From Verrucomicrobiales bacterium (GTDB taxonomy: Bacteria; Verrucomicrobiota; Verrucomicrobiia; Limisphaerales; UBA11320): a DNA stretch of 64,000 bases. This document shows positions 1 through 64,000 of the stretch, piece after piece. The notes under the pieces were generated by a model, which was not told the origin of the DNA, ran no database searches, and was given only the letters and a program-made list of their open reading frames with translations. The stretch lies in NCBI GenBank assembly GCA_016793885.1, contig JAEUHE010000183.1, positions 62,001-126,000 of the forward strand, given 5' to 3'. How positions within the stretch are numbered: the first letter of the stretch is position 1; every line of letters begins with the position of its first letter. Both the position numbers and the translations under genes were made by a program.

Positions 1-343
1 AACGCAGCACGAGCATTTGTTCCTGCGTTTTCACAAAGGCGCCAAGCCCGGCGAAGATCGAGTAAAACACCACGCTGACTCCGAGTGCCCGCGTGCGGCC
101 AACCCGATCCCCCAGACTGCCAAGAACGATTCCCCCAACGGCCGCACCGAGCATCAGCGCTGCCGTGAATCGCGCAAACCAATCGCCGCCCAACGCCGGC
201 GTGAAGGCGTCGCCCAGCAGGCTCTGCGATACAGACAGGGAAGCCACGGGCATCAGGCCCAACTCGACGCCATCGAACAGCAGGCCGCCGATGGCCGCGA
301 ACAACACGACGAAACGCGAAGAGTTGGAAAGCGATGTGGCCAT
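1..343 (-). CDS. MFS transporter, N-terminal part (cut by window edge)
   Basis: Reading leftward from the ATG at 343, the frame stays open to the window edge (114 codons). The product begins MATSLSNSSRFVVLFAAIGG and shows two hydrophobic segments followed by the MFS loop 2-3 signature GSLGDRVGRTR at about residues 78-88. This is the N-terminal part of a major facilitator superfamily permease of the inner membrane, probably a sugar or organic-acid symporter, though substrate cannot be told. It starts 7 bp after the stop of the upstream dehydrogenase gene on the same strand, so the two are likely co-transcribed and the permease may import that enzyme's substrate (inference). Confidence 0.8.
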   Translation of the reverse strand, partial: MATSLSNSSRFVVLFAAIGGLLFDGVELGLMPVASLSVSQSLLGDAFTPALGGDWFARFTAALMLGAAVGGIVLGSLGDRVGRTRALGVSVVFYSIFAGLGAFVKTQEQMLVLR

Positions 344-349
344 GCGTGC

Positions 350-1276
350 TCAGTCCACCGCTTCGAACACACGGATGATGGCGCAGTTGTCCAACGGACC
401 GAGCCCTTTCGATTCCGCCTGCTGCAGCAACTGGGCGTGAACGTCAGTCAAAGGTATCCGTGCGTGGCTCAGCTCGGCGGCCCTCTGAATCAAACGAACG
501 TCCTTCAAATGCTGCGAAAGCCGGGCCTGCGGCTCGAAGTCGGCAGCGATCATTTTGTCGCCCTTTGTATCCATGACCCGCGAGTAGGACATGCTATCCC
601 GCAACACAACCAGGGTCTGCTCAAGATCGAGATGCAGTTTTCCCGCAAAGGCCAGTCCTTCAGCCAGGACCGCCCGGTTCAATCCTAGCACCAAATTGCT
701 CACCAATTTCAACTTGGCGGCGCTGCCCCAATCGCCAACGTGGTGGATCTTTCTCGCGAAACAAACCAGCATATCGTTGCACAACGCCGCCGCCGCCGCG
801 GTTCCGCTCGTCATAGCCAGGACCTCGCCACGCCGGACCTGGCTGCTGTTCCCGGAAATTGTGGCCTCCACATAGGCCACCCGGTGCCCGGCCAATCGGC
901 GGCCGGCCGCGGCAGCAGCCTCCGGGCGACCGGTCGTCGTATCCAAGATCACCTGTCCGGGACGAAGAAGGGGCTGCAGCTCATCGAGCACGGTTCGAAC
1001 CACCTCACTATCCGGGAGGCTGAGGATAATCCGCCGGCAGGAAGTGATTAAATCGGTGACACTCGTTGCAGCACGCCCCCCTCGAGTGACGAACGCGGCC
1101 AAACAGCCGGGGTCGATGTCAAAGCCCTGCACCGTGAATCCATGGGCCAGCAGACGTTCCCCCATCGCGCTGCCCATCAGTCCCAAACCAATCAACCCAA
1201 TGGAATCGCGTTCACCGACTTCCTTCTTAACCGCGGCAATCGACGATGTTTCTGATCCATCAGGGGAAAAGGGCAT
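350..1276 (-). CDS. NAD(P)-dependent 3-hydroxyisobutyrate dehydrogenase / 6PGDH-like oxidoreductase
   Basis: 308 residues, close to the usual length of beta-hydroxyacid dehydrogenases. The N-terminal Rossmann fold is marked by IGLIGLGLMGSAM at about residues 23-35. Family features follow: the ISGNSSQVRRGEVLAMTSG segment (where most homologues have SGG..GA..G) near residue 140, and the catalytic-lysine helix KLKLVSNLVLG near residue 190. Such enzymes oxidise short 3-hydroxy acids to semialdehydes or reduce the reverse, in the cytosol. The first about 20 residues before the Rossmann fold look non-conserved, so the true start may be slightly downstream. The exact substrate is unknown. The MFS gene follows within 7 bp. 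Confidence 0.85.
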   Translation of the reverse strand: MPFSPDGSETSSIAAVKKEVGERDSIGLIGLGLMGSAMGERLLAHGFTVQGFDIDPGCLAAFVTRGGRAATSVTDLITSCRRIILSLPDSEVVRTVLDELQPLLRPGQVILDTTTGRPEAAAAAGRRLAGHRVAYVEATISGNSSQVRRGEVLAMTSGTAAAAALCNDMLVCFARKIHHVGDWGSAAKLKLVSNLVLGLNRAVLAEGLAFAGKLHLDLEQTLVVLRDSMSYSRVMDTKGDKMIAADFEPQARLSQHLKDVRLIQRAAELSHARIPLTDVHAQLLQQAESKGLGPLDNCAIIRVFEAVD

Positions 1277-1445
1277 GCCGTGCAGCCTAGCCGTCGCATT
1301 CCGCTGTGGACATGCAAAAATGACGAAGCCAACGAGCGGATTCGCGGCGCGGGCGCGGCCCCATGGTCGTGGGCCTTCCTCTCGACCCCCCGCCCCGCTT
1401 CTACCGGGGGGCGGCGATGCGGTGAGAAAGCAGATGCAACAGGTA

Positions 1446-2561
1446 TCACGGCTGGACCCGGCCTAGCCCGAACTGATCGCCCGTGCGCACCGGCTTGCCG
1501 CCGCGGAAATGAATCTCCACGATCTTCTCGCTCATGACGGGGCGATTCTCCTCGTCAGTGAGCCGCGCCACTACCTTGCGCGTGGCGATGTCGATGATGT
1601 CGCCCGTGGACGGCCAAGCGTGACGGCCATCGAGGCGGAAGGTGACCCAGCCCGGTTCATCCCGCACGGAGAGACTGGCCACCTGCTTCGGCGGCATGAC
1701 CGTGGCGTCGAAGACATGCATCCGCTGATTGTGCGCGTCGCACACCCAGAGCTCGCGCTCGTCCGGCGTGAGGCCGACCCCATGACTCGGGCAGCCGTGT
1801 CGCTTGACTGCTCCCTTGCTGAAACCGCTGACCTCGACGCGATGCAGCCTCTTCCCGGTCCTGAGATCACCGATCTCAAAGCCGAGCAGCTCGTTCACAT
1901 TGACAAACACCAGCGATTGCGCGCCGTTGACCGTGAACGGCCGAATGGGCTGGGTGAACGGCCCGACCTCGCGGACAATCTGGCGCTTCGCTGTCGCGGC
2001 CACCCGCAGGTAAGGAGAGCGCAGACCAGCGAGGTACACCTCGTTGCCGTCCAATCCACAGATCGTGTTGTGAGCGCCTGCCTGAATCTCGATCCGGCGC
2101 AGCACATCGCCGTTCACCCCATTCACCACATTCCAGTGATCCTTCTCCAAGGAAGGCAGGTAAATCTCCTTGCCATCCGGCGTCATCGACATGCGATCGC
2201 AGCCGCCCTCGTAGTTGCGCTCCCACAGCAGTTTCTCCGTGATCAGGTCGAGGCACAGGAGCGACGTGAGCGTGCTAATGTACATGCGACCCGTGGCGGC
2301 GCTTGCACAAACGCCTTTCACGTTGCTCGGCTTGCCCGCCGCATCCAGACCGCCGGTCGCTATGCGTCTCACGAAGCGATAATCGTGCTCGATGTCGAAC
2401 ACCAACAAGCCATGCCCGCCGTACTCGAGGTAATTCCGAATACCCGGCGTGGCGACGTACAGATAATGTCCATCTGCCGGGGCGCTGAACGCAGAGGATT
2501 GAACAAAGGGCGCGCCAGCAAACGCCAGCACGGACAAGAGGTGGGTCAGCAAAGTTCTCAT
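1446..2561 (-). CDS. Secreted YncE-like beta-propeller protein
   Basis: 371 residues starting with a signal peptide (MRTLLTHLLSVLAFAGAPF, probable cleavage after SSAFSA). The mature part consists of repeated beta-propeller blades of the YncE/40-residue type, for example YLYVATPG, MYISTLTSLLCLD, RMSMTPDGKEIYLPS, LTPDERELWVCDAHNQRMHVFD. Proteins of this type are periplasmic or secreted, and many Verrucomicrobia and Planctomycetes carry them in numbers; the ligand is unknown. No catalytic residues can be assigned. It is separated from the downstream dehydrogenase gene by 169 bp, so it is probably its own transcription unit. Confidence 0.7.
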   Translation of the reverse strand: MRTLLTHLLSVLAFAGAPFVQSSAFSAPADGHYLYVATPGIRNYLEYGGHGLLVFDIEHDYRFVRRIATGGLDAAGKPSNVKGVCASAATGRMYISTLTSLLCLDLITEKLLWERNYEGGCDRMSMTPDGKEIYLPSLEKDHWNVVNGVNGDVLRRIEIQAGAHNTICGLDGNEVYLAGLRSPYLRVAATAKRQIVREVGPFTQPIRPFTVNGAQSLVFVNVNELLGFEIGDLRTGKRLHRVEVSGFSKGAVKRHGCPSHGVGLTPDERELWVCDAHNQRMHVFDATVMPPKQVASLSVRDEPGWVTFRLDGRHAWPSTGDIIDIATRKVVARLTDEENRPVMSEKIVEIHFRGGKPVRTGDQFGLGRVQP

Positions 2562-2932
2562 GACGGTATTGTGTAACTAGGTGAACGCCCCGAGGCTGAC
2601 ACAGCGGGAGACCATTGGCGAACCGAATTGCCGCAAGGTCAATCGCCCACTGCTTGGCTATTCGGAAGGAAAGTTCCCGGTAGCCCAGGAAGCCACCTCC
2701 TGTTGTCATTCCCTCCTGCGGAGCCTGGTCTGACCCGCAACCGGAATCTCCCTCCGGGGGGCGGGAAGCTGCCCTTCCTTTCTGGAGTGCTTGTCGAAAT
2801 TAATCACAGTTACCCTTCAGAGAATCAAGAATCAGCCGATGATCAGGAATAACTCTAAGCTCTTGATGGAATGCCTGAGGCAGACCAACGCAGCAACCTG
2901 ACACAGTTAGCACCGCGATACGATTCAAGCCT
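2562..2932. other. Intergenic region without recognisable gene
   Basis: 371 bp between two divergently oriented genes (the leftward beta-propeller gene and the rightward membrane protein gene). It should hold both promoters. No convincing ORF, RNA gene or strong hairpin is visible. Confidence 0.5.
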
Positions 2933-4030
2933 ATGCGCGACCCCGTTTCTCAAGATCCTAAACCTCAACCCAAATTATCCAGCCTCATCCGATGGATTTC
3001 CAGAGTCATCTGCAAGAACCCTACAACCACCAGCGTGGCTGCGTTCGCTCTCGTTTTGCTCCTCTGCTTCGCGCGTTGGCATCAGTCCTATGTAGGACCT
3101 ACCATTCTGGATAGCCGCGGACTTGTTCAGAAACTGAACTTCTCCTTCTCTACTGTGGAACTAGGGTTGCTCCTTATCGGATTGACTCCCGAGGTGCTAC
3201 GATGCTCGCTCGGCCTCATCTGGATCATTGCCTTACTATCCAAAGCCAAGTCCTTAATCATACTGCTATTGGAGTGGGGGGAGTGTAATCTTCTCCTTAA
3301 ACGAGAACGCGAATTCAACTTCAGGAGAGATCAAAGAATCTTCGCGGGCAAGCCGATGGGGCACCTTTCGCTGGGTAGTTACGCATTGTGGGCGTTCTTA
3401 CGATTGTCGATCGGCCTCTATTTGGCCTCGGAATGCGCGGCCGCCGCAGGCCGTAACGAGAGGCTCACTTACCCGACGATCTTCTGCTTCTATTTTGCCC
3501 TTCTCTTGATCCACCTTTCCCTAAGCCGGATAGGTGATGTTTTATTTATTGTCTACTGTGACGATTTCACCGGTTACCAGATTCTAGAACCGGTTCGCAT
3601 CCTCACCGAACGTCACTTCAAGGCTCGAGAGGCGAAGGAAGCCGAGCGACGCCGCAGCCTCCCGCTGTGGTGTGGACCGACGCTGTTCATGGGCTGTGCG
3701 AGTGCAGGGATAGTTGGATATTTTTGGCTATCAGAATGGCAAAGAATATCTCTCCTCCAGGGCTGGGTGATAGGTTTCCTCGCCTGGGCTGCGCCGATGT
3801 ATCTGACCCAGCTCAAACCCCGGGGTTGGCGAGCGTGGTCGTTTTCAAGCGTTGGAGCCGTCGTTGCCTATCTCCTGGCGGTGCTGATGGTCTGGCAGCC
3901 CTTAGCACCATTCCTCGGCTTGGGGGCCGTCTGGGGTATTGCGACCGGCTGGGGGGTGCTGAAGATCCACCAGTCCTCATGCGCCACTAGTTCTGGTGAT
4001 AACTGTTGCACAAGATCAGATGACAGATAG
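2933..4030 (+). CDS. Multi-pass membrane protein of unknown function
   Basis: 365 residues with about eight hydrophobic segments: residues 35-50 (VAAFALVLLLCFARW), 75-110 (two helices, VELGLLLIGLTPEVL and LIWIIALLSK), 145-160, 180-200 (FCFYFALLLIHLSL), and from 250 on (LFMGCASAGIVGYFWL, WVIGFLAWAAPMYL, VGAVVAYLLAVLMVWQPL, FLGLGAVWGIATGWG). A charged cytoplasmic stretch (TERHFKAREAKEAERRRSL) lies near residue 230. I do not recognise the family. No clear Shine-Dalgarno sequence precedes the ATG, so the start is provisional. It lies alone between two leftward genes. Confidence 0.6.
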   Translation: MRDPVSQDPKPQPKLSSLIRWISRVICKNPTTTSVAAFALVLLLCFARWHQSYVGPTILDSRGLVQKLNFSFSTVELGLLLIGLTPEVLRCSLGLIWIIALLSKAKSLIILLLEWGECNLLLKREREFNFRRDQRIFAGKPMGHLSLGSYALWAFLRLSIGLYLASECAAAAGRNERLTYPTIFCFYFALLLIHLSLSRIGDVLFIVYCDDFTGYQILEPVRILTERHFKAREAKEAERRRSLPLWCGPTLFMGCASAGIVGYFWLSEWQRISLLQGWVIGFLAWAAPMYLTQLKPRGWRAWSFSSVGAVVAYLLAVLMVWQPLAPFLGLGAVWGIATGWGVLKIHQSSCATSSGDNCCTRSDDR

Positions 4031-4260
4031 CGGGTATTCAAAATGTTGCGTTAGGCAGTTTTGACCCGACCGAACTTCGTTCCGTTTAAGGCCCGTCCCA
4101 AAGATGGGACAATGTCTCCGGCTCGTTGGACTTCCACCCCTCCAATTTCCGGGACGAGGCACACCCAACTTCCACTCCAAGGTCGATTGCCGCTATGAAG
4201 TCCCACTGAGTCCTTAAAAACTTTAAGCCGGAGCACGGAACTGACGAGGTTTGAGCATCC

Positions 4261-5748
4261 CTACTCGGAAACCATACGATAGAAATCAAGAGGAAGGGCC
4301 GGGGGAACGGGCCACGGAGAGGTGGCTCCCGGGACATCTGCCCAGATAGGCGAGTTCAGGGTCGGCGTACGTTGCAAACGAAACCCGGAGGGCCAAGTCA
4401 GGGTGAGAGAACGAGCCTGGGCGGTGAATCCCAACTTGATCTGCCCTCCTTGGACTTTGACGACGCCGTGGTCCAAAGAGAACTGAGCGCCAGTGAATCC
4501 AATCAGCGTTCCCATGAGGTAGGCTGAACCGTCCGGTCCCATCCGAATGTTCTCGGTGACGACGGTGGCGTCGGTGCGGTTGAGCGCGGGATCTTTGTAG
4601 CTGCGGTCGCGGGATCCGTCAGGACGCAGCCGGACCATGAAGTCGGGAAGCGCCACACCAAACATTACCAAACTTCCATCAGGCTCCACTCCTACGTAGG
4701 GTGATCCGAGGTTAGGGATGGCCGGGATGAATCCTGTGTCGATGTCACCATCCAGTCGAATTCGGCGCAACGGCCCGGGTACCGATGCGCCGCGATAGGC
4801 AAACGCTCCGCTGATGTAAAGTTCGCCCTGGGGGCTCACTCGCGCGAAGGGCTCCCGAATCTGAGACACCTCGGCGCGCCCGCCATCCGCAAAGGAGCCA
4901 TCGAGCCGGCCGGATTCATGCAGGCGGAAAATTTCATACCCGCTATACCCGACCGGTGCATTGGAACGGCCGGCGTTCACAAAGGCGTAGACCGTATTCG
5001 TTGGCCCGCTGACCATGTGAGTGACGAACGCGGCGTATAATCCAAGTTCGGCCAACGTCGGGGGAACAAAGCTTCCGACGCGTCCGCCGCTTGAATCCAC
5101 CTCAGCGATGGGCAACCGCCCCGGGGTGCCGTTGGTTGGGTTGGGGTCCAGACTTTGGTTCCCATAAATGAACACGCGACCGCTGAAGGAGCTCATCGCG
5201 CCGCGTGGCTCCATTCCCGCCAGCTTAGGGTCGGCCGTCCCTGCCACCTGTCCATGCGTCGTCAGGGTGACGAAGCCGGTGGATCGTTGGAAGTTGACGT
5301 CATTGAACTCACCCACGACCGCGACCCGACCATCCCGAAAAAGGGCCATCCCCGTCGCAGTGCCGCGATTGGTGGAGCCAGGAACTATCGTAATATTGGT
5401 TACGATAGAAATGTTGGTGAGAAACCTCGACTCGATCACCGATCGAAACGTCACTGGCGAAAACGCCGGGTCAAGACTGCCGTTGGGCAGCAAGTGAGTC
5501 ACCGTCGCGTGGCCGCCTGCGCCGTAGTTGATAAAGGTGCCGCCCGCAAAAAGACTACCATCATCCGCGATCGCCAGCGAGGTGGGGAATGTATCCGAAC
5601 CCGCAATGGTGACAAAGTTCGTGTCCCTCGCTCCTGGAATTTGGGCGAATCCGGTTATCACCCCCAGGCAAAGCCACCAGACATAAAGGTGGAAAACTCG
5701 AGCGAAACCTCCAACTTGAACATTCTCATTCACAGCGGAACCAGACAC
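4261..5748 (-). CDS. Secreted delta-60 repeat beta-propeller protein
   Basis: 495 residues. A hydrophobic segment near residues 18-35 (FHLYVWWLCLGVITGFAQ) is a probable signal sequence, giving a secreted or surface product. The body repeats the delta-60 pattern: LAIADDGSLFAGGTF followed by HLLPNGSLDPAFSP, later IFRLHESGRLDGSFADGG, VSPQGELYISGAF, RIRLDGDIDTGFIPA and VRLRPDGSRDRSYKDP. The C-terminal about 50 residues (LTLTWPSGFRLQRTPTLN, ending FYRMVSE) match a short terminal domain common on secreted verrucomicrobial proteins. Function unknown. The first methionine is used, but a start nearer the hydrophobic stretch is possible. Confidence 0.75.
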   Translation of the reverse strand: MSGSAVNENVQVGGFARVFHLYVWWLCLGVITGFAQIPGARDTNFVTIAGSDTFPTSLAIADDGSLFAGGTFINYGAGGHATVTHLLPNGSLDPAFSPVTFRSVIESRFLTNISIVTNITIVPGSTNRGTATGMALFRDGRVAVVGEFNDVNFQRSTGFVTLTTHGQVAGTADPKLAGMEPRGAMSSFSGRVFIYGNQSLDPNPTNGTPGRLPIAEVDSSGGRVGSFVPPTLAELGLYAAFVTHMVSGPTNTVYAFVNAGRSNAPVGYSGYEIFRLHESGRLDGSFADGGRAEVSQIREPFARVSPQGELYISGAFAYRGASVPGPLRRIRLDGDIDTGFIPAIPNLGSPYVGVEPDGSLVMFGVALPDFMVRLRPDGSRDRSYKDPALNRTDATVVTENIRMGPDGSAYLMGTLIGFTGAQFSLDHGVVKVQGGQIKLGFTAQARSLTLTWPSGFRLQRTPTLNSPIWADVPGATSPWPVPPALPLDFYRMVSE

Positions 5749-5905
5749 TATTTGTCCCCAAGTTGGCAGTCAAGATGGTAGGATTGCGGGTTGAGCGACA
5801 GGGGCTTTGAGCTCACTCAGAGAGTTAATCTCACCCACCTGTAGTTACGCCCGAAAAATTCCTCTGCTAAACTTTGCATTTGCCATCGTTGCGGTCTGCC
5901 CTTAC

Positions 5906-5925
5906 ATTCAACCATATGGTTGAAT
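5906..5925. promoter_or_regulatory. Perfect 20-bp palindrome over the ArsR start codon, probable operator
   Basis: ATTCAACCATATGGTTGAAT equals its own reverse complement and contains the ATG at 5916. Small ArsR/SmtB repressors bind short dyads, and autoregulation through a site over their own start is common in this regulator group. Binding is inferred. Confidence 0.65.
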
Positions 5926-6275
5926 TTGATTCACACCTTTTGGATCGAACCTTTGGAGCGCTGTCGGATCCGACTCGGCGGCGCATCCTAGAGCAATTGG
6001 CGAAAGGGGACGAATGCGTTACGGATCTGGCCCGCCCCCATGCGATGTCGCTCGCAGCAGTTTCGAAACATCTGATGGTTCTAGAAAAAGCTGGCCTGAT
6101 TGAGAGGCGGCGCGAGGGGCGCGTCCATTCGCTGGCGTTGCAGCCCAAGCCGATGCAGGAAGCACAGGCCTGGATCAACCGATACCGAAAGTTTTGGGAA
6201 GGGAATTTGGATCAATTCGAGCACTACTTAGACAAACTACAAAAGCAGCAAAAGAACCATGACAACGGCCAATAA
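5916..6275 (+). CDS. ArsR-family winged-helix transcriptional regulator
   Basis: 119 residues from the ATG at 5916 (MVEFDSHLLDRTFGALSDPT). Upstream in-frame codons from 5874 lack conserved sequence, so this start is chosen. The fold is the ArsR winged helix: ALSDPTRRRILEQLAKGDECVTDL, then the recognition helix LAAVSKHLMVLEKAGLIERRREGR, a basic wing, and a C-terminal dimerisation helix (WINRYRKFWEGNLDQFEHYL). No metal-binding ELCVCDL motif is present, so this is the metal-independent subgroup that pairs with AHSA1-type proteins. The downstream gene overlaps by 17 bp, indicating translational coupling. Likely autoregulated through the palindrome at its start. Confidence 0.88.
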   Translation: MVEFDSHLLDRTFGALSDPTRRRILEQLAKGDECVTDLARPHAMSLAAVSKHLMVLEKAGLIERRREGRVHSLALQPKPMQEAQAWINRYRKFWEGNLDQFEHYLDKLQKQQKNHDNGQ

Positions 6276-6747
6276 CGAAGTGGAGAAGCCAGATAACGCG
6301 ACGCTAGTCCTGAGGCGGATGTTGAACGTATCGCCCGAACTTGCGTTCCGCGCATGGACAACACCAGAGCACATCCAGCAATGGATGCGCCCGGAACCTG
6401 GAATGGTGGTTCCATCGGCCTTCATGAACTTGAGAGTGGGCGGGAAGTTTCGCATCCAGATGCAGAATCCAGAGGGCGAGTTCTTCACCGCGGCTGGAGA
6501 ACTCAGGGAAGTTAAGGTTCCGGAGAAGATCGTCTACACATGGGATTGGGAGAAGGACGGTAGCGGTACTGAATTTGGCGAGGTCGAAGGGAAGCCATCC
6601 CTGATTACCGTTGAGTTTCTGAAGCGTGGTGAACGCACCGAGTTTGTGATGACGCACACGCGATTTGCCACCGTGGAGAGCCGGGATAACCATGCCCGCG
6701 GTTGGAGCCGAGCGGTGGACCACTTCGCAGAGTTTACCGAGCGTTAA
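6259..6747 (+). CDS. SRPBCC / AHSA1-domain protein
   Basis: 162 residues with the START-like helix-grip fold of the AHSA1 family: LVLRRMLNVSPELAFRAWTTPEHIQQWM at the N-terminus, GGKFRIQM and FLKRGERTEFVMTHTRF in the sheet, and a C-terminal helix GWSRAVDHFAEF. Such proteins bind hydrophobic ligands in a deep cavity, and the ArsR-AHSA1 gene pair is a widespread two-gene unit. The ligand is unknown. It overlaps the ArsR gene by 17 bp and should be co-regulated with it. Confidence 0.88.
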   Translation: MTTANNEVEKPDNATLVLRRMLNVSPELAFRAWTTPEHIQQWMRPEPGMVVPSAFMNLRVGGKFRIQMQNPEGEFFTAAGELREVKVPEKIVYTWDWEKDGSGTEFGEVEGKPSLITVEFLKRGERTEFVMTHTRFATVESRDNHARGWSRAVDHFAEFTER

Positions 6748-6801
6748 ACCCTTTACCGAAGCACGCCACTTTGTAGAGAGCGACTTACACTCAATAAAAC
6801 T

Positions 6802-7233
6802 ATGACCCAGATAGCCCTACCCTTCTCAGGCGGATGCGCCTGCGGCGCGATACGGTATGAATGCACCGCAGAGCCACTCGTCATGCTCAACTGTCACTGT
6901 CGCGATTGCCAACGATCGAGCGGAGGACCGTTCTCATCGCTCGTCGTTGTGTCCACTGAAGCCTTCAAGCTCTTGAAAGGCTCACCCCGTGTTCATGCAA
7001 CACCGAGCGAGATGGGCGGCATGACCCATCGCGGGTTCTGTCCCGATTGCGGCTCGCCGATTAATGTCCAACCTCAAGCGGCCACACACATTGTCGCCAT
7101 CCGAACGGCGAGCCTGGATGATCCGAGTTGGTTTCACCCACAGCTGGAGGTATGGACCTCCGACGCGCACCCTTGGGATAAGATGAACCCCGGACTACCC
7201 CGGTTTGAAAAGTACCCGCCACCTGGACGTTAG
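6802..7233 (+). CDS. GFA / CENP-V domain zinc protein
   Basis: 143 residues with the three cysteine clusters of the GFA fold: GGCACGAIRYEC near residue 10, LNCHCRDCQRSSGGPFSSLV near residue 30, and FCPDCGSPI near residue 80. These coordinate two zinc ions in family members. The family is named after glutathione-dependent formaldehyde-activating enzyme, but most members have no proven reaction, so no substrate is assigned. The C-terminal WFHPQLEVWTSDAHPWDKM segment is also typical. It follows the AHSA1 gene by 54 bp on the same strand and may belong to that operon. Confidence 0.85.
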   Translation: MTQIALPFSGGCACGAIRYECTAEPLVMLNCHCRDCQRSSGGPFSSLVVVSTEAFKLLKGSPRVHATPSEMGGMTHRGFCPDCGSPINVQPQAATHIVAIRTASLDDPSWFHPQLEVWTSDAHPWDKMNPGLPRFEKYPPPGR

Positions 7234-7630
7234 GTCGATTGCCAGTTGAACAGTCACGCACGGGACAGTCACTCGCCAAATCCGGTTACCCTTTTATCCG
7301 ATCCGCCGGATCAAACACATCTGAACTCAACTGCATGCCCGCTCCAAGCATGGCAGATGCCATGCCGATCCGATGTCCAGGAATATTCACCCCTCGAATT
7401 CCGTTGAAGAATTCTTCGACAACCTCCTACCGGACAACCGCCAGATCCGCGAGAGGATTCAACAACGATTCTGTACGCCCAGCGTAGGAGCGTTCGACCT
7501 ATTGCAAGAGATCGGCGCTCGCAGCTCAAGTCGCCACAGAAGCCGTCGATGGTCCTTCATGAAGGCTAATTCCTCGTTAGGTTCTGCGTCATCGCCATCA
7601 CGGCATCGTTCTCCGCTCGGTCCACGCCGA
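7234..7630. other. Intergenic / uncertain 5' region before the TPR gene
   Basis: The TPR reading frame is open from an ATG at 7373, but residues before 7631 are serine/arginine-rich and show no conserved pattern. I see no separate gene here. It may be leader, or the N-terminus of the TPR protein. Confidence 0.4.
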
Positions 7631-8599
7631 ATGACTTGCCTCGTTTATCTGGTAGGCACTCTGATCCTCCAAAGCGCCGAGCCAAGCGCGTTCGAGAAGC
7701 GAATCCTGGCGCTCGTGGATCGCCAAAACTTCGGCCAGGCAGTGACCCTGCTCGAGCGGGAGATCGAGTTGGAGAAGGAGCCGAACGTGGCGCTACGCTA
7801 CCATGGCTTCCTCGGGGACATCTATTCCGCGATGTACGAAATCGACAAGGCCGTCACCCACTACGATGTCATCCTGAAAACGAATCCGCAGGACCCCAGC
7901 CTGTACTTTCGTAAAGCGCGGATTGTGGGAGCGAAGCTTGACCGACGAGAGGAGGCTCTGGGCTTGATCGACACCGCCATCGCGAAGGGGCTTCAAGACA
8001 CCGAGGCCTACGCTATGCAGGGATTCCTCCGGCGATTGGCCTACGAAGCGGCTCAGGATCCCAAGGAAAGGGCAACTCAGTTGAAGCTGTGCCTGGGAAG
8101 CTACGGGAAGGCGGTGGAGTTGGATCCCAGGAACATCGCGGCGTGGGGCAACTCAGCCGACCTCATGTTCAACGCCGGCCTGTATCCGGAGGCCGAGGCC
8201 GCGTATCGGAAGGTGCTGGCACTGGCTCCGCAGTCCCTCAAGGCATCCACCCAACTGGCCCATGCTCAGATTCGCCAAGGGCAGGTCGAGTCAGGACTCA
8301 AAAGACTCCGACAAGCCGAACAGGAATTCGATCGCATGGCGGCGCCGAAGGGTCCGCCGATGGTCATTGCTCAATGGCTTGTGGAACGGGCGAGTGTCCA
8401 GTTCTGGATGTTGGAGGCGCTCATCACAATGAAGCGGGACCAGGAGTTAAAGGCCGTCGCGGAGAAACTGTTGAAGATGATGGAGCCACCCCCAGGCTTC
8501 GACCAGGAGGTGGAAAGTTTCGGGAAATGGCGGTCCTTCGCCAATGCCACCCTGGCTCAACTCGATCAGAAACCCATCCAGCCCGGCCCATCGCGATAA
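7631..8599 (+). CDS. TPR-repeat protein, probably exported
   Basis: From the ATG at 7631 the product is about 322 residues and begins with a short hydrophobic leader (MTCLVYLVGTLILQSAEPSA). Earlier in-frame ATGs at 7373 and 7559 exist, but neither is followed by a signal-like or conserved sequence. Tetratricopeptide units follow: QAVTLLEREIELEKEPNVAL, HYDVILKTNPQDPSLYFRKA, ALGLIDTAIAKGLQDTEAY, GKAVELDPRNIAAWGNSADL and AEAAYRKVLALAPQSLKAS. TPR arrays bind protein partners; no enzymatic motif is visible. It is the last chromosomal gene before the integrated element. Confidence 0.7.
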   Translation: MTCLVYLVGTLILQSAEPSAFEKRILALVDRQNFGQAVTLLEREIELEKEPNVALRYHGFLGDIYSAMYEIDKAVTHYDVILKTNPQDPSLYFRKARIVGAKLDRREEALGLIDTAIAKGLQDTEAYAMQGFLRRLAYEAAQDPKERATQLKLCLGSYGKAVELDPRNIAAWGNSADLMFNAGLYPEAEAAYRKVLALAPQSLKASTQLAHAQIRQGQVESGLKRLRQAEQEFDRMAAPKGPPMVIAQWLVERASVQFWMLEALITMKRDQELKAVAEKLLKMMEPPPGFDQEVESFGKWRSFANATLAQLDQKPIQPGPSR

Positions 8600-9131
8600 C
8601 CCGACCCCAGGCACCTCCCACCAACCGGAGCCTGAATCCGTGTCCTTTCCTCGCGCACTCGGAGTCTCCCCGAAGCCCAGCATGGAAGCACCGCCCCTCC
8701 AGGAGACGCCGATCCACTATCACCCACCCCTCCCTACGACCAATCTCATGAACGTACGTTCGGGCACTTGGTCCGGCTCGACTACCAACTGGCTGAACGT
8801 ACGTTCGCGGAATTGGTCATGCGCGGGCCGCCGCTTAGGGCGGCTCCTCCGGCCATCACTACCAAGTCAGGTCAGGCTCCACGTTGGCACGCTTCCAGAA
8901 ATGGGCGATGTACGTCGTCCGCAGCCGTCAGCTTTCCCTGCCGGCGGAGGGATCCCTCCAATCTAATGGACGGGCACCTTCACATCCAGACCCAGGGGCT
9001 TCGACATCGTCAGTCTCGATCGGAACGCGGAGTCGCACCGAGACTTGTCTAGGCGGGAGCGAAAGAGTTGCAGAAGGTGGGCTTTTGAAGGAATCCCCGA
9101 GCAAATACTCCGCCAGGTTACGGAGAACAAG
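8600..9131. other. Intergenic region with two GAACGTACGTTC palindromes
   Basis: About 530 bp without a supportable gene. It holds two copies of the 12-bp palindrome GAACGTACGTTC (8753-8764 and about 8796-8807), each followed by similar sequence (GGGCACTTGGTCCG versus GCGGAATTGGTCAT). It ends at the left attachment repeat of the integrated element. Confidence 0.5.
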
Positions 9132-9155
9132 TGGCGGAGAGAGGGGGATTCGAAC
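9132..9155. repeat. Left attachment site, 24-bp copy of tRNA-Ser 3' end
   Basis: Identical over 24 bp to 38813-38836; allowing one mismatch (9156 versus 38837) the match extends to 28 of 29 positions. It contains the T-loop and 3' acceptor strand of the tRNA only, with no anticodon arm beside it, so it is not a second tRNA. Confidence 0.9.
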
Positions 9156-9391
9156 GCCCGCCCCTATCCTCCGAATTCGCCAGTAATTCAAGCAATTCCG
9201 CGCTGTCAGGGCAAGCACACACACACGGGGACACACAAAGTCCCGGCAAGGACAGTCCAGAACTGACGCGGCTGGTCAGGGTTTGGGGGAAGCTCCCTGT
9301 CCACATTCAGAAAACAATCCTCACTTTGGTGGATGCTCATGAGCCGCCTCCCGAAGCGGCTTCGGACCGGCCAGACCTTCGGGTAGCCTGA
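9156..9391 (+). other. Displaced 3' tail of the element integrase gene
   Basis: The frame that crosses the left repeat in the same codon phase as the integrase at the right end (GCG GAG AGA GGG GGA TTC GAA) stays open to a TGA at 9389-9391. It encodes a low-complexity linker (QAHTHGDTQSPGKDSPEL) and a helical tail (LTRLVRVWGKLPVHIQKTIL). In the excised circle this would replace the last residues of the integrase, giving about 505 instead of 432 residues. It has no start signal of its own, so I do not call it a separate gene. Confidence 0.7.
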
Positions 9392-9405
9392 TTCCGAAAG
9401 TCGCT

Positions 9406-10803
9406 TCACCCCTCCTCCCGTTTCAGGATGCCGAACACGGAACTGTGCAGACGCAGTTCGCCGGTGTGGGCGCGGTTGACCATCGCCCGGAAATACGCGC
9501 CGGGCTTTCGCACCGGGTCATTCTCGCGCTGCATCGCCTGATCGGTCAGCACAAGGCAGACGGTGGCCCCTATTCTGCCCAGGGTCAGGCACGCCTCGCC
9601 CCAATTGCTCTGGCTGATTTGAAGCTCTGATTTCAGGCGATAGGCCGCTTCAACGAGGTCGTTCCAGTTCATGGGTCTTGGCTCGATGGGGATGTGGGCT
9701 TTGAAGCGCTCACTGGCGGCGTTAAGGATTTGTTTCGGGGAAATGTGCTGGATGCCGGTGGCAAGCACCAAGTCCTGAGCCCCCTCCTCCCTGCTTCTGT
9801 CTCGGGCAGCTTTGCCCTCTGATTTGGGGCTGACTGGTTCGACTACGCTTTCCCGAAAGCAACTGGCGGCACGCCTACCTGTATCTGATTCATCAGATGA
9901 TTCTTGGTTGGTAAGATTATTGTGGGCGACATTTCTGTCGTCATCGGACGACGGTTTATCCGATTTCCTGACCTCGTGAGGGCCTTCGGCATCCGCCGTG
10001 ATCTCCCGGTGAAGCTCGCGGTGGGATGCCAGCAGCGCCCGCAAATCCTCAAGGCTCATGTAGGTGCGGATGGGAACAGCCAGGGCTTGGTAACGCGTGG
10101 CGGCTGACAACATCCAGTCCGGCCTGTCAGCCCCCTCCTCGGCTTCGGCCATCCGGCCACAGATTTGACGGCGATGCCAGGAAATCTGCCGCTTGGTTTC
10201 CATCCAGGCGCGGTCGTAAAGTTCCTTCTCCTGCAATTTCGCCTCAAGGTCTGCTTTCAGATATGCGAGCGGTGTCAGGTCCACGCCGTAGGCATAAAGA
10301 ATGCGCCCCGTCTTGGCGCAACGCTGGCCGTAGCGCCGGTGGTTGCCGCTGTCATTCCACGTCAGCGCCCCCGCCTCGAATAGCGCCTGCTCAAGGCGCT
10401 GAATCTGACGCTCGGACACGCCGAGGTCGAGCGCGGTCTTGGACAGGGATTGATAAACGACGGGGCGAGCCCCCTCCTCCCAATCGCTGTCGCGGGTGAA
10501 GGCCATGTAGTAATCCAGCAGGTGAATCATCCGTGCCGAAAACCCGGCGGCTTTTCCGGCCCGCTTAACGAGGAGCAAGAGCCGGTAACGGTCGGTGTTG
10601 GCCTCCAGCCCGGCGAAGTCTTCGCACTGCTGCTGGGCGTGACGAAGCTCGGCGGAACTGATCCGCCCGCCCCTGCTGTTTGGGATGCCAGGCGGGACGG
10701 AAGGCAGTTCCGATGATAGATGGTGCATGATCTCCAAGCGCGGCCTTGGAAAGCTGGGGAAAAGCACGCAAAAATCCGTTGCAGATTCACGGGTGAATTG
10801 CAT
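9406..10803 (-). CDS. repC: RepC-family plasmid replication initiator
   Basis: 465 residues. The N-terminal half matches the winged-helix region of RepC from repABC plasmids: LLDYYMAFTRDSDWEEGARP, VYQSLSKTALDLGVSERQIQ, RLEQALFEAGALTWNDSGNH, RRYGQRCAKTGRILYAYGVD, LTPLA. A variable acidic linker follows (about residues 255-340). The conserved C-terminal domain contains WGEACLTLGRIGATVCLVLT and GAYFRAMVNRAHTGEL. RepC initiates replication at an origin usually lying within or near its own gene. An ATG at 10728, preceded by GGAG, is an alternative start. No repA/repB partition pair is adjacent. The leader carries a candidate antisense RNA on the opposite strand. Confidence 0.85.
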   Translation of the reverse strand: MQFTRESATDFCVLFPSFPRPRLEIMHHLSSELPSVPPGIPNSRGGRISSAELRHAQQQCEDFAGLEANTDRYRLLLLVKRAGKAAGFSARMIHLLDYYMAFTRDSDWEEGARPVVYQSLSKTALDLGVSERQIQRLEQALFEAGALTWNDSGNHRRYGQRCAKTGRILYAYGVDLTPLAYLKADLEAKLQEKELYDRAWMETKRQISWHRRQICGRMAEAEEGADRPDWMLSAATRYQALAVPIRTYMSLEDLRALLASHRELHREITADAEGPHEVRKSDKPSSDDDRNVAHNNLTNQESSDESDTGRRAASCFRESVVEPVSPKSEGKAARDRSREEGAQDLVLATGIQHISPKQILNAASERFKAHIPIEPRPMNWNDLVEAAYRLKSELQISQSNWGEACLTLGRIGATVCLVLTDQAMQRENDPVRKPGAYFRAMVNRAHTGELRLHSSVFGILKREEG

Positions 10804-10826
10804 TCCGATTCGGGCGGTGATACGAT
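10798..10826 (+). promoter_or_regulatory. Candidate promoter for antisense RNA in the repC leader
   Basis: On the strand opposite repC, TTGCAT at 10798-10803 and TACGAT at 10821-10826 are 17 bp apart, a sigma-70-like arrangement. The -35 box overlaps the upstream repC start codon. Match quality is moderate (3/6 and 4/6). Confidence 0.45.
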
Positions 10827-10832
10827 TGCTTT

Positions 10833-10890
10833 CAGATAGACGAAATCGTTTCCCCTAAGACGAACCGCTGCGCCAACAGCGGTTTTTCTT
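10833..10890 (+). ncRNA. Candidate counter-transcribed RNA controlling repC
   Basis: Between the candidate promoter and a strong intrinsic terminator at 10865-10893 an RNA of about 55-60 nt would be made, antisense to the repC leader. In repABC plasmids a small antisense RNA of similar size is encoded opposite the repC leader and represses RepC synthesis. The position, strand and size fit, but the sequence was not matched to a known RNA. Confidence 0.5.
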
Positions 10891-10893
10891 TTT
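10865..10893 (+). terminator. Rho-independent terminator upstream of repC, plus strand
   Basis: CCGCTG - CGCCAA - CAGCGG followed by TTTTTCTTTTT. No protein gene on this strand ends here, which points to a short RNA transcript. Confidence 0.75.
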
Positions 10894-11045
10894 ATGGCTT
10901 TGGACGGTCGGGCGCTTCCTCTTTGGTTGGTTGAACGGACGGGGTGCTTCGCCCTGAGAGGCGAGGCGGTGGGCAATTCCCGGTTTACATAGCGCTGCAA
11001 AAACCCTGTGCAAATCCAAGAATCGTTAATCTGACAGTAGCAGAA

Positions 11046-11283
11046 GTCAGGTGGACAATCCAGTTGACGAACCCTGACACGGCCTGACGGTCAGGCTCGC
11101 AAGGCGTCAGGCAATGAAATCGCGGGCTTGGGAGTAGGGGTGTCAGGTTGACAGTCCGCCCTGACTGTCAGCGTGTCCACAGATGGGCGTCAGGTCTGAC
11201 GGTGGTTGACCGGGAGGAGGGGGGTGGTCAGGTGTCAGGAAAACGATTACACTGGCCGCTGTTGGGTTTTCTTCGATGTCAGG
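11046..11283. repeat. GTCAGG-rich repeat cluster, possible origin or operator region
   Basis: Eight GTCAGG hexamers on the plus strand and three CCTGAC on the same strand lie in about 240 bp between repC and the HTH/coiled-coil gene. The last copy (11278-11283) overlaps that gene's ribosome binding site. Spacing is irregular, so these are not classical iterons. Confidence 0.55.
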
Positions 11284-11292
11284 AGTTGTCAG

Positions 11293-11859
11293 ATGTCCCA
11301 TAAGGTCAGTGTCAGGGAAGCCGCGTTTCTCACCGGCAAAAGCCGCGAGACGATCAATACCGCCACCAAGGACGGCATTCTTTCCTTCACGCTCAACGAG
11401 CGAAATCACAAGGTCATTGATATTGCCGAACTGGAGCGGGTGTATCCGCTGGTGAAATCCCCGGAGGACCTGGAGCGGTCAGGTGTTGTCAACGACGGTC
11501 AGGAACTGACGGAGGGCGGTCAGTCAGATTTGCGGGAACAGGTGGCGGTCTTGCGGGAGCGGCTGGAAAGCAGTCTTAGGGAAAACGGGCAACTGAGCGC
11601 TGAACGCGAGCGCGAGCGCCGCCAGTTGGAGGACCAGATTGAAACCCTGCGCACGAGCCTGGAGAAGGCCCAGGATCAACACAGCAAGGCGATGCTGCTG
11701 CTGACGCACCAGAACGGGGAGGAGGGGGCTGCCGGTCAAAATAACCAGATAAAGGCGCTGGAAGAAACCATGCTGAAAATCCGGCGGCAGAACAGACGGC
11801 TTTATGATGAACTCCAAGCCCAAAAAGCGCAGTCGTTTTGGAAGCGGTTGTTCGGCTGA
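11293..11859 (+). CDS. HTH plus coiled-coil DNA-binding protein (plasmid accessory, KfrA-like layout)
   Basis: 188 residues from the ATG at 11293, which has an AGGAG ribosome binding site 7 bp upstream; the longer frame from 11206 has no such signal. The N-terminus is a helix-turn-helix (KVSVREAAFLTGKSRETINT, then an IDIAELERVYPL segment). From about residue 75 the protein is a long charged coiled coil (LREQVAVLRERLESSLREN). It ends in the short basic/aromatic FWKRLFG tail seen on several plasmid DNA-binding proteins. A role in element maintenance or replication control is inferred from the layout and from its place beside repC and the GTCAGG cluster. Confidence 0.7.
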   Translation: MSHKVSVREAAFLTGKSRETINTATKDGILSFTLNERNHKVIDIAELERVYPLVKSPEDLERSGVVNDGQELTEGGQSDLREQVAVLRERLESSLRENGQLSAERERERRQLEDQIETLRTSLEKAQDQHSKAMLLLTHQNGEEGAAGQNNQIKALEETMLKIRRQNRRLYDELQAQKAQSFWKRLFG

Positions 11860-11999
11860 CCGACCCCAAGAGATCGTCACCGGAAACTCGGTTTTCAGAA
11901 ATCAATCGTGGACGCGGATAGCTCAATTTGGTTTTCTTTCTCTCTTGGAAGAAAAAGCGACATGAGTTTTTGTCATAACGCATTTCTGAGGGGAATTCT

Positions 12000-13283
12000 A
12001 TGTCTGAGCCGACCATCACTTGCCCCAAGTGCAAGAACGAGATCAAGCTGACGGAATCGTTGGCTGCCCCTCTGATTGAATCCACGCGGCGCGACTACGA
12101 ACAACGGCTGGCAAAAAAGGATTTGGATATAGCCGGTCGGGAAAAAGCCATTCAAGAGCAGCAAGCGGCCCTCTCGAAGGCCAGGGAATCCCTTGAGAGC
12201 CAAGTAGCGGAGCGGATGCAGCAGGAGCGCCAGAAAATTGCTGCGGAGGAGGGGCGTAAAGCAAAACTGGCCCTTTCAAATGACTTGGAACAAAAGGCCA
12301 AAGAGGTAAATGACCTTCAGGAAATTCTGAAGGCAAAGGACGCCAAACTTTCCGAAGCGCAAAAGGCACAAGCCGAGTTGATCAAAAAGCAACGGGAATT
12401 GGACGATGCCAAGCGCGAACTCGATTTAACTGTCGAAAAGCGGGTGTCTGAAGGATTGAACGCTACCCGGCAGCAAGCGCGCAAGGAGGCGGAAGAAGAA
12501 CTGAAGCTCAAGGTTTCAGAGAAAGAGCAAACGATTGCTTCCATGCAGAAGCAAATCGAAGAACTGAAACGCCGCGCGGAACAAGGCTCGCAACAACTCC
12601 AAGGCGAGGTCCAGGAATTGGAGTTGGAAACACTGCTGCGGACAAAGTTCCCTTTCGATAATGTTGAGCCGGTGCCGAAGGGTGAGTTTGGCGGAGATGC
12701 ACTGCAAAAAGTTCACAGTCCGCTTGGGCAGCTTTGCGGCACTATTCTCTGGGAATCCAAACGCACCAAAAACTGGAGCGATGGCTGGCTGGCCAAGTTG
12801 CGCGATGATCAGCGGAGCGCCAAGGCCGACATCGCCGTCCTGGTCAGTCATGTTTTGCCCAAAGAAACTGAGGCATTTGACCTGATTGACGGGATTTGGG
12901 TCACGCATCCGCGTGTCGCAATCCCTGTCGCAATTATGTTGCGGCAGTCCTTGATCGAATTGGCGGTGGCGCGGCAGTCATCCGAAGGCCAGCAATCTAA
13001 AATGGAAATGCTGTATTCGTATCTCACTGGCCCTCGTTTCCGGTTGCGGGTTCAGGCCATTGTAGAAGCGTTTTCCAACATGAAGGAAGACTTGGACAAA
13101 GAGAAAAAGGCCATAACGAAGCAATGGGCCAAACGCGATGAACAAATTGAGCGCGTGATGCAAGCGACGGTGGGCATGTATGGCGACATGCAGGGAATTG
13201 CGGGCAAGACGTTGCAGGAAATAGAAGGGTTGGAAATGAAGGCACTGGAGGCTTCAAAAGCCTCCAGCCAGCTTGGAGATTGA
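12000..13283 (+). CDS. DUF2130-domain coiled-coil protein with nuclease-like core
   Basis: 427 residues. It starts with a CPKC zinc-ribbon-like pair (ITCPKCKNEIKLTESLAAPL), continues as a long coiled coil (about 30-210), then the DUF2130 domain: FGGDALQKV near residue 230 and TILWESKRTKNWSDGWLAKL near 247. The D...ExK spacing resembles a PD-(D/E)XK nuclease core, and the layout recalls RmuC. The start has an AGGGG ribosome binding site. It is the first gene of a three-gene operon, with the next start 5 bp past its stop. A role in DNA processing or defence is inference; no activity is established for this protein. Confidence 0.75.
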   Translation: MSEPTITCPKCKNEIKLTESLAAPLIESTRRDYEQRLAKKDLDIAGREKAIQEQQAALSKARESLESQVAERMQQERQKIAAEEGRKAKLALSNDLEQKAKEVNDLQEILKAKDAKLSEAQKAQAELIKKQRELDDAKRELDLTVEKRVSEGLNATRQQARKEAEEELKLKVSEKEQTIASMQKQIEELKRRAEQGSQQLQGEVQELELETLLRTKFPFDNVEPVPKGEFGGDALQKVHSPLGQLCGTILWESKRTKNWSDGWLAKLRDDQRSAKADIAVLVSHVLPKETEAFDLIDGIWVTHPRVAIPVAIMLRQSLIELAVARQSSEGQQSKMEMLYSYLTGPRFRLRVQAIVEAFSNMKEDLDKEKKAITKQWAKRDEQIERVMQATVGMYGDMQGIAGKTLQEIEGLEMKALEASKASSQLGD

Positions 13284-13287
13284 GCGT

Positions 13288-16191
13288 ATGAGTGAAAATA
13301 TCGCCCTAAAACATGATCCTCGTGGCTCCCTTTGGCATCGGTGGGATTTGCATTTCCATACGCCACGCTCTTTTGATTACGAAAACGGAAGTGTCACAAA
13401 TCAACAAATTGTTGACGGGCTTGTTGAAAAGGGTATTCGCGTTGTAGCTATTACAGACCATCATCAAATTGATGTTTCCCGTATTCGGGAACTGCAAAAA
13501 CTCGGTGAAAATAAACTTACGGTCTTGCCGGGCATTGAGCTTCGCGACGATCACGGTGGAAATCCGATTCACTACATCTGCATTTTTCCCGAAGACTGTG
13601 ATCTCGACCACCTTTGGACAACGCTTCAAGGCAATTTGGGATTAACAAACGTAGCAATCCAAAACAAGGGCGGAGATGACAAAGTTTATGTGCCGATTGA
13701 AAAAGGCGCAGAGGAAACCAGAAAGTTAGGTGGGGTTGTTTCAATTCATGCAGGGAGTAAAAGCAATTCCATAGAAGGAATTAAAAATAAAGAACAGTTT
13801 CAGCAGCAGATTAAATACGACATTACAAAACACTGGGTGGACCTGATGGAAATTGGGCAGCTAAAGGACATCGACATACATCTAAATAAAATATTTCCGG
13901 CGACGGGTTTAGAAAAGCCGCTAATCATTTGCTCCGACAATCACAATATAGAGCAATACACCATTAAGTCGCCGCTCTGGTTCCGCGCTGATCCCACGTT
14001 TCGTGGTCTGCTCATGGTATTGCGGGAACCTCATGGGCGAGTTTTCATTGGTGAACGCCCGCCGGAGCATGTGCGTGTCGAACAAAACCCAACGAAATAT
14101 CTTCGTGGAATATCGTTTGAACGCAAACCGACTGCACCTGCCACTGAAAAGTGGTTCGACGGCAGCATTTCATTCAACCCCGGCCTTGTAGCAATCATTG
14201 GGAATAAAGGCAGCGGCAAAAGCGCTCTTTCGGATATGCTCGGCCTCCTTGGAGCGAGCAAGAACGCGGACTCGTTTTCATTTCTTAGCAAGCACCGGTT
14301 TCGCCATCCGACCGGCGGCCATGCTCCTCATTTTGAAGCAACGCTTGAATGGCATTCGGGGGAAAAGATCACCCGTTGTTTAGCCGATTCAACCCCGCAC
14401 GAGGAGGTTGAACGTCTTAAATACCTACCTCAAGAGCATGTAGAAAAAGTTTGTAACGAGCTCGCCGGTATTGGGGAAAAGACCTTTGAACAAGAACTCA
14501 AGACGGTCATCTTTTCTCATGTTCCAGAATCTTTGCGGCTTGGCCAGGGAACCTTAGATGAGCTTGTGCGTTTCCAGACGGGCGAAAAGCAAAAGCGCAT
14601 TGATTCACTTCTGAAGCAACTTCGGGAAATTAGCCGGTCGCGGGCTGCACTCGAAGTGCAGGCTGATCCGGCGTCCAAACTGGAAATATCAGAGAAGATA
14701 AAGCGCCGCGAACTAGAACTTGAGGCGCATGACAAAGCCAAGCCTGTCGAAAAGCTCAACCCCGCTGCAACCGGGGGCGACACGCCGCCTGATCCTGCAT
14801 TGATTCAAAGTCTGACTGACGCTGAAAAGGCAAAAAAGGATATTGAAGGAAAAATTGCCCAGGCGGAAGAAAGTCTGCGATTGTCAGAACGTCGGTCGGC
14901 TGTCGCTGGCCGACTGTTGGAAAAGATTGATAACTTCAAAAAGGAGTATGATGTTTTTCTGACTTCCTTGGATGAGGATGCCACGGAACTCGGTCTGAAA
15001 CCCTCCGATTTGGTATCGCTCAAAATCAAAAAGACTGATGCGGAGAAAGTCAGAAATGAAGCTTCTGCAAAAATAGCTGCAACGAAGTTGGAGCTAGACG
15101 ATGAAAATCCGGTTGGCCTTAAAAAACAACTGCTCGATAGCCAAACCAAGCTGGGAGATCTTCAGGCGAAACTCGATGCCCCTAATCGCGCATATCAGGC
15201 TTACCTAAAGGAATTGTCTGACTGGCAGGAGAAGCGGACAAAACTGGAAGGAAGTGAAACCGATACAGAGTCATTGAAGGGACTCAAGGCCGGGCTTGTG
15301 GCCCTGAACGACCTCCCTGCGAAAATTGCGGCATTGAAATTGGAACAAATCACCCTTGCTTTGGAGATTCACGGTGAAAAGCTTGCTCAAGCTGCGGTGT
15401 ATCGGACGCTTTATGAGCCTGTTCAAAAATTTATTGATTCCCACGTTCTCGCCAAAGATAAGTTGAAACTGGAGTTTCGTGCCGAACTAGCCAACGAAGA
15501 CTTCACCGACCGCCTCCTTAGCTTGCTGGCTCTGAATCGGAAAGGTAGTTTCATGGGAACGGATGATGGGCGGGCCAAAGCGAACGGCTTTGTGGAACTC
15601 GTAAACTGGCAGGAAACGGAATCGGTGCGCGGATTTCTTGACAGTGTTGATCAAGCTTTACATGCGAACCAACGCGAAAAACCACCCGTGCCGGTTCAAC
15701 TGCGCGACCAGCTTCCAAAGGGTAAAAAGGCAGAGGACATTTTCGACTTGCTCTACGGCTTGGAATACATACAGCCGCGCTACATTCTGCGATGGGAAGG
15801 TAAAGACATCTCAATGCTCTCTCCGGGCGAGCGCGGGACTTTACTGCTTGTGTTCTTTTTGTTGATTGAAAAGGGGGATACGCCGTTGCTCATTGACCAG
15901 CCGGAAGGCAATTTGGACAACCACACTGTTGCTAAGGTGTTGGTAGATTGCATCAAAGAGGCACGCAAGCGGAGACAGGTATTTATTGTAACGCATAATC
16001 CCAATCTTGCAGTGGTCTGCGATGCCGACCAGATAATCCACGCCAATATGGATAAGGCTGGCAATAACGCCATCACATACCGCAGTGGAGCTTTGGAAAA
16101 TCCGGCGATGAGTCAGTATGTGACAGATGTTTTGGAAGGCACTCGTTGGGCGTTTGGTGTGCGCCGGGAAAAGTATGAGGTGGGCAAATGA
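13288..16191 (+). CDS. TrlF-like protein: PHP domain fused to SMC-type ATPase
   Basis: 967 residues from the ATG at 13288 (GGAG upstream); a TTG at 13273 is in frame but inside the previous gene. The N-terminal PHP phosphoesterase domain shows HxH in WDLHFHTP (residues 22/24), AITDHHQI, LPGIELRDDHGG and CSDNHN. An SMC/ABC-type ATPase follows, with Walker A GNKGSGKS near 303, a long coiled coil (about 430-720), a signature-like LSPGERGTLLLVFFLL near 844 and Walker B LLIDQPEGNLDNH near 866, then the VFIVTHNPNLAVVCDAD switch region. The architecture is that of TrlF-family ATPases, which resemble other ATPase-nuclease effectors. The next gene overlaps by 4 bp (ATGA). Confidence 0.8.
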   Translation: MSENIALKHDPRGSLWHRWDLHFHTPRSFDYENGSVTNQQIVDGLVEKGIRVVAITDHHQIDVSRIRELQKLGENKLTVLPGIELRDDHGGNPIHYICIFPEDCDLDHLWTTLQGNLGLTNVAIQNKGGDDKVYVPIEKGAEETRKLGGVVSIHAGSKSNSIEGIKNKEQFQQQIKYDITKHWVDLMEIGQLKDIDIHLNKIFPATGLEKPLIICSDNHNIEQYTIKSPLWFRADPTFRGLLMVLREPHGRVFIGERPPEHVRVEQNPTKYLRGISFERKPTAPATEKWFDGSISFNPGLVAIIGNKGSGKSALSDMLGLLGASKNADSFSFLSKHRFRHPTGGHAPHFEATLEWHSGEKITRCLADSTPHEEVERLKYLPQEHVEKVCNELAGIGEKTFEQELKTVIFSHVPESLRLGQGTLDELVRFQTGEKQKRIDSLLKQLREISRSRAALEVQADPASKLEISEKIKRRELELEAHDKAKPVEKLNPAATGGDTPPDPALIQSLTDAEKAKKDIEGKIAQAEESLRLSERRSAVAGRLLEKIDNFKKEYDVFLTSLDEDATELGLKPSDLVSLKIKKTDAEKVRNEASAKIAATKLELDDENPVGLKKQLLDSQTKLGDLQAKLDAPNRAYQAYLKELSDWQEKRTKLEGSETDTESLKGLKAGLVALNDLPAKIAALKLEQITLALEIHGEKLAQAAVYRTLYEPVQKFIDSHVLAKDKLKLEFRAELANEDFTDRLLSLLALNRKGSFMGTDDGRAKANGFVELVNWQETESVRGFLDSVDQALHANQREKPPVPVQLRDQLPKGKKAEDIFDLLYGLEYIQPRYILRWEGKDISMLSPGERGTLLLVFFLLIEKGDTPLLIDQPEGNLDNHTVAKVLVDCIKEARKRRQVFIVTHNPNLAVVCDADQIIHANMDKAGNNAITYRSGALENPAMSQYVTDVLEGTRWAFGVRREKYEVGK

Positions 16192-18161
16192 CAAAATCTC
16201 GCGCGGACATAAATCGCAGTTCGTCGGCTTCCAAGAAAATCATTCAAGGTTCGCTTTTTGAGGATGATTACCTCGTAAAAAGCTTGGGCAACATTGTCCG
16301 CGACGCAGAATACGCTCTGACGGAGCTCGTGGCTAACGCGTGGGATGCAGGCGCAACGAAAGTAAACATCGTCATTCCACCGCAGCCCAATGGGATTATC
16401 AAGGTTGTAGATAATGGTGTGGGATTGACCGCCGATGAATTCAAGCAACGGTGGATGAAGTTGGGGTATAACCGGCAAAAGCATCAAGGCTTGCAGGTAA
16501 CATTTCCGCCAGATGTTGACGGTGGTAAGCGGCGGGCCTACGGGCGCAATGGTATCGGACGGCACGGCATGTTCTGTTTTGCAGACAGTTACCTTGTGGT
16601 CACTAAACGAGCTGGAACGGTCTCGGAATTTGAAATTGAACTGTCCAGTGGGGAACACCCCTTTATCATACGGTCGGAAAAATCGCACAAAGGCGATGGC
16701 TTTGGCACAACGGTTCAGGCTGAAGTTGGTCGCAACATTCCAGATGCGAATGCGATTCGTGAGACGATTTCCGCACGCTTCATCCATGACCCCCGATTTG
16801 TTATTTCGGTCAATGGCGTGACCATTTCCCTGGCTTCACACCCCGGCGCGGATGATCCTGTAAAATTGAACGTGCCTGATTGCGGCGAAGTGGAGGTTGT
16901 TTTGCTTGATACGCAAAAGAGTGCGCGAACCAAGCAAAAACAAGGCTTTGCATTTTGGGTTCAAAACCGACTCGTCGGGGAGCCAAGTTGGACTGTAGGC
17001 AGCTTCACGCCGATTGATGCGAGAACTACTTTCGGTCGCCGGTTTACAATTCTCGTCCGGTGCGATTGCATGGAATCAGAATTGGAAGCTGATTGGTCGG
17101 GCTTTAAGAAAGGGGCAAAGCGCAATACGTTCTTCAAGGCCCTGAACGACTTTGCTTTGGAAAAATATCAGGAGTTTTCCAAGGAGAAGATTGATGAAAC
17201 CAAGCGGCGTGCATTTGAGGATAATCTTGCTTCGATTCGGCCATTAAGTGGTGCCGGGCGGGTCGAGGTGGCTGCTTTTGTGGAATCCGTTGTTGAGCGT
17301 GAACCAACAATAAAGCCCGAGTCGCTTTCGACGGCTGTTCAAGCCATCATCAATTTGCAGCAGACCAAAAGCGGCCAACGGCTTTTAGAAAAGCTTTCTG
17401 CGCTGCCGAGCGATGATGTTGCTGCTTTAGATCGGCTGCTGTCCGAGTGGTCAGCACAGGATGCGCTCACAGTTTTGGACGAAATCGATCATCGGATTGG
17501 CACGGTTAGAGCCATTGAGCTTCTTGCTAACAAGAAGGAGACCGACGAACTTCACACCCTTCATCCGCTGGTAACGGAAGCGCGGTGGCTATTTGGGCCA
17601 GAATTTGAGACAAACGAATATGCTTCCAACGTCAGCCTAAAAAATGCCGTCAACACGGTGTTTAAGGTGGAAAGCAAAAGAGAGGATTACCCTAACTGGC
17701 GCAAACGCCCGGACCTGCTGATGTTGGCGGACTCTACAATCAGCGCCGTTGCCCTGGAAGATATTGATCTCAAAGATGGGCTGGCTGCCACGCGAAAAGT
17801 GCTCTTGCTGGAATTAAAAAAAGGCGATTCCAAAATAGGCCGGACTGAACTTAACCAAGCCGAGGAGTATATTGACGCGATTCGCAATTCTGGATGTATC
17901 AACGGAAACTTTTTCACTCAAAGTTTTGTTCTCGGAAGTCGGATTGACACTAGCGTCACGCTTGAAAAGAAACTCTCAGCGAACGGCGTAGAACACGCCG
18001 CAATCAAAGGCGTCTGCTACTCTACTCTTACGCAAACTGCATCCAAGAGACTGTTCAAGTTGAAAGAGCGGCTTGAAGAACGGTATGCGGCCGTTTCGCA
18101 GGGCAGTCGGTCAAAGGTGCTGGATCAGTTGCTCAGTCAACAGGTAATGAACCTCAAATAG
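16188..18161 (+). CDS. GHKL-type ATPase with C-terminal nuclease-like region
   Basis: 657 residues. The N-terminal GHKL fold carries the N box ELVANAWDAGA (E46, N50, D53), the G1 box VVDNGVGL (D75, G77, G79) and a G2-like GRNGIGRHGMFCFAD. This resembles MutL/Hsp90/Morc-type ATPases that act as ATP-gated clamps. The C-terminal third has RPDLLMLAD near 507 and VLLLELKKG near 540, matching the D...ExK pattern of PD-(D/E)XK nucleases. The family has no firm name that I recognise. It is translationally coupled to the TrlF-like gene (ATGA overlap), so the two products probably work together. Confidence 0.75.
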   Translation: MTKSRADINRSSSASKKIIQGSLFEDDYLVKSLGNIVRDAEYALTELVANAWDAGATKVNIVIPPQPNGIIKVVDNGVGLTADEFKQRWMKLGYNRQKHQGLQVTFPPDVDGGKRRAYGRNGIGRHGMFCFADSYLVVTKRAGTVSEFEIELSSGEHPFIIRSEKSHKGDGFGTTVQAEVGRNIPDANAIRETISARFIHDPRFVISVNGVTISLASHPGADDPVKLNVPDCGEVEVVLLDTQKSARTKQKQGFAFWVQNRLVGEPSWTVGSFTPIDARTTFGRRFTILVRCDCMESELEADWSGFKKGAKRNTFFKALNDFALEKYQEFSKEKIDETKRRAFEDNLASIRPLSGAGRVEVAAFVESVVEREPTIKPESLSTAVQAIINLQQTKSGQRLLEKLSALPSDDVAALDRLLSEWSAQDALTVLDEIDHRIGTVRAIELLANKKETDELHTLHPLVTEARWLFGPEFETNEYASNVSLKNAVNTVFKVESKREDYPNWRKRPDLLMLADSTISAVALEDIDLKDGLAATRKVLLLELKKGDSKIGRTELNQAEEYIDAIRNSGCINGNFFTQSFVLGSRIDTSVTLEKKLSANGVEHAAIKGVCYSTLTQTASKRLFKLKERLEERYAAVSQGSRSKVLDQLLSQQVMNLK

Positions 18162-18204
18162 GATTCAGTGGCGGACCATTTTGTATCCAGTGGAATAGGG
18201 GGTT

Positions 18205-19537
18205 TTAGCTGGCAGCCTTGTCCCGCAAGGTTTCGTAAAGACCGGCGTGATTGAGCAGGATGTCCTTCATCCCGTTTTGGACGGTGGCGGAATTCAATGC
18301 CTGTGTGCTCATCAGGGTGTGCGCATCCAGAGCGCCCATGATGGCATTCAGCAATTCCGTTTTCAGGTCAGGCGAATTGGCGAACTGCTCCTTGGTGTTG
18401 TTCGCCGCTTGCTGCCGGAGGGTTTCGGATTCCAGCAATTTGCCCTTAATGACGTTGTTCACATAAACCAGCTTGTCCTGGTCGGTAAGGTCGCCCTCAA
18501 AAAGATCGTTCACCTTTTCGATGATCTCATTCAGTAGGGCCTTTTCCTTTTCCTGAACACTGCCGCTGCCCGCCTCGGTGATGGGCTCCAGCTTGGGCGT
18601 TTCGCCCGTGTTCAACGGCATGGGCTGCCGCCCGGCATTCTTTAGCTGATGGTGGGTCAGGATCACTTTCGAGAGGTCAATTCCTTCGCGCTCGCGGCCA
18701 AACTCAAGTAGCGGCAAAAGTCGCTTGAAGAAGATGGCCCGCTTTTCAATCGCCGTGTTGCCGTAGTCGAAAATCTGCGAAAGGAACGTGTAAAGGCGGA
18801 TGAACGCGCCCAAGTCGGTTTTGAACAGAATGAGCGCATTCAGTTCGTCCTGGGCGGCTTTGGCGGCAGCTTCGTCCTTGCTGTCCTTCGCCGTTTTCAA
18901 AGATTCCTGCGCGGCCTTGTAGCGCTTCATCAGCCGGTCTTCGACCGGGGAAATTGCCGCCAGCAGATCGCTCTGTTGTGCGGTCGGGTTCATTTCCGCC
19001 ACAACGACACGATCCACTTCAAAGTCATCGTAGTGCCCGGCAGCGTCGAGCTTGGCGCGGAGATTGAAAACCAGATTGGGGTCGGTGGTCGCGGAGAGTT
19101 CCGCCGTGGTGTGATACGTCTTGAAGGCCGCGAGGACTTCCGCCGTGTCATTCACGAAATCCACGACGTAGGTCGTATCCTTGCCGGGGTGGGCGCGATT
19201 CAGGCGCGAAAGCGTCTGCACGGCCTGAATTCCCGCAAGGCGCTTGTCCACATACATCCCGCAAAGCAACGGCTGGTCAAAGCCGGTCTGGAATTTATTG
19301 GCAACGAGCAGGATTTGATATTCGTCGCCCTTGAAGGCTTCCCGGATGTCGCGGCCCCTGAGATTTGGATTCAGGGCGCGACTGTTTTCCGTAAATCCAT
19401 CCGGGCCGGATTCCTTGTCGTTCACTTCACCGGAAAAGGCGACGAGGGTGCCAATCTTGTAGCCGCGCTCCTTGATGTATTTCTCAATCGCCAGTTGCCA
19501 ACGCACGGCCTCCACGCGGCTGCCGACGACAACCATT
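18205..19537 (-). pseudogene. hsdR fragment: C-terminal part of type I restriction subunit R
   Basis: About 443 residues of an HsdR-type protein remain in frame. They begin at MVVVGSRVEAVRWQLAIEKY and include KGDEYQILLVANKFQTGFDQ and the motif VI-like QTLSRLNRAHPGKDTTYVVD, then the helical C-terminal domain. The N-terminal nuclease domain and Walker A/DEAD motor motifs are missing, and no hsdM or hsdS is nearby. Sequence upstream of 19537 switches abruptly to a DUF6573 gene in another frame. The fragment cannot restrict DNA by itself. The absence of internal stops suggests a recent truncation. Confidence 0.85.
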
Positions 19538-19891
19538 GTCCATGTCGAGCGGGCCGCAGGTGGCAATCAGTTTCACCAGCTTTGCGGCGCGATTGTCGTT
19601 GCGCACATACAACGCAAACGGCAATCGCGTCTGCCCCGGCTGGGCCTTTTGGATGGCAAAGCGGAGCATCCAGACAATATCCCAAAGCCGCCCGGCCTCG
19701 TCCTGGCCGGTGACTTTGGGCGGCACGGTCACATAGGCGTCAAAGACCGTCCGGGTCAGAAAGACCGGAAAGCGGATTCCGGCCTCGGCGGCGACGGTGG
19801 AAACGTCCACCTGCACGCCGTCGGCAAGAGCTTGGGCGCGGGTGTAGGAAAAGATGATTTCGCCAAAAGGCGATTCAGAATGGTTTTTCAT
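19484..19891 (-). pseudogene. DUF6573 gene, 3' end replaced by hsdR fragment
   Basis: The first about 118 residues match the intact paralogue at 22816-23190: FSYTRAQALADGVQVDVS, AEAGIRFPVFLTRTVFDAYV, DEAGRLWDIVWMLRFAIQ, FALYVRNDNRAAKLVKLI. Homology ends at GACATGGAC (19538-19546). After that the frame reads hsdR sequence out of register (CRRQPRGGRALATGD) to a stop at 19484. The family is a small accessory protein of plasmids and integrative elements with no known biochemical role. The product may still be made with a replaced tail. It starts 6 bp after the radC stop, as part of that operon. Confidence 0.75.
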
Positions 19892-19897
19892 AAAGGG

Positions 19898-20494
19898 TCA
19901 GGCGAAGAAATAGCCAAGAGCGCGAAGGGATGAAAAATTGCCGTTGCCGACAATCACATGGTCCAGAACCTCCATTTTCAAAAGCTGCCCGGCGCGGATT
20001 AAATCACGGGTCACTTTGATGTCCGCTTCCGAAGGGGAGCTTTCCCCGGAAGGATGATTGTGCATGACAATCAGGGCACTGGCGGCGGTGATGATTGCCA
20101 GCCGAAAAACTTCGCGGGGATGCACCAAAATCGTGTCCTGTATGCCGATGGAAACGATTTGATGCCCCTTAACGCGGCGGCGGGTGTTCAAGAGCAAGAC
20201 CGCCAGACATTCACACTCCGGGTTGAAATAGGGATGCGTGGCAATGTGCATCCGCCAATAATCCGCTGCCTTGTCGGGTGTCTCGCACTGTTGCAACGCT
20301 TCCGGCGTCGGACATTCGCGCAACGCTGTCACCTTGTATTCATGGGGTGAGGCGGGAAACTTGAATGGCTTCACCAGTTCCACCAGCCCCGGCAAAATCT
20401 GTTCGTTGGCGGTTTCGGCAAGCTGCCCCGTGCTCAACTGTTCGGGACGGCTCTGAAGCTCTGATTTACTGGTTTTGATCGTGTTAGTTTTCAT
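19898..20494 (-). CDS. radC: RadC-like JAB-domain protein
   Basis: 198 residues from the ATG at 20494 (MKTNTIKTSKSELQSRPEQL); the longer frame to 20689 is proline/arginine-rich and unlikely. The C-terminal half is the RadC/JAB domain: ECECLAVLLLNTRRRVKGHQ, VHPREVFRLAIITAASALIV, and the metal-binding signature MHNHPSGESSPSEADIKVT. Although named as a DNA repair protein, element-borne RadC homologues have no proven role in repair. Here it heads a small leftward operon with the DUF6573 copy, an arrangement frequent on mobile elements. Confidence 0.85.
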   Translation of the reverse strand: MKTNTIKTSKSELQSRPEQLSTGQLAETANEQILPGLVELVKPFKFPASPHEYKVTALRECPTPEALQQCETPDKAADYWRMHIATHPYFNPECECLAVLLLNTRRRVKGHQIVSIGIQDTILVHPREVFRLAIITAASALIVMHNHPSGESSPSEADIKVTRDLIRAGQLLKMEVLDHVIVGNGNFSSLRALGYFFA

Positions 20495-20922
20495 GGTCTT
20501 TTTTTTGTGCTCTGCTGTTCGGTCCGGTCTTTCGCCCTTCACGAAAAAGCGGAGCCGCCAGCCTTCCCCCGTGGGAGTGGTCTTCAGAGGGCACCGCGAG
20601 GGGCAGGCTGGTTTTGCGGTGACGCAGTGAGGGCGGAAGAAAGGCCGATGCAGAGGGGAGCAACGCGGAAAAAGACCTGAAAACGGCAAGGCAATGGATT
20701 ACCCACCAATTCCGCGGAGCGGGCGCAACCGGCGCGTTTCATTGCGAACGCCTGAAGCGTGACGGGTAAGCATCATCGGTGGCCTGTCTCCGATGGCTTC
20801 AGTGTCGTGAAACGCAATGCAGCGAGAACCGCCGGGCGCGGGCGCGAGGTCGAGGCCGGTGGTGAAGCGGAGAGGAGTGGAGCGATCCTGAAACGGCGGA
20901 GTCAGGCGCGGGCGGTGGCGCA
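20495..20922. other. Leader region of radC, no supported gene
   Basis: GC-rich sequence with short overlapping frames on both strands, none with a ribosome binding site or recognisable product. It ends at the first copy of the 103-bp repeat. Confidence 0.45.
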
Positions 20923-21025
20923 AGTCTGCGACGATTCAAGGCGTAGTCTGCCAGGGGAATTGAATGGGCGCTGTCTTGCGCCAGAAAAGAGGCGGCTAGA
21001 TGTGATTCCAGCCGCCGATGGGTGT
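20923..21025. repeat. 103-bp direct repeat, copy 1
   Basis: Matches 22707-22809 with about three mismatches at a constant offset of 1,784 bp. It includes an imperfect hairpin (20991-21016) with the stem GGCGGCTAGA / TCCAGCCGCC. Together with copy 2 it brackets one coiled-coil gene. Confidence 0.85.
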
Positions 21026-21121
21026 TTGTTGCGTTTATTTTTGAATGGAGAGCGCAGAATCCCCCAAGTCCGCCAGAATTCGTCCTGAATCAAAAACGAA
21101 GCGCGTGTGATATGCCGTGTC

Positions 21122-22597
21122 TCACCGTGGTAGGGAGCGGGGACGGGGTGTTTCCGTCCGCGCACCGCCTCGCGAAGTTGGCCGCCCTGAAGGAATTGAC
21201 TGGAATCCCAGTTCGTTTAGGCGCTTTGAATCAGCAGCATTTCCTTCTTCCAATGCCTTGTTGGCTTTCTCCTCGTCAGTCAACGATTTCATTTTAGACA
21301 GAATGAGCTTCTTGGACTTTTCAATTTCTACTCTCTCCTGCTTCAGTTCATTTTGCTGCCTTTTTATGGGGTCAGCCTGTGAATTGTAAGCGTCCGCAGC
21401 TGCGGCCATTTCCTCGCGCAAGCTCGCAAGATTCCGCTTCGCCTCCCGATACTCCGCTTCGATTTCTTCGACTTTTTGGCGACTCTTCTCCGCTTGGTCG
21501 TTTAGCCACCTTTGCTTCTCATTAGGATGATCCGTGCATTTTTCCCAAGTATTGTTTTCAGGACAATATGAGTAGCCGCTTGTAGAAAGGCGAATTCGGT
21601 AAGCCGCCTGACGGTTTGACTTGTAATTAGCGATAACCCTTTCTGCGGCATCTAGCCTTCTCCGCGCCAAAGAAGCATCTCTGGAAAGTGGTTGCACCTC
21701 ACGAAGTTGTTCGTTCAAAGCACGAGTCTCATCAGCGATCTCATTCTCACGGCTGACAAGGTTTTCCAAACGCCCCATTTCCCCGTTGCGTTGGAAATGC
21801 TTTTTTGCGGAAAACACGGTAAGGTTTCGTCTCTCTTCGTCAATTAGCAGTCGGTAAAAGGAACCGGCATCGTCAAACTTTTGCTTAGAAAGCAGGATGA
21901 GGCTTTCCAGTTCGCGAATTTTGGCTTCCAACGATGAAACTAGATCATCAATAGCCGGGTTGATGGTCCCGTACATTTCAACCCAATCAAGGGCTAGGGT
22001 TCCCGATATATCAACCTGTGCTAATTTTAGAAATTCCGCCTCATAGTAATCACCAAGTTTTTGAGCCACGTTAACCTTTTGGAGATAGCCTCTGAGTTGG
22101 CTCAATACTTCCTCTCTTTGTTTGCCGCCGGCATGTTGCTCCGCGAGCCACTTCACTCCACCGGCGAGAGCCGCCCGCCTTTTTTCAGGACTTTCTGAAA
22201 TGTCTTCTGGAGTGCCAATCGCGGACTCCGGCACGCTAGGAAATTGAATGGCTTTAATTTGCTCTTGGGCACCGTGAATGCGCTTTAATATAGCCTCACC
22301 ATCGAGCACTCCTGCGGGGGCCTTCCCAACTTTCTCGGCTGCTTTGTCGATTATCTCGGCGTACTTGATGGAAAGCTCTGTCCCTTCCCAATTTTTAATA
22401 AGCTGTGTGGTTTTCTTGACTATCTCCTGATAACTGCTGGCGGCGGCAACAGATGCAGTAGTTGTAAGAACGGCGACTGCAATCATCAATGCGATGACAA
22501 TTGATCGCCTCAGGAAGCCGAGGTCACCCCAACGGTGAAACCGCATCTCATCGGGGATAGCATTTTGATTAACTTGAGCCGGAAACATGCCCTTCAA
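21122..22597 (-). CDS. Membrane-anchored or secreted coiled-coil protein, unknown
   Basis: 491 residues. A hydrophobic segment at about 33-53 (IVIALMIAVAVLTTTASVAA) with positive charge before it suggests a signal peptide or N-terminal anchor, placing the rest in the periplasm. Long coiled coils follow at about 215-330 and 370-460 (for example KVEEIEAEYREAKRNLASLR). Between them lies a small aromatic patch with a Cys pair (YCPENNTWEKC). The tail is serine/arginine/proline-rich. I do not recognise the family. Base composition is visibly less GC-rich than the neighbouring radC and DUF6573 genes, and the gene is bracketed by 103-bp direct repeats, suggesting separate acquisition. Confidence 0.7.
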   Translation of the reverse strand: MKGMFPAQVNQNAIPDEMRFHRWGDLGFLRRSIVIALMIAVAVLTTTASVAAASSYQEIVKKTTQLIKNWEGTELSIKYAEIIDKAAEKVGKAPAGVLDGEAILKRIHGAQEQIKAIQFPSVPESAIGTPEDISESPEKRRAALAGGVKWLAEQHAGGKQREEVLSQLRGYLQKVNVAQKLGDYYEAEFLKLAQVDISGTLALDWVEMYGTINPAIDDLVSSLEAKIRELESLILLSKQKFDDAGSFYRLLIDEERRNLTVFSAKKHFQRNGEMGRLENLVSRENEIADETRALNEQLREVQPLSRDASLARRRLDAAERVIANYKSNRQAAYRIRLSTSGYSYCPENNTWEKCTDHPNEKQRWLNDQAEKSRQKVEEIEAEYREAKRNLASLREEMAAAADAYNSQADPIKRQQNELKQERVEIEKSKKLILSKMKSLTDEEKANKALEEGNAADSKRLNELGFQSIPSGRPTSRGGARTETPRPRSLPR

Positions 22598-22706
22598 ATC
22601 AGATTTACAGCGAATTGTTCGGCTGCTTTAGGCTCGAAGCAAGTTCGTTTTTGAACCGTTGCATGAGTCCGTGTGGCTGGAGTTCTCCATTTTTAGGGTT
22701 TGCTAT

Positions 22707-22809
22707 AGTCTGCGACGATTCAAGGCGTAGTCTGCCAGGGGAATTGAATGGGCGCTGTCTTGCGCCAGAAAAGAGGCGGCTGGATTTGATTCCAGCCGCC
22801 GATGAGTGT
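22707..22809. repeat. 103-bp direct repeat, copy 2
   Basis: Second copy of the repeat at 20923-21025. It lies directly after the stop of the intact DUF6573 gene and contains that gene's probable terminator. Confidence 0.85.
22763..22800 (-). terminator. Probable terminator of the DUF6573 gene
   Basis: Perfect 10-bp stem GGCGGCTGGA / TCCAGCCGCC with a 6-nt loop (22775-22800). Read on the minus strand it is followed by TCTTTTCTGG, a weak U-tract, 16 bp past the stop codon. Confidence 0.5.
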
Positions 22810-22815
22810 CAGGGA

Positions 22816-23190
22816 TCAATCCTCGCCGGGCATCATTACCGTGATGGCAGGTTGGGGGTCGTCCATGTCCATCGCGGAACAAACCGCTTCCAGTTGGATG
22901 AGCTTCGCCTTGCGATTGTCGTTTCGGACGTAGAGCGAATAGGCGATGCGTTCACTGCCGCTGGGGTTGCTCTTGATGGCATGGCGGAGCATCCAAAGGA
23001 TGTCCCAAAGTCTGCCGGATTCATCCTGGCCGGAAACTTCAGGCAGCACCGCCACGTAATTATCGAAAACGGAGCGGGTGAGAAATACCGGGAAACGAAT
23101 ACCGGCTTCGGTGGCGGTCGCGGACACGTCCACTTGCTCGCCGTCCTCGATGGCTTGTTTGCGGGTGTAAGCGTAAATGAGATCAGTCAT
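22816..23190 (-). CDS. DUF6573 family protein (intact copy)
   Basis: 124 residues from the ATG at 23190, preceded by AAAGGAG at 6 bp. It reads MTDLIYAYTRKQAIEDGEQV, then AGIRFPVFLTRSVFDNYVAV, GRLWDILWMLRHAIKSNPSG, YSLYVRNDNRKAKLIQLEAV. This small cytosolic family is found mainly on plasmids and integrative elements beside radC-like and other accessory genes; no activity is known. A broken paralogue lies at 19484-19891. Confidence 0.75.
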   Translation of the reverse strand: MTDLIYAYTRKQAIEDGEQVDVSATATEAGIRFPVFLTRSVFDNYVAVLPEVSGQDESGRLWDILWMLRHAIKSNPSGSERIAYSLYVRNDNRKAKLIQLEAVCSAMDMDDPQPAITVMMPGED

Positions 23191-23475
23191 GGGAAGCTCC
23201 TTTAGTTCGGGGCCGCCCGATGCGGCCTGTTGGCACGGAACAAAAGTCCGGTTCAGCCGGGGCGGAGCGCATCGCGCAAACTGAAAATTGGGGGAGACCT
23301 TCAGGGGGAACAAATTTTCTGATTGCGCGGCCCGGCGCGGACTTTACACGTGCCAATCAAACAGGCCGCCGGGTGGCCCTGAAACAGTGAGACCGATGAG
23401 CTTCAACGACGAATTTCTCCAAGCAAATCAGGGGGCTTGGGCGGTGGCGAGATTCTTCAAGGTCGGCGGGAAGTT
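23191..23475. other. Intergenic, possible small ORF remnant
   Basis: 285 bp. A short rightward frame ending at 23479 (MSFNDEFLQANQGAWAVARF) has no clear ribosome binding site and overlaps the 3' end of the next leftward gene. Nothing else is recognised. Confidence 0.35.
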
Positions 23476-24444
23476 CTAATCCATGAAATGGGGGTGGATA
23501 GAAATCTGAGGCGCGTTAATCGCAGTATAGGATTTCATGGCGGCCTTCATCGCGTTTTCTGCATCCACAACGACTTGAGCCAATTTCAACAATTCGCGTC
23601 CAGGGGGCGTAACTGAGGCAGTATTGATCCGCCGATGCTCGCGGGAAAATATCCTGAAACCGAGATGCTGTTCAAAATCACGCAAGAAGCGTCCGTCAAG
23701 ATTGGATGGAGGTTCGCCATTTGCAAATTGGTGCATGTTAAATACCCGTTTAAGCGCATAACCAAAACCGTGATAGGTGCGAGAGGGTATATCCATGCCT
23801 GACATGACACGACGGGCATTGCTCAAGGCAATGTTACCGTAGAGAGTCAACTGGTTGGGATTGATCTGCTTCGCAGCGGTCAACTCAAACAGTGGTAAAT
23901 CCAGATGGCGCTCTAGCCGGTGGAAGTGGTCGAGCAACAGTTTTGGGCATTTGAAATCTAGCGATTGACCCAGCCAATCGTTCCAAGCCACCAAACCTCC
24001 AAGGGCCTCGCGCAGGTTGAAGTCTTTGTCAGCTTTTGTGATCGCGGAGGGCGACAACTTACGCCGCACCTTCCAATGATAGTAGGCCAGTGCCGCCTCA
24101 TCAGTGACACGGGATTCACTAACCCTGCCGCCGTCGGCGACGGGGCTTCCTGGAAACAGGCGTTGCAGCGAGCTGGCGGCGGCGGCGAAAGTATTACCCA
24201 AGGCTGACCAACGTCGGCCCACACCAAACGCAACGTGTCGTCCGGATTGATGCTGTCGCAACCAGAACGGCACCAAATCAAGAACGGCGCGGTCTAGGGC
24301 CGAAGGCACGGGGCAATCGGTGGGGCGTCGTTCGTTGGCAAAGCTCCCGACGATGCGTTCTGGATGTGCGTAAGCCTCCCGGCTGTGCTGGCGGGGGCTG
24401 GTGTTCTTGAAGTCGGCCTGAAACGCCCGCCGGAAGTGGGTCAC
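23476..24444 (-). CDS. Hypothetical protein with LysR-like winged-helix segment
   Basis: About 322 residues from a GTG at 24444 with AGGAG 7 bp upstream; an earlier GTG at 24489 lacks such a signal. The first two thirds are unrecognised (RVTDEAALAYYHWKVRRKLS, LGGLVAWNDWLGQSL). The C-terminal part contains FLRDFEQHLGFRIFSREHRR followed by VTPPGRELLKLAQVV, which resembles the second half of a LysR-type HTH and the start of its linker helix. A LysR HTH normally sits at the N-terminus, so a C-terminal position is odd and the match may be chance. DNA binding is only a possibility. Confidence 0.5.
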   Translation of the reverse strand: MTHFRRAFQADFKNTSPRQHSREAYAHPERIVGSFANERRPTDCPVPSALDRAVLDLVPFWLRQHQSGRHVAFGVGRRWSALGNTFAAAASSLQRLFPGSPVADGGRVSESRVTDEAALAYYHWKVRRKLSPSAITKADKDFNLREALGGLVAWNDWLGQSLDFKCPKLLLDHFHRLERHLDLPLFELTAAKQINPNQLTLYGNIALSNARRVMSGMDIPSRTYHGFGYALKRVFNMHQFANGEPPSNLDGRFLRDFEQHLGFRIFSREHRRINTASVTPPGRELLKLAQVVVDAENAMKAAMKSYTAINAPQISIHPHFMD

Positions 24445-24582
24445 TGCGTTGCTCCTATCGAACCAAAAGTCGTCGCGAGCTTTTAGCACGAGCCGGGGGG
24501 ATTTTGCAAATTATGGGAATAGGAGGTCGCCAAGTGGCTGGCAGGACAGGCTAGAAACGAGGAGCCGATAACTGCAAGGAGG

Positions 24583-25821
24583 TCATTCAGGTGGGGGCGT
24601 CGCATTATCAAAGACGACTTGAAAGTCGTCGCTGAGTTTTCTCCAGGCCCGGGAATCCGGATTACGGAGGATGAACATGGGGCCTTTGAAAGCAGGCTTG
24701 TGGGCAAGGATCAGGCCGAAATACAGGGCATGGTTGCCGATTTGGAAAAAGGTTGCCATGGGCCAAGCGCGGAACAAGCGCACCTCGATCCGAGCAAACT
24801 TTCGATACTTCTTACTGAGTTCGGTAAAGATGCTCAATTGGGTAAGAATCTGCTCTTTGATGTAGTCAGCACTTACTTCTTTATTGAGATGAGCGGCACG
24901 AACAGCCAGCACTTCACTCAAGGCGGGGTCGAGCAGGCAAATTCTGAACGATACTTGTTTTTTCAGGGAAATCGACTTGCCCTTGCTTTCGCGGGCGGCG
25001 CGTTCCGCCCGCAGTTCAATGGCGTCTTCCAGCCGGATTTGAGGGAAGTAGGTAGATAAGGCGGAAATGGTTTCACCGTCCGCTGACGATTCGATGGCGG
25101 CGCGAACCTGCGCGTCATCCCAAGCGTCGAGCATCGAAAATAATTGAGGCGCTGGTTTGGTTGGAAGGACCTCGAATGGAGCGAGGGTCGCCAGAAACTG
25201 TTCGGCGGCGCGGGTATCAAATTTTCTTCGAGATAGGCAAAATGAACCGCTGCAAATTTTGCGCCCATAATCCACCCCAAACCAACCGCCCACAATTTGA
25301 TTTGTTTCTTTGATGGGGCGGTCAAAGCGCCAGACCACTTGTTCATCAAGTTGGTTCTCGGCCTGGACAGTCACTACTACCCGCTCATCGCCCTCAAATT
25401 GCACTCTGCCGTGGTAACGCAGTCCGGTGCCCTCATGGGTGATAGTGCAATTAGCTTGCGCGTCAATGTGCCATCGGCTGCGCATCGACATGGGTTGGCC
25501 TTGACCATCACGCGTCCAGTGGTAGCTCCACCAGTCCTCTTTCAGATAGGCAATCAATTCGGAAAGTGATCTTCGGATGGGATTGGTTGCGCTGTTTGGA
25601 GGCTTCGTTTTATTGGCTTCCAGAAATTTTACGAGCAGGTCAACGGTGTGCGCGAGTCGCTCCTTTGGTTTTTCGCGCTCAATCTTACTGATAGCGCCCC
25701 GCGTCAGGTGGGCAGCGGCGGCAAAATCCTGCTGGGACTTTCTTAATGCCCGCCGAAATTGTTTGACCAATGCTCCGTCCAGCCAGCCCTCCGGCGTCAG
25801 GATTGTCGTTGGCAACTGCAT
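24583..25821 (-). CDS. XRE-family HTH protein with unknown C-terminal domains
   Basis: 412 residues from the ATG at 25821 (MQLPTTILTPEGWLDGALVK); the frame continues upstream but without conserved sequence. An XRE/Cro helix-turn-helix occupies about 12-60 (VKQFRRALRKSQQDFAAAAH, LTRGAISKIEREK). A beta-rich middle section (CTITHEGTGLRYHGRVQFEG, VVVTVQAENQLDEQVVWRF) and a C-terminal domain (RIEVRLFRAWPMATFFQIGN, ALYFGLILAHKPAFKGPMFI) follow. The layout is that of a ligand- or signal-sensing regulator. The target is unknown; the divergent transfer-gene cluster to its right is a plausible one (inference). Confidence 0.65.
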   Translation of the reverse strand: MQLPTTILTPEGWLDGALVKQFRRALRKSQQDFAAAAHLTRGAISKIEREKPKERLAHTVDLLVKFLEANKTKPPNSATNPIRRSLSELIAYLKEDWWSYHWTRDGQGQPMSMRSRWHIDAQANCTITHEGTGLRYHGRVQFEGDERVVVTVQAENQLDEQVVWRFDRPIKETNQIVGGWFGVDYGRKICSGSFCLSRRKFDTRAAEQFLATLAPFEVLPTKPAPQLFSMLDAWDDAQVRAAIESSADGETISALSTYFPQIRLEDAIELRAERAARESKGKSISLKKQVSFRICLLDPALSEVLAVRAAHLNKEVSADYIKEQILTQLSIFTELSKKYRKFARIEVRLFRAWPMATFFQIGNHALYFGLILAHKPAFKGPMFILRNPDSRAWRKLSDDFQVVFDNATPPPE

Positions 25822-26026
25822 CGCCGCAATGCTGTCGGATATGCAAGGAATGTTCAAGCCGTTGCACACTGGCGGCCCCTCCAGTAGCAACGAAAACCGT
25901 CCGGAATCGGTGCCCGTTTCGGAACACCGATTTAACGTTGCGCTGTCGTAAAGACATCGCGCCTGTGCGATGAAGCAAACTTTAGGGTCGAACGCAGGCC
26001 GACCCTCACGAACGGAAAGGACAGTT

Positions 26027-26158
26027 ATGTTGAAAAAAGTTGGAGAAATTTGGGAAGAGTGCGCGGAACCGAAAAAGGGCGGTCCGGGCACCTTCGCCAT
26101 TATCGCAGTCGTCGTCATCGTGCTGCTCTGCATCGCAGGGTGCAACGGCTCAAATTAG
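26027..26158 (+). CDS. Small single-span membrane protein
   Basis: 43 residues with an AAAGGA ribosome binding site before the ATG at 26027. A charged N-terminus (MLKKVGEIWEECAEPKKGG) is followed by one hydrophobic span (TFAIIAVVVIVLLCIAGC) ending in a lipobox-like LLCIAGC and a four-residue tail. It immediately precedes the coupling-protein gene. Function unknown. Confidence 0.55.
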   Translation: MLKKVGEIWEECAEPKKGGPGTFAIIAVVVIVLLCIAGCNGSN

Positions 26159-26170
26159 AAACGCGGCCTG

Positions 26171-26198
26171 GGCCAGCCCGGTTAATTGGGCTGGCCCA
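26171..26198. other. Perfect 10-bp inverted repeat before the coupling-protein gene
   Basis: GGGCCAGCCC - GGTTAATT - GGGCTGGCCC lies 13 bp after the small membrane protein gene and 22 bp before the coupling-protein start. No U-tract follows. It may attenuate read-through or act as an operator. Confidence 0.5.
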
Positions 26199-26219
26199 GC
26201 CTCGGCAACCCGGAACACG

Positions 26220-27749
26220 ATGAAAGCAATATCACACGCACTTCTGGCGGACGTGCCGCGTGGCGTCACGAGCCGCAGCCTGGATGAGCATTTTCTGCCG
26301 ATGGGCGCTTGGGCAGCCCCGGAAGATATTTTGCGCAGTGAAAAACTCCGGCACACCACTGGCAAGGTGTTGTTGGGTTCGCTTGATGGGCAACTCCTCG
26401 GGACGGACGATAATCGGCACGTGTTGCTGTGCGCGGGAAGCCGGGCGGGCAAGGGAGTTTCAAGCCTGATCCCGAACGGCCTTTGTGGGCTGGGCGGGAG
26501 CGCCATTTACAATGATCCCAAAGGCGAACTGGCGAGCATTTTCGGGGAATATCTGGCGGAGAAGCTGGGGCAGAAAGTGTATGTGCTTGATCCGTTTCAA
26601 CGCACGGCTCCGTGGGTGCATCGATTTCACGCCTCGTTCAATCCCATAGCCGTGCTTCAAGACCCGGAAACGATGGTGGAAAATGCGGGATTGATCGCGG
26701 ACGGGTTGGTGAGCCAGCGGAGTCAGAATGATCCTCACTGGGACGAGTCGGCGGTCAATTTGCTGGAGGGGTTGATTCTGCACGTCGCCACTTTTCCTTC
26801 TTACGAAGACAAGCGGCATTTGATCACCGTGCGCCGGTTGTTGAAGCGGGGCGTGACCATGCCGGGAGAAAAATCGCTGCGGGGGCTGGAAGGCTTGTTA
26901 TGCGAGATGGCGGGGAACGAGGCGTTGGACGGGTTGATTCAGGATTTTGCGGTATCGCTGGCAGGCAAGACGGAAAAGGAACTGGATTCCATCATCTCGA
27001 CGGCGGAACGGCACACAAAGTTTTTGGATTATCCGGCAATGCGGCGGGTGCTGGTGCGGCATGACTTCGATCTCCCGGATTTGAAGCGATTGCCGACGGG
27101 CGTCGTGGTCTTCCTCTGTCTTGCGGCGGGTCGGATGGGAAAATGTAATCGATGGATTCGGCTTATCATCAATCTGGCACTGGAAGCGATGGAGAACACG
27201 CGGCTGCGACCGGGCGGGCCGCTGGATGAAACGGGCACAGGTCGTCCGGTAGCGTTCTACCTAGATGAATTCCCCTCGCTCGGGCACATGACGCAGATTG
27301 AAACTGCCGCCGCACAAATCGCGGGCTTTGGCGTCAAGCTGTTCTGCGTGGTGCAAGACCTCTCCCAACTGGAGGCGCATTACGGCAAAGCGTGGCAAAC
27401 TTTCTTGGGCAATTGCGGGGTGCAAATTTTCTTCGGAAACAATGATCCCTTCACTTTGGAATTCATCAGCAAAAAGTTGGGGCAGACCACACTGATTATT
27501 AAACATCGCAGTCAGCAGACCCACGGGGCACACATGGCCGGAGCCACTGGCGAGAGTTTTAACACACAAGTGCAAGCCCTGCTGACGCCGGAAGAAGTGG
27601 GGCGCTACTTCGCCCGCGACGACCGGCAGCGGCGACAACTCGTTTTGCTGGCAGGCAAAGACCCGATGATTTTGCAACGAGTCGTGTATCACGACGCCAC
27701 GCTGCCTGAGCATCATCATTTCGCGGGCAAATACCGGAGGTGGTCATGA
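26220..27749 (+). CDS. Type IV coupling protein, VirD4/TraG family
   Basis: 509 residues from the ATG at 26220. Walker A is CAGSRAGKGVSSLIPN near residue 70, followed by the family's IYNDPKGELA and Walker B-like PVAFYLDEFPSLGHM near 345. The all-alpha segment and motor core are conserved (NPIAVLQDPETMVENAGLIA, FGVKLFCVVQDLSQLEAHYG, NCGVQIFFGNNDP). Coupling proteins pump relaxase-bound DNA to a secretion channel at the inner membrane. The N-terminus here lacks transmembrane helices, unlike classical VirD4. The next gene, encoding a membrane protein, overlaps by 4 bp (ATGA) and may supply the anchor (inference). Confidence 0.88.
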   Translation: MKAISHALLADVPRGVTSRSLDEHFLPMGAWAAPEDILRSEKLRHTTGKVLLGSLDGQLLGTDDNRHVLLCAGSRAGKGVSSLIPNGLCGLGGSAIYNDPKGELASIFGEYLAEKLGQKVYVLDPFQRTAPWVHRFHASFNPIAVLQDPETMVENAGLIADGLVSQRSQNDPHWDESAVNLLEGLILHVATFPSYEDKRHLITVRRLLKRGVTMPGEKSLRGLEGLLCEMAGNEALDGLIQDFAVSLAGKTEKELDSIISTAERHTKFLDYPAMRRVLVRHDFDLPDLKRLPTGVVVFLCLAAGRMGKCNRWIRLIINLALEAMENTRLRPGGPLDETGTGRPVAFYLDEFPSLGHMTQIETAAAQIAGFGVKLFCVVQDLSQLEAHYGKAWQTFLGNCGVQIFFGNNDPFTLEFISKKLGQTTLIIKHRSQQTHGAHMAGATGESFNTQVQALLTPEEVGRYFARDDRQRRQLVLLAGKDPMILQRVVYHDATLPEHHHFAGKYRRWS

Positions 27750-28453
27750 ACGCCTGGTTGAAAGAATATCCCATCCGCAAGGGCGTGTGCGTGCGGGTGG
27801 GCGGTTATCTGCCGCCCTTTCGGGCGCGGGTCTATTTCCTCGGGTTGACACTGGTGACTTTTATCATTGGGGCAATCCTGTCGGCGGTGCTGATGGCGCA
27901 AGACGATGCCATTACGCCGTATTTCCGAAAATTCGGGATTCCCGTCTGGATATACTATCCGCTCACGCTCCTGCCGTTCTTGTTGCCGATGCCTTTCGTC
28001 GCGACCCCCTTGGGCCAGTGGTTGGGCGAGCTTTTCATCGGCGCCCGGTTCAAGGTCATCATCACCAAGGATTACATTCAGGTAATCCGATGGTGGGTTT
28101 ATCGCCCCAAGTATCCTGTTGCGCCCGGCATCGCGTTCGAGCGGCAACCGCATCCCAAAGCGGCGGAGGAGATCATTGGCAACGAACTGCGCAAGGCGCA
28201 GAACCCAAAGAATCCAGCCAAGGCGATGCAGTTTTACGAATACCAGAAATCCCAGGTCGTTCTGCTGCGCTGTGGTTCAAAAGCAATTCGCCTGGCGAAC
28301 ATTTTTGACCGCAAACCGGCGGGCTTGGGGCACAAGGCGGACGTTTTAGTGTTAACGCTGCAACGCATTTACGGGGCAATGCAAACCGGCAATCGAACGG
28401 CGGATGTCAGCCAAACGCCGCTGCAATACGGCAGCCGCCCGAGCATGGCCTGA
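27746..28453 (+). CDS. Two-helix membrane protein coupled to the coupling-protein gene
   Basis: 235 residues from the ATG at 27746, with GGAGG 5 bp upstream and ATGA overlap with the coupling-protein stop. Two hydrophobic helices (VYFLGLTLVTFIIGAILSAV near 32-52 and WIYYPLTLLPFLLPMPFVAT near 70-90) are followed by a soluble domain of about 140 residues (GARFKVIITKDYIQVIRWWV). I do not recognise the family. Because the coupling protein lacks its own membrane helices, this protein may tether it, as split VirD4 systems do (inference). Confidence 0.65.
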   Translation: MNAWLKEYPIRKGVCVRVGGYLPPFRARVYFLGLTLVTFIIGAILSAVLMAQDDAITPYFRKFGIPVWIYYPLTLLPFLLPMPFVATPLGQWLGELFIGARFKVIITKDYIQVIRWWVYRPKYPVAPGIAFERQPHPKAAEEIIGNELRKAQNPKNPAKAMQFYEYQKSQVVLLRCGSKAIRLANIFDRKPAGLGHKADVLVLTLQRIYGAMQTGNRTADVSQTPLQYGSRPSMA

Positions 28454-28466
28454 TCTCTCATGATTT

Positions 28467-28751
28467 ATGAACGAATGGAAACCAAACGCGCCGCAGTTAA
28501 AGCGGGCTTTTAATCGCACGCCAGAACCGGGACCGCCACGGCAGGCGGTCAGCAAGGCAGAACTGGAAATGTTGGAACGGCAGCGCGAGCGGCGAACCCC
28601 TGAACTCCGGCTTTCAATGGGCGGAGGCATGGGGGCAACAGCCCATGCGAATGCCAATGAAGCTGTGGAGAAACGGATTCAGTATATCCGGGAGCGTTTG
28701 GCGACGCAGCGCGAACGCGCCCGGAAGGGACTGCAACTGGCAAATTTTTGA
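28467..28751 (+). CDS. Small charged protein in transfer operon, unknown
   Basis: 94 residues, 13 bp after the preceding gene. It is proline-rich at the N-terminus and strongly helical and charged afterwards (VSKAELEMLERQRERRTPEL, VEKRIQYIRERLATQRERAR). No known domain is recognised. Its place between transfer genes suggests an accessory role. Confidence 0.5.
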   Translation: MNEWKPNAPQLKRAFNRTPEPGPPRQAVSKAELEMLERQRERRTPELRLSMGGGMGATAHANANEAVEKRIQYIRERLATQRERARKGLQLANF

Positions 28752-28772
28752 CGACAACCCCCGAATAAAAAT

Positions 28773-29339
28773 ATGAACACACTCATTGAAAGACCTCCGC
28801 AAATTTCCGGCGCGGCGGAGGCACAATTCGAGCGCCGGATGGAACGGGTCATGACGGCGGTGGACCTGCACCACGTGCATTTGCTGGACTACCTTTTCCA
28901 ACTCACGCGACATCGGCAGGACTCGGAAGACCTGGCGCAGGAGCTCTGGCGTTATGTCCTGCATAACTTCCCGGAAGAAAAGATCACCGCATTGTCGCTG
29001 CTGCGCCGGAAAGCATATCAGCTTTTTGTGGATCACTACCGGGCCGCAAAGCGCCGTCCGGAAGTGCCTTTGGAGGAAGTCCACGACAGGCCGGTTTACG
29101 TCTCTCGTGAAGCCGCATTCTCGGATGCGGAGGAGGGGCGGATGAAAGCCAGTTTCTGGCTGGAGTTTCACGGCATTGATCTCACTGAGGCGCAAAAGGA
29201 AGTCCTGTGGCTGCATGGCCGCTACGGATTCACCTATCAGGAAATCGCGGCGCAAACCGGTGTGCCACCGAGCACGGTGGGCGACTGGATCGCCTTGGGC
29301 CGGGAACGCCTGATGAATTACCTCAATCAAAACCAATGA
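28773..29339 (+). CDS. ECF-type RNA polymerase sigma factor
   Basis: 188 residues. Region 2 spans about 30-85 (LLDYLFQLTRHRQDSEDLAQ, ELWRYVLHNF, FVDHYRAAKRR) and region 4 about 125-185 (IDLTEAQKEVLWLHGRYGFT, YQEIAAQTGVPPSTVGDWIA, LGRERLMNYL). This is the minimal two-domain extracytoplasmic-function layout. No anti-sigma gene is adjacent. It sits in the transfer operon between the coupling protein and relaxase genes, so it may switch on transfer or excision genes (inference). Confidence 0.8.
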   Translation: MNTLIERPPQISGAAEAQFERRMERVMTAVDLHHVHLLDYLFQLTRHRQDSEDLAQELWRYVLHNFPEEKITALSLLRRKAYQLFVDHYRAAKRRPEVPLEEVHDRPVYVSREAAFSDAEEGRMKASFWLEFHGIDLTEAQKEVLWLHGRYGFTYQEIAAQTGVPPSTVGDWIALGRERLMNYLNQNQ

Positions 29340-29343
29340 ACTT

Positions 29344-29550
29344 ATGAACCCACATCACAATCACGTTTATCGAAATCAGAAAGAGGCGGACCGGATCATT
29401 TCGCTGTTTGGCCGGAAGCCATTGGACAGCACGCGCCAGAAGCTTCAGGAAGCGTTGCTGGCCGAGAAACAAAAGTTTCTCGACCGGGAACTGATCAAGA
29501 CTCGGATGACAGGGCGCGGGAGGGACAGGACTGATGAGCGGGAACGCTGA
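29344..29550 (+). CDS. Small hypothetical protein after the sigma factor
   Basis: 68 residues, starting 4 bp after the sigma factor stop. It is highly charged (ADRIISLFGRKPLDSTRQKL) with an arginine-rich tail. It could be a small regulatory partner of the sigma factor, but shows no recognised anti-sigma motif. It runs toward the convergent relaxase gene, whose stop lies 29 bp beyond its own. Confidence 0.45.
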   Translation: MNPHHNHVYRNQKEADRIISLFGRKPLDSTRQKLQEALLAEKQKFLDRELIKTRMTGRGRDRTDERER

Positions 29551-29578
29551 TGAACACTCAGCAGCGGAGCGGTGCTTG

Positions 29579-30907
29579 TCAAAGCTCCAAACTGCTCTCG
29601 CCGCGACTGCGGTCGGCGCGTTTGCTCTGAAGGAACTGTTTCATCAGCTCGCGTTCCTCCTCGTTGACATAACCCGTGGGGCGGGCGCGTTCCGCCCGCT
29701 CCACGGTCAGCCGTTTCTCGGCTTCCTGTTTTTCCTGGAGCTTGGCAAGAGCGGCAGTTCGTTCGGCCTCGATCTGGCCCAGGCGCTCCTGCATCCGGCG
29801 CTGGGCGTCTTGCAGATTCAATTCGAGTTCCTCCAACCTGATCTGGTCTTTGCGAGCAAGGCCGAACAGCTTTTTCCATAGCGCCGGATTCCTGGACTTC
29901 GCCTGCTGTTGCGCCACCGCAGCCTGTTGTTCGTCCAAACGGTAGTGCTGGGCGAGTTCGGTTTTCTCCCGCGAGAGACGGTCTTCGTAACGATTGAACG
30001 TCTGCGCCCGCTGCTCCGCATGGCGGCTCTGCATCTGGTTCTTCTGGCGGGCGATTTGTTCGTCGTGTTCACGGCTTTGCTCGTAGCGTCGCCGATTATC
30101 TGCCTGCACCTTCCGGCTTACGGCGGTAGCGTCTGGAAGGCGAGCGGGTTCAAGGTCTTGGAGGCGCTTGTTAAACTCTTTGGTGCGGACATTTTCCAAG
30201 TGCCGCAGGGGATTGATGGACTGCCCATAGGGGTCAATGACGACGAGCCGCTTGCGGCCCTGTGCGAGTTGGTAGCCTTTATCGCGCAGGGCGGCGGCGA
30301 AGCCCCGGCCATTGTCCGACTGTTCCCAGGCGGCGGCAATGTGTGGATTGCGATACACGGTTCGTTCCCCCTGTGTTCGTTTCTGGTGGTTGGCTTCCCG
30401 TTGGCGGCAATAGACCTTGCCGTGCTCCTGTTCGTATTCCCTGGCGAAGTCACTGAGCTTGAGTTTGGAATTGCTCAAGCCCGCCGCCAGTCCGGTCAGG
30501 GGATGCACCCGGTTCACGATGACGTGAACATGTTTTTGGGGTTCGTCGCGGTGCGCGACGATGACGGCCTCATGCTCCGCCAGTCCAAGATCGGCGAGTG
30601 ACTTTCGGGCAGCCGTGAGCATGTGCTCCCGGTCGGGCTGCTGCTCCGGGTGCCATGCCAGACTGTAAGCGAAGACGGGCAAGGTCAGTTTGCGGCCCGT
30701 CCGCTTCTGGCTGGTTGCTTCTTTCAGGCGGTCGGCCTCCTTGGCGGTGTAGGCCATGACCTTCCACGCCTTGTCGGGGTCGTCGGTCAGGAGGTTTTCG
30801 GTATGCGTCCAGGCGACCCGTTCCCGGGTCGCCCGGCCTTTGTCGTGGAGGTAATATTGGAATGCGCCTTTGAAGCTGCTGCCACCTGCGGTGATTTTAC
30901 AGATCAT
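29579..30907 (-). CDS. Relaxase / mobilization nuclease (MOBP-like)
   Basis: 442 residues. The relaxase domain occupies about 1-190. N-terminal FKGAFQYYLHDKGR holds candidate catalytic tyrosines, and the metal-binding histidine triad is EPQKHVHVIVNRVHPLTG near 135-150. The C-terminal 250 residues are a long coiled coil rich in Arg/Gln/Glu (EQIARQKNQMQSRHAEQRAQ). The enzyme nicks the plasmid at oriT and is carried with the strand through the coupling protein. It overlaps the MobC gene start-to-stop by 4 bp on the same strand, forming the relaxosome operon. Confidence 0.88.
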   Translation of the reverse strand: MICKITAGGSSFKGAFQYYLHDKGRATRERVAWTHTENLLTDDPDKAWKVMAYTAKEADRLKEATSQKRTGRKLTLPVFAYSLAWHPEQQPDREHMLTAARKSLADLGLAEHEAVIVAHRDEPQKHVHVIVNRVHPLTGLAAGLSNSKLKLSDFAREYEQEHGKVYCRQREANHQKRTQGERTVYRNPHIAAAWEQSDNGRGFAAALRDKGYQLAQGRKRLVVIDPYGQSINPLRHLENVRTKEFNKRLQDLEPARLPDATAVSRKVQADNRRRYEQSREHDEQIARQKNQMQSRHAEQRAQTFNRYEDRLSREKTELAQHYRLDEQQAAVAQQQAKSRNPALWKKLFGLARKDQIRLEELELNLQDAQRRMQERLGQIEAERTAALAKLQEKQEAEKRLTVERAERARPTGYVNEEERELMKQFLQSKRADRSRGESSLEL

Positions 30908-31251
30908 CCGCGCTCCTCGGTTTCGGCAGCGGCCAGCACCATCCGGCGGATTTCATCGCAGAGCTGACTGACCTTGGGGGAGACGTGCCCGAAGATGTGC
31001 GCGTTGTGGACGAGCTGGTTCAGGTTGAGTCCCACGGCTCGCACCTGGGCGATGAACGCCGGATCAAGACGGCGCGTCGTGTGAATCACGACCCGCTGGT
31101 GTCGCCGTAGGGTGATGCGCCGGGCGAATTCGTTCACGCGCAGACCGGCGCGCTCGGCCACCGCCTGCAATTCGGCGTATTCCGCTTCGGTCAATCGGAA
31201 GATGACCTGGCGGGGATGCTGAGTGTCGCTCGATTTACGCGGTCTGGACAT
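30904..31251 (-). CDS. mobC: MobC-like relaxosome accessory protein
   Basis: 115 residues from the ATG at 31251 (MSRPRKSSDTQHPRQVIFRL). The N-terminus is a ribbon-helix-helix-like DNA-binding segment (IFRLTEAEYAELQAVAERAG, LRVNEFARRITLRR), followed by the MobC core (LNQLVHNAHIFGHVSPKVSQ). MobC proteins bind oriT and help the relaxase open the strands. The upstream part of the open frame to 31479 is non-coding by composition and overlaps the candidate oriT. Confidence 0.85.
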   Translation of the reverse strand: MSRPRKSSDTQHPRQVIFRLTEAEYAELQAVAERAGLRVNEFARRITLRRHQRVVIHTTRRLDPAFIAQVRAVGLNLNQLVHNAHIFGHVSPKVSQLCDEIRRMVLAAAETEERG

Positions 31252-31562
31252 GAGCAAGTAACGCGAGTTACGCAAGAGAAAGAACGATGAGCGACACGGG
31301 TTTGACCGAAGCGCCCGGGACAGGCGGGGCCGGAACAGGGGGGATGCAACGGGGGGATTTATCCCACCTTGCCAAGATGGTTTTTGTTTACAAAAACGAC
31401 ATCTTGCTATCCGGCAATTTCGAGCGTAACGGAGTGATTCGAGGCTGAAAAGTAGCGCGGCGCGTTTTTCCACAACCAATGCGAGTCCCCGCCCGGATAT
31501 TTCCGAACGTCCGCACGTTCTCTTACCTGAAGACGGTCACGCAAACCTCAACAGCAAACACC
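31252..31562. other. Intergenic region holding the candidate origin of transfer
   Basis: Non-coding stretch between divergent mobC and a rightward small gene. It contains a long bulged inverted repeat at 31373-31406: outer arms CAAGATG / CATCTTG, inner arms GTTTTTGT / ACAAAAAC, 2-nt loop. A short dyad GGGGGGATTTATCCCACC lies just before it. Such structures next to mobC typify oriT. The nick site itself was not recognised. Confidence 0.5.
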
Positions 31563-31904
31563 ATGAACGAAAAGCAAAACTCAGGTAACACTCAACAGCG
31601 CGGCAACGGCAATGCCCCCGAACTGCACCCCGACCAAGAATTGGTCTATCGCCTTAAAGCGGCCATTGACCAACGCGGACGATACAGTTTTCGGCTCAAC
31701 GATATGGCGGCTGGTTTCGCTGCCGGTCAGGGCATCTCCAATGCCGCCGCCCGGCGTGCCATCGAAGATCGGTTCACCGACCAAGTTGGCCGCTCCCCGC
31801 AAGAGTATCTGGACAAGCACTATGATGAGCGTCGGCAGCAAGGGCAGGAAACTGTCCGCAGTCGTTCCCGTCAGCGGGATCGAGGCGACGATCGCGAGCG
31901 ATAA
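31563..31904 (+). CDS. Small hydrophilic protein, unknown
   Basis: 113 residues from the ATG at 31563. It is Gln/Arg/Asp-rich at both ends with a compact centre ([40 protein letters not shown]). The family is not recognised; divergence from mobC suggests an accessory transfer or regulatory role. A clear terminator follows, into whose U-tract the group II intron is inserted. Confidence 0.5.
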
Positions 31905-31932
31905 TCTGGAAATCGGTTTTAAGAAAAATTGT

Positions 31933-31963
31933 GCCGCAGGCTTCACCTGCGGCATTTCTCTTT
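31933..31963 (+). terminator. Rho-independent terminator, target of the group II intron
   Basis: GCCGCAGG - CTTCA - CCTGCGGC followed by ATTTCTCTTT, 29 bp after the preceding stop. The intron 5' end (GTGCG) begins at the next base. Confidence 0.85.
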
Positions 31964-33859
31964 GTGCGCCCGGCAGGGCGCACTTTCTCAGGGGTTCAAG
32001 TCCCCGACAGGCCCGACAAGGGGAACTGTTAGCTGCACGGCAAGGGTGTCCACCGCGAGGTGGGATCTGAAGGAAGCCGGAGGCAAAGCACTGGATCGAC
32101 GAACAGGAAGCGGATACGAGGCGAACGTGAGGGATGAGAAGGCAAAGATCTTCAAAGTCCGAAACTTGTCCGGAACTCACGGGCGTAGATCCGACGGTCA
32201 TAAGTGTGGAAGAAAGTGCGCATTACCCGGGGAGATCTCTGGCGTTGCGATAAAGCTAGTGCCGTCGAAAGGCGGTGACGAAGACGCCGGAGAAGTCAGC
32301 CGAGATCGTAGTAGGTCGTCTTGCGACTGAAGGATCGAACATGAAGACAAGGTAAGAGGTCACGACCGCGATGAGAGATGGAGAACCAGAAGCGAGGGCT
32401 GAGATGCCCAAGGTGGATCTGCATGGCCCGAGCCGGAGGCGACGGGGAGGGCAGAGCCGCGGTTCAAATCCAACGGGGTTGGTGGAACCATCCGAACCTG
32501 GAGAGCCGGAGCTGATCGAAAGAATGCTCGGGCGAGACAACATGCTCAGAGCCTTGCAGGCTGTGGAAGCCAACCAGGGGGCCGCCGGAGTCGACGGTCT
32601 GGAGGTGGGGCAACTGCGGGCCTACCTGCGAGGGAACTGGGCAGGCATAAAAGAGCAACTCCTCAAAGGGAGCTATGAACCCCAGCCCGTGCGGCGGGTG
32701 GACATTCCGAAAGCTGGAGGAGGCACCCGCATGTTGGGGATACCGACGGTCCTCGACCGTCTGATCCAACAGGCGATTCATCAAATACTCAGCCCCCTGT
32801 GGGAGCCAGAGTTCTCGGTGCACAGTTACGGGTTTCGGCCCGGACGAAGTGCGGCCCAAGCGGTCAAGGCGGCCCAAGGGCATATCACCGCCGGCAAACG
32901 CTGGGTGGTGGATATGGATTTGGAGAAGTTCTTTGACCGTGTGAACCACGATGTGCTGATGGCCCGGGTGGAGAGGCGGGTGAAGGATCGACGTCTGTTG
33001 AGACTCATCCGCCGCTATCTGGCCAGCGGGATCATGAGTGGGGGACTGGTGAGCCCAAGGACTGAAGGCACTCCGCAAGGAGGACCGCTGTCCCCATTGC
33101 TCTCCAATATTCTGCTGGATGATCTGGATCAGGAACTGGAGAAGCGGGGACACGCTTTCTGTCGGTATGCCGATGATTGCAACGTGTACGTGAGCAGTCA
33201 GGCAGCCGGAGAGCGGGTGCTGGCTTCGATGACCCGGTTTCTGAAGGAAACACTCAAACTGACGGTCAACCTGGCGAAGAGTGCGGTGGATCGCCCATGG
33301 AAGCGGAAGTTCCTGGGCTTTTCGTTCACGAATCAGAAGGAGAGCCGTGTTCGGGTGGCACCGCAATCGGTGACGCGATTCAAGGAATCACTTCGGCAGA
33401 AGTTCCGCGAGGGGCGAGGCCGGAACTTGGGAGCGTTTCTGGGTGGACTGGCACCGAAGTTACGGGGCTGGTCCAGCTACTACAGCATCGCGGAAGCGAG
33501 GACGGTATTTGAGGACCTCGACCAGTGGATACGGAGGAAACTTCGTTGCATGGAATGGAGGAAATGGAAGCGACCTCGGACGCGCTGGAAGCGGCTGATC
33601 ACCTTGGGGCTGGATCGGGAAAGAGCCCGGGCCAGCGCCTTCAATGGCCGTGGACCGTGGTGGAATGCTGGAGCCTCGCATCTGAATGCCGCGCTTCCGA
33701 CCTCGTACTTCCGCAAACTTGGGTTGATCTCATTGATGGAGGAAGTTCAGTGGCACACTCTGAAGCGCAAGCTTCGGTCGTCATGAACCGCCGGATACGG
33801 AACCGTACGTCCGGTGGTGTGGGAGGACGGCGGGGGCAACCCCCCGCCTCCTACCCGAT
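31964..33859 (+). mobile_element. Group II intron, class C (IIC), about 1.9 kb
   Basis: The 5' end GTGCGCCCGGCAGGGCGCA fits the GUGCG start of bacterial introns. About 400 nt of structured RNA precede the reverse transcriptase ORF. After it comes domain V (33785-33818, GAACCGCCGGATACGGAACC onward) and a domain VI hairpin ending in CTCCTACCCGAT. Insertion directly behind a terminator stem-loop is the hallmark of class C introns. All visible parts look intact, so it may be active. The 3' boundary is exact only to within a base or two. Confidence 0.88.
32371..33786 (+). CDS. ltrA: Group II intron reverse transcriptase/maturase
   Basis: 471 residues. RT blocks are in order: GAAGVDGLEVGQLRAYL, VRRVDIPKAGGGTRMLGIPT, SVHSYGFRPGRSAAQAV, WVVDMDLEKFFDRVNHDVLM, GTPQGGPLSPLLSNILLDDL, and the catalytic YADD at 266-269. 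The maturase (X) domain follows near 330-440 (LRGWSSYYSIAEARTVFEDL). No H-N-H endonuclease domain is present, as expected for class C. The protein helps intron splicing and copies the intron into new terminator sites. Confidence 0.93.
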   Translation: MRDGEPEARAEMPKVDLHGPSRRRRGGQSRGSNPTGLVEPSEPGEPELIERMLGRDNMLRALQAVEANQGAAGVDGLEVGQLRAYLRGNWAGIKEQLLKGSYEPQPVRRVDIPKAGGGTRMLGIPTVLDRLIQQAIHQILSPLWEPEFSVHSYGFRPGRSAAQAVKAAQGHITAGKRWVVDMDLEKFFDRVNHDVLMARVERRVKDRRLLRLIRRYLASGIMSGGLVSPRTEGTPQGGPLSPLLSNILLDDLDQELEKRGHAFCRYADDCNVYVSSQAAGERVLASMTRFLKETLKLTVNLAKSAVDRPWKRKFLGFSFTNQKESRVRVAPQSVTRFKESLRQKFREGRGRNLGAFLGGLAPKLRGWSSYYSIAEARTVFEDLDQWIRRKLRCMEWRKWKRPRTRWKRLITLGLDRERARASAFNGRGPWWNAGASHLNAALPTSYFRKLGLISLMEEVQWHTLKRKLRSS

Positions 33860-33964
33860 TCGCAAAAGATTGTAGTGGGGCAAAAGTGGGTTGCAGCGGA
33901 TGACAGATGGGCAAAAATGCTCGCCAATTGGCGTCTAGTGGGTGATGGTGGCGTGCGGTGGATA
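33860..33964. other. Short spacer between intron and recombinase unit
   Basis: 105 bp without ORF or hairpin of note. Confidence 0.4.
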
Positions 33965-33991
33965 TGAACCAAAATCCGTCATTCTGGTTCA
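33965..33991. repeat. 27-bp terminal inverted repeat, left copy
   Basis: Arms TGAACCA and TGGTTCA surround a 13-bp core AAATCCGTCATTC. Its reverse complement matches 34645-34671 at 24 of 27 positions. Confidence 0.85.
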
Positions 33992-34068
33992 CGCGAAAAT
34001 TCTCGCACTCTTTTTGCCGGTGGCAATTAGATTCACGTTCTGAATTCAGATTTTCAGCCCTGTTGATT

Positions 34069-34626
34069 TTAGCCCTCCCGCCACAATCGTTTGGCTAATT
34101 CGCGCTCCTCATCGCCCCCTGCATCCAGGTAAATCGCCGTGGTTTCCAGTCGCGCATGGCCCAGCCACTTGCGCACTGTGGTCAGGGGAATTCCCCGCGA
34201 GATACACGCGATTGCAAAACTATGCCGTAAACCCTTCGGCGAGGCCTTCACGCCCTCGATGTTCGCCTCTGCCATGTAGTGTTTGATCAGCCGGTAGGCT
34301 GTTGTGCGTGAATAGGGCCACACCCGGCCATCGGAAATCTTCTCCGCCAGGATGCTCTGTAACAACTCCACCAGCGCGTCAGGGATGGGGATGGCGCGAT
34401 AGCGCCCGCGCTCTCGTTGCTTCAAGGTTTCAAAAACCAAGGCTCGCTCGGTAAAGTCCACCCGCCCGCCGGTAAGCGCAATCCCTTCGGAGATCCGGCA
34501 GCCCGTGTAAAGCAGCGTCAATCCAAAGGCGCGGCGACAGGGATTATCGTCCTGTTTCACCGCCCGGCGGAACGCCTCCCGCTCCGGCCAGTTCAGATAC
34601 TTGCGGTTGCCCCGGCGGTCAAACAT
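34069..34626 (-). CDS. Catalytic-domain-only tyrosine recombinase
   Basis: 185 residues, about half the length of a normal integrase. It lacks the N-terminal SAM-like DNA-binding domain and starts directly at the catalytic domain (MFDRRGNRKYLNWPEREAFR). Catalytic residues are visible: R in LLYTGCRISEG, HxxR in KGLRHSFAIAC, H in RKWLGHARLETT, and nucleophile Y in AIYLDAGG. A GGAGG ribosome binding site precedes the start. The start lies 18 bp from the right 27-bp inverted repeat, so the promoter overlaps or lies beyond that site. Its own flanking repeats are the likely substrates (inference). Confidence 0.85.
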   Translation of the reverse strand: MFDRRGNRKYLNWPEREAFRRAVKQDDNPCRRAFGLTLLYTGCRISEGIALTGGRVDFTERALVFETLKQRERGRYRAIPIPDALVELLQSILAEKISDGRVWPYSRTTAYRLIKHYMAEANIEGVKASPKGLRHSFAIACISRGIPLTTVRKWLGHARLETTAIYLDAGGDEERELAKRLWREG

Positions 34627-34644
34627 GCCCCTTCCTCCCCGCCT

Positions 34645-34671
34645 TGAAACAAAATGACGGATTCTGGTTCA
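34645..34671. repeat. 27-bp terminal inverted repeat, right copy
   Basis: Arms TGAAACA and TGGTTCA surround a 13-bp core AAATGACGGATTC, the inverse of the left core. One arm base differs from the left copy. Confidence 0.85.
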
Positions 34672-34714
34672 AGTTTAACAAACCAAAAGCAAACAGTCAT
34701 CAACACCAAAACCT

Positions 34715-34939
34715 ATGAAGATCAAATACGTCCTATGGGGTCACGGACCAATCATCCAAGCCTGCAACAACGGGGCCTGCCCTGGGGCTCATATCACCGA
34801 AGACGGGCACGCCATTATCCAGGGATACGAGCTGACCGAAGCGGAAAAGTCAGCCGTGCCGCTGACGCCCGGTGAGGGCTTCGTAAAGATGCCGCTCAAA
34901 ACGCTGAAGCGCATCGCCGCTCAGGTCATGATTGAATGA
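34715..34939 (+). CDS. Small hypothetical protein
   Basis: 74 residues (MKIKYVLWGHGPIIQACNNG, then LTPGEGFVKMPLKTLKRIAA). It is compact, with no signal peptide and no recognised domain. It begins 43 bp right of the recombinase unit, so an inverting upstream segment could affect its expression (inference). Confidence 0.5.
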   Translation: MKIKYVLWGHGPIIQACNNGACPGAHITEDGHAIIQGYELTEAEKSAVPLTPGEGFVKMPLKTLKRIAAQVMIE

Positions 34940-35071
34940 ACGGCTCAAGGGGCAGCGGAGTCATGCTCTGCTGCCCTCCCTCCAATATCGGGTTGATTAT
35001 GGCAACTGTTGGAAGTAAACAGCAGGCATGATTTGAAGGTAGATTGTGTCTCCTGCGTTCAAACACTTGAA

Positions 35072-36364
35072 ATGAAGCCCTCGTTTGCAACCACCGTGCT
35101 GGCTGTTTTGCTGGCGGCATCCGCGCATGCACAGTCTGAAAAGCCCCGCGGCCCGCTCGACGCGGACGCCCCTTCAAATTCGAATCCGCTTTTCAGACTG
35201 ATCGCCGAATCCGCGAACAAACAACCCGCCAGCAGCACACCGGCGACATCCGGCCCGCTCAGCGCCTCGGGCCCGCTGACCGGCACCCGCACCGCCGCGC
35301 CAGCCACCAACACCGCGCAAGCCACCGCGACCTTTACCGCCGCCTCCGCCCCGGCGAATGCGAACACGGCACCGGCGGGAGTTGCAAGAACGGAAACAGA
35401 GAAAGAGTTCAAACCCACGATCATCAGGCAGGCAGGAGATTATTCCGAAACCAATCAGGTCGTGAGCTTTTTCGTGCTCAAAGGCAAGAAGAATGAAGGC
35501 AATTTGACGGGAGATGATATTGCCAGAACAATAGCCAATTATTTTACCCAAAACGGCATCCCCGTTAAGGGCTTCGTGGAACCATCAGAAGCGGACAACA
35601 CCGCTATCGGGTTTTTTGTAAAAGGCCGTCTTTATGGGCCCGTTGGCCTTAGGAAGGCCGCAGTAGCTGCTGTCGGTGTTGGATCTCAATACAGGGACGC
35701 ATATAGCGCCCACTTCCCGTCGGGCTCAGGTTTCGCTGTGCCACCAAGCGGCCCGCTCGACGCGGACGCCCCTTCAAGTTCCGGCCCGGTTTTAAGACTG
35801 ATCACCGCATCCGCAAACACACAACCTGCCGCCAGCAGCACACCGGCGACATCCGGCCCGCTCAGCGCCTCGGGCCCCCTGTCCGTGACCGGCCCGCTGA
35901 CCGGCACCCGCACCGCCGCGCCCGCCACCAACACCGCGCCCGCCACCGCGACCTTTACCGCCGCCTCCACCCCGGCGAATGCGAACACGGCGCCGGCGGG
36001 AGTTGCAAGCACGGATACGACCGAACAGAAACCGACACTTATCAGGCAAGCCGGGGAGTATTCCGAAACCAACCGGGTTGTGAGCATTATCGTTTCCAAA
36101 GGCAAGCAGAACGAAAGTGGTTTGACAGGCGAGGACATTGCCCGGACAATAACCGCTTACTTTACGAAGCGTGGAATTCCGGCTAAGGCATTCGTTGGGC
36201 CATCGGAAGGAGATTACACAGCCATAGGCTATGCGGTAAAAGGCCGCATTTACGGGCCCGTTGGCCTTGATAAAGCTGTAGGTATGGCGGTTGTTGCTGG
36301 CTCTCAATTCAGGGATGCCTATGCTGACATCCCGTCGGCTTCGGAAAAGTCACGGCGGAATTAG
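35072..36364 (+). CDS. Secreted protein with internal duplication and Ala/Pro/Thr linkers
   Basis: 430 residues from the ATG at 35072 with a signal peptide (MKPSFATTVLAVLLAASAHA). The mature protein consists of two similar halves of about 200 residues. Each has GPLDADAPS, then a low-complexity Ser/Thr/Ala/Pro linker (PATSGPLSASGPLTGTRTAA), then a globular domain: RQAGDYSETNQVVSFFVLKG / RQAGEYSETNRVVSIIVSKG, TGDDIARTIANYFTQNGIPV / TGEDIARTITAYFTKRGIPA. DNA of the linkers is nearly identical (35146-35380 versus 35746-36010), so the duplication is recent. Function unknown; a surface or periplasmic role is likely. Confidence 0.7.
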   Translation: MKPSFATTVLAVLLAASAHAQSEKPRGPLDADAPSNSNPLFRLIAESANKQPASSTPATSGPLSASGPLTGTRTAAPATNTAQATATFTAASAPANANTAPAGVARTETEKEFKPTIIRQAGDYSETNQVVSFFVLKGKKNEGNLTGDDIARTIANYFTQNGIPVKGFVEPSEADNTAIGFFVKGRLYGPVGLRKAAVAAVGVGSQYRDAYSAHFPSGSGFAVPPSGPLDADAPSSSGPVLRLITASANTQPAASSTPATSGPLSASGPLSVTGPLTGTRTAAPATNTAPATATFTAASTPANANTAPAGVASTDTTEQKPTLIRQAGEYSETNRVVSIIVSKGKQNESGLTGEDIARTITAYFTKRGIPAKAFVGPSEGDYTAIGYAVKGRIYGPVGLDKAVGMAVVAGSQFRDAYADIPSASEKSRRN

Positions 36365-36831
36365 CACAGCGCGCTATCAGATTTTTCCTTGATGCCCCCG
36401 GTAGAAGTTTTGAGGAGCGAGTCCATGTAGGTTTGGAACGAGGCGGGATAGTAGCTTCGGTAGGACTGCCAATGCCGCCGCATGCTATCGAGTGCAAGGA
36501 AGTCGCGCATGTCGCGCTCCAGGCTCTCGCGCTGTTCGCTGGAGAACAGCCCCCGGTCCTGAATGGCGTTAATCAGCGCCATCTGATTGAGCCAGAGTTG
36601 CAGGTAGCGGCGCTCCCAAACCGGGTCGGTGTTTTGACTGCCTTGTAATATGTCAAAAAGTTCCGGCGTCGAAAACCCGAGCATCAAGAGTTGGCGGTTG
36701 ATGTCATAGACCTGGATGAGGGATTCAATCTTCCGCTGTTCGGTGTGGCCGTGAAGCTGGAAGATCACCAAGAAAATGGAGATGAAGGAAAAGACTAGCG
36801 CGACCGCCGTCGGATAATCGAAGCCCGTCAT
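36361..36831 (-). CDS. Single-span membrane protein with cytosolic helical domain
   Basis: 156 residues. One N-terminal transmembrane helix (YPTAVALVFSFISIFLVIFQ, residues 6-25) is followed by a helical domain (IQVYDINRQLLMLGFSTPEL, WERRYLQLWLNQMALINAIQ, MRRHWQSYRSYYPASFQTYM). The arrangement resembles small proteins that report on membrane state, but no family is assigned. It overlaps the convergent secreted-protein gene by 4 bp. Confidence 0.55.
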   Translation of the reverse strand: MTGFDYPTAVALVFSFISIFLVIFQLHGHTEQRKIESLIQVYDINRQLLMLGFSTPELFDILQGSQNTDPVWERRYLQLWLNQMALINAIQDRGLFSSEQRESLERDMRDFLALDSMRRHWQSYRSYYPASFQTYMDSLLKTSTGGIKEKSDSALC

Positions 36832-37337
36832 GTGGGTTGCTCCTGTGAGGAAATCTTGGGCTCAGATAGCACTTTAACCGGCGTGAGTAAACGGCTGATT
36901 GGCTTGCCAATAATGCGGGTTGAATTGTCATAATTATTATTATCCAACATGAAGTGTTTGCCGTAAGCCCTTGAAAACATTCAAGAAAATGCGCTTCAAC
37001 TTCGGATGCGTTTTTCGCTTCTTGCCGTTTCGTTTCCCTCGCCTTTCGCGCCGTTATCAAGACTGGCACGACTATCGGAAACGCACCGATCAATTAACCG
37101 CAATCTTCCAGCAACGGCGCGGATTGCCCCAAGCCGAAGCGCGAACGCTGGTCCTCGGCGGCAGCGTGCCGCTGCATCCGCTATTCAGCTCGCACAGGAG
37201 CTCAAGGCAAGGTGTGGAAAATAAGGCGGGCAATTTTGCTTTGAAGAACATATCGCCAGGTTCAAGGACGTAAGCAGGAAACGGTAATTCGGACTGCACT
37301 CAGTCGGAAATCGGCATGGGGCGTCACGTTCATTCTT
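36832..37337. other. Intergenic region before the excisionase/integrase pair
   Basis: About 500 bp. Short frames exist on both strands, but none has a ribosome binding site with plausible coding content. It probably carries promoters for the leftward membrane protein and the rightward excisionase-integrase operon. An A/T-rich patch lies near 36928-36945. Confidence 0.4.
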
Positions 37338-37550
37338 GTGATGACACCTCCAGCCATAGAACAAAGCACGAACGAACAATTGATCTCCCTGCCCGCCGCC
37401 GCAGCGAAGCTTGATGTCTCGCTGCGGAGTTTCTATCGCCTGATCGCACAAGGCGACCTCCCTCCTCCCGTGAAGGTTGGCAGGTCCTCAAAAATGTTTC
37501 AGAGTGACCTGTCGGGTTACGTCCAGAAACTGAAAGCCCAAAGAGTCTGA
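37338..37550 (+). CDS. AlpA/excisionase-like HTH protein
   Basis: 70 residues with a MerR/AlpA-type helix-turn-helix: LISLPAAAAKLDVSLRSFYR followed by LIAQGDLPPPVKVGRSSKMF. Small proteins of this class bind next to attachment sites and bias the integrase to excision. It ends 4 bp before the integrase start, so the two are in one operon. Confidence 0.8.
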   Translation: MMTPPAIEQSTNEQLISLPAAAAKLDVSLRSFYRLIAQGDLPPPVKVGRSSKMFQSDLSGYVQKLKAQRV

Positions 37551-37554
37551 GTTT

Positions 37555-38853
37555 ATGATTGCGTATGTCTATAAACCGAAGCGCCGCGTCGAGGGCAAGC
37601 TTGAGGTCCAACGCACCTATCGCGGACGCTACCGCCTGGACGGTGAATTCTCCTTAACGGATGTGACGCTGGACACACCTGACAAGCAGGTGGCGCAAAC
37701 CAAGCTGATGCAGATTATCGCGGAGAAGGAACGCGAGCGGGCCGGTCTGACAGCCCCGGCGTCAGAGCGTCAGGCAGTCGGTAAGTCCACCCTCACGCAC
37801 CTGACTGATTTCCTCGCCGACCTGGAAACGCTCGGACGGGCGAAGGAATACACCCGCCACGTCAAAAGCCGGGTTGAAAAGCTGATTGCGGATTGTGGTT
37901 TTCATAAGCTCGGGGACATCGCTTCTGACAAGTTTGTGTCCTGGCGGAGCAAGCAAAAGGATTTGAGTGCGAAAACGCTCAATGAGTATCTGAACTCCAT
38001 GTCGGCCTTCCTGAACTGGATGGTCGCTCAGGAGCGGATGGCGAGCAATCCGCTCGCGAAGGTCTCCAAGGTTGACATCCGGGGCCGTCAGGCGAAACGC
38101 CGGGCGATTACGCCGGACGAGTTGCAGGAGCTTTTCAAGGTCACGACCCCGAAGCGCCGCTTGATCTATCTTGCGGCGATTTACACCGGCCTGCGCCTCG
38201 GTGAACTCAAGGCAATGGTCAAACTGGATTTGCACCTGGACGACGCCCGCCCCTATGTCGCGGCACGCGCGTCCACGACGAAGAACAGGAAAGAGGGTGC
38301 TATTCCACTGCACCCAGCCCTAGCGGCTGAACTGCGCGAGGCGACCAAGGATCACAAGGACGGTCAGCCGGTCTTTCAACTGAGCAAGCGAATCAGCCGG
38401 ACGTTCAAGGCGGATTTGCTGCGGGCGGGAATTGAGCCGGTGGACGCCCTGGGGCGCAAACTGGACTTCCATGCCTTACGGAAAACCTTCGGAACGCGCC
38501 TGGCCGCGAAAGGGGTCGCGCAACGGCTCGCGCAAGAACTGATGCGCCATCAAGACCCGAAGCTAACGGCTTTGAATTACACCGATGAGACCCTGCTCCC
38601 GACCTTCGCGGCGGTCGCTTCACTCGATTGGGAAGGCGAGGCCCCTGCTCCCGCTGCACACACGGACACACACATAGACACACAAAAAACAGGCCCGGCG
38701 GGTCAAAACGGGGCACAAGCTGGCACGTTAAACGGGGGCGGAAAAGTCGCTGGAAGCCCTGAAAATAAAGGCGAAAGTCGCGTTCTGACGCAACCTGTCA
38801 CGAAAGGGAAAATGGCGGAGAGAGGGGGATTCGAACCCCCGATACCCGGTTAA
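37555..38853 (+). CDS. int: Tyrosine recombinase / integrase of the element
   Basis: 432 residues as integrated. The core-binding domain spans about 75-175 (HLTDFLADLETLGRAKEYTR, LNEYLNSMSAFLNWMVAQER) and the catalytic domain about 180-350. Catalytic residues are R in YTGLRLGE, K in TTKNRKEG, HxxR in FHALRKTF, H in LMRHQDPKLT and Y in ALNYTDE. A low-complexity linker (AHTDTHIDTQKTGPAGQN) leads to the C-terminus MAERGGFEPPIPG, which is encoded by the tRNA-Ser 3' end. The gene therefore runs through the attachment site and ends inside chromosomal tRNA sequence. In the excised circle the frame would continue into 9156-9391. Confidence 0.92.
   Translation: MIAYVYKPKRRVEGKLEVQRTYRGRYRLDGEFSLTDVTLDTPDKQVAQTKLMQIIAEKERERAGLTAPASERQAVGKSTLTHLTDFLADLETLGRAKEYTRHVKSRVEKLIADCGFHKLGDIASDKFVSWRSKQKDLSAKTLNEYLNSMSAFLNWMVAQERMASNPLAKVSKVDIRGRQAKRRAITPDELQELFKVTTPKRRLIYLAAIYTGLRLGELKAMVKLDLHLDDARPYVAARASTTKNRKEGAIPLHPALAAELREATKDHKDGQPVFQLSKRISRTFKADLLRAGIEPVDALGRKLDFHALRKTFGTRLAAKGVAQRLAQELMRHQDPKLTALNYTDETLLPTFAAVASLDWEGEAPAPAAHTDTHIDTQKTGPAGQNGAQAGTLNGGGKVAGSPENKGESRVLTQPVTKGKMAERGGFEPPIPG
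38813..38836. repeat. Right attachment site, 24-bp tRNA-Ser 3' end
   Basis: Identical to 9132-9155 in the same orientation. It lies both inside the tRNA-Ser gene (minus strand) and inside the integrase frame (plus strand). Confidence 0.9.
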
Positions 38854-38904
38854 GGGTATAACGGTTTAGCAAACCGTCGCTTTCGACCACTCAGCCATCT
38901 CTCC
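38813..38904 (-). tRNA. serX: tRNA-Ser(GCU)
   Basis: Reads GGAGAGATGGCTGAGTGGTC at the 5' end. The acceptor stem GGAGAGA pairs with TCTCTCC, the discriminator is G and CCA is encoded. The anticodon is GCT in GACGGTTTGCTAAACCGTT, with a long variable arm typical of tRNA-Ser. It reads AGC/AGU codons. The 3' 24 bp form the right attachment site of the element. The gene is intact. Confidence 0.95.
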
Positions 38905-38959
38905 GTCAACCGTAGGGTTAGGGATAATCGACCAAATCATCCGCCAAGCAAGCAGAAAT

Positions 38960-40645
38960 TCATGCCGTCCGCACCCAAAGCGTCTTCAAATAGCCCGGCT
39001 CCTCGCGCGTGATCGGGAAATCAGGGGGCTGAGCCACATAATGATGACGCTCGACCTTCCGGCCCGATCGCTGAACGGCCGCGAGGACGGTCTCCACAAA
39101 TTTCTCCGGCTCCAGTCGTGCCGCGTTGGTCGATGCCAAAATGACTCCTCGAGGCGCCAACACTCCCAGCGCCCCAGTCACTAGATCCCCGTAATCCTTC
39201 TCCGCCTGAAAACGCCCATGTTCCTTGGATTCCGAAAAGGTCGGCGGGTCCAGGATCACCGCGTCAAACTGGCGTCCCTTCTTCGCCCATCGCCTGAACC
39301 AATCAAAGGTGTCGCCAAACACCGAATCATGTTCCGCCGGATCGAGGCCGTTCAGAACGAAATTACGCTTTCCCCACTCCAGATATTTTTTGGACAAATC
39401 CAGGCTGGTGGTGCGCCATCCCCCAGCCGCCGCGGCCACCGAAAACGCACAGGTGTAGGCAAAGGTGTTCAATAACTCGGGCTTTGCCCCCGACGGCTGC
39501 CTGGCTCCCAGATCGAAACCGGCCGCCACATGGCCGGTCAGACAGCGCCGACGATTGTCCCGCTGATCCAAAAAGATGCCCACCGAATAACCTTCCTGAA
39601 AACTCAACTCGAACTTCAGCCCGTTCTCACGCAGGACAAACCTCTCCGGAGCCGCGTCACCGTGGATCAGAACCGGCGACACTGACTGAGGTGCCGTCCC
39701 TCGAATGCGCCGCAGCAGCAGCTTGTGATAAACCCCTCGAACGACCGCAGCCGCCCCCCGCTCAGTCCCTCCACCCACCGCCGCGCTGAGCGTGGCTTGT
39801 TGACTACGGGTCAGCGGCTCCTCGCTCTGCGCCAATAGATACTCCCCCAACCGATCCACGAAGCAGCCGGGCCAGTCGTGGCTTGCTCCATGAATGACCC
39901 GGTACCCATCGGTCAGAGCCGGATCCACAAATGCTGGAGTGGCAGCCGAATCAGGATCATCCCCCCCCGGAAACTCGTTGGCTTTGTCCCACGGAGCCGG
40001 TGAACGAAACTCGAGCGTCTCTCCGCTCTTCGGATGACGGAACGACAGCTCAGCCGCATGCAGAAAGACTCGAGCAGCCGGAGCCCCTCCGTAAAGAGTG
40101 TCCCCCCAAATAGGAAATCCGCGCTCCGACGCATGCACGCGAATCTGATGCGTTCTTCCGGTCAGAGGTTCCGCACGCACCACCGTGAAGGGTCGCCCCC
40201 CTGCCCCACGACGCGCCACTGTGCCCAGGACCGTGAAATGCGTCTCGGCTGGCTGTCCTCCCGGTCGGCTCCCATAGCGTTCGCCCAGTCGGATCAAGTC
40301 GGACTTGACCGAGAAGTCTTTCTCTTTCGGCGATTGCTCGGTCAGGAGCAGGTAAGATTTAGAGACCTCCCGGCCGGTAAACTGAAGCGTGAGCGACTTG
40401 TTCGCCTCGGGGGTCTTGGTAAACACCAGCACCCCGGAGGTTTCCTTGTCCAGTCGATGCATGATCGCCAGGCTCGCCCAGCGAGGCTCACGGTGTCGCA
40501 GAAAGTCATAGACACCTTCGTTGGCGTAGGGCGACGGAGCATGGGTGTTCCATCCAGCCGGCTTGGCGATCACCAGCAGATGATCGTCCTCAAAAAGAAT
40601 CAATCGAGGCAGGGCATCCGTAAATGGAGGGACCGGAGAACCCAT
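38960..40645 (-). CDS. Fusion of RluA-type pseudouridine synthase and RlmI-like methyltransferase
   Basis: 561 residues. Residues 10-235 are an RluA-type pseudouridine synthase with the catalytic motif IMHRLDKETSGVLVF (Asp near 66) and LTGRTHQIRVH. Residues about 240-561 are a class I SAM-dependent methyltransferase of the RlmI/RlmK type: GYSVGIFLDQRDNRRRCL, LNTFAYTCAFSVAAAAGG, FDAVILDPPTFSESKEHG, and the tail HHYVAQPPDFPITREEPGYL. Both halves modify structured RNA, so the protein probably pseudouridylates and methylates rRNA; target positions are unknown. The start overlaps the gcvT stop by one base, so they are translationally coupled. Confidence 0.85.
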   Translation of the reverse strand: MGSPVPPFTDALPRLILFEDDHLLVIAKPAGWNTHAPSPYANEGVYDFLRHREPRWASLAIMHRLDKETSGVLVFTKTPEANKSLTLQFTGREVSKSYLLLTEQSPKEKDFSVKSDLIRLGERYGSRPGGQPAETHFTVLGTVARRGAGGRPFTVVRAEPLTGRTHQIRVHASERGFPIWGDTLYGGAPAARVFLHAAELSFRHPKSGETLEFRSPAPWDKANEFPGGDDPDSAATPAFVDPALTDGYRVIHGASHDWPGCFVDRLGEYLLAQSEEPLTRSQQATLSAAVGGGTERGAAAVVRGVYHKLLLRRIRGTAPQSVSPVLIHGDAAPERFVLRENGLKFELSFQEGYSVGIFLDQRDNRRRCLTGHVAAGFDLGARQPSGAKPELLNTFAYTCAFSVAAAAGGWRTTSLDLSKKYLEWGKRNFVLNGLDPAEHDSVFGDTFDWFRRWAKKGRQFDAVILDPPTFSESKEHGRFQAEKDYGDLVTGALGVLAPRGVILASTNAARLEPEKFVETVLAAVQRSGRKVERHHYVAQPPDFPITREEPGYLKTLWVRTA

Positions 40646-41790
40646 CAGCTCCGCTTGAAGATCGGCTTCTTCACGACGTTGGCCGGCCAGCGTCGGCCGC
40701 GCACCTCGATCTCAATGGCGGTGCCGATCTCGGCGAACGCCGGCGGCACGTAGCCCATGCCGATGCCGCATCCCAACGAGGGACTCTGAGTCCCGCTGAC
40801 CACCTGGCCTAGCACCTTGGCATCCGGCCCCACACTCCAGATGGGGTAATGGGGCCGCGGTGGTGCGGTCTTCTCGGCCATACGAAACGCCACGCAGCGC
40901 CTGGTGATCCCCTCGGCTTTTTGCCGCGCAAGGACCGAGCGACCACAGAATTCACCCTTATCCAGCGCCACGAAGAAGCCCAATCCCGCCTCGATCGGGG
41001 TTGTTTGCTCGTCCAGTTCGTGACCGTAGAGCGGATAGCCCATCTCGGTGCGAAGCGTATCGCGGGCACCGAGCCCTGCAGGCTGGCAGCAGAAGGGATG
41101 TCCGGCGGCTAAAATCTGGTTCCAAACCGCTTCCGTAAACTCAGCACGGGTTATGATCTCAAACCCTTCCTCACCGGTATAGCCCGTGCGCGCCACCAAC
41201 ACTGTGCCGATGTCCTTGGAGCTAAACACTCCGATCTGGTTTTTCTTAAGTTGGCTGGCTGCGGTCACCTGCATACCGCCGATGGAGCCACCCGGAAAAC
41301 AAGAATCAATGAAGAGGGGCGTCTTCGGTCCCTGAAGTGCCACGGCACCATAGGCGTCCGACATATCGCGGAACTCGACCTGGGTGCGGTCAACGAAGGA
41401 TTCGAGCCGGGATTTCATCCACGCCACGTCAGGCTCGATGCGCGAGGCATTGATGATGAGGAAGAACTCGTTGTCGGCGATCCGATAAGCGTAGAGGTCG
41501 TCAATCACCCCGCCCGCCTCATTGCACATCAGGGTGTATTGTCCCTCCCCCACAGCCAACTTGCGCAGATCGTTGGTCAGCAATCCGTTCAAGAATGCCA
41601 GGGCTCCGGCTCCGCGCACCTGCACCTCGCCCATGTGAGCAATGTCGAACAGGCCGGCAGACTTCCGAACGGCTAGGTGCTCGTCGACGATGCTGGAATA
41701 TTGGACCGGCATCTCCCATCCGCCGAATTCGATGAGCTTACCGCCAGCGCGCTGATGCGCGGAAAACAATGGAGTTCGTTTGAGTGTCAT
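40645..41790 (-). CDS. gcvT: Aminomethyltransferase, glycine cleavage system T protein
   Basis: 381 residues, normal for GcvT. It begins MTLKRTPLFSAHQRAGGKLI with FGGWEMPVQYSSIVDEHLAV and the family's FDIAHMGEVQVRG and GQYTLMCNEAGGVIDDLYAY. YTGEEGFEI and LGARDTLRTEMGYPLYGHEL follow. GcvT transfers the methylene group of the aminomethyl-lipoyl H protein to tetrahydrofolate. The other gcv genes are not in the window, and no glycine riboswitch was recognised upstream. It is coupled to the RNA-modifying fusion gene. Confidence 0.93.
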   Translation of the reverse strand: MTLKRTPLFSAHQRAGGKLIEFGGWEMPVQYSSIVDEHLAVRKSAGLFDIAHMGEVQVRGAGALAFLNGLLTNDLRKLAVGEGQYTLMCNEAGGVIDDLYAYRIADNEFFLIINASRIEPDVAWMKSRLESFVDRTQVEFRDMSDAYGAVALQGPKTPLFIDSCFPGGSIGGMQVTAASQLKKNQIGVFSSKDIGTVLVARTGYTGEEGFEIITRAEFTEAVWNQILAAGHPFCCQPAGLGARDTLRTEMGYPLYGHELDEQTTPIEAGLGFFVALDKGEFCGRSVLARQKAEGITRRCVAFRMAEKTAPPRPHYPIWSVGPDAKVLGQVVSGTQSPSLGCGIGMGYVPPAFAEIGTAIEIEVRGRRWPANVVKKPIFKRS

Positions 41791-41950
41791 CCGATGTCGG
41801 ACGCTAGCAGCTCACGCCGCACCGTCAATGACATGGTTTGTTTTGACAGAAGCTTGGCACTTTCCGTTTCATGGCGGGCGGGCAGCGTAGAATGAAAGCA
41901 ATCGCAGCCCGACGCACCGACACTCCGAACGAATGCCGCAAGGCGCCACT

Positions 41951-42403
41951 ATGATGCCCAACACCAACTTCTTGAACCAGCTACCGATGATCACGGTAGT
42001 CATCGTGGCCTTTGTGGCATTCGTGCTCTACCTAGCGGTCAAGGGAACGATTTGCTATCTGATCATCCAAAGCCTGCAGAGAGTTCCCGCCGAGCACCGC
42101 CGCATCGAGCCCGCGATGATCTGGCTGCTGCTCATCCCTTGCTTCAGCCTGATCTGGAATTTCTTTGTCTTTCGTCGAGTGCCGGATTCGTTCGCCTCGT
42201 ACTTCGCCGCTCAAGGACAGTCTGATGTGGGCGACTGCGGAAAGACTATCGGCACTTGGTACTCCGGACTTGCTGTCGCCGGTGTCGCCATCCCGCTCTA
42301 CGGAGCGGCAGCGGGGATCGCCGCACTGGTGCTTCTGATCCTCAGCCTGGTGAAATACAACGAGCTCAAGCAACGAATCGATCGCACGTTGCCGAAACCC
42401 TAG
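41951..42403 (+). CDS. Small multi-pass membrane protein, unknown
   Basis: About 150 residues from the ATG at 41951 (or 41954); the frame opens at 41933. Hydrophobic helices: MITVVIVAFVAFVLYLAVKG, PAMIWLLLIPCFSLIWNFFV, and a C-terminal pair (SGLAVAGVAIPLYGAAAGIA, ALVLLILSLVKYN). A cytoplasmic tail LKQRIDRTLPKP ends it. The family is not recognised. It stands alone, divergent from gcvT. Confidence 0.65.
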   Translation: MMPNTNFLNQLPMITVVIVAFVAFVLYLAVKGTICYLIIQSLQRVPAEHRRIEPAMIWLLLIPCFSLIWNFFVFRRVPDSFASYFAAQGQSDVGDCGKTIGTWYSGLAVAGVAIPLYGAAAGIAALVLLILSLVKYNELKQRIDRTLPKP

Positions 42404-42493
42404 CAGCAGAGACGGACCGTCGGAGATAGGAACCGGGACATATTGCCGACGGATCATGCAGACCACACCGATCTGAGAAGCGACACGTTCAAC

Positions 42494-42538
42494 CTCGTCC
42501 CCTACAGCCGTTGGGAGTGTAGGAGCCGAGGTGACGAG
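42494..42538. repeat. REP-like palindrome (TGTAGGAGCCGAGGTGACGAG type)
   Basis: CCTCGTCCCCTACA on one side and TGTAGGAGCCGAGGTGACGA on the other, about 11 bp apart. Related ends occur at 51991 and 52121, so this is a repeat family of the genome. Confidence 0.6.
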
Positions 42539-42622
42539 GCTTGGTTCATGGAGGGGAGCTGGCTACGATCGGGCTGATCTGCACGATCCTTCGGTTCTCA
42601 CTGATTGAGGGCTCCCCCGCGT

Positions 42623-42698
42623 TCTCCGCGCCTCCGCGAGAAAAGATCCCTACCCTGACTCGGAAGGACTGCCGAAATCTCTCGCGGAGGCGCGGAGA
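42623..42698. repeat. Perfect 19-bp inverted repeat with 38-bp loop
   Basis: TCTCCGCGCCTCCGCGAGA at 42623-42641 and its exact reverse complement at 42680-42698. It could act as a bidirectional terminator between convergent genes, although no strong U-tract follows. Confidence 0.7.
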
Positions 42699-42728
42699 GG
42701 AAAGAGTTCATGGAGAGCGCCCGCGGGT

Positions 42729-45524
42729 TCAAGGCCGCTCGATGACTCGATAAAACAGGGGACCAGGAGCAGTGGACACGGAATCTAGGAGCCGCACCTC
42801 GCCCGTCTCAGAAACCACGGGCGGTGGCAGCAGCGTCCATTGATCTAGGGGCAGGAGCAAGCCCGTGGTTCGATAGACCTGAAGCTTGGACACCCGACCG
42901 GCATCGATCGCCGACCCATCGGCAGAAGCGAGCACCAAACGCAGCCTTCCCGCGACGATCTGAATCGAGCCGATCCTCGTGCCCTGAGTTCGGATGGCGA
43001 GGCTGCGATCCCAACCCGCGCAGATGCCACGAACGGAATTCAATACCGAGGGAACCTCGGATTGTCCTGCGCTCGTGCTACCCCACGCGATGACGTGATT
43101 GTTCGCCAGCAGGGCCAGGCAATGATCCGATCCAGCGGCAATCGCAATAGCTGGGAGAGGAAGCTCCGGCACCGTGGATTGACCATGGCCATTGTCACCC
43201 CAGGCCACGACGGAACCATCCGTCCGGAGGGCGAGACCATGGGCTCGTCCAGCCGCAATGGAAACGACATTGCTCAGCGATGCGGGCGGCCGACGCTGGC
43301 CAAATTCATTACGCCCCCAGCCGGTCACCGTTCCGTTCTCCAGCAGAACGAGGTTGAAGTCATGGCCGGCGGCGATAGCCACGGCTTGGCCAACTCCGGC
43401 AGGAATGACGGATTCGCCCGCATGCTGACTTCCCCAGGCAATCAGGCGGCGATCCTGGAGCAGCGCCAGAGTATGAGAGGTGCCGGCTGACACCGCCACC
43501 ACGTTGGTCGCGGCGGAACTGACGGCAGTCTGCTGCTCGTCCGATCGTCCCCAGGCCACCACTGTGCTGTCCTGCCGGATCGCCACACTAAAGCCATCTC
43601 CGGCAGCGATCGTGCTGACCACTCCCAAGCCGGCGGGGATGAGGCTTTCCCCGTGTTGATTGTCTCCCCATCCGTACACGGTGCCGGCGGTAGTAAGAGC
43701 CAGGGAATGGAGTCGTCCCGCCGCTACCTGTTTGATGGAACTCAACCCTACCGGCGGCTCGACCGACACAAACGAGGATCCATTCCACAGACTCGCCTCG
43801 CCCCAGCCCACAACTTCGGAAAAAGAAGCTGGGGCCGACACAACCACCTGAACCACCGGGCTCGTGTTGGTACCCCAGGGATTCGTGATTCGAACGGAAT
43901 ACCCACCCGCATGCGCCGCGGTGACGGGGCTGAACGTGAGCGTCGGTGTGGTAGCGCCCCCAACGGGGTTTCCATTCCTGAGCCACTGGTAGCCCACCGT
44001 GTCGGCCGCCTCTACGGACAAAACCCCAAACGTGCCTGGAAATGCGGTGAACCCGACCGGTGTGCGAATGAAAGTGGGTACCGGCTTCACCTCCACGCGG
44101 GCCACGGCGCTGGTTACGGCACCATAAATGTTGGTGACCACCACATCATAGGAAGCCGCGTCACTCAGCTTGAGCGGAGCCAAAGTGTACTGCTCGAAGT
44201 TGGCACCGGGAACCACCGTACCGTCCTTTCGCCACCGATAGACCAATCCTTCTCCCGACGCCTCCACGGTCAGAGTCACCGTGCCCCCTGCCGGAAATGT
44301 TCCCCCTTGAGGTGGAACTTGAATCACCGGGGGCGCTTCGACGACCAGGCTGGCGTTGCGACTCACGACGGATCCCGCCCCGTTGGAAACCAGAACCGAA
44401 TAAGCGCCCGCATCCTGAAGGCGTAGGTTCGACACCGTCAGGCTGGGCGTCGTGGCTCCAGCAATCGTGAGATTGTTACCGTTCAAGCGCCATTGATACG
44501 TCAAGGGTTGACCGCCTGCGGCAACGACCGTGAAGGTCGTGGAAGTTCCGATCAACGCACGTCGGTCCTCGGGTTGAGTTGCGATGGTGGGAAGATCCAC
44601 CACCATCGCCAGAGCGTGCGTCGATCCAATGGCGATTCGATAGACATTGGTCAAACCCGACGGCGGATTCCACTGCCCAAAGGTATTGTCGCCCCAAACC
44701 CGCACGGTGCGATCCGATCGCAGGGCGACGCTAAAATTGGCTCCCGCCCCGATGGCGATGACAGCGCCCAGATCAGAAGGGACGGCGATCTGTCCGAAGG
44801 AATTATCACCCCACGCGAACACCCGACCGTCCTCCCGCAAGGCCAGACTGTGGTTCCCTCCCGCAGCGATGGCCTTCATGCGTCCTTGAAGCGCGGGGGT
44901 GCGGGGCGCCTGCCCAAACGTGTTGTCACCCCAACCCACCACCGTTCCATCAGCGCGGAGGGCCAGCGAGTGTCCCTCCCCGGCGGCGATCGCCACCACA
45001 CTTGCCAAACCGCTCGGGACCGCGATCTGTTGACGATCGTTGTAGCCCCAACCCACCACCGTTCCATTGGGCCGCAACGCCAGGCCATGCAAATCGCCCG
45101 CCGCGATGGCATTGACCGCGCCCAGATTTCCCGGAACGCGGAGCTGCTCGTCGGTGCTCCATCCGAAAACGAGATTGTTGGTCGCCAAAACCAAACTGTG
45201 AAATCCTCCGGCCGCCACCGCTTTGGCTCGAGGCGTGCCTGACGGCACGGCGATACCTCCCCCCCAAGCAACGACGGATCCGTCAGGTCGAATCGCCAAA
45301 CTGTGAGAACGCCCCGCGGAGAGGGCGATGACCTTCCCCAGATTGGAGGGAAGCGTTGCCTGTCCCACACTGGAATCACCCCATCCCACCCCGTCGCCCT
45401 GCGTTTCAGCGGCTACTGCCGAACTCAAACCTACCAAATGGGAAAGACCCAGGAAAACAACGGCCACAAACGTGCGACGCGCTATCGCGGATCGCGATTG
45501 CGCACAACTCCTCATTGGATACAT
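42729..45524 (-). CDS. Secreted RCC1-repeat / Ig-like domain protein
   Basis: 931 residues. An N-terminal signal sequence (FVAVVFLGLSHLVGLSSAVA, residues about 19-38) precedes a first RCC1 propeller of about seven blades (pattern VVAWGDN...AIAAG..HSLALR.DG). Then three Ig-like domains follow (YQWRLNGNNLTIAGATTPSL, YRWRKDGTVVPGANFEQYTL, YQWLRNGNPVGGATTPTLTF). A second RCC1 propeller occupies about 570-860 and a beta-rich C-terminus ends FYRVIERP. Such modular proteins are secreted or on the surface in Verrucomicrobia; binding partners are unknown. It is divergent from the PQQ-dehydrogenase gene. Confidence 0.85.
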   Translation of the reverse strand: MYPMRSCAQSRSAIARRTFVAVVFLGLSHLVGLSSAVAAETQGDGVGWGDSSVGQATLPSNLGKVIALSAGRSHSLAIRPDGSVVAWGGGIAVPSGTPRAKAVAAGGFHSLVLATNNLVFGWSTDEQLRVPGNLGAVNAIAAGDLHGLALRPNGTVVGWGYNDRQQIAVPSGLASVVAIAAGEGHSLALRADGTVVGWGDNTFGQAPRTPALQGRMKAIAAGGNHSLALREDGRVFAWGDNSFGQIAVPSDLGAVIAIGAGANFSVALRSDRTVRVWGDNTFGQWNPPSGLTNVYRIAIGSTHALAMVVDLPTIATQPEDRRALIGTSTTFTVVAAGGQPLTYQWRLNGNNLTIAGATTPSLTVSNLRLQDAGAYSVLVSNGAGSVVSRNASLVVEAPPVIQVPPQGGTFPAGGTVTLTVEASGEGLVYRWRKDGTVVPGANFEQYTLAPLKLSDAASYDVVVTNIYGAVTSAVARVEVKPVPTFIRTPVGFTAFPGTFGVLSVEAADTVGYQWLRNGNPVGGATTPTLTFSPVTAAHAGGYSVRITNPWGTNTSPVVQVVVSAPASFSEVVGWGEASLWNGSSFVSVEPPVGLSSIKQVAAGRLHSLALTTAGTVYGWGDNQHGESLIPAGLGVVSTIAAGDGFSVAIRQDSTVVAWGRSDEQQTAVSSAATNVVAVSAGTSHTLALLQDRRLIAWGSQHAGESVIPAGVGQAVAIAAGHDFNLVLLENGTVTGWGRNEFGQRRPPASLSNVVSIAAGRAHGLALRTDGSVVAWGDNGHGQSTVPELPLPAIAIAAGSDHCLALLANNHVIAWGSTSAGQSEVPSVLNSVRGICAGWDRSLAIRTQGTRIGSIQIVAGRLRLVLASADGSAIDAGRVSKLQVYRTTGLLLPLDQWTLLPPPVVSETGEVRLLDSVSTAPGPLFYRVIERP

Positions 45525-45730
45525 ATTTAGTTCAATTCCACAAGAACCGGGCAGATCACACTATCAGGGATTTAACCTCCGAAGGCAAGCGTGGTACTCG
45601 CCAAGCCGGACGCTAAGCCCCTGTTTTCCTGGGCAACTGCTGCATTGGACATGGCCGGCGGCGAAGCATCACGAGCGTTTTTTCCGCATTTGCCTCGATT
45701 CCCCGCGATGAGGAATCCTAGTGTCATTCC

Positions 45731-48730
45731 ATGCGCAGCGAGAAACCAGTTCCGGCCACGACGCCCGCATGGCATCCAACCGGGTGTCTGTCCCTGCTCG
45801 TCTTTTTTCTCAGCTGGACCGGCTTGGTCACTCCCGGGTCCAGCGGGGCCCAGGCCCAACGCGTGGCTTGGACGAGCTCGCGGGTTCAAGGGTCTCCAGA
45901 ACCACCACCCCTCGCGGTGGCGGAACGAATCCGGCCCGAGGTGAAATTCAAAGATCCCCTTGAGTTGGCTTCAACCCCCTCCCTGCCTCACCTCTTCGTT
46001 CTGGAGCAATCCGGGAAACTGTTCTCCCTCAAGCTATCCGACCCGAGCGCCAAACCGGACCTTGCGTTAGATCTCAAAGCAAAGATTCCCCAGTTCGGAT
46101 CCGCCTACGGATTGAGCTTCCACCCGGGGTTCGCCACCAATCGCCAACTCTTTCTTTGCTACACCCTGAACCGCGATGTGCCAGATGGCACCCGGGTTTC
46201 CCGTTTCAGAGTCACAACGCTCACCCCACCCACTGTCGATCCCGCATCGGAGGAAATCATTCTGACGTTCCCATCCGGCGGGCACAATGGTGGCAGCCTG
46301 CAGTTCGGAGCCGACGGAATGCTCTACATCAGCACCGGCGATCAAGCTTCGCCCAGCCCGCCCGACCCCCTCAACACCGGCCAGGACATCAGTGACCTGC
46401 TGAGCAGCATTTTGCGCATCGATGTCAGCGCATCGGACGGCTCACGCCCCTACCGAATCCCGTCCGACAATCCATTCCTACACACTCCAAACGCCCGTCC
46501 CGAAGTCTGGGCTTACGGACTGCGCAATCCCTGGCGGATGAGTTTTGAGCCTGGCACGTCGGTGCTGTGGGTCGCCGACGTCGGCTGGGAGTTATGGGAG
46601 TCGGTGTTCCGACTTGACCGGCCTGGAATGAACTGCGGCTGGTCAATCCTCGAAGGAAGTCAGAAGGTGCGAACCGACCAGAAGCGCGGTCCGACTCCCC
46701 TAGAAAAACCGATCGTGGCCCACAGTCACGAAGAAGCAGCCTCCATCACAGGCGGCTATTTCTATCGCGGAGAACGCTTGCCCGCGTTGCGGGGCGCCTA
46801 TGTTTACGGCGATTGGGAAACCGGCCGCATGTGGGCACTCCGCCACGATCAGGGGCGGCTCACGGAGCGAGTTGAGATTGCTTCAACCGGACTGAAGCTC
46901 GTTGCTTTTGGAGAGTCAGCTGATCAGGAACTCTACTTTCTCGACTATGTGGGGGGCGGGTTGTATGCGCTTGCTCGCAACCCGGTGGCTCAGTCGAAAG
47001 ATCCCTTCCCAAAGCGACTGAGTGAGACCGGCCTGTTCAGCTCGGTCAAGGACCAGGTCCCGGCCGCGGGTGTTTATGAATTTAATGTCGCCTCTCCGCT
47101 CTGGAACGATGGAGCGACGGCTCGACGATGGATTGGACTTCCGTCGCTGCAGCCGGTTCGTTTCACCACCAGCTATTGGCAGGCGCCACGGGATCTCGTT
47201 CCCACCAACACAGTACTAGCCCGGACCGTCACCATCGAAACCCGTCGATCCGATCCCCAGACGCGCCGACACCTGGAGACCCAGGTGCTCCATTTCAACG
47301 GGCTCGGCTGGAATGCATATACCTATCGGTGGAACGAGGACCAGACCGACGCCGTGCTCGTACCGGCTGCGGGCGCTCAGCAGACCCTATCCATCCAAGG
47401 TGAACGCTTGCCCGCCGGGAAAGAAACCCTGAACTGGCGGCATCACAGCCGCAGTGAATGCCTCCGCTGCCATAATCCCTGGAATGGAACCCTACTGGGA
47501 TTCAATCCATCACAGCTCGCTCGGGCCGTGCCCCCAGCCTCGACCTCGACCTCGACCTCGACCTCGACCTCGACCGAGTTCGATACCGAAGCGAAGCGTC
47601 TGAGCGCGCTGGGACTCATCACGTTGACCGAGCCAATCAAGGCCTCCGCCGTCAACCCGCACGAATCGACCCACGCCCTGCCCGATCGAGCCCGTTCCTA
47701 CCTGCATGCGCAGTGCGGACATTGCCATCGAGACAACGCCGGCGGCGCGGTGCTGGTGAAGCTGAATCTGGAACCGTCGCTTGCAGACCTGAGCCTCGTG
47801 CAAGCCCGACCGGTGCAAGGTCACCTGGGCCTGACCAACGCACCCTTACTCAGTCCAGGCGACCCGCTCAACTCGCTCCTACTCTACCGATTCGCCAAGC
47901 TGGGAAGTTCGCATATGCCGTACCTGGGATCGAGTCTCGTTGACGAGACCGGACTGAACCTGCTCGCTCGTTGGATTCAGGAGATGCCCAGTTCGAACCT
48001 GGTGTCCCATCACCCTCGCCTGCTCTCAGCGGCTCGCGCAGTGCTGCCTCAGCTCGGATCCCCCGGCACCCACTCTCAGGGGCAGTTCGCTGCACTCATC
48101 CAATCGCCCCAGGGAGCACTGGCGCTGCGCCTAGCCATCGCGGAACGGAGCTCGCCCACCGTCCTGGACCAGGGCATCCTCAATTTGGCCCAAAACGCAG
48201 AATCCCCCCTAGTGCGGGATCTGCTTGCCCCGCTTCTCCCCGCGCACGCTCGACGCCAAGTCATTGGAACCGAGCCCGATGTCGAAGCCCTTATCGCTCT
48301 TCCCGGAAGCTCCGAACGCGGCAAGGGACTCTTCTTCTCCTCAGCGGGGCTGCAATGCCAGAATTGTCACACCGCACAGGGCGCCGGAAAAGCGATCGGG
48401 CCTGATCTGAGTCAGGTCGCCAAGAAGTACACTAAAGACCAGATCCTCCGTCATATTTTGGAGCCCAACCTGTTGATCGACCCGGCCTACGCAACCTGGA
48501 CCGCGGAAGCCGCCGACGGGGAAAGCTACACAGGCTGCTTGGTCCAGGAGTCGCCCGACCACATTGTTCTAAAGGACACGACGGGGAGCCTGCACTCGCT
48601 GCCACGCAGCAACGTGCGGAGCCTGCTTAAATCCGGAACGTCGCTGATGCCAGAAGGCTTGTTGAGCCAATCCACTGCCGAGGAAGTAGCCGACTTACTG
48701 GCGTATCTCACTGCACTCCGGGGGGAGTGA
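45731..48730 (+). CDS. PQQ-type sugar dehydrogenase fused to multihaem cytochrome c
   Basis: 999 residues with a signal peptide (CLSLLVFFLSWTGLVTPGSS). Residues about 80-410 are a glucose/sorbosone-type quinoprotein propeller (GLSFHPGFATNRQLFLCYTL, GGHNGGSLQFGADGMLYIST, ELWESVFRLDRPGMNCGWSI). The middle (FPKRLSETGLFSSVKDQVPA, ASPLWNDGATARRWIG) matches SO2930-type dihaem proteins, with CxxCH at about 577 (CLRCH) and 662 (CGHCH). The C-terminal cytochrome domain has CQNCH near 875 and an axial-ligand candidate near MPEGLLS. The protein should oxidise a sugar or alcohol in the periplasm and pass electrons through its haems. The residues needing haem match the CcsBA gene nearby. Confidence 0.85.
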   Translation: MRSEKPVPATTPAWHPTGCLSLLVFFLSWTGLVTPGSSGAQAQRVAWTSSRVQGSPEPPPLAVAERIRPEVKFKDPLELASTPSLPHLFVLEQSGKLFSLKLSDPSAKPDLALDLKAKIPQFGSAYGLSFHPGFATNRQLFLCYTLNRDVPDGTRVSRFRVTTLTPPTVDPASEEIILTFPSGGHNGGSLQFGADGMLYISTGDQASPSPPDPLNTGQDISDLLSSILRIDVSASDGSRPYRIPSDNPFLHTPNARPEVWAYGLRNPWRMSFEPGTSVLWVADVGWELWESVFRLDRPGMNCGWSILEGSQKVRTDQKRGPTPLEKPIVAHSHEEAASITGGYFYRGERLPALRGAYVYGDWETGRMWALRHDQGRLTERVEIASTGLKLVAFGESADQELYFLDYVGGGLYALARNPVAQSKDPFPKRLSETGLFSSVKDQVPAAGVYEFNVASPLWNDGATARRWIGLPSLQPVRFTTSYWQAPRDLVPTNTVLARTVTIETRRSDPQTRRHLETQVLHFNGLGWNAYTYRWNEDQTDAVLVPAAGAQQTLSIQGERLPAGKETLNWRHHSRSECLRCHNPWNGTLLGFNPSQLARAVPPASTSTSTSTSTSTEFDTEAKRLSALGLITLTEPIKASAVNPHESTHALPDRARSYLHAQCGHCHRDNAGGAVLVKLNLEPSLADLSLVQARPVQGHLGLTNAPLLSPGDPLNSLLLYRFAKLGSSHMPYLGSSLVDETGLNLLARWIQEMPSSNLVSHHPRLLSAARAVLPQLGSPGTHSQGQFAALIQSPQGALALRLAIAERSSPTVLDQGILNLAQNAESPLVRDLLAPLLPAHARRQVIGTEPDVEALIALPGSSERGKGLFFSSAGLQCQNCHTAQGAGKAIGPDLSQVAKKYTKDQILRHILEPNLLIDPAYATWTAEAADGESYTGCLVQESPDHIVLKDTTGSLHSLPRSNVRSLLKSGTSLMPEGLLSQSTAEEVADLLAYLTALRGE
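47539..47574. repeat. Six tandem CTCGAC hexamers
   Basis: Exact (CTCGAC)x6 inside the dehydrogenase/cytochrome gene, coding for a Ser-Thr run (SASTSTSTSTSTE). It is in frame, so slippage would change length by two residues per unit without frameshift. Confidence 0.9.
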
Positions 48731-48737
48731 GTGGGTT

Positions 48738-49289
48738 CTACTCCAGACCAAGGATCCGCCGCCCCTGCTCGGTAATCATGGACTGATGCCAGGGGGGATC
48801 CCAGACGATATCGACCGACGCCTCTTCGATACCGTCCAGCATCAGAATCTTCTGCTGAGCGTCGCCTGCGATGGTGGCACCCATGCCGCAGCCGGGCGCG
48901 GTGAGGGTCATCTTCACGCTCACCTTGCTATGGCCGCTCGGCAGCCTATCGATCGCCATGTCATACACCAGGCCCAGATCCACGATGTTGACCGGGATCT
49001 CAGGATCGTAGCAGGTCCGGAGAGTGTCCCAGATCAGCTTCTCATCAACCACCCCGGGAGTGACTGTGGCTGGCTTGGCGACGGCTTCGGGGGGCACCGG
49101 CACCCCCAGGGCATCGGCATCCTTGCCCGCGATGCGGAACATGCCTTCGGGCGTGCGAATTGTGAAGGTTCCCCCCAGCGTCTGGATGATGTCGACCTGG
49201 GTGCCTTTGGGGAGGACCGCGGAGGAGCCATAGGGGATCTGAACCGCAGTACATTCCCGCAACAATTCAGTGGAAGTCACGTCCGTCAT
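48738..49289 (-). CDS. sufT: SufT-family Fe-S cluster assembly protein
   Basis: 183 residues from the ATG at 49289 (MTDVTSTELLRECTAVQIPY); the upstream extension to 49370 is not conserved. An N-terminal segment (SSAVLPKGTQVDIIQTLGGT) precedes the MIP18/DUF59 domain: DTLRTCYDPEIPVNIVDLGL, MTLTAPGCGMGATIAGDAQQ, VDIVWDPPWHQSMITEQGRR. This two-part layout is that of SufT, which helps mature Fe-S proteins. It converges on the cytochrome gene with a 7-bp gap and diverges from mutS. Confidence 0.88.
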   Translation of the reverse strand: MTDVTSTELLRECTAVQIPYGSSAVLPKGTQVDIIQTLGGTFTIRTPEGMFRIAGKDADALGVPVPPEAVAKPATVTPGVVDEKLIWDTLRTCYDPEIPVNIVDLGLVYDMAIDRLPSGHSKVSVKMTLTAPGCGMGATIAGDAQQKILMLDGIEEASVDIVWDPPWHQSMITEQGRRILGLE

Positions 49290-49391
49290 AGTTCGGCCAA
49301 TGTAGCCGATGCACCGGGACGCGCAACGGCTTTCAGGCAGGATTTCTTCGCGATTGCCCAGGGGGGCCAACGGGTCTAAGCTCCGCCCCCG

Positions 49392-51959
49392 ATGTCAGCC
49401 GAGCCCCAACTCACTCCAATGATGGCCCAGTATCGACGTATCAAGGGCGAACTGCCCAAAGATGCGCTGCTGCTGTTTCGCCTGGGGGACTTCTACGAGA
49501 TGTTTTTTGAGGATGCGCAGGCCGGATCCCAGATCCTCAACGTGGCGTTGACCAAGCGCGGGGTGATCCCGATGTGCGGGATCCCCTACCATGCCGCCAA
49601 CACCTACATCAGCCGCATGCTGAAGGCCGGCCGCAAGGTGGCGATCTGCGACCAGATGGAGGAGGCCAAGCCCGGACAATTGGTCAAACGGGAGGTCACT
49701 CAGATTCTGAGCCCCGGCACCCACTTCGATGAGCGGATGCTGGTGGCGGAACGGAACAACTTTCTCGCCTCGGTCTGTCAGCACGGCTCCGCCTACGGAC
49801 TGGCGGTGGTTGATCTGACCACCGGCGACTTCAAGGCAACCCAGCTCGAGAGCGAGGCCGCGTTGGTCACCGAGATCGATCGATTGCGCCCAGCCGAAAC
49901 CATTCTTCCCATGGAAGCCAGCAAGCTCCGCGACTTGCTGCTCACTCGGGTCTCCGGGCTGAACGGTTACGACGACTGGGTGTTCGCCCCGGAGACGGCG
50001 CTGTATACCGTGCGTGAGCATTTCAAGGTCGCCTCCTTGGATGGCTTTGGACTGCGCAACAAATCAGCGGCGGTCGGCGCCGTCGGTGCCGCTCTGCACT
50101 ACCTCGCCCAGCATCTGCGTCGGGATGTGTCGCATCTCCTGCGCTTGAGCACTTATGAGGCGGCAGACTACCTCATTCTCGACAGCACCACCCTGCGACA
50201 TCTTGAAATCCTGGAGCCGCTGCATCGGGATGCACCGAAAGAAGCGACGCTCTTCGGCGCTCTGAACCGCACCACCACCCCGATGGGCGCGCGTCGCTTG
50301 CGGGACTGGCTCTCGCAGCCTCTCTCCAATGCCCTGGCTATCCGTTCGCGGCAGGCAGTCATCGCCCAATTCATCAACGACCCAAGTGTGCTCGATCAAC
50401 TCCGCGCACTGCTCAAAGGCGTGCGTGATCTGGAGCGAACCATGGGACGATTGAGCATCGGCTCCGGGAACGGCCGTGATCTGACCGCGCTCCGCCAAGG
50501 CCTCGAGCCCCTGCCCGCCCTTAAATCCCTGATGGAACAAACGCTGGAATCCGCCCGGCTCCAACCGGACGATGAGGCCCTCATCAACGAGGCCGACCCC
50601 AGCGCATTGGGCCTACTCGAAGAATTAGCCGGCCAGATCACACCACAACCTGCCCTGGTCGAACTGATCAGTCGGGCCATTGTGGACGAGCCTCCCTTGG
50701 CGCTCAAGGAAGGTGGCCTGATCCGGGAGGGCTTTGATCCCGCCCTCGACGACATCCGGATCGGCGCCCGTGAAGGCAAAGATTGGGTGGCGAAACTGCA
50801 GCAGGATGAAATCGAGCGAACCGGGATCGCCTCCCTCAAGGTCCGCTTCAACTCGGTCTTCGGTTACTACATCGAGATCACCAAGAGCAATCTCGACAAG
50901 GTTCCCGCGCATTACATCCGCAAACAAACCGTAGCCAATGCGGAGCGGTTCATCACTCCCGAACTCAAGGAAGTCGAGGGACGCATCCTGGGAGCGGAGG
51001 AGCGCAGCACGAAGCTCGAGTATGAGCTGTTCCTCAAAGTGCGCGAGGAAGTGTTGAGCTGGCTCAAACCCATTCAAGAGACGGCCGCCGCGCTAGCACA
51101 GCTGGATGTGCTAGGCAGCTTTGCGGAGACCGCGAGGCTCCACCAATACGTGCAGCCGGTGGTGGCCGAAGAAGGAGTTCTGAACATTCGCGATGGAAGG
51201 CATCCGGTTTTGGAACAGACGCTGACGGAAGAGCGTTTTGTTGCCAACGACACCGAGCTGGATCTGGCCCACTGCCAAATCGCATTGATCACCGGTCCCA
51301 ACATGGCGGGTAAGAGCACCTATCTGCGTCAGGTGGCTCTGCTGGCGCTACTCGCCCACACCGGGTCGTTCCTGCCGGCGGCCGAGGCGCGGATCGATCT
51401 ACTCGACCGCGTGTTCACCCGAATCGGGGCGAGCGATGATCTGTCGCGGGGGCAATCGACCTTCATGGTCGAGATGAGCGAGACCGCCAACATTCTCAAC
51501 AATGCCACGCCCAAAAGTTTGATCGTGCTGGATGAGATCGGACGCGGCACCAGCACCTTCGACGGACTAAGCCTGGCCTGGTCCATCGTGGAGCACCTGC
51601 ACAACGCGGTAGGGGCGAAAACTCTGTTCGCCACTCACTACCACGAGCTGACCGAACTCGCCCAGCGACTCAAGCGGCTCAAGAACTACAATGTGGCCGT
51701 GAGGGAATGGAACGATCAGATCGTGTTCCTGAGAAAGATCCTCGAGGGCGGAACCGATAAGAGCTACGGCATTCAGGTGGCACGGCTAGCAGGCGTGCCC
51801 AAAACGGTGGTGGAGCGGGCCAAGCAGATTCTGGGCAACTTGGAAGAGAGTGAGCTGACCCCTGAAGGCAACGTGAAGCCGCAGGCACGTCAGAAGGCCG
51901 AGCGGGAGAAACTCCGCAGGCTGGCCCCCACCGCCCAGCTCGATCTGTTCGCGAAGTAG
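49392..51959 (+). CDS. mutS: DNA mismatch repair protein MutS
   Basis: 855 residues, full length. The mismatch-binding FYE motif is in FRLGDFYEMFFEDA near 35. Connector, lever and clamp domains follow, then the ATPase: Walker A GPNMAGKSTYLRQ near 640, DDLSRGQSTFMVEMSE, Walker B LIVLDEIGRGTSTFDG and LFATHYHEL. MutS recognises mispaired bases and starts repair with MutL, which is not in the window. Confidence 0.97.
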   Translation: MSAEPQLTPMMAQYRRIKGELPKDALLLFRLGDFYEMFFEDAQAGSQILNVALTKRGVIPMCGIPYHAANTYISRMLKAGRKVAICDQMEEAKPGQLVKREVTQILSPGTHFDERMLVAERNNFLASVCQHGSAYGLAVVDLTTGDFKATQLESEAALVTEIDRLRPAETILPMEASKLRDLLLTRVSGLNGYDDWVFAPETALYTVREHFKVASLDGFGLRNKSAAVGAVGAALHYLAQHLRRDVSHLLRLSTYEAADYLILDSTTLRHLEILEPLHRDAPKEATLFGALNRTTTPMGARRLRDWLSQPLSNALAIRSRQAVIAQFINDPSVLDQLRALLKGVRDLERTMGRLSIGSGNGRDLTALRQGLEPLPALKSLMEQTLESARLQPDDEALINEADPSALGLLEELAGQITPQPALVELISRAIVDEPPLALKEGGLIREGFDPALDDIRIGAREGKDWVAKLQQDEIERTGIASLKVRFNSVFGYYIEITKSNLDKVPAHYIRKQTVANAERFITPELKEVEGRILGAEERSTKLEYELFLKVREEVLSWLKPIQETAAALAQLDVLGSFAETARLHQYVQPVVAEEGVLNIRDGRHPVLEQTLTEERFVANDTELDLAHCQIALITGPNMAGKSTYLRQVALLALLAHTGSFLPAAEARIDLLDRVFTRIGASDDLSRGQSTFMVEMSETANILNNATPKSLIVLDEIGRGTSTFDGLSLAWSIVEHLHNAVGAKTLFATHYHELTELAQRLKRLKNYNVAVREWNDQIVFLRKILEGGTDKSYGIQVARLAGVPKTVVERAKQILGNLEESELTPEGNVKPQARQKAEREKLRRLAPTAQLDLFAK

Positions 51960-52522
51960 AGACAGGTGGGGAAGGTCGGCCCGCTTCCCCTGTAGGAGTC
52001 GACTTGTCACGTCGTAGCTGCCAGCGTAGACGGACCGTTAGAAGGCTTCGGGCCACCTTGCGTGAAGGGCAACGTCTCAGGGATAGGCGGACGCCAAGGA
52101 CTCGTGACCTCGTCCCCTACAGAACGAGAGGGTCTATGAGACCAAACCGTTGGAAACGGAGAGCCTTCGTTTCGCTCGCCGAGAAAGATTGGGAGGGGGA
52201 GACTCCGTCGAGCCCATGCATGCCCCACGTGGGAAAGAGTTTAGTGAGTCACGGCGACCAGCGTTGATGGGCGATCAAAATCGAGAGGCCTTATCGGGCT
52301 GACCCGTTGTTGTGCAGGAGAGCCTGGGGCCATTATGGGCTCGACGGAGTCTCTCCCTACCTTACGTCCACCTCGTGTTTAGCCTCCGGCAAGGATGAGA
52401 GCCCTCTACCGCTTCCCCGCCCCCCCGGCGGGGATCCTGGCGGTCCTGACCCGGAAATAAGACCCGCGGAAAAGTCTGTCCGCTTTTGGAGTCGGTGGCC
52501 ATCATACAGTGGAAACCGACAC
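51960..52522. other. Intergenic region with a repeat element
   Basis: 563 bp without a credible gene. The left part holds a 131-bp element with inverted ends (51991-52121). The right part is probably the promoter and leader of the sigma factor gene; its frame is open from 52307 but non-conserved. Confidence 0.5.
51991..52121. repeat. 131-bp repeat element with inverted termini
   Basis: Begins TGTAGGAGTCGACTTGTCAC and ends CTCGTGACCTCGTCCCCTACA, whose reverse complement starts TGTAGGGGACGAGGTCAC. The ends resemble the palindrome at 42494-42538. Confidence 0.55.
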
Positions 52523-54043
52523 ATGGACAAAAGATCAGACCACGATCTGCTGAACGAATTCGCAACGAATCGCTGCGAGGCGGCCTTCGGTGCCTTGGTC
52601 GATCGTCATATTGGCTTGGTCTACTCCGCGGCCCTTCGCCAGGTAAACGATGCGCACCTAGCTGAGGACGTAACTCAGGCAGTCTTTGTCCTGCTGGCCA
52701 GAAAGGCTGGCACCATCCCGAAGAGGTGCATCCTTTCCGGATGGCTCTATCGAACCGCACGGTTCATCGCATGCGACGTAATCAAAAGCGAAGCCCGGCG
52801 GAGAAAGCGCGAGAAGGAAGCCACACAAAGCAGTTCATTGCATTCGGAGCAGGAAGACCAATGGGAGCAGGCTGAACAACAGCTAGATCAAGCGTTGTCA
52901 CGACTGAGCGAAATCGAACGAGCGGCCATATTGTTGCGGTATTTCGAAGCGAAGAGTTTGAACGAAGTCGGGGAGGAGCTTGGCTGTAGTGAAGAAGCTG
53001 CTCGAAAACGCCTGGATCGCGCGATCGAAAAGCTTCGCCGCCATTTCGGAGGCCGAAACGCTCTGACGACAAGCGGTATGGAGCAACTTCTTTCCAGCGC
53101 TCCAGCCCATGACGATTTTCCCGTCGGTCTCACCATTCGAACCTCCACCGCGGCTTTGGCGGATGGGGTCGGGGCGGGGGTGAAAGTGCTCGCTCTGGTC
53201 GAGAGGTCACTGCGGTCCATGTTCCTCACCAAACTCAGGCACATGATAGCGGCCGCGGGTCTCCCGATCGCTCTGCTTTTAGCGATTCATCATTCAGGCC
53301 GCCGCAACATCCCCACAGGCTCCGAGATTATTGGATGGCACCTCGCGCAATCCGGATCCGAATCGCTGAGGAACGAACACAGAAACGAGGCAGCGGGCAC
53401 CTCATGCATGACCTGCCATCGTGGGGATCGCTCCGACCGAGAACCTACAGTCCGTCATATCTACGCGTCTGGAAGTTGGCAAAAACAACTTAGTGGACTA
53501 CAAGGCACTTTCCAACTTCGGCTCGCAGGACCCGACCGTGCGCTGGAATCGATCGAGATTGCCGGCCTTGGTAGCTTTGTTCGAGGACGAAACCGGGATG
53601 CGGCGTGGTCGATCGAGCCCGGCGGATCCGTTCATTGGCTCGCGCCCCTCCAGGCTGAGCAGTTCGAATGGGATACGGATTTCTTGATAGGGTACGAGAA
53701 CGTCAACCGGTCTACTTCGACCAACCAGGATCAAGGGAAAAAAGTCCAGCTCGTGAGCTTCGAGCAAATGAAAGCTTATCGGATTGGGGAGAATCAACAA
53801 GGGGTCGAAACGGCCAATTTCTTTGATTTAGAATCTAAATATCGTGTCGGTTCGGTTTGGGCTCCTTCCCAATGGAGCGTGTTCCAGACCAACATTTTTC
53901 AGCACTATCAACCTTACGACACCATCGCTTTTCCGAGCCGCATTCTCCGCCGCAGAGGCGAGTCAGAAGAGGTCCTGACCATCACGAATTTGATCATCAC
54001 GGACGTCCCCCTTAGAATTTTCAGGCCTCCCACGACACCGTAG
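52523..54043 (+). CDS. ECF sigma factor with transmembrane helix and CxxCH-containing C-terminal domain
   Basis: 506 residues from the ATG at 52523. Sigma region 2 spans about 10-85 (LVDRHIGLVYSAALRQVNDA, LAEDVTQAVFVLLARKAGTI, GWLYRTARFIACDVI) and region 4 about 115-175 (LSEIERAAILLRYFEAKSLN, EVGEELGCSEEAARKRLDRA). A hydrophobic helix at about 240-257 (HMIAAAGLPIALLLAIHH) precedes a C-terminal domain of 250 residues. That domain starts with a CMTCH motif (295-299), a c-type haem attachment signature. Extended ECF factors are common in Verrucomicrobia and Planctomycetes, where the tail acts as the sensor. The gene lies 100 bp upstream of ccsBA. Confidence 0.8.
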   Translation: MDKRSDHDLLNEFATNRCEAAFGALVDRHIGLVYSAALRQVNDAHLAEDVTQAVFVLLARKAGTIPKRCILSGWLYRTARFIACDVIKSEARRRKREKEATQSSSLHSEQEDQWEQAEQQLDQALSRLSEIERAAILLRYFEAKSLNEVGEELGCSEEAARKRLDRAIEKLRRHFGGRNALTTSGMEQLLSSAPAHDDFPVGLTIRTSTAALADGVGAGVKVLALVERSLRSMFLTKLRHMIAAAGLPIALLLAIHHSGRRNIPTGSEIIGWHLAQSGSESLRNEHRNEAAGTSCMTCHRGDRSDREPTVRHIYASGSWQKQLSGLQGTFQLRLAGPDRALESIEIAGLGSFVRGRNRDAAWSIEPGGSVHWLAPLQAEQFEWDTDFLIGYENVNRSTSTNQDQGKKVQLVSFEQMKAYRIGENQQGVETANFFDLESKYRVGSVWAPSQWSVFQTNIFQHYQPYDTIAFPSRILRRRGESEEVLTITNLIITDVPLRIFRPPTTP

Positions 54044-54143
54044 CTAGGCATCCAGGGTTTCCCACAGCGGCTGATCCGTTTCAGAAAGATGCGGAGGGAT
54101 CCCTCATGTCCGCGTACTCCAAATTTCGTTAACCGATTTACTC

Positions 54144-57100
54144 ATGAAAACCTGCATTCGTCTGATCACCTCTCTACGGCTCACGGTGGCATGCCTTATC
54201 GCCGCCATCATCCTTGTGTTTATCGGCACGCTCGCGCAGGTCGAATTGGGGCTCCACGCCACACAAGCCCGATACTTTCAGAGCGTCTTCGTCTATTGGA
54301 CTCCCGAGAGGACACAGTGGAGAATTCCTGTCTGGCCGGGCGGCTGGCTGCTGGGCGGCGTGCTGCTCGTGAATTTGATCGCTGCGCATCTTCAGCGATT
54401 CGAGTGGTCCTGGAGGAAATCCGGAATCGTTCTCATTCATTTCGGGCTCATCGTGCTGCTGATCGGGCAGTTCTTCACCGAGATCTTCCAAGTGGAAAGC
54501 TTCATGGTGATTGAGAATCAGGGACGAAAGAACTTCAGCGAAGACGCACGAAAGCACGAGCTTGCAATTGTAGACGTCACGGATCCCCTCCATAGCACGA
54601 CTGTAGCTATTCCAGAAACTTTCTTGTCCTCCAAAGGTGAGATCAAAGATCCGCAATTGCCCTTCACTCTTCGCGTGAAAGAGTTCTATCGGAATTCTAC
54701 GCCAGTCCTTTTCGATTCGCAGGCAAATGGAAAGAGGTTCGCTGCAAACCAGGGGTTTGGACAGAGGATGGGTCTGGAAGAGCGGGCTACCACCGCGAAA
54801 ATGAATGACGAAAACAAACCAGCGGCCTTGGTGGAAGTGATTGCAGCCAACCAGCCCTTGGGCGAGTGGTCGGTTTCTACTTGGCTGACTAAAAACGGCT
54901 ACAAGGACCGGCTACGCGACTTTCAGATCGAGCGAGGCATGCCCATGGACTCCTTGGCCGACCAACCGCAGCAATTCACCCACGCCGGCCGAACCTACAC
55001 GATCTCATTGCGCCCGGTGCGTTACTACAAATCCTATTCCATCGAACTCATTCAGTTCACTCATGCGCGTTACCAGGGCACGGATATCCCGAAAGACTAT
55101 TCCAGTCGCATTCACCTCCGAAACGAGCGAACGCAGGAAGAGCGTGAAGTGTTGATCTCCATGAACAACCCATTGCGCTACGGCGGCGAAACGTACTATC
55201 AAGCGGGGTTCCTGGAGAAAGATGCCGGAACCATCCTCCAGGTGGTACGGAACCCGGCTTGGCTGGCTCCCTATTCCTCCTGCATCGTGGTGGGTCTGGG
55301 ATTGTTGATCCACTTTTCTATACATTTTTTCAAGTTCCTGAAGGAATCGCCGAGCCGGCGAACGGCTCCGGTTAAAAGAGGAGACGTCCCAAGCTCTGTT
55401 CCGTCTCCTTTGGAGGATTCGAGTACTGCAGTGGGCGTAGGTGGAGTCTTAAGTCCGAAGCGGGGCATTCCATCAGAAACAAAGTTTTCGTGGCTTCTGG
55501 CAGCGGCGTTCGCGATGTGGATTCTTTTCAGCCTGCGGCCGACTAAGAATCTCACGGAGTTCAAACTGGACGAATTTGGACGCTTACCAATCCTGGCCAA
55601 TGGTCGCATCCAGCCCTTAGATTCATTCGCACGTAACACACTTCTCAGCATCCACGGAACCCAGACAGTCCGGCCTGCGACCCATGATCCGTCGCAAACA
55701 AGGGTTCTTTCCGCTCGCGAGTGGCTGCTGGAAGTGATGGCTGATGCGAAGAAGGCAGACAACCGTCGGATTTTTCGGATCGAGAGCCTGGACTTGCGCA
55801 ACCTGCTGGGTGCTCAGGAAGGCCGACTAGGGCAGCTTGCTTACACCGAGTTAGCTCCCAAACGTGATCAGATTCTTAAAGAGGCTCGCCAACTGCTCAA
55901 GATAGAGGAGGAGAAGGGGCGAGAACCGCAGCTTCGTAACGCCTACGAAAAAGATCTCATGCACCTGTATCAAGGGATGATCATCTATGATCGCCTCAAG
56001 AACGCCATTCAACCAGCCGACAGCCGGGACTTTCAGGGGGAGTTAAAGGTCTTTCGAGAGACAATTCCTCCCGCCCTCACCGCAGTGCAGGAACATCAGG
56101 CCGGAAATCTCGCGATCGCGACGAACGGGAGTATTGCCCTCCTAAGTCTGTTCATGAATCGGTATCAGAATATGACTCTCTGGGGCCTTCCCATGCTGGC
56201 GCCGCCACTGGAGGTTGATTCCAACCGGGAGGGATGGAGCAACATCGGCACAAACCTGCTGCTCGCAATGCGATCAGGCAGGTTTCATCCGGCGATCGAC
56301 TACTATGCCGCGATAGCCACATCCTGGCGTGCAGATAAGCCTGCCGATTTCAACAAGGCGGTCAGCGACTATCAAGGATGGCTGGTGCAGCGCGGTCTCG
56401 GTTCCGAGATGAGCAAGAGTAAGGCGGAGTTTCTCTTCAATCATCTAGAGCCCTTCTACAAAGCGACGCTCATGTATGTCGCCGCCCTGCTTCTCGGCGC
56501 GGCGTTCTGGTTGAACTTTTCCCCGTGGTTGCGCAAGTCGGCTTACAGCCTGGTGATACTCGCCTTTGCGCTACACACGATCGGCCTGATTTTTCGAATG
56601 TGGCTGGAAGGCCGTCCTCCGGTGACGAATCTCTACTCTTCGGCGGTGTTCGTCGGATGGGGTGCAGTGTTCCTGGGAATTATTCTGGAGCGTCTCTACC
56701 CTGAGGGCATCGGTCTGGTGACAGCGTCGTGCGTTGGTTTCATGACGCTGATCATTGCGCACAATCTTGCGGGCGGTGGTGACACGCTGGAGATGATGCG
56801 GGCGGTGCTGGACACGAACGTCTGGCTGGCCACCCACGTTGTGATCATCAATATCGGTTATGCCGCGACGTCCCTCGCCGGGTTCCTTGGAATCATTTAC
56901 ATCGCGCGCGGGATTTTCACTCGCTCGCTGAGCCAACCAAGGGCAAAAAGGCTCGCTCGTATGGTGTATGGCACGGTTTGCTTCGCGACACTGTTCACGT
57001 TTGTGGGCACTGTTCTTGGTGGCTTGTGGGCTGATCAATCCTGGGGACGCTTCTGGGGCTGGGATCCGAAAGAGAACGGCGCGTTACTGATCGTTCTCGC

Positions 57101-57407
57101 CAACGCCACGCTGCTGCACATGCGCTGGGGTGGAATGATTCGAGAACGTGGTATGATGTCCGCCGCCATCTTCGGCAATATCGTCACGGCGTGGTCTTGG
57201 TTCGGCACCAACATGCTCGGCGTGGGGCTCCATTCTTACGGATTCATGGACAAGGGCTTCCAGTGGTTGGTGTTGTTCGTCGCGTCACAAGGCGTGTTCA
57301 TGCTGCTGGCCCTGACGCCGCTCCGCCACTGGCGAAGCCTCCTATCGGAGTCCACCGATGCTGCCAAAACCGTTCCTCCTGATGAATCCGCCACAGGTGG
57401 CATTTGA
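54144..57407 (+). CDS. ccsBA: Fused cytochrome c synthase CcsBA (ResB-ResC)
   Basis: 1087 residues. The N-terminal half is ResB/CcsB-like: transmembrane helices at about 10-30 (LTVACLIAAIILVFIGTLAQ), 65-85 and 95-115 (VLIHFGLIVLLIGQFFT), a large periplasmic domain (MVIENQGRKNFSEDARKHEL, NPLRYGGETYYQAGF), and a helix near 375. The C-terminal half is CcsA, with helices from about 770 and the haem-binding WWD segment GLWADQSWGRFWGWDPKENG near 958-977. Conserved histidines lie in NVWLATHVVIINIGY and GVGLHSYGF. System II synthases carry haem across the membrane and attach it to CxxCH sites. It can serve the cytochrome-type genes in this window. Confidence 0.92.
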   Translation: MKTCIRLITSLRLTVACLIAAIILVFIGTLAQVELGLHATQARYFQSVFVYWTPERTQWRIPVWPGGWLLGGVLLVNLIAAHLQRFEWSWRKSGIVLIHFGLIVLLIGQFFTEIFQVESFMVIENQGRKNFSEDARKHELAIVDVTDPLHSTTVAIPETFLSSKGEIKDPQLPFTLRVKEFYRNSTPVLFDSQANGKRFAANQGFGQRMGLEERATTAKMNDENKPAALVEVIAANQPLGEWSVSTWLTKNGYKDRLRDFQIERGMPMDSLADQPQQFTHAGRTYTISLRPVRYYKSYSIELIQFTHARYQGTDIPKDYSSRIHLRNERTQEEREVLISMNNPLRYGGETYYQAGFLEKDAGTILQVVRNPAWLAPYSSCIVVGLGLLIHFSIHFFKFLKESPSRRTAPVKRGDVPSSVPSPLEDSSTAVGVGGVLSPKRGIPSETKFSWLLAAAFAMWILFSLRPTKNLTEFKLDEFGRLPILANGRIQPLDSFARNTLLSIHGTQTVRPATHDPSQTRVLSAREWLLEVMADAKKADNRRIFRIESLDLRNLLGAQEGRLGQLAYTELAPKRDQILKEARQLLKIEEEKGREPQLRNAYEKDLMHLYQGMIIYDRLKNAIQPADSRDFQGELKVFRETIPPALTAVQEHQAGNLAIATNGSIALLSLFMNRYQNMTLWGLPMLAPPLEVDSNREGWSNIGTNLLLAMRSGRFHPAIDYYAAIATSWRADKPADFNKAVSDYQGWLVQRGLGSEMSKSKAEFLFNHLEPFYKATLMYVAALLLGAAFWLNFSPWLRKSAYSLVILAFALHTIGLIFRMWLEGRPPVTNLYSSAVFVGWGAVFLGIILERLYPEGIGLVTASCVGFMTLIIAHNLAGGGDTLEMMRAVLDTNVWLATHVVIINIGYAATSLAGFLGIIYIARGIFTRSLSQPRAKRLARMVYGTVCFATLFTFVGTVLGGLWADQSWGRFWGWDPKENGALLIVLANATLLHMRWGGMIRERGMMSAAIFGNIVTAWSWFGTNMLGVGLHSYGFMDKGFQWLVLFVASQGVFMLLALTPLRHWRSLLSESTDAAKTVPPDESATGGI

Positions 57408-57506
57408 AGGGAGCAGCCAATCGCACATCGTTGATTGGGGAACGCGGAGCTCGCAGCGCTCGGGGATGGGCGGGGACCGCCCACGTACAGGTGGGGTCGG
57501 TCCCTC

Positions 57507-58805
57507 TCAGCCAAAACGGCGCTTGAGGCGGGCGACGTCGTAGGCGCAGCGCTGCACCGACGTCATGGATGCGAAATCAGGGGCGCCGCTCGCTAACACA
57601 GGCCACGCCGGAGCAGCGGCGGTAACCGCTGTGGCGGCTTCAGGCTTCGAGGCGGGCTGAGAGGAAACAGCGGGCGAAGCTGGCTTGGCGGCCAGCGGAT
57701 TGTTCTGGATCAGAACACTCCCACGATTCCCACCACTGCCGTAGCTCATGGCCTGATCGGTGAGTTCCAAATCCTTCTCCAGCGCGAGCCGCGGCTTGAT
57801 GCCCTTGCCCTGCAGAACGCCATGATACGCGCGCACTGCCTCCTCGGGACTCACTCGTCCGTCGGTAATCAGTCGCAGCATTTCAATAAACGCCAACTGA
57901 TGCTCCGCGTTGTTGATCTTGCGACCGAACAACGCGACCCGCGCGCCATACTTCTGCGCGTCGTGGATCAGCTTGAAGGCATCGTAAGTGGTCCCAGCGC
58001 TTCCGCCCAAAATGCCGACCACTAAATTCGGATCATACTGCGCCAGCTCCTCCATCAGCCGAGGACCGTGGTAGACGATTTTGAGGAACTGCGGCCGCCC
58101 CGCCTCGGTAACCCCGGCGAGAATGCGCAGAATGTTATCGTTGATGAACTCGCCCAGCTTTTCGGGAGCGATCTGGCTATTGACGTTCGGATCAAAGACC
58201 TCCAGAAAATACCGGAACTTCTTCCGTTCCGCCTCTTCACGAAACGCTTTAAACGCCTCGAGAGTGGCGCGATCCTGCTCGAGCTCGTTCACAAAAGTGA
58301 CCGAGTAGAGACCAAGATTCGCACCCGGAAACTCCTCGTTCTCGCGATCGCATTCCACCTGACCGCATTGGATATGGTCGATCGTCGCGCTGCGAAACGG
58401 CTGCGCCGGCTGCTTGATGTAGCTGCCATGACGAACGGCCCAGACATCCGTCGTGTCGTTAGCGCGCGCGGCCGGAGTCACCGGAGAATTGCCGAACAAC
58501 CCTTCCTTGATGGCCAGCTGTTCCGTCACCGAGGCGGACATCAGCATAATATCCACTAACTTCTGGCTGACCACCTCGCGGATAATATCCAAAAACTCAA
58601 CCAGGTTTCGGTGCCCAAATTCATCCCGAGTCCAAACTTCGGGCGAGAATTGAGCCGGACGAGCACCCGCGGAGGAGAGGTAGCCACGCGGCCCTGGAGC
58701 GCGCACGCCGAACGCCATATCGGCGTCCTTCGCATCTGCGATGATGAAGGAGCGAGAGCGCGGATTCCCGCGAATCTCAGCCAACTTGGAGTCCAGGGAT
58801 TTCAT
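57507..58805 (-). CDS. BMC-associated TIM-barrel aldolase-like protein with C-terminal encapsulation peptide
   Basis: 432 residues from the ATG at 58805 (MKSLDSKLAEIRGNPRSRSF). Residues 1-350 read as a TIM barrel resembling class I/LacD-type aldolases (KLVDIMLMSASVTEQLAIKE, KKFRYFLEVFDPNVNSQIAP, FLKIVYHGPRLMEELAQYDP, LVVGILGGSAGTTYDAFKLI). The catalytic lysine is not assigned with confidence (candidate FLKIVYHG). After an Ala/Pro/Ser linker (about 365-405), the tail DFASMTSVQRCAYDVARLKR forms an amphipathic helix typical of encapsulation peptides. It is the last gene of the BMC operon. The reaction is unproven; deoxy-sugar phosphate cleavage or isomerisation is possible. Confidence 0.65.
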   Translation of the reverse strand: MKSLDSKLAEIRGNPRSRSFIIADAKDADMAFGVRAPGPRGYLSSAGARPAQFSPEVWTRDEFGHRNLVEFLDIIREVVSQKLVDIMLMSASVTEQLAIKEGLFGNSPVTPAARANDTTDVWAVRHGSYIKQPAQPFRSATIDHIQCGQVECDRENEEFPGANLGLYSVTFVNELEQDRATLEAFKAFREEAERKKFRYFLEVFDPNVNSQIAPEKLGEFINDNILRILAGVTEAGRPQFLKIVYHGPRLMEELAQYDPNLVVGILGGSAGTTYDAFKLIHDAQKYGARVALFGRKINNAEHQLAFIEMLRLITDGRVSPEEAVRAYHGVLQGKGIKPRLALEKDLELTDQAMSYGSGGNRGSVLIQNNPLAAKPASPAVSSQPASKPEAATAVTAAAPAWPVLASGAPDFASMTSVQRCAYDVARLKRRFG

Positions 58806-58840
58806 GTGAGAGAGTTCGCCTGAGCGACAGGACCCGATTT

Positions 58841-58958
58841 CAAATTGTTCATTGCACATTGCTCATTTTTCATTGGGGAAAAGCGAAAACAGCGCCCGCT
58901 GCGCTCGGGGAATCATCCCAAATGTGCAATGTGAAATGAACAATGAACAATGTGCAAT
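58841..58958. repeat. A/T-rich inverted repeats of the CAATGTGCAAT type
   Basis: Between the two aldolase genes, AATTGTTCATTGCACATTG (58843-58861) pairs with the CAATGAACAATGTGCAAT sequence at 58941-58958 and with AATGTGCAATGTGAAATG at 58921. This looks like a dispersed intergenic repeat and may form mRNA hairpins between the genes. Confidence 0.55.
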
Positions 58959-58974
58959 CCGGGTTCAGTGGAGC

Positions 58975-60072
58975 CTAGGAGCGTCCGCCGCCCAGAATCT
59001 GGTCGGTGATCGCCTTGACCAACGCTTCCGCTTGAGGATCCAAAGCGCCGGAGGTTTCCGACTTCGCCGGAACGGCGCAGGTGATGCCCGGGCGCCACTC
59101 GGCATTGTCGCACAGCTCACATTCCTTCAAGCCCAGACGGGGGTCGGGAATTCCCAGGCTCTGTTTGATCTTCAGTAGATCCTGGAGTTGCTTCGGGGTC
59201 ATGGTCTGCGGCGGCTTGCCCAACTGGGCCGCGACCAGGATGGTGCGGCAATAAGCCTCCAAGATCTCCATCTTGAAGTAGGCATCCTCCACGGTCAGAT
59301 GGCTCCAGGATACGACACCATGATTGGCCATCAGGATGGTGTTGTGCTTGTCCACCAGATCCGCGACGAGCTGCCCCATCTCGGGGGTTCCCGGCGTGCG
59401 ATACGGAGCAATCGCCACCGAGGAGAACACCTCATACTCGGGAATCATGCAGGTCGGAGGTTCGATGCCGGCAACAGCAAACCCAGTGCTGTAAGGCGGA
59501 TGACAATGAACCGTGGCAGCTGCCCGAGGCTGACGCTTCATGATCTGCAAGTGCATCAGAATTTCGCTGGTGCGCTTCTTCACCCCGGCGAGCTGATTGC
59601 CTTCGAAATCCACCAGGCACATGTCGGCCGGCTGCATGAACCCCTTGCTGACCAGAGTCGGGGTGCACAGCGCGATGTCCTCGCCCACCCGAATGGCGAT
59701 GTTGCCACCGTTCCCATCGACATAGGCCCGGCCCCACAGACGGCGGCCGATATCACAAATCTGCTCCTTCAGATTGTGCATGTAAGGAGAGTTGAAGAAC
59801 GCTTCCAACTCAGCCTTGGAGCTCTTGGAGCTCAACGGCTTCGCCGGAGCCGCCGTCGCCGTCGCCGTCGCGGGCGCAGCCGGGGAGGACGACCCGCCAG
59901 TGGACCGCCGACCCGAGCTGAGCTCGCGGAGGATGTCCTTGGCCGACGGGGTCAGAATGGCATCAGACGGCAGGCTTTTGGGATCACCACCTTTGGCGAT
60001 CAGCTCTTCGATATCCTTCGCAGTAATGACAGCGGGCATAAATTCAGTGCGGTTATTCGTCGCTTCAGTCAC
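58975..60072 (-). CDS. Class II aldolase (fuculose/rhamnulose-1-phosphate type) with N-terminal encapsulation peptide
   Basis: 365 residues from a GTG at 60072; an ATG at 60039 (MPAVITAKDIEELIAKGGDP) is an equally likely start. That N-terminal helix followed by a Ser/Ala/Pro/Thr linker (about 55-85) looks like an encapsulation peptide. The aldolase/adducin domain follows: IGRRLWGRAYVDGNGGNIAI, PADMCLVDFEGNQ, zinc ligands ATVHCHPPYSTGF and MANHGVVSWSHLTVEDAYFK, and catalytic Glu candidate in IPEYEVFS. In PVM-type BMCs this enzyme splits L-fuculose-1-phosphate and L-rhamnulose-1-phosphate into dihydroxyacetone phosphate and lactaldehyde. Confidence 0.85.
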   Translation of the reverse strand: MTEATNNRTEFMPAVITAKDIEELIAKGGDPKSLPSDAILTPSAKDILRELSSGRRSTGGSSSPAAPATATATAAPAKPLSSKSSKAELEAFFNSPYMHNLKEQICDIGRRLWGRAYVDGNGGNIAIRVGEDIALCTPTLVSKGFMQPADMCLVDFEGNQLAGVKKRTSEILMHLQIMKRQPRAAATVHCHPPYSTGFAVAGIEPPTCMIPEYEVFSSVAIAPYRTPGTPEMGQLVADLVDKHNTILMANHGVVSWSHLTVEDAYFKMEILEAYCRTILVAAQLGKPPQTMTPKQLQDLLKIKQSLGIPDPRLGLKECELCDNAEWRPGITCAVPAKSETSGALDPQAEALVKAITDQILGGGRS

Positions 60073-60092
60073 TCATCGCAACCCCACGAGGG

Positions 60093-60395
60093 TCACGACT
60101 TCGGGTTATAAAAAATGGTGTCTACCAGAGCCACATTGATGGCATCGATCGGCGGCGCCTGATCGAAAGGCTGAGCCGCCTCGCGCCCTTCCACAAAACC
60201 GATGGTGTCACCCACCCCGCCGCCGAGGTTGTCATACACCACCAGGCTGGGCTCTTTGCTCACCCCGCCAATCGGAGTGGGGCCTTGCTGAAAATGTTCT
60301 CGGCTGAACGGGCTCACGACCAACCAGCGCGCTCCCGTCAACTCGGGAACCACCACGCTCAACGTCACCCGTCCAATCACGCTTCCCAGCCTCAT
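60093..60395 (-). CDS. BMC-P pentameric vertex protein (EutN/CcmL family), copy 1
   Basis: 100 residues from the ATG at 60395 (MRLGSVIGRVTLSVVVPELT). The EutN/CcmL fold is shown by GARWLVVSPF, SLVVYDNLGGGVGDTIGFVE and the C-terminal INVALVDTIFYNPKS. BMC-P pentamers cap the vertices of the protein shell. The ATG lies within the end of the previous gene (4-bp ATGA overlap), so the two BMC-P genes are translationally coupled. Confidence 0.9.
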   Translation of the reverse strand: MRLGSVIGRVTLSVVVPELTGARWLVVSPFSREHFQQGPTPIGGVSKEPSLVVYDNLGGGVGDTIGFVEGREAAQPFDQAPPIDAINVALVDTIFYNPKS

Positions 60396-60688
60396 TCCAA
60401 CGAGTCCTCCAGAGCTGTGGTGCCCGGCGACACTTCGTCGACCACGCCCACGATAATCCATCGGACCGGACTCTTCGGATCGCCGACCGCCAACCGAGCG
60501 GCCGAGCCATCGCTCGAAATAATCACACGTTGATGCATGCCGGCACCGAGGGAGTCGATCGCCACCTGAGGCACACCCTCGGGCGCGCCCTGTTGCGAGA
60601 TCGGCTGGCAGATCACCAGTCGCCAACCCTCGAAGCTCGGGTGCTTTCGGGTGGCGGTCAGGCTGCCTTCGACGCGCGCAAGATACAT
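60392..60688 (-). CDS. BMC-P pentameric vertex protein (EutN/CcmL family), copy 2
   Basis: 98 residues (MYLARVEGSLTATRKHPSFE). It has the characteristic EutN pattern: GWRLVICQPI, QVAIDSLGAGMHQRVIISSD, GSAARLAVGD and the IIVGVVDEV end. Different BMC-P paralogues in one shell are typical of PVM-type BMCs, which usually have three. Confidence 0.92.
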   Translation of the reverse strand: MYLARVEGSLTATRKHPSFEGWRLVICQPISQQGAPEGVPQVAIDSLGAGMHQRVIISSDGSAARLAVGDPKSPVRWIIVGVVDEVSPGTTALEDSLE

Positions 60689-60717
60689 GTCAGTTCAAGT
60701 CGGCTCCGATCCAACGG

Positions 60718-62220
60718 TCAATAGATCCGCAGATTATCCACCATGACACAGCGGCGCACCCGGGTGAACGTCTTCGGGTTGGTGACACCTTCGCCTGTCG
60801 GGGTTGCAATCGAGTAGCTCAAGTAGCCTTCGCCACCCAGCCCCAGACCCGCCATACACGGCCCGTTCTTCACAAAGATCGTGGTGTCGAGCGCCCGAGC
60901 CATCGCGGTCATGTGCTCGACGTCGTGCGAGTGGATGATCGCCGTGTGCTTGTAATTGTGCTCGGCCAGCTTGGAAGCAACGATGCCTTCCTCGATGTCC
61001 CGGACGCGGACCACGGGGATGAAGGGCATCATCTGCTCCTCTTTGACGAACGGATGATTCGCATCGGTTTCAGCAAACAGCAGCTGCGTGTTGGCCGGCA
61101 CCGTGACTCCCGCGAACTTGGCGAGAACGGCAACATCTTTACCAATCAGATCCTTGTTGACCACAGGCTCAGCGCATCCGCCGCCGTGGCCTTCCTTGAA
61201 GGTAAACGCCGCCTTCGTCAGAGCCTCGAGCTGGCTCGCGTTGAGCTTCACCGCTCCAGCGGTGCTCATGGCATCCATGAACTTGGTGAAGGTGTCACCT
61301 ACAACAAACACTTCCTTCTCGCCAATGCAGAGCAGGTTGTTGTCGTAACTGGCGCCTTTGATCACCGACTCGGCGGCGCGCTTCATGCAAGCGCTGCCAT
61401 CCACCAGCACCGGCGGGTTGCCCGGACCGGCACAGATGGCCCGCTTGCCGGTCTGCATGGCAGCCTTCACGACGCCGGGTCCGCCCGTGACCAACAGCAG
61501 TCGGACCTGGTCGTTGGCACAAAGGGCTTTGAAGGAGTCGAAGGTGGGCTGCTCGATAATGCAGGCGATGTTCTCAATCCCGGTCTCGCGATAGATCGCC
61601 TCATTATAAGCGCGAACCGCCATAGCGGCGCAACGCGCGGCCGTGGGATGGGCGTTGAACACGACCGAGTTTCCCGCGGCCACAATGTTCACGATATTGC
61701 CGCTCAGCGTCGGAATCGAATGGGTCGACGGGGTCACCGCGCCAACGACACCAAAGGGAGTGTATTCTTCATGGGTGATGCCATGGTCGCCGCTGAGCGC
61801 GTCGGGACGGATCCACTCCACCCCCGGGACCAGCTTGATGATCTGCAGCTTCTCGATTTTGTGATCCAGGCGGCCGATCTTGGTCTCCTCCAGCTCGATG
61901 CGACCCCAGTCCTGCGCGTTGGCCTCGGCGAGGCGCTTGACGATGTCGACGATCTTGCGGCGGGCTTCCATCCCTTTCTTTTGCAGCTGGAGGAAGGCCT
62001 CTTGCGCCGCCAGGCAGGCCTCGCCGGCGTCCTGGAAAACGCCGAACTTGCCGCGAAAGCCTGATGCGGCCGACGTCGCCGTCTTGCCGCCGCAGCCACA
62101 CGCGTGATCGGAGCCCTTGGCCGCGGGAGCGGGGGCGGCGACGGTAGCGCCAGAGGTTCCCAAGCGGCTGAGCACCTCAGCCACCACATCACGGATCAGA
62201 GTCTCATTAATCGCAGCCAT
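60718..62220 (-). CDS. CoA-acylating aldehyde dehydrogenase (PduP/EutE-like) with N-terminal encapsulation peptide
   Basis: 500 residues. The N-terminal 18 residues (MAAINETLIRDVVAEVLSRL) form an amphipathic helix followed by an Ala/Pro linker, the standard encapsulation peptide. A short CGCGG-type cysteine cluster (ACGCGGKTA) lies near 40. The catalytic domain has TPSTHSIPTLSGNIVNIVAA, KRAICAGPGNPPVLVDGSAC, catalytic Cys in YDNNLLCIGEKEVF near 298, and FKEGHGGGCAEPVVNK. It converts lactaldehyde or propionaldehyde plus CoA and NAD+ into acyl-CoA inside the shell. In this operon the substrate is probably lactaldehyde (inference). Confidence 0.92.
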   Translation of the reverse strand: MAAINETLIRDVVAEVLSRLGTSGATVAAPAPAAKGSDHACGCGGKTATSAASGFRGKFGVFQDAGEACLAAQEAFLQLQKKGMEARRKIVDIVKRLAEANAQDWGRIELEETKIGRLDHKIEKLQIIKLVPGVEWIRPDALSGDHGITHEEYTPFGVVGAVTPSTHSIPTLSGNIVNIVAAGNSVVFNAHPTAARCAAMAVRAYNEAIYRETGIENIACIIEQPTFDSFKALCANDQVRLLLVTGGPGVVKAAMQTGKRAICAGPGNPPVLVDGSACMKRAAESVIKGASYDNNLLCIGEKEVFVVGDTFTKFMDAMSTAGAVKLNASQLEALTKAAFTFKEGHGGGCAEPVVNKDLIGKDVAVLAKFAGVTVPANTQLLFAETDANHPFVKEEQMMPFIPVVRVRDIEEGIVASKLAEHNYKHTAIIHSHDVEHMTAMARALDTTIFVKNGPCMAGLGLGGEGYLSYSIATPTGEGVTNPKTFTRVRRCVMVDNLRIY

Positions 62221-62297
62221 GGGTCTTCTTTCTAAATGGATTCACTGTGACGCAGAGCGCAGCGCGGGGGCGATGCGGTGATCTGCGGGGAGCGCCG

Positions 62298-62612
62298 TCA
62301 CTGATTCTTGGCGCTGTAAATTTGCTGTCCGAGCACGTCCACCACATCGACGATGCCAATCACGACCGCATCCACGGGCGCCTCGCGCAGTCCGGTAGCC
62401 AGGCGGGCACTGCTGCCCTGACAGAACATCACCAACTCGCCAATGCCGGCGCCGACACTGTCAACGGCGACGACCGTGTTGGACCCGGGCTTGAAGCGAG
62501 TGGGATCCTTGTCGTCGACCAGCTGCGGACGCAGGATCAGCAGCTTGCGGCCGCTCATATTGGCGTCCTTCTTGGTCGCGACGACCGAGCCTTCGACTTT
62601 GGCGAGGAACAT
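62298..62612 (-). CDS. BMC-P pentameric vertex protein (EutN/CcmL family), copy 3
   Basis: 104 residues from the ATG at 62612 (MFLAKVEGSVVATKKDANMS). Upstream frame to 62699 is not conserved. EutN signatures: GRKLLILRPQLVDDKDPTRF, NTVVAVDSVGAGIGELVMFC, SSARLATGLREAPVDAVVIG. It is the third BMC-P of the locus. Confidence 0.93.
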   Translation of the reverse strand: MFLAKVEGSVVATKKDANMSGRKLLILRPQLVDDKDPTRFKPGSNTVVAVDSVGAGIGELVMFCQGSSARLATGLREAPVDAVVIGIVDVVDVLGQQIYSAKNQ

Positions 62613-62707
62613 AGTTTTGCTGGATGGACCGGAGGAGGGAAACACAGATCCGCCCCCCGGCCCAATGCCTTCACGATGCGAGTTCCGAGGAACCCGCATC
62701 CGAAATC

Positions 62708-63001
62708 TTACTTGGCGGCGGCCTTCTTGGGCAGGATCTGGTCCACGTCCGCATGAGGCCGGGCGATCACGTGCACGCTGACCAGCTCGCCCTTGATCGC
62801 CTTGACCGCCTGCGCTCCGGCATCGGTCGCAGCCTTGACGGCAGCCACGTCACCGACGACGACCGCGGTGACCAGCGCATTCCCCACCTGGGTAATGGGG
62901 CCAGCCAGCTCGACATTAGCCGCCTTCAGCATCGCGTCGGTCGCTTCCACAAGCGCGACCAAGCCGCGCGTTTCGATCATTCCAATTGCTTGTTGAGCCA
63001 T
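62708..63001 (-). CDS. BMC-H hexameric shell protein
   Basis: 97 residues with the single Pfam BMC fold: [72 protein letters not shown]. Hexamers tile the shell facets, and the pore loop would be near residues 36-42. Its C-terminal PKKAAAK tail is short and basic. Confidence 0.95.
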
Positions 63002-63095
63002 GTTTTCTTGATGGTTAAGTGTTCGTAGTAAATGTTAGTTCGAGCTTGTCGTTTCGAGCGGTCATGCCGGAGCTGACCGCGCCCTCAAGTTCGAT

Positions 63096-64000
63096 TCAGT
63101 CCGCTTTGCGTTCCAAAAGTCTCTTCGCTTCCCGCGCCACCACGAGTTCTTCGTTGGTAGGGATTACCATCACCTTCACGCGGGACTGCGGGGTGCTGAT
63201 GACGCCTTCGATGGCCCGCAGCTTTTCATTGGCCCCGGGATCGAGCACTACACCCAACTGGTCCAGGTTGGCGCACAGCGCCGCGCGCAGTTCAGCGCGG
63301 TTTTCGCCGATACCCGCCGTAAAAACCAAGGCATCAGCTCCGTTCAGCTCCGCCAGGTAAGCGCCGATCCAATGCCGCGCACTGTGCACGAACACGTCGA
63401 TGGCGAGCTGCGCGCGCGTGTTGCCTTGCGCGGCGGCGGCCTGGATGTCTCGAATGTCGTTCGAGACGCCGCTGATTCCTTTCAATCCCGACTCCTTGCA
63501 CATCTGGCGCTCAGCTTCGTCGAGCGTGAGCCCGAGCGTGCGCATCACGAACGGCAGCGCGAAGGCATCGAGGTCTCCGACGCGATTGTTGTGCGGAAGG
63601 CCAGACTGCGGACTTAGCCCCAAGCTATTGCCTACAGCAACGCCATTCCGGATGCCGGTGATGCTCGAACTGCCACCCAGATGGCAGGAAATGACCCGCA
63701 ACGGAGCCCCTTGAACCGGCGAGGTGCCACCGTTCACGTAGAGCTGACGAGCCCGTTCGGCAACGTCAGGGCGTCCCAGCATCTCGGCCGAACGCTCGGC
63801 AATGAACTTGTGGCTGGCACCATGAAACCCCCAGCGGCGAACCCCGGCTTCATACCAGGACTCGGGAACCGCATACCGAACACCCGCCTCCGGCGCCCAC
63901 TGATAAAAGGCCGTTTCGAACAGGCCGATGAGCGGAGTGTTGGGCATCCGCTGAGCGAAGAGCCGAACACCGGTGATGTAGGCTGGGTTGTGCGCCGGAG
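63096..64000 (-). CDS. ackA: Acetate kinase (partial, N-terminus beyond the window)
   Basis: The frame runs to the window edge; the visible part starts PAHNPAYITGVRLFAQRMPN, the acetate kinase signature upstream of TPLIGLFETAFYQW. Also visible are RRWGFHGASHKFIAERSAEM, VISCHLGGSSSITGIRNGVA, HNNRVGDLDAFALPFVM and LVFTAGIGENRAELRAALCA. Within a PVM-type BMC operon, the kinase converts acyl-phosphate (lactyl- or propionyl-phosphate) to acid and ATP outside or at the shell. It has no obvious encapsulation peptide at the visible C-terminus (RLLERKAD). Confidence 0.93.
   Translation of the reverse strand, partial: PAHNPAYITGVRLFAQRMPNTPLIGLFETAFYQWAPEAGVRYAVPESWYEAGVRRWGFHGASHKFIAERSAEMLGRPDVAERARQLYVNGGTSPVQGAPLRVISCHLGGSSSITGIRNGVAVGNSLGLSPQSGLPHNNRVGDLDAFALPFVMRTLGLTLDEAERQMCKESGLKGISGVSNDIRDIQAAAAQGNTRAQLAIDVFVHSARHWIGAYLAELNGADALVFTAGIGENRAELRAALCANLDQLGVVLDPGANEKLRAIEGVISTPQSRVKVMVIPTNEELVVAREAKRLLERKAD

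Follow-up and report, generated by a model that had tools for sequence, protein, structure and literature searches.

A predicted ECF sigma factor with a putative membrane segment, a LolA-like C-terminal domain and a CxxCH insert, encoded beside ccsBA in a Verrucomicrobiales bacterium

Results and discussion

In the window, by which we mean the whole 64,000-nucleotide stretch of a Verrucomicrobiales contig that was analysed, one gene appears to unite an ECF sigma factor, a putative membrane segment and a LolA-like C-terminal domain in a single polypeptide. We propose that its product is a one-chain membrane-tethered ECF sigma factor with a LolA-like extracytoplasmic sensor, which would be released by proteolysis, and we give this proposal about an even chance of being correct.

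Layout of the sigma gene

The gene (52523..54043, plus strand) starts with the ATG at 52523, ends at 54043 and encodes 506 aa, as delimited by its open reading frame and by Pfam and NCBIfam. Sigma region 2 (aa 25-93; 52595..52801, plus strand; PF04542) is followed by sigma region 4 (aa 119-172; 52877..53038, plus strand; PF04545 and PF08281). Both regions, together with TIGR02937, exceed their cut-offs, and neither Pfam nor NCBIfam gave a match to region 3; the protein thus has the composition that marks ECF sigma factors, namely regions 2 and 4 without region 3. The same two libraries gave no match to an anti-sigma or zinc-finger domain in this protein. A putative transmembrane segment (aa 238-256; 53234..53290, plus strand) leads to the LolA-like domain (aa 256-506, 251 aa; 53288..54040, plus strand), which was recognised by alignments, an AlphaFold model and structure matches and has no Pfam or NCBIfam match of its own. 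The layout read earlier from the letters, in which a sigma factor runs on past region 4 into a hydrophobic segment and a domain with a CMTCH motif and is followed by a cytochrome c synthase, is confirmed by the open reading frames and domain matches. Sigma-70-type promoter-like sites numbered 3 against 0.7 expected, none of them informative, and the only plus-strand terminator-like site at the locus lies inside the sigma gene.

A modular family of sigma factors

Relatives of the sigma half (aa 1-255) occur in 40 of the 58 sampled genomes of the order, with at most 17 per genome and mostly 36-50% identity. We extracted 121 of them, so that the set including the window protein holds 122 sequences, 115 of which are complete. 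Matches to Pfam and NCBIfam in 64 C-terminal parts comprised CarboxypepD_reg, Big_1, secretin-like, TIGR03435/DUF3738, RCC1, HEAT, TPR and HAF, mostly extracytoplasmic types; the LolA-like domain was found in none of the 121 relatives. The paralogues in the genome of the window likewise bear extensions that differ from that of the window protein. Since the sigma half and, mostly, a comparable putative segment are shared while the C-terminal domains differ among relatives and paralogues, the window gene belongs, to judge from these alignments, to a modular family of putatively membrane-linked sigma factors whose presumed sensors are exchangeable.

In this order of the Verrucomicrobiota, ECF sigma factors that carry a putative membrane segment have expanded greatly and bear swapped C-terminal domains, which is of interest by itself. 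A review of non-canonical ECF sigma factors, in which Verrucomicrobia go unmentioned, describes the membrane-fused groups IutY, ECF48, ECF52 and ECF53 (PMC8999054), and so large a family with so many swapped sensor domains appears to be little described in the literature examined.

Membrane segment and topology

The putative transmembrane segment, assigned from its hydropathy, comparable segments in the family and alignment, is of moderate hydrophobicity (Kyte-Doolittle mean 1.6), and another hydrophobic stretch lies at aa 208-226 (1.43). A segment above 1.6 follows aa 175 in 99 of the 122 family members, window included, and many relatives of the sigma half contain a hydrophobic stretch around aa 183-206. 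These features would suit a hairpin of two hydrophobic stretches, which would leave the C-terminal domain in the cytoplasm and its motif out of the reach of CcsBA. However, basic residues lie on the N-terminal side of aa 238-256, the relatives of the LolA-like domain appear to be exported, and the C-terminal domains of the siblings are mostly of extracytoplasmic types, and we consider the hairpin very improbable. Because the sigma domain has to act in the cytoplasm, basic residues precede the segment and the domain relatives are exported, the most likely place of the C-terminal domain is outside the inner membrane, to which it would tether the predicted sigma factor. The original prediction of a membrane-linked sigma factor with a sensor-type domain thus draws support from the exported domain relatives and the extracytoplasmic sibling domains, while its further claim, haem-based sensing, does not.

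The C-terminal domain resembles LolA and LolB

The AlphaFold model of the C-terminal domain, built on 23 sequences, has a pLDDT of 85.5 and a pTM of 0.83, and contains the half-barrel fold and the N-terminal helices of the LolA/LolB-like superfamily. It is matched best by structures of LolA, LolB and other lipoprotein carriers related to them: 3buu was matched with a Foldseek E value of 5e-8, 3bk5 and the Porphyromonas LolB 9tpm each with Z 16.1, and the E. coli LolB 1iwm with Z 13.5. RseB and MucB appear in the same list well below LolA and LolB, with Z about 6, and the RseB alignment covers only the first domain of RseB. On the strength of this model, the C-terminal domain is predicted to be LolA/LolB-like.

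A profile of the domain matched 62 of the 320 genomes searched in the order and 49 of a phylum-wide sample of 388 genomes; a single copy is present in the genome of the window, none was found in four further genomes of the same genus, and a genome_contigs scan with the C-terminal domain itself found no relatives. The relatives in the order are distant, with about 20-27% identity across the greater part of the domain, and are stand-alone proteins of about 270-300 aa with signal-peptide-like N-termini. Named relatives come from Verrucomicrobia and Pedosphaera genomes and from Bacteroidota, and comparison of the relatives with DUF620, DUF4412 and LolA_like gave weak scores. The Bacteroidota relatives are the C-terminal parts of exported proteins that resemble M16 peptidases, the peptidase being assigned by eye. 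Among all relatives examined, the fusion of this domain to a sigma factor was seen in the window only, that is, in one genome, and searches of the own genome, the genus and the order returned no close homologue of the whole fusion.

A CxxCH motif in an insert absent from the examined relatives

The CMTCH motif (aa 295-299; 53405..53419, plus strand) was originally placed at the beginning of the domain; it is in fact found in a 24-aa insert (53378..53449, plus strand) that comes after the N-terminal helices. The insert, HRNEAAGTSCMTCHRGDRSDREPT, has no counterpart in the examined relatives, whose helices and sheet the domain otherwise retains, and the model shows it as a lower-confidence loop that joins the second helix to the first strand. 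The two cysteines of the motif are the only ones in the C-terminal domain. A CxxCH arises in shuffled versions of the domain with a P value of about 3e-4, a value to be read with the fact that the motif was picked out of the whole window; taking the protein alone, its occurrence by chance is unlikely.

Conservation of the motif in homologues had been named as a check. None of the 121 sigma-half relatives has a CxxCH, nor is there one in the 37,952 residues that these relatives have beyond aa 265. The motif is likewise absent from the LolA-like relatives examined in the order, genome_contigs and phylum searches, a set read individually that leaves aside about twenty lower-scoring order hits and most phylum hits. 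As no CxxCH occurs in the examined homologues, the outcome that the original prediction had itself named as speaking against it has largely come about. The structure matches revealed no cytochrome c fold, the motif-bearing domain being modelled as LolA-like instead, although a small cytochrome-like loop is conceivable. Some acidobacterial cytochromes of the reaction-centre type may combine a CxxCHRG motif with a similar domain, which we do not count as evidence here; a PF02276 search gave no match in the own genome, but it gave none in the control genomes either.

The neighbouring cytochrome c synthase gene

The start of ccsBA lies 100 bp beyond the sigma stop codon, on the same strand. It encodes a fused ResB-CcsA (CcsBA) cytochrome c synthase of 1087 aa (54144..57407, plus strand; PF05140 and PF01578), which retains the WWD motif and the histidine columns that are invariant among its relatives and is accordingly taken to be intact. 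This is the second copy in the genome, the other being a split resB/ccsA pair on contig C42. The pairs of relatives that we inspected are split as well, as opposed to the fused gene of the window. The C42 pair is preceded by a 369-aa gene, possibly for a lipoprotein and without a Pfam match. In most of the inspected genomes, resB-ccsA is preceded by a gene for a protein of about 370 aa that has a (C)xxxIxVYxVPKE-like N-terminus and may act as an unnamed partner in cytochrome c maturation; in the window, the sigma gene takes the place of this gene before ccsBA.

The closest match to the window ccsBA is found in a genome of another family (G043; ResB 70%, CcsA 78-79%), where resB and ccsA are split and are preceded by a PadR regulator and, farther upstream, a Ser/Thr kinase, with no sigma gene beside them. 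Neighbours matching the window sigma protein were also absent from 18 further inspected ccsBA loci. The pairing of sigma gene and ccsBA is therefore not conserved. Downstream of ccsBA in G043 we observed a redoxin-like CxxCH protein, interrupted by the contig end (L195:14143-15514).

Alternatively, the protein may be a LolA/RseB-type sensor of lipid or envelope state that carries no haem, its CxxCH being incidental or serving as a disulphide or metal site and the adjacency to ccsBA being coincidental. The LolA-like fold and relatives agree with such a sensor, as do the lack of conservation of both motif and gene adjacency and the fact that the fusion was read in one genome only. On the other hand, the motif is complete with its histidine, sits in a dedicated insert and is rare by shuffling, and the adjoining gene encodes exactly the enzyme that recognises CxxCH. 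We regard a haem-free sensor as a serious possibility, somewhat short of an even chance.

Proposed mechanism and the question of haem

The working of the protein that we infer, in its topology, tethering, proteolytic release, ligand and haem, would amount to a merger of sigma-E, RseA and RseB into one polypeptide. The extension at its own C-terminus would hold the ECF sigma factor at the inner membrane, while the LolA-like domain outside the membrane would read an envelope signal, possibly a lipid or a lipoprotein bound in its cavity. Cleavage outside and then inside the membrane would free the sigma part to direct transcription. The gained CMTCH loop could be loaded with haem c by CcsBA, and the loaded haem might modulate the same switch. 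The genome encodes a site-2 protease homologue; in IutY, a fused sigma factor is freed by Prc and RseP (PMC8999054), and the LolA-like domain of MucB senses lipid (PMC7400510). It should be noted that the membrane segment is weak, that no anti-sigma or zinc-finger domain was detected, that RseB and MucB score well below LolA and LolB and that the fusion was seen in a single genome, all of which count against this explanation.

CXXCH peptides of 9-20 residues are substrates for haem attachment by CcsBA, which requires both thiols and the histidine (PMC8112865). Since such short peptides are loaded, covalent haem on an exposed loop is plausible, and whether the CMTCH loop receives haem is, in our estimate, close to a coin toss; that an attached haem would have a regulatory role is unlikely. 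The original prediction went further, in that the domain would bear covalent haem c from the neighbouring CcsBA and the haem state would control a sigma factor that regulates cytochrome c maturation. The insert with the CMTCH motif belongs to a domain that is presumed to be extracytoplasmic and has no other cysteines, an intact CcsBA is encoded just downstream on the same strand, this CcsBA is a second copy, and the peptide loading described above would suit such a loop. Against this stand the absence of CxxCH from the 121 sigma-half relatives and the examined LolA-like relatives, the absence of a sigma gene from the closest ccsBA and the 18 further loci, and the lack of a cytochrome fold in the domain. 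With neither the motif nor the adjacency to ccsBA conserved, a sigma factor that reports cytochrome maturation to transcription is left without comparative support, and we consider this haem-controlled switch improbable. It is similarly doubtful that covalent haem c makes sigma activity a direct readout of haem supply, cytochrome maturation capacity or redox state.

Comparison with known systems

As in our proposal for the window protein, the RseA-RseB and MucA-MucB systems, which govern sigma-E and AlgU, tie a LolA-like extracytoplasmic domain to ECF sigma control via a membrane segment. They do so with separate proteins, whereas the window encodes one chain in which no RseA-like anti-sigma domain was detected; moreover, RseB and MucB are separate periplasmic proteins with a second, C-terminal domain, in contrast to the single, fused 251-aa domain described here. 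IutY (ECF243), ECF48, ECF52 and ECF53 combine a sigma factor, a membrane segment and an outer domain, the arrangement predicted for the window protein, and have no separate anti-sigma factor (PMC8999054). However, IutY contains a fused anti-sigma factor and the ECF52 type a zinc finger, neither of which was detected in the window protein, and the outer domain of the latter is LolA-like. Judged by its predicted domains, the window protein falls outside the IutY/ECF52 type, because no anti-sigma or zinc-finger domain was detected, and outside RseB/MucB, because its single domain is fused to the sigma factor. It shares a predicted fold and sequence relatives with the LolA/LolB/LppX superfamily, from which it differs by the sigma fusion and the CxxCH insert. 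By analogy, it may work like the RseA/RseB module; it would then be a one-chain membrane-tethered sigma sensor on the RseB fold, whereas E. coli RseB requires partner proteins.

Some membrane sensors, DcrA and GSU0935 for example, carry c-type haem in a PAS-like domain. The window protein resembles them in having a CxxCH in a presumed extracytoplasmic sensor, but its output would be a sigma factor, its domain has neither a PAS nor a cytochrome fold, and its haem is putative. We know of no sigma factor with covalent haem, and if the haem is real, this would to our knowledge be the first.

Other genes of the window

Only one further protein from the main frames of the window contains CxxCH: the product of 45731-48730, which resembles glucose/sorbosone dehydrogenases and has three such motifs and a cytochrome c domain. 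The minus strand at 57507-62220 carries class II aldolase-like and aldehyde dehydrogenase-like genes, assigned by eye, and looks like a sugar or aldehyde degradation locus, possibly that of a bacterial microcompartment.
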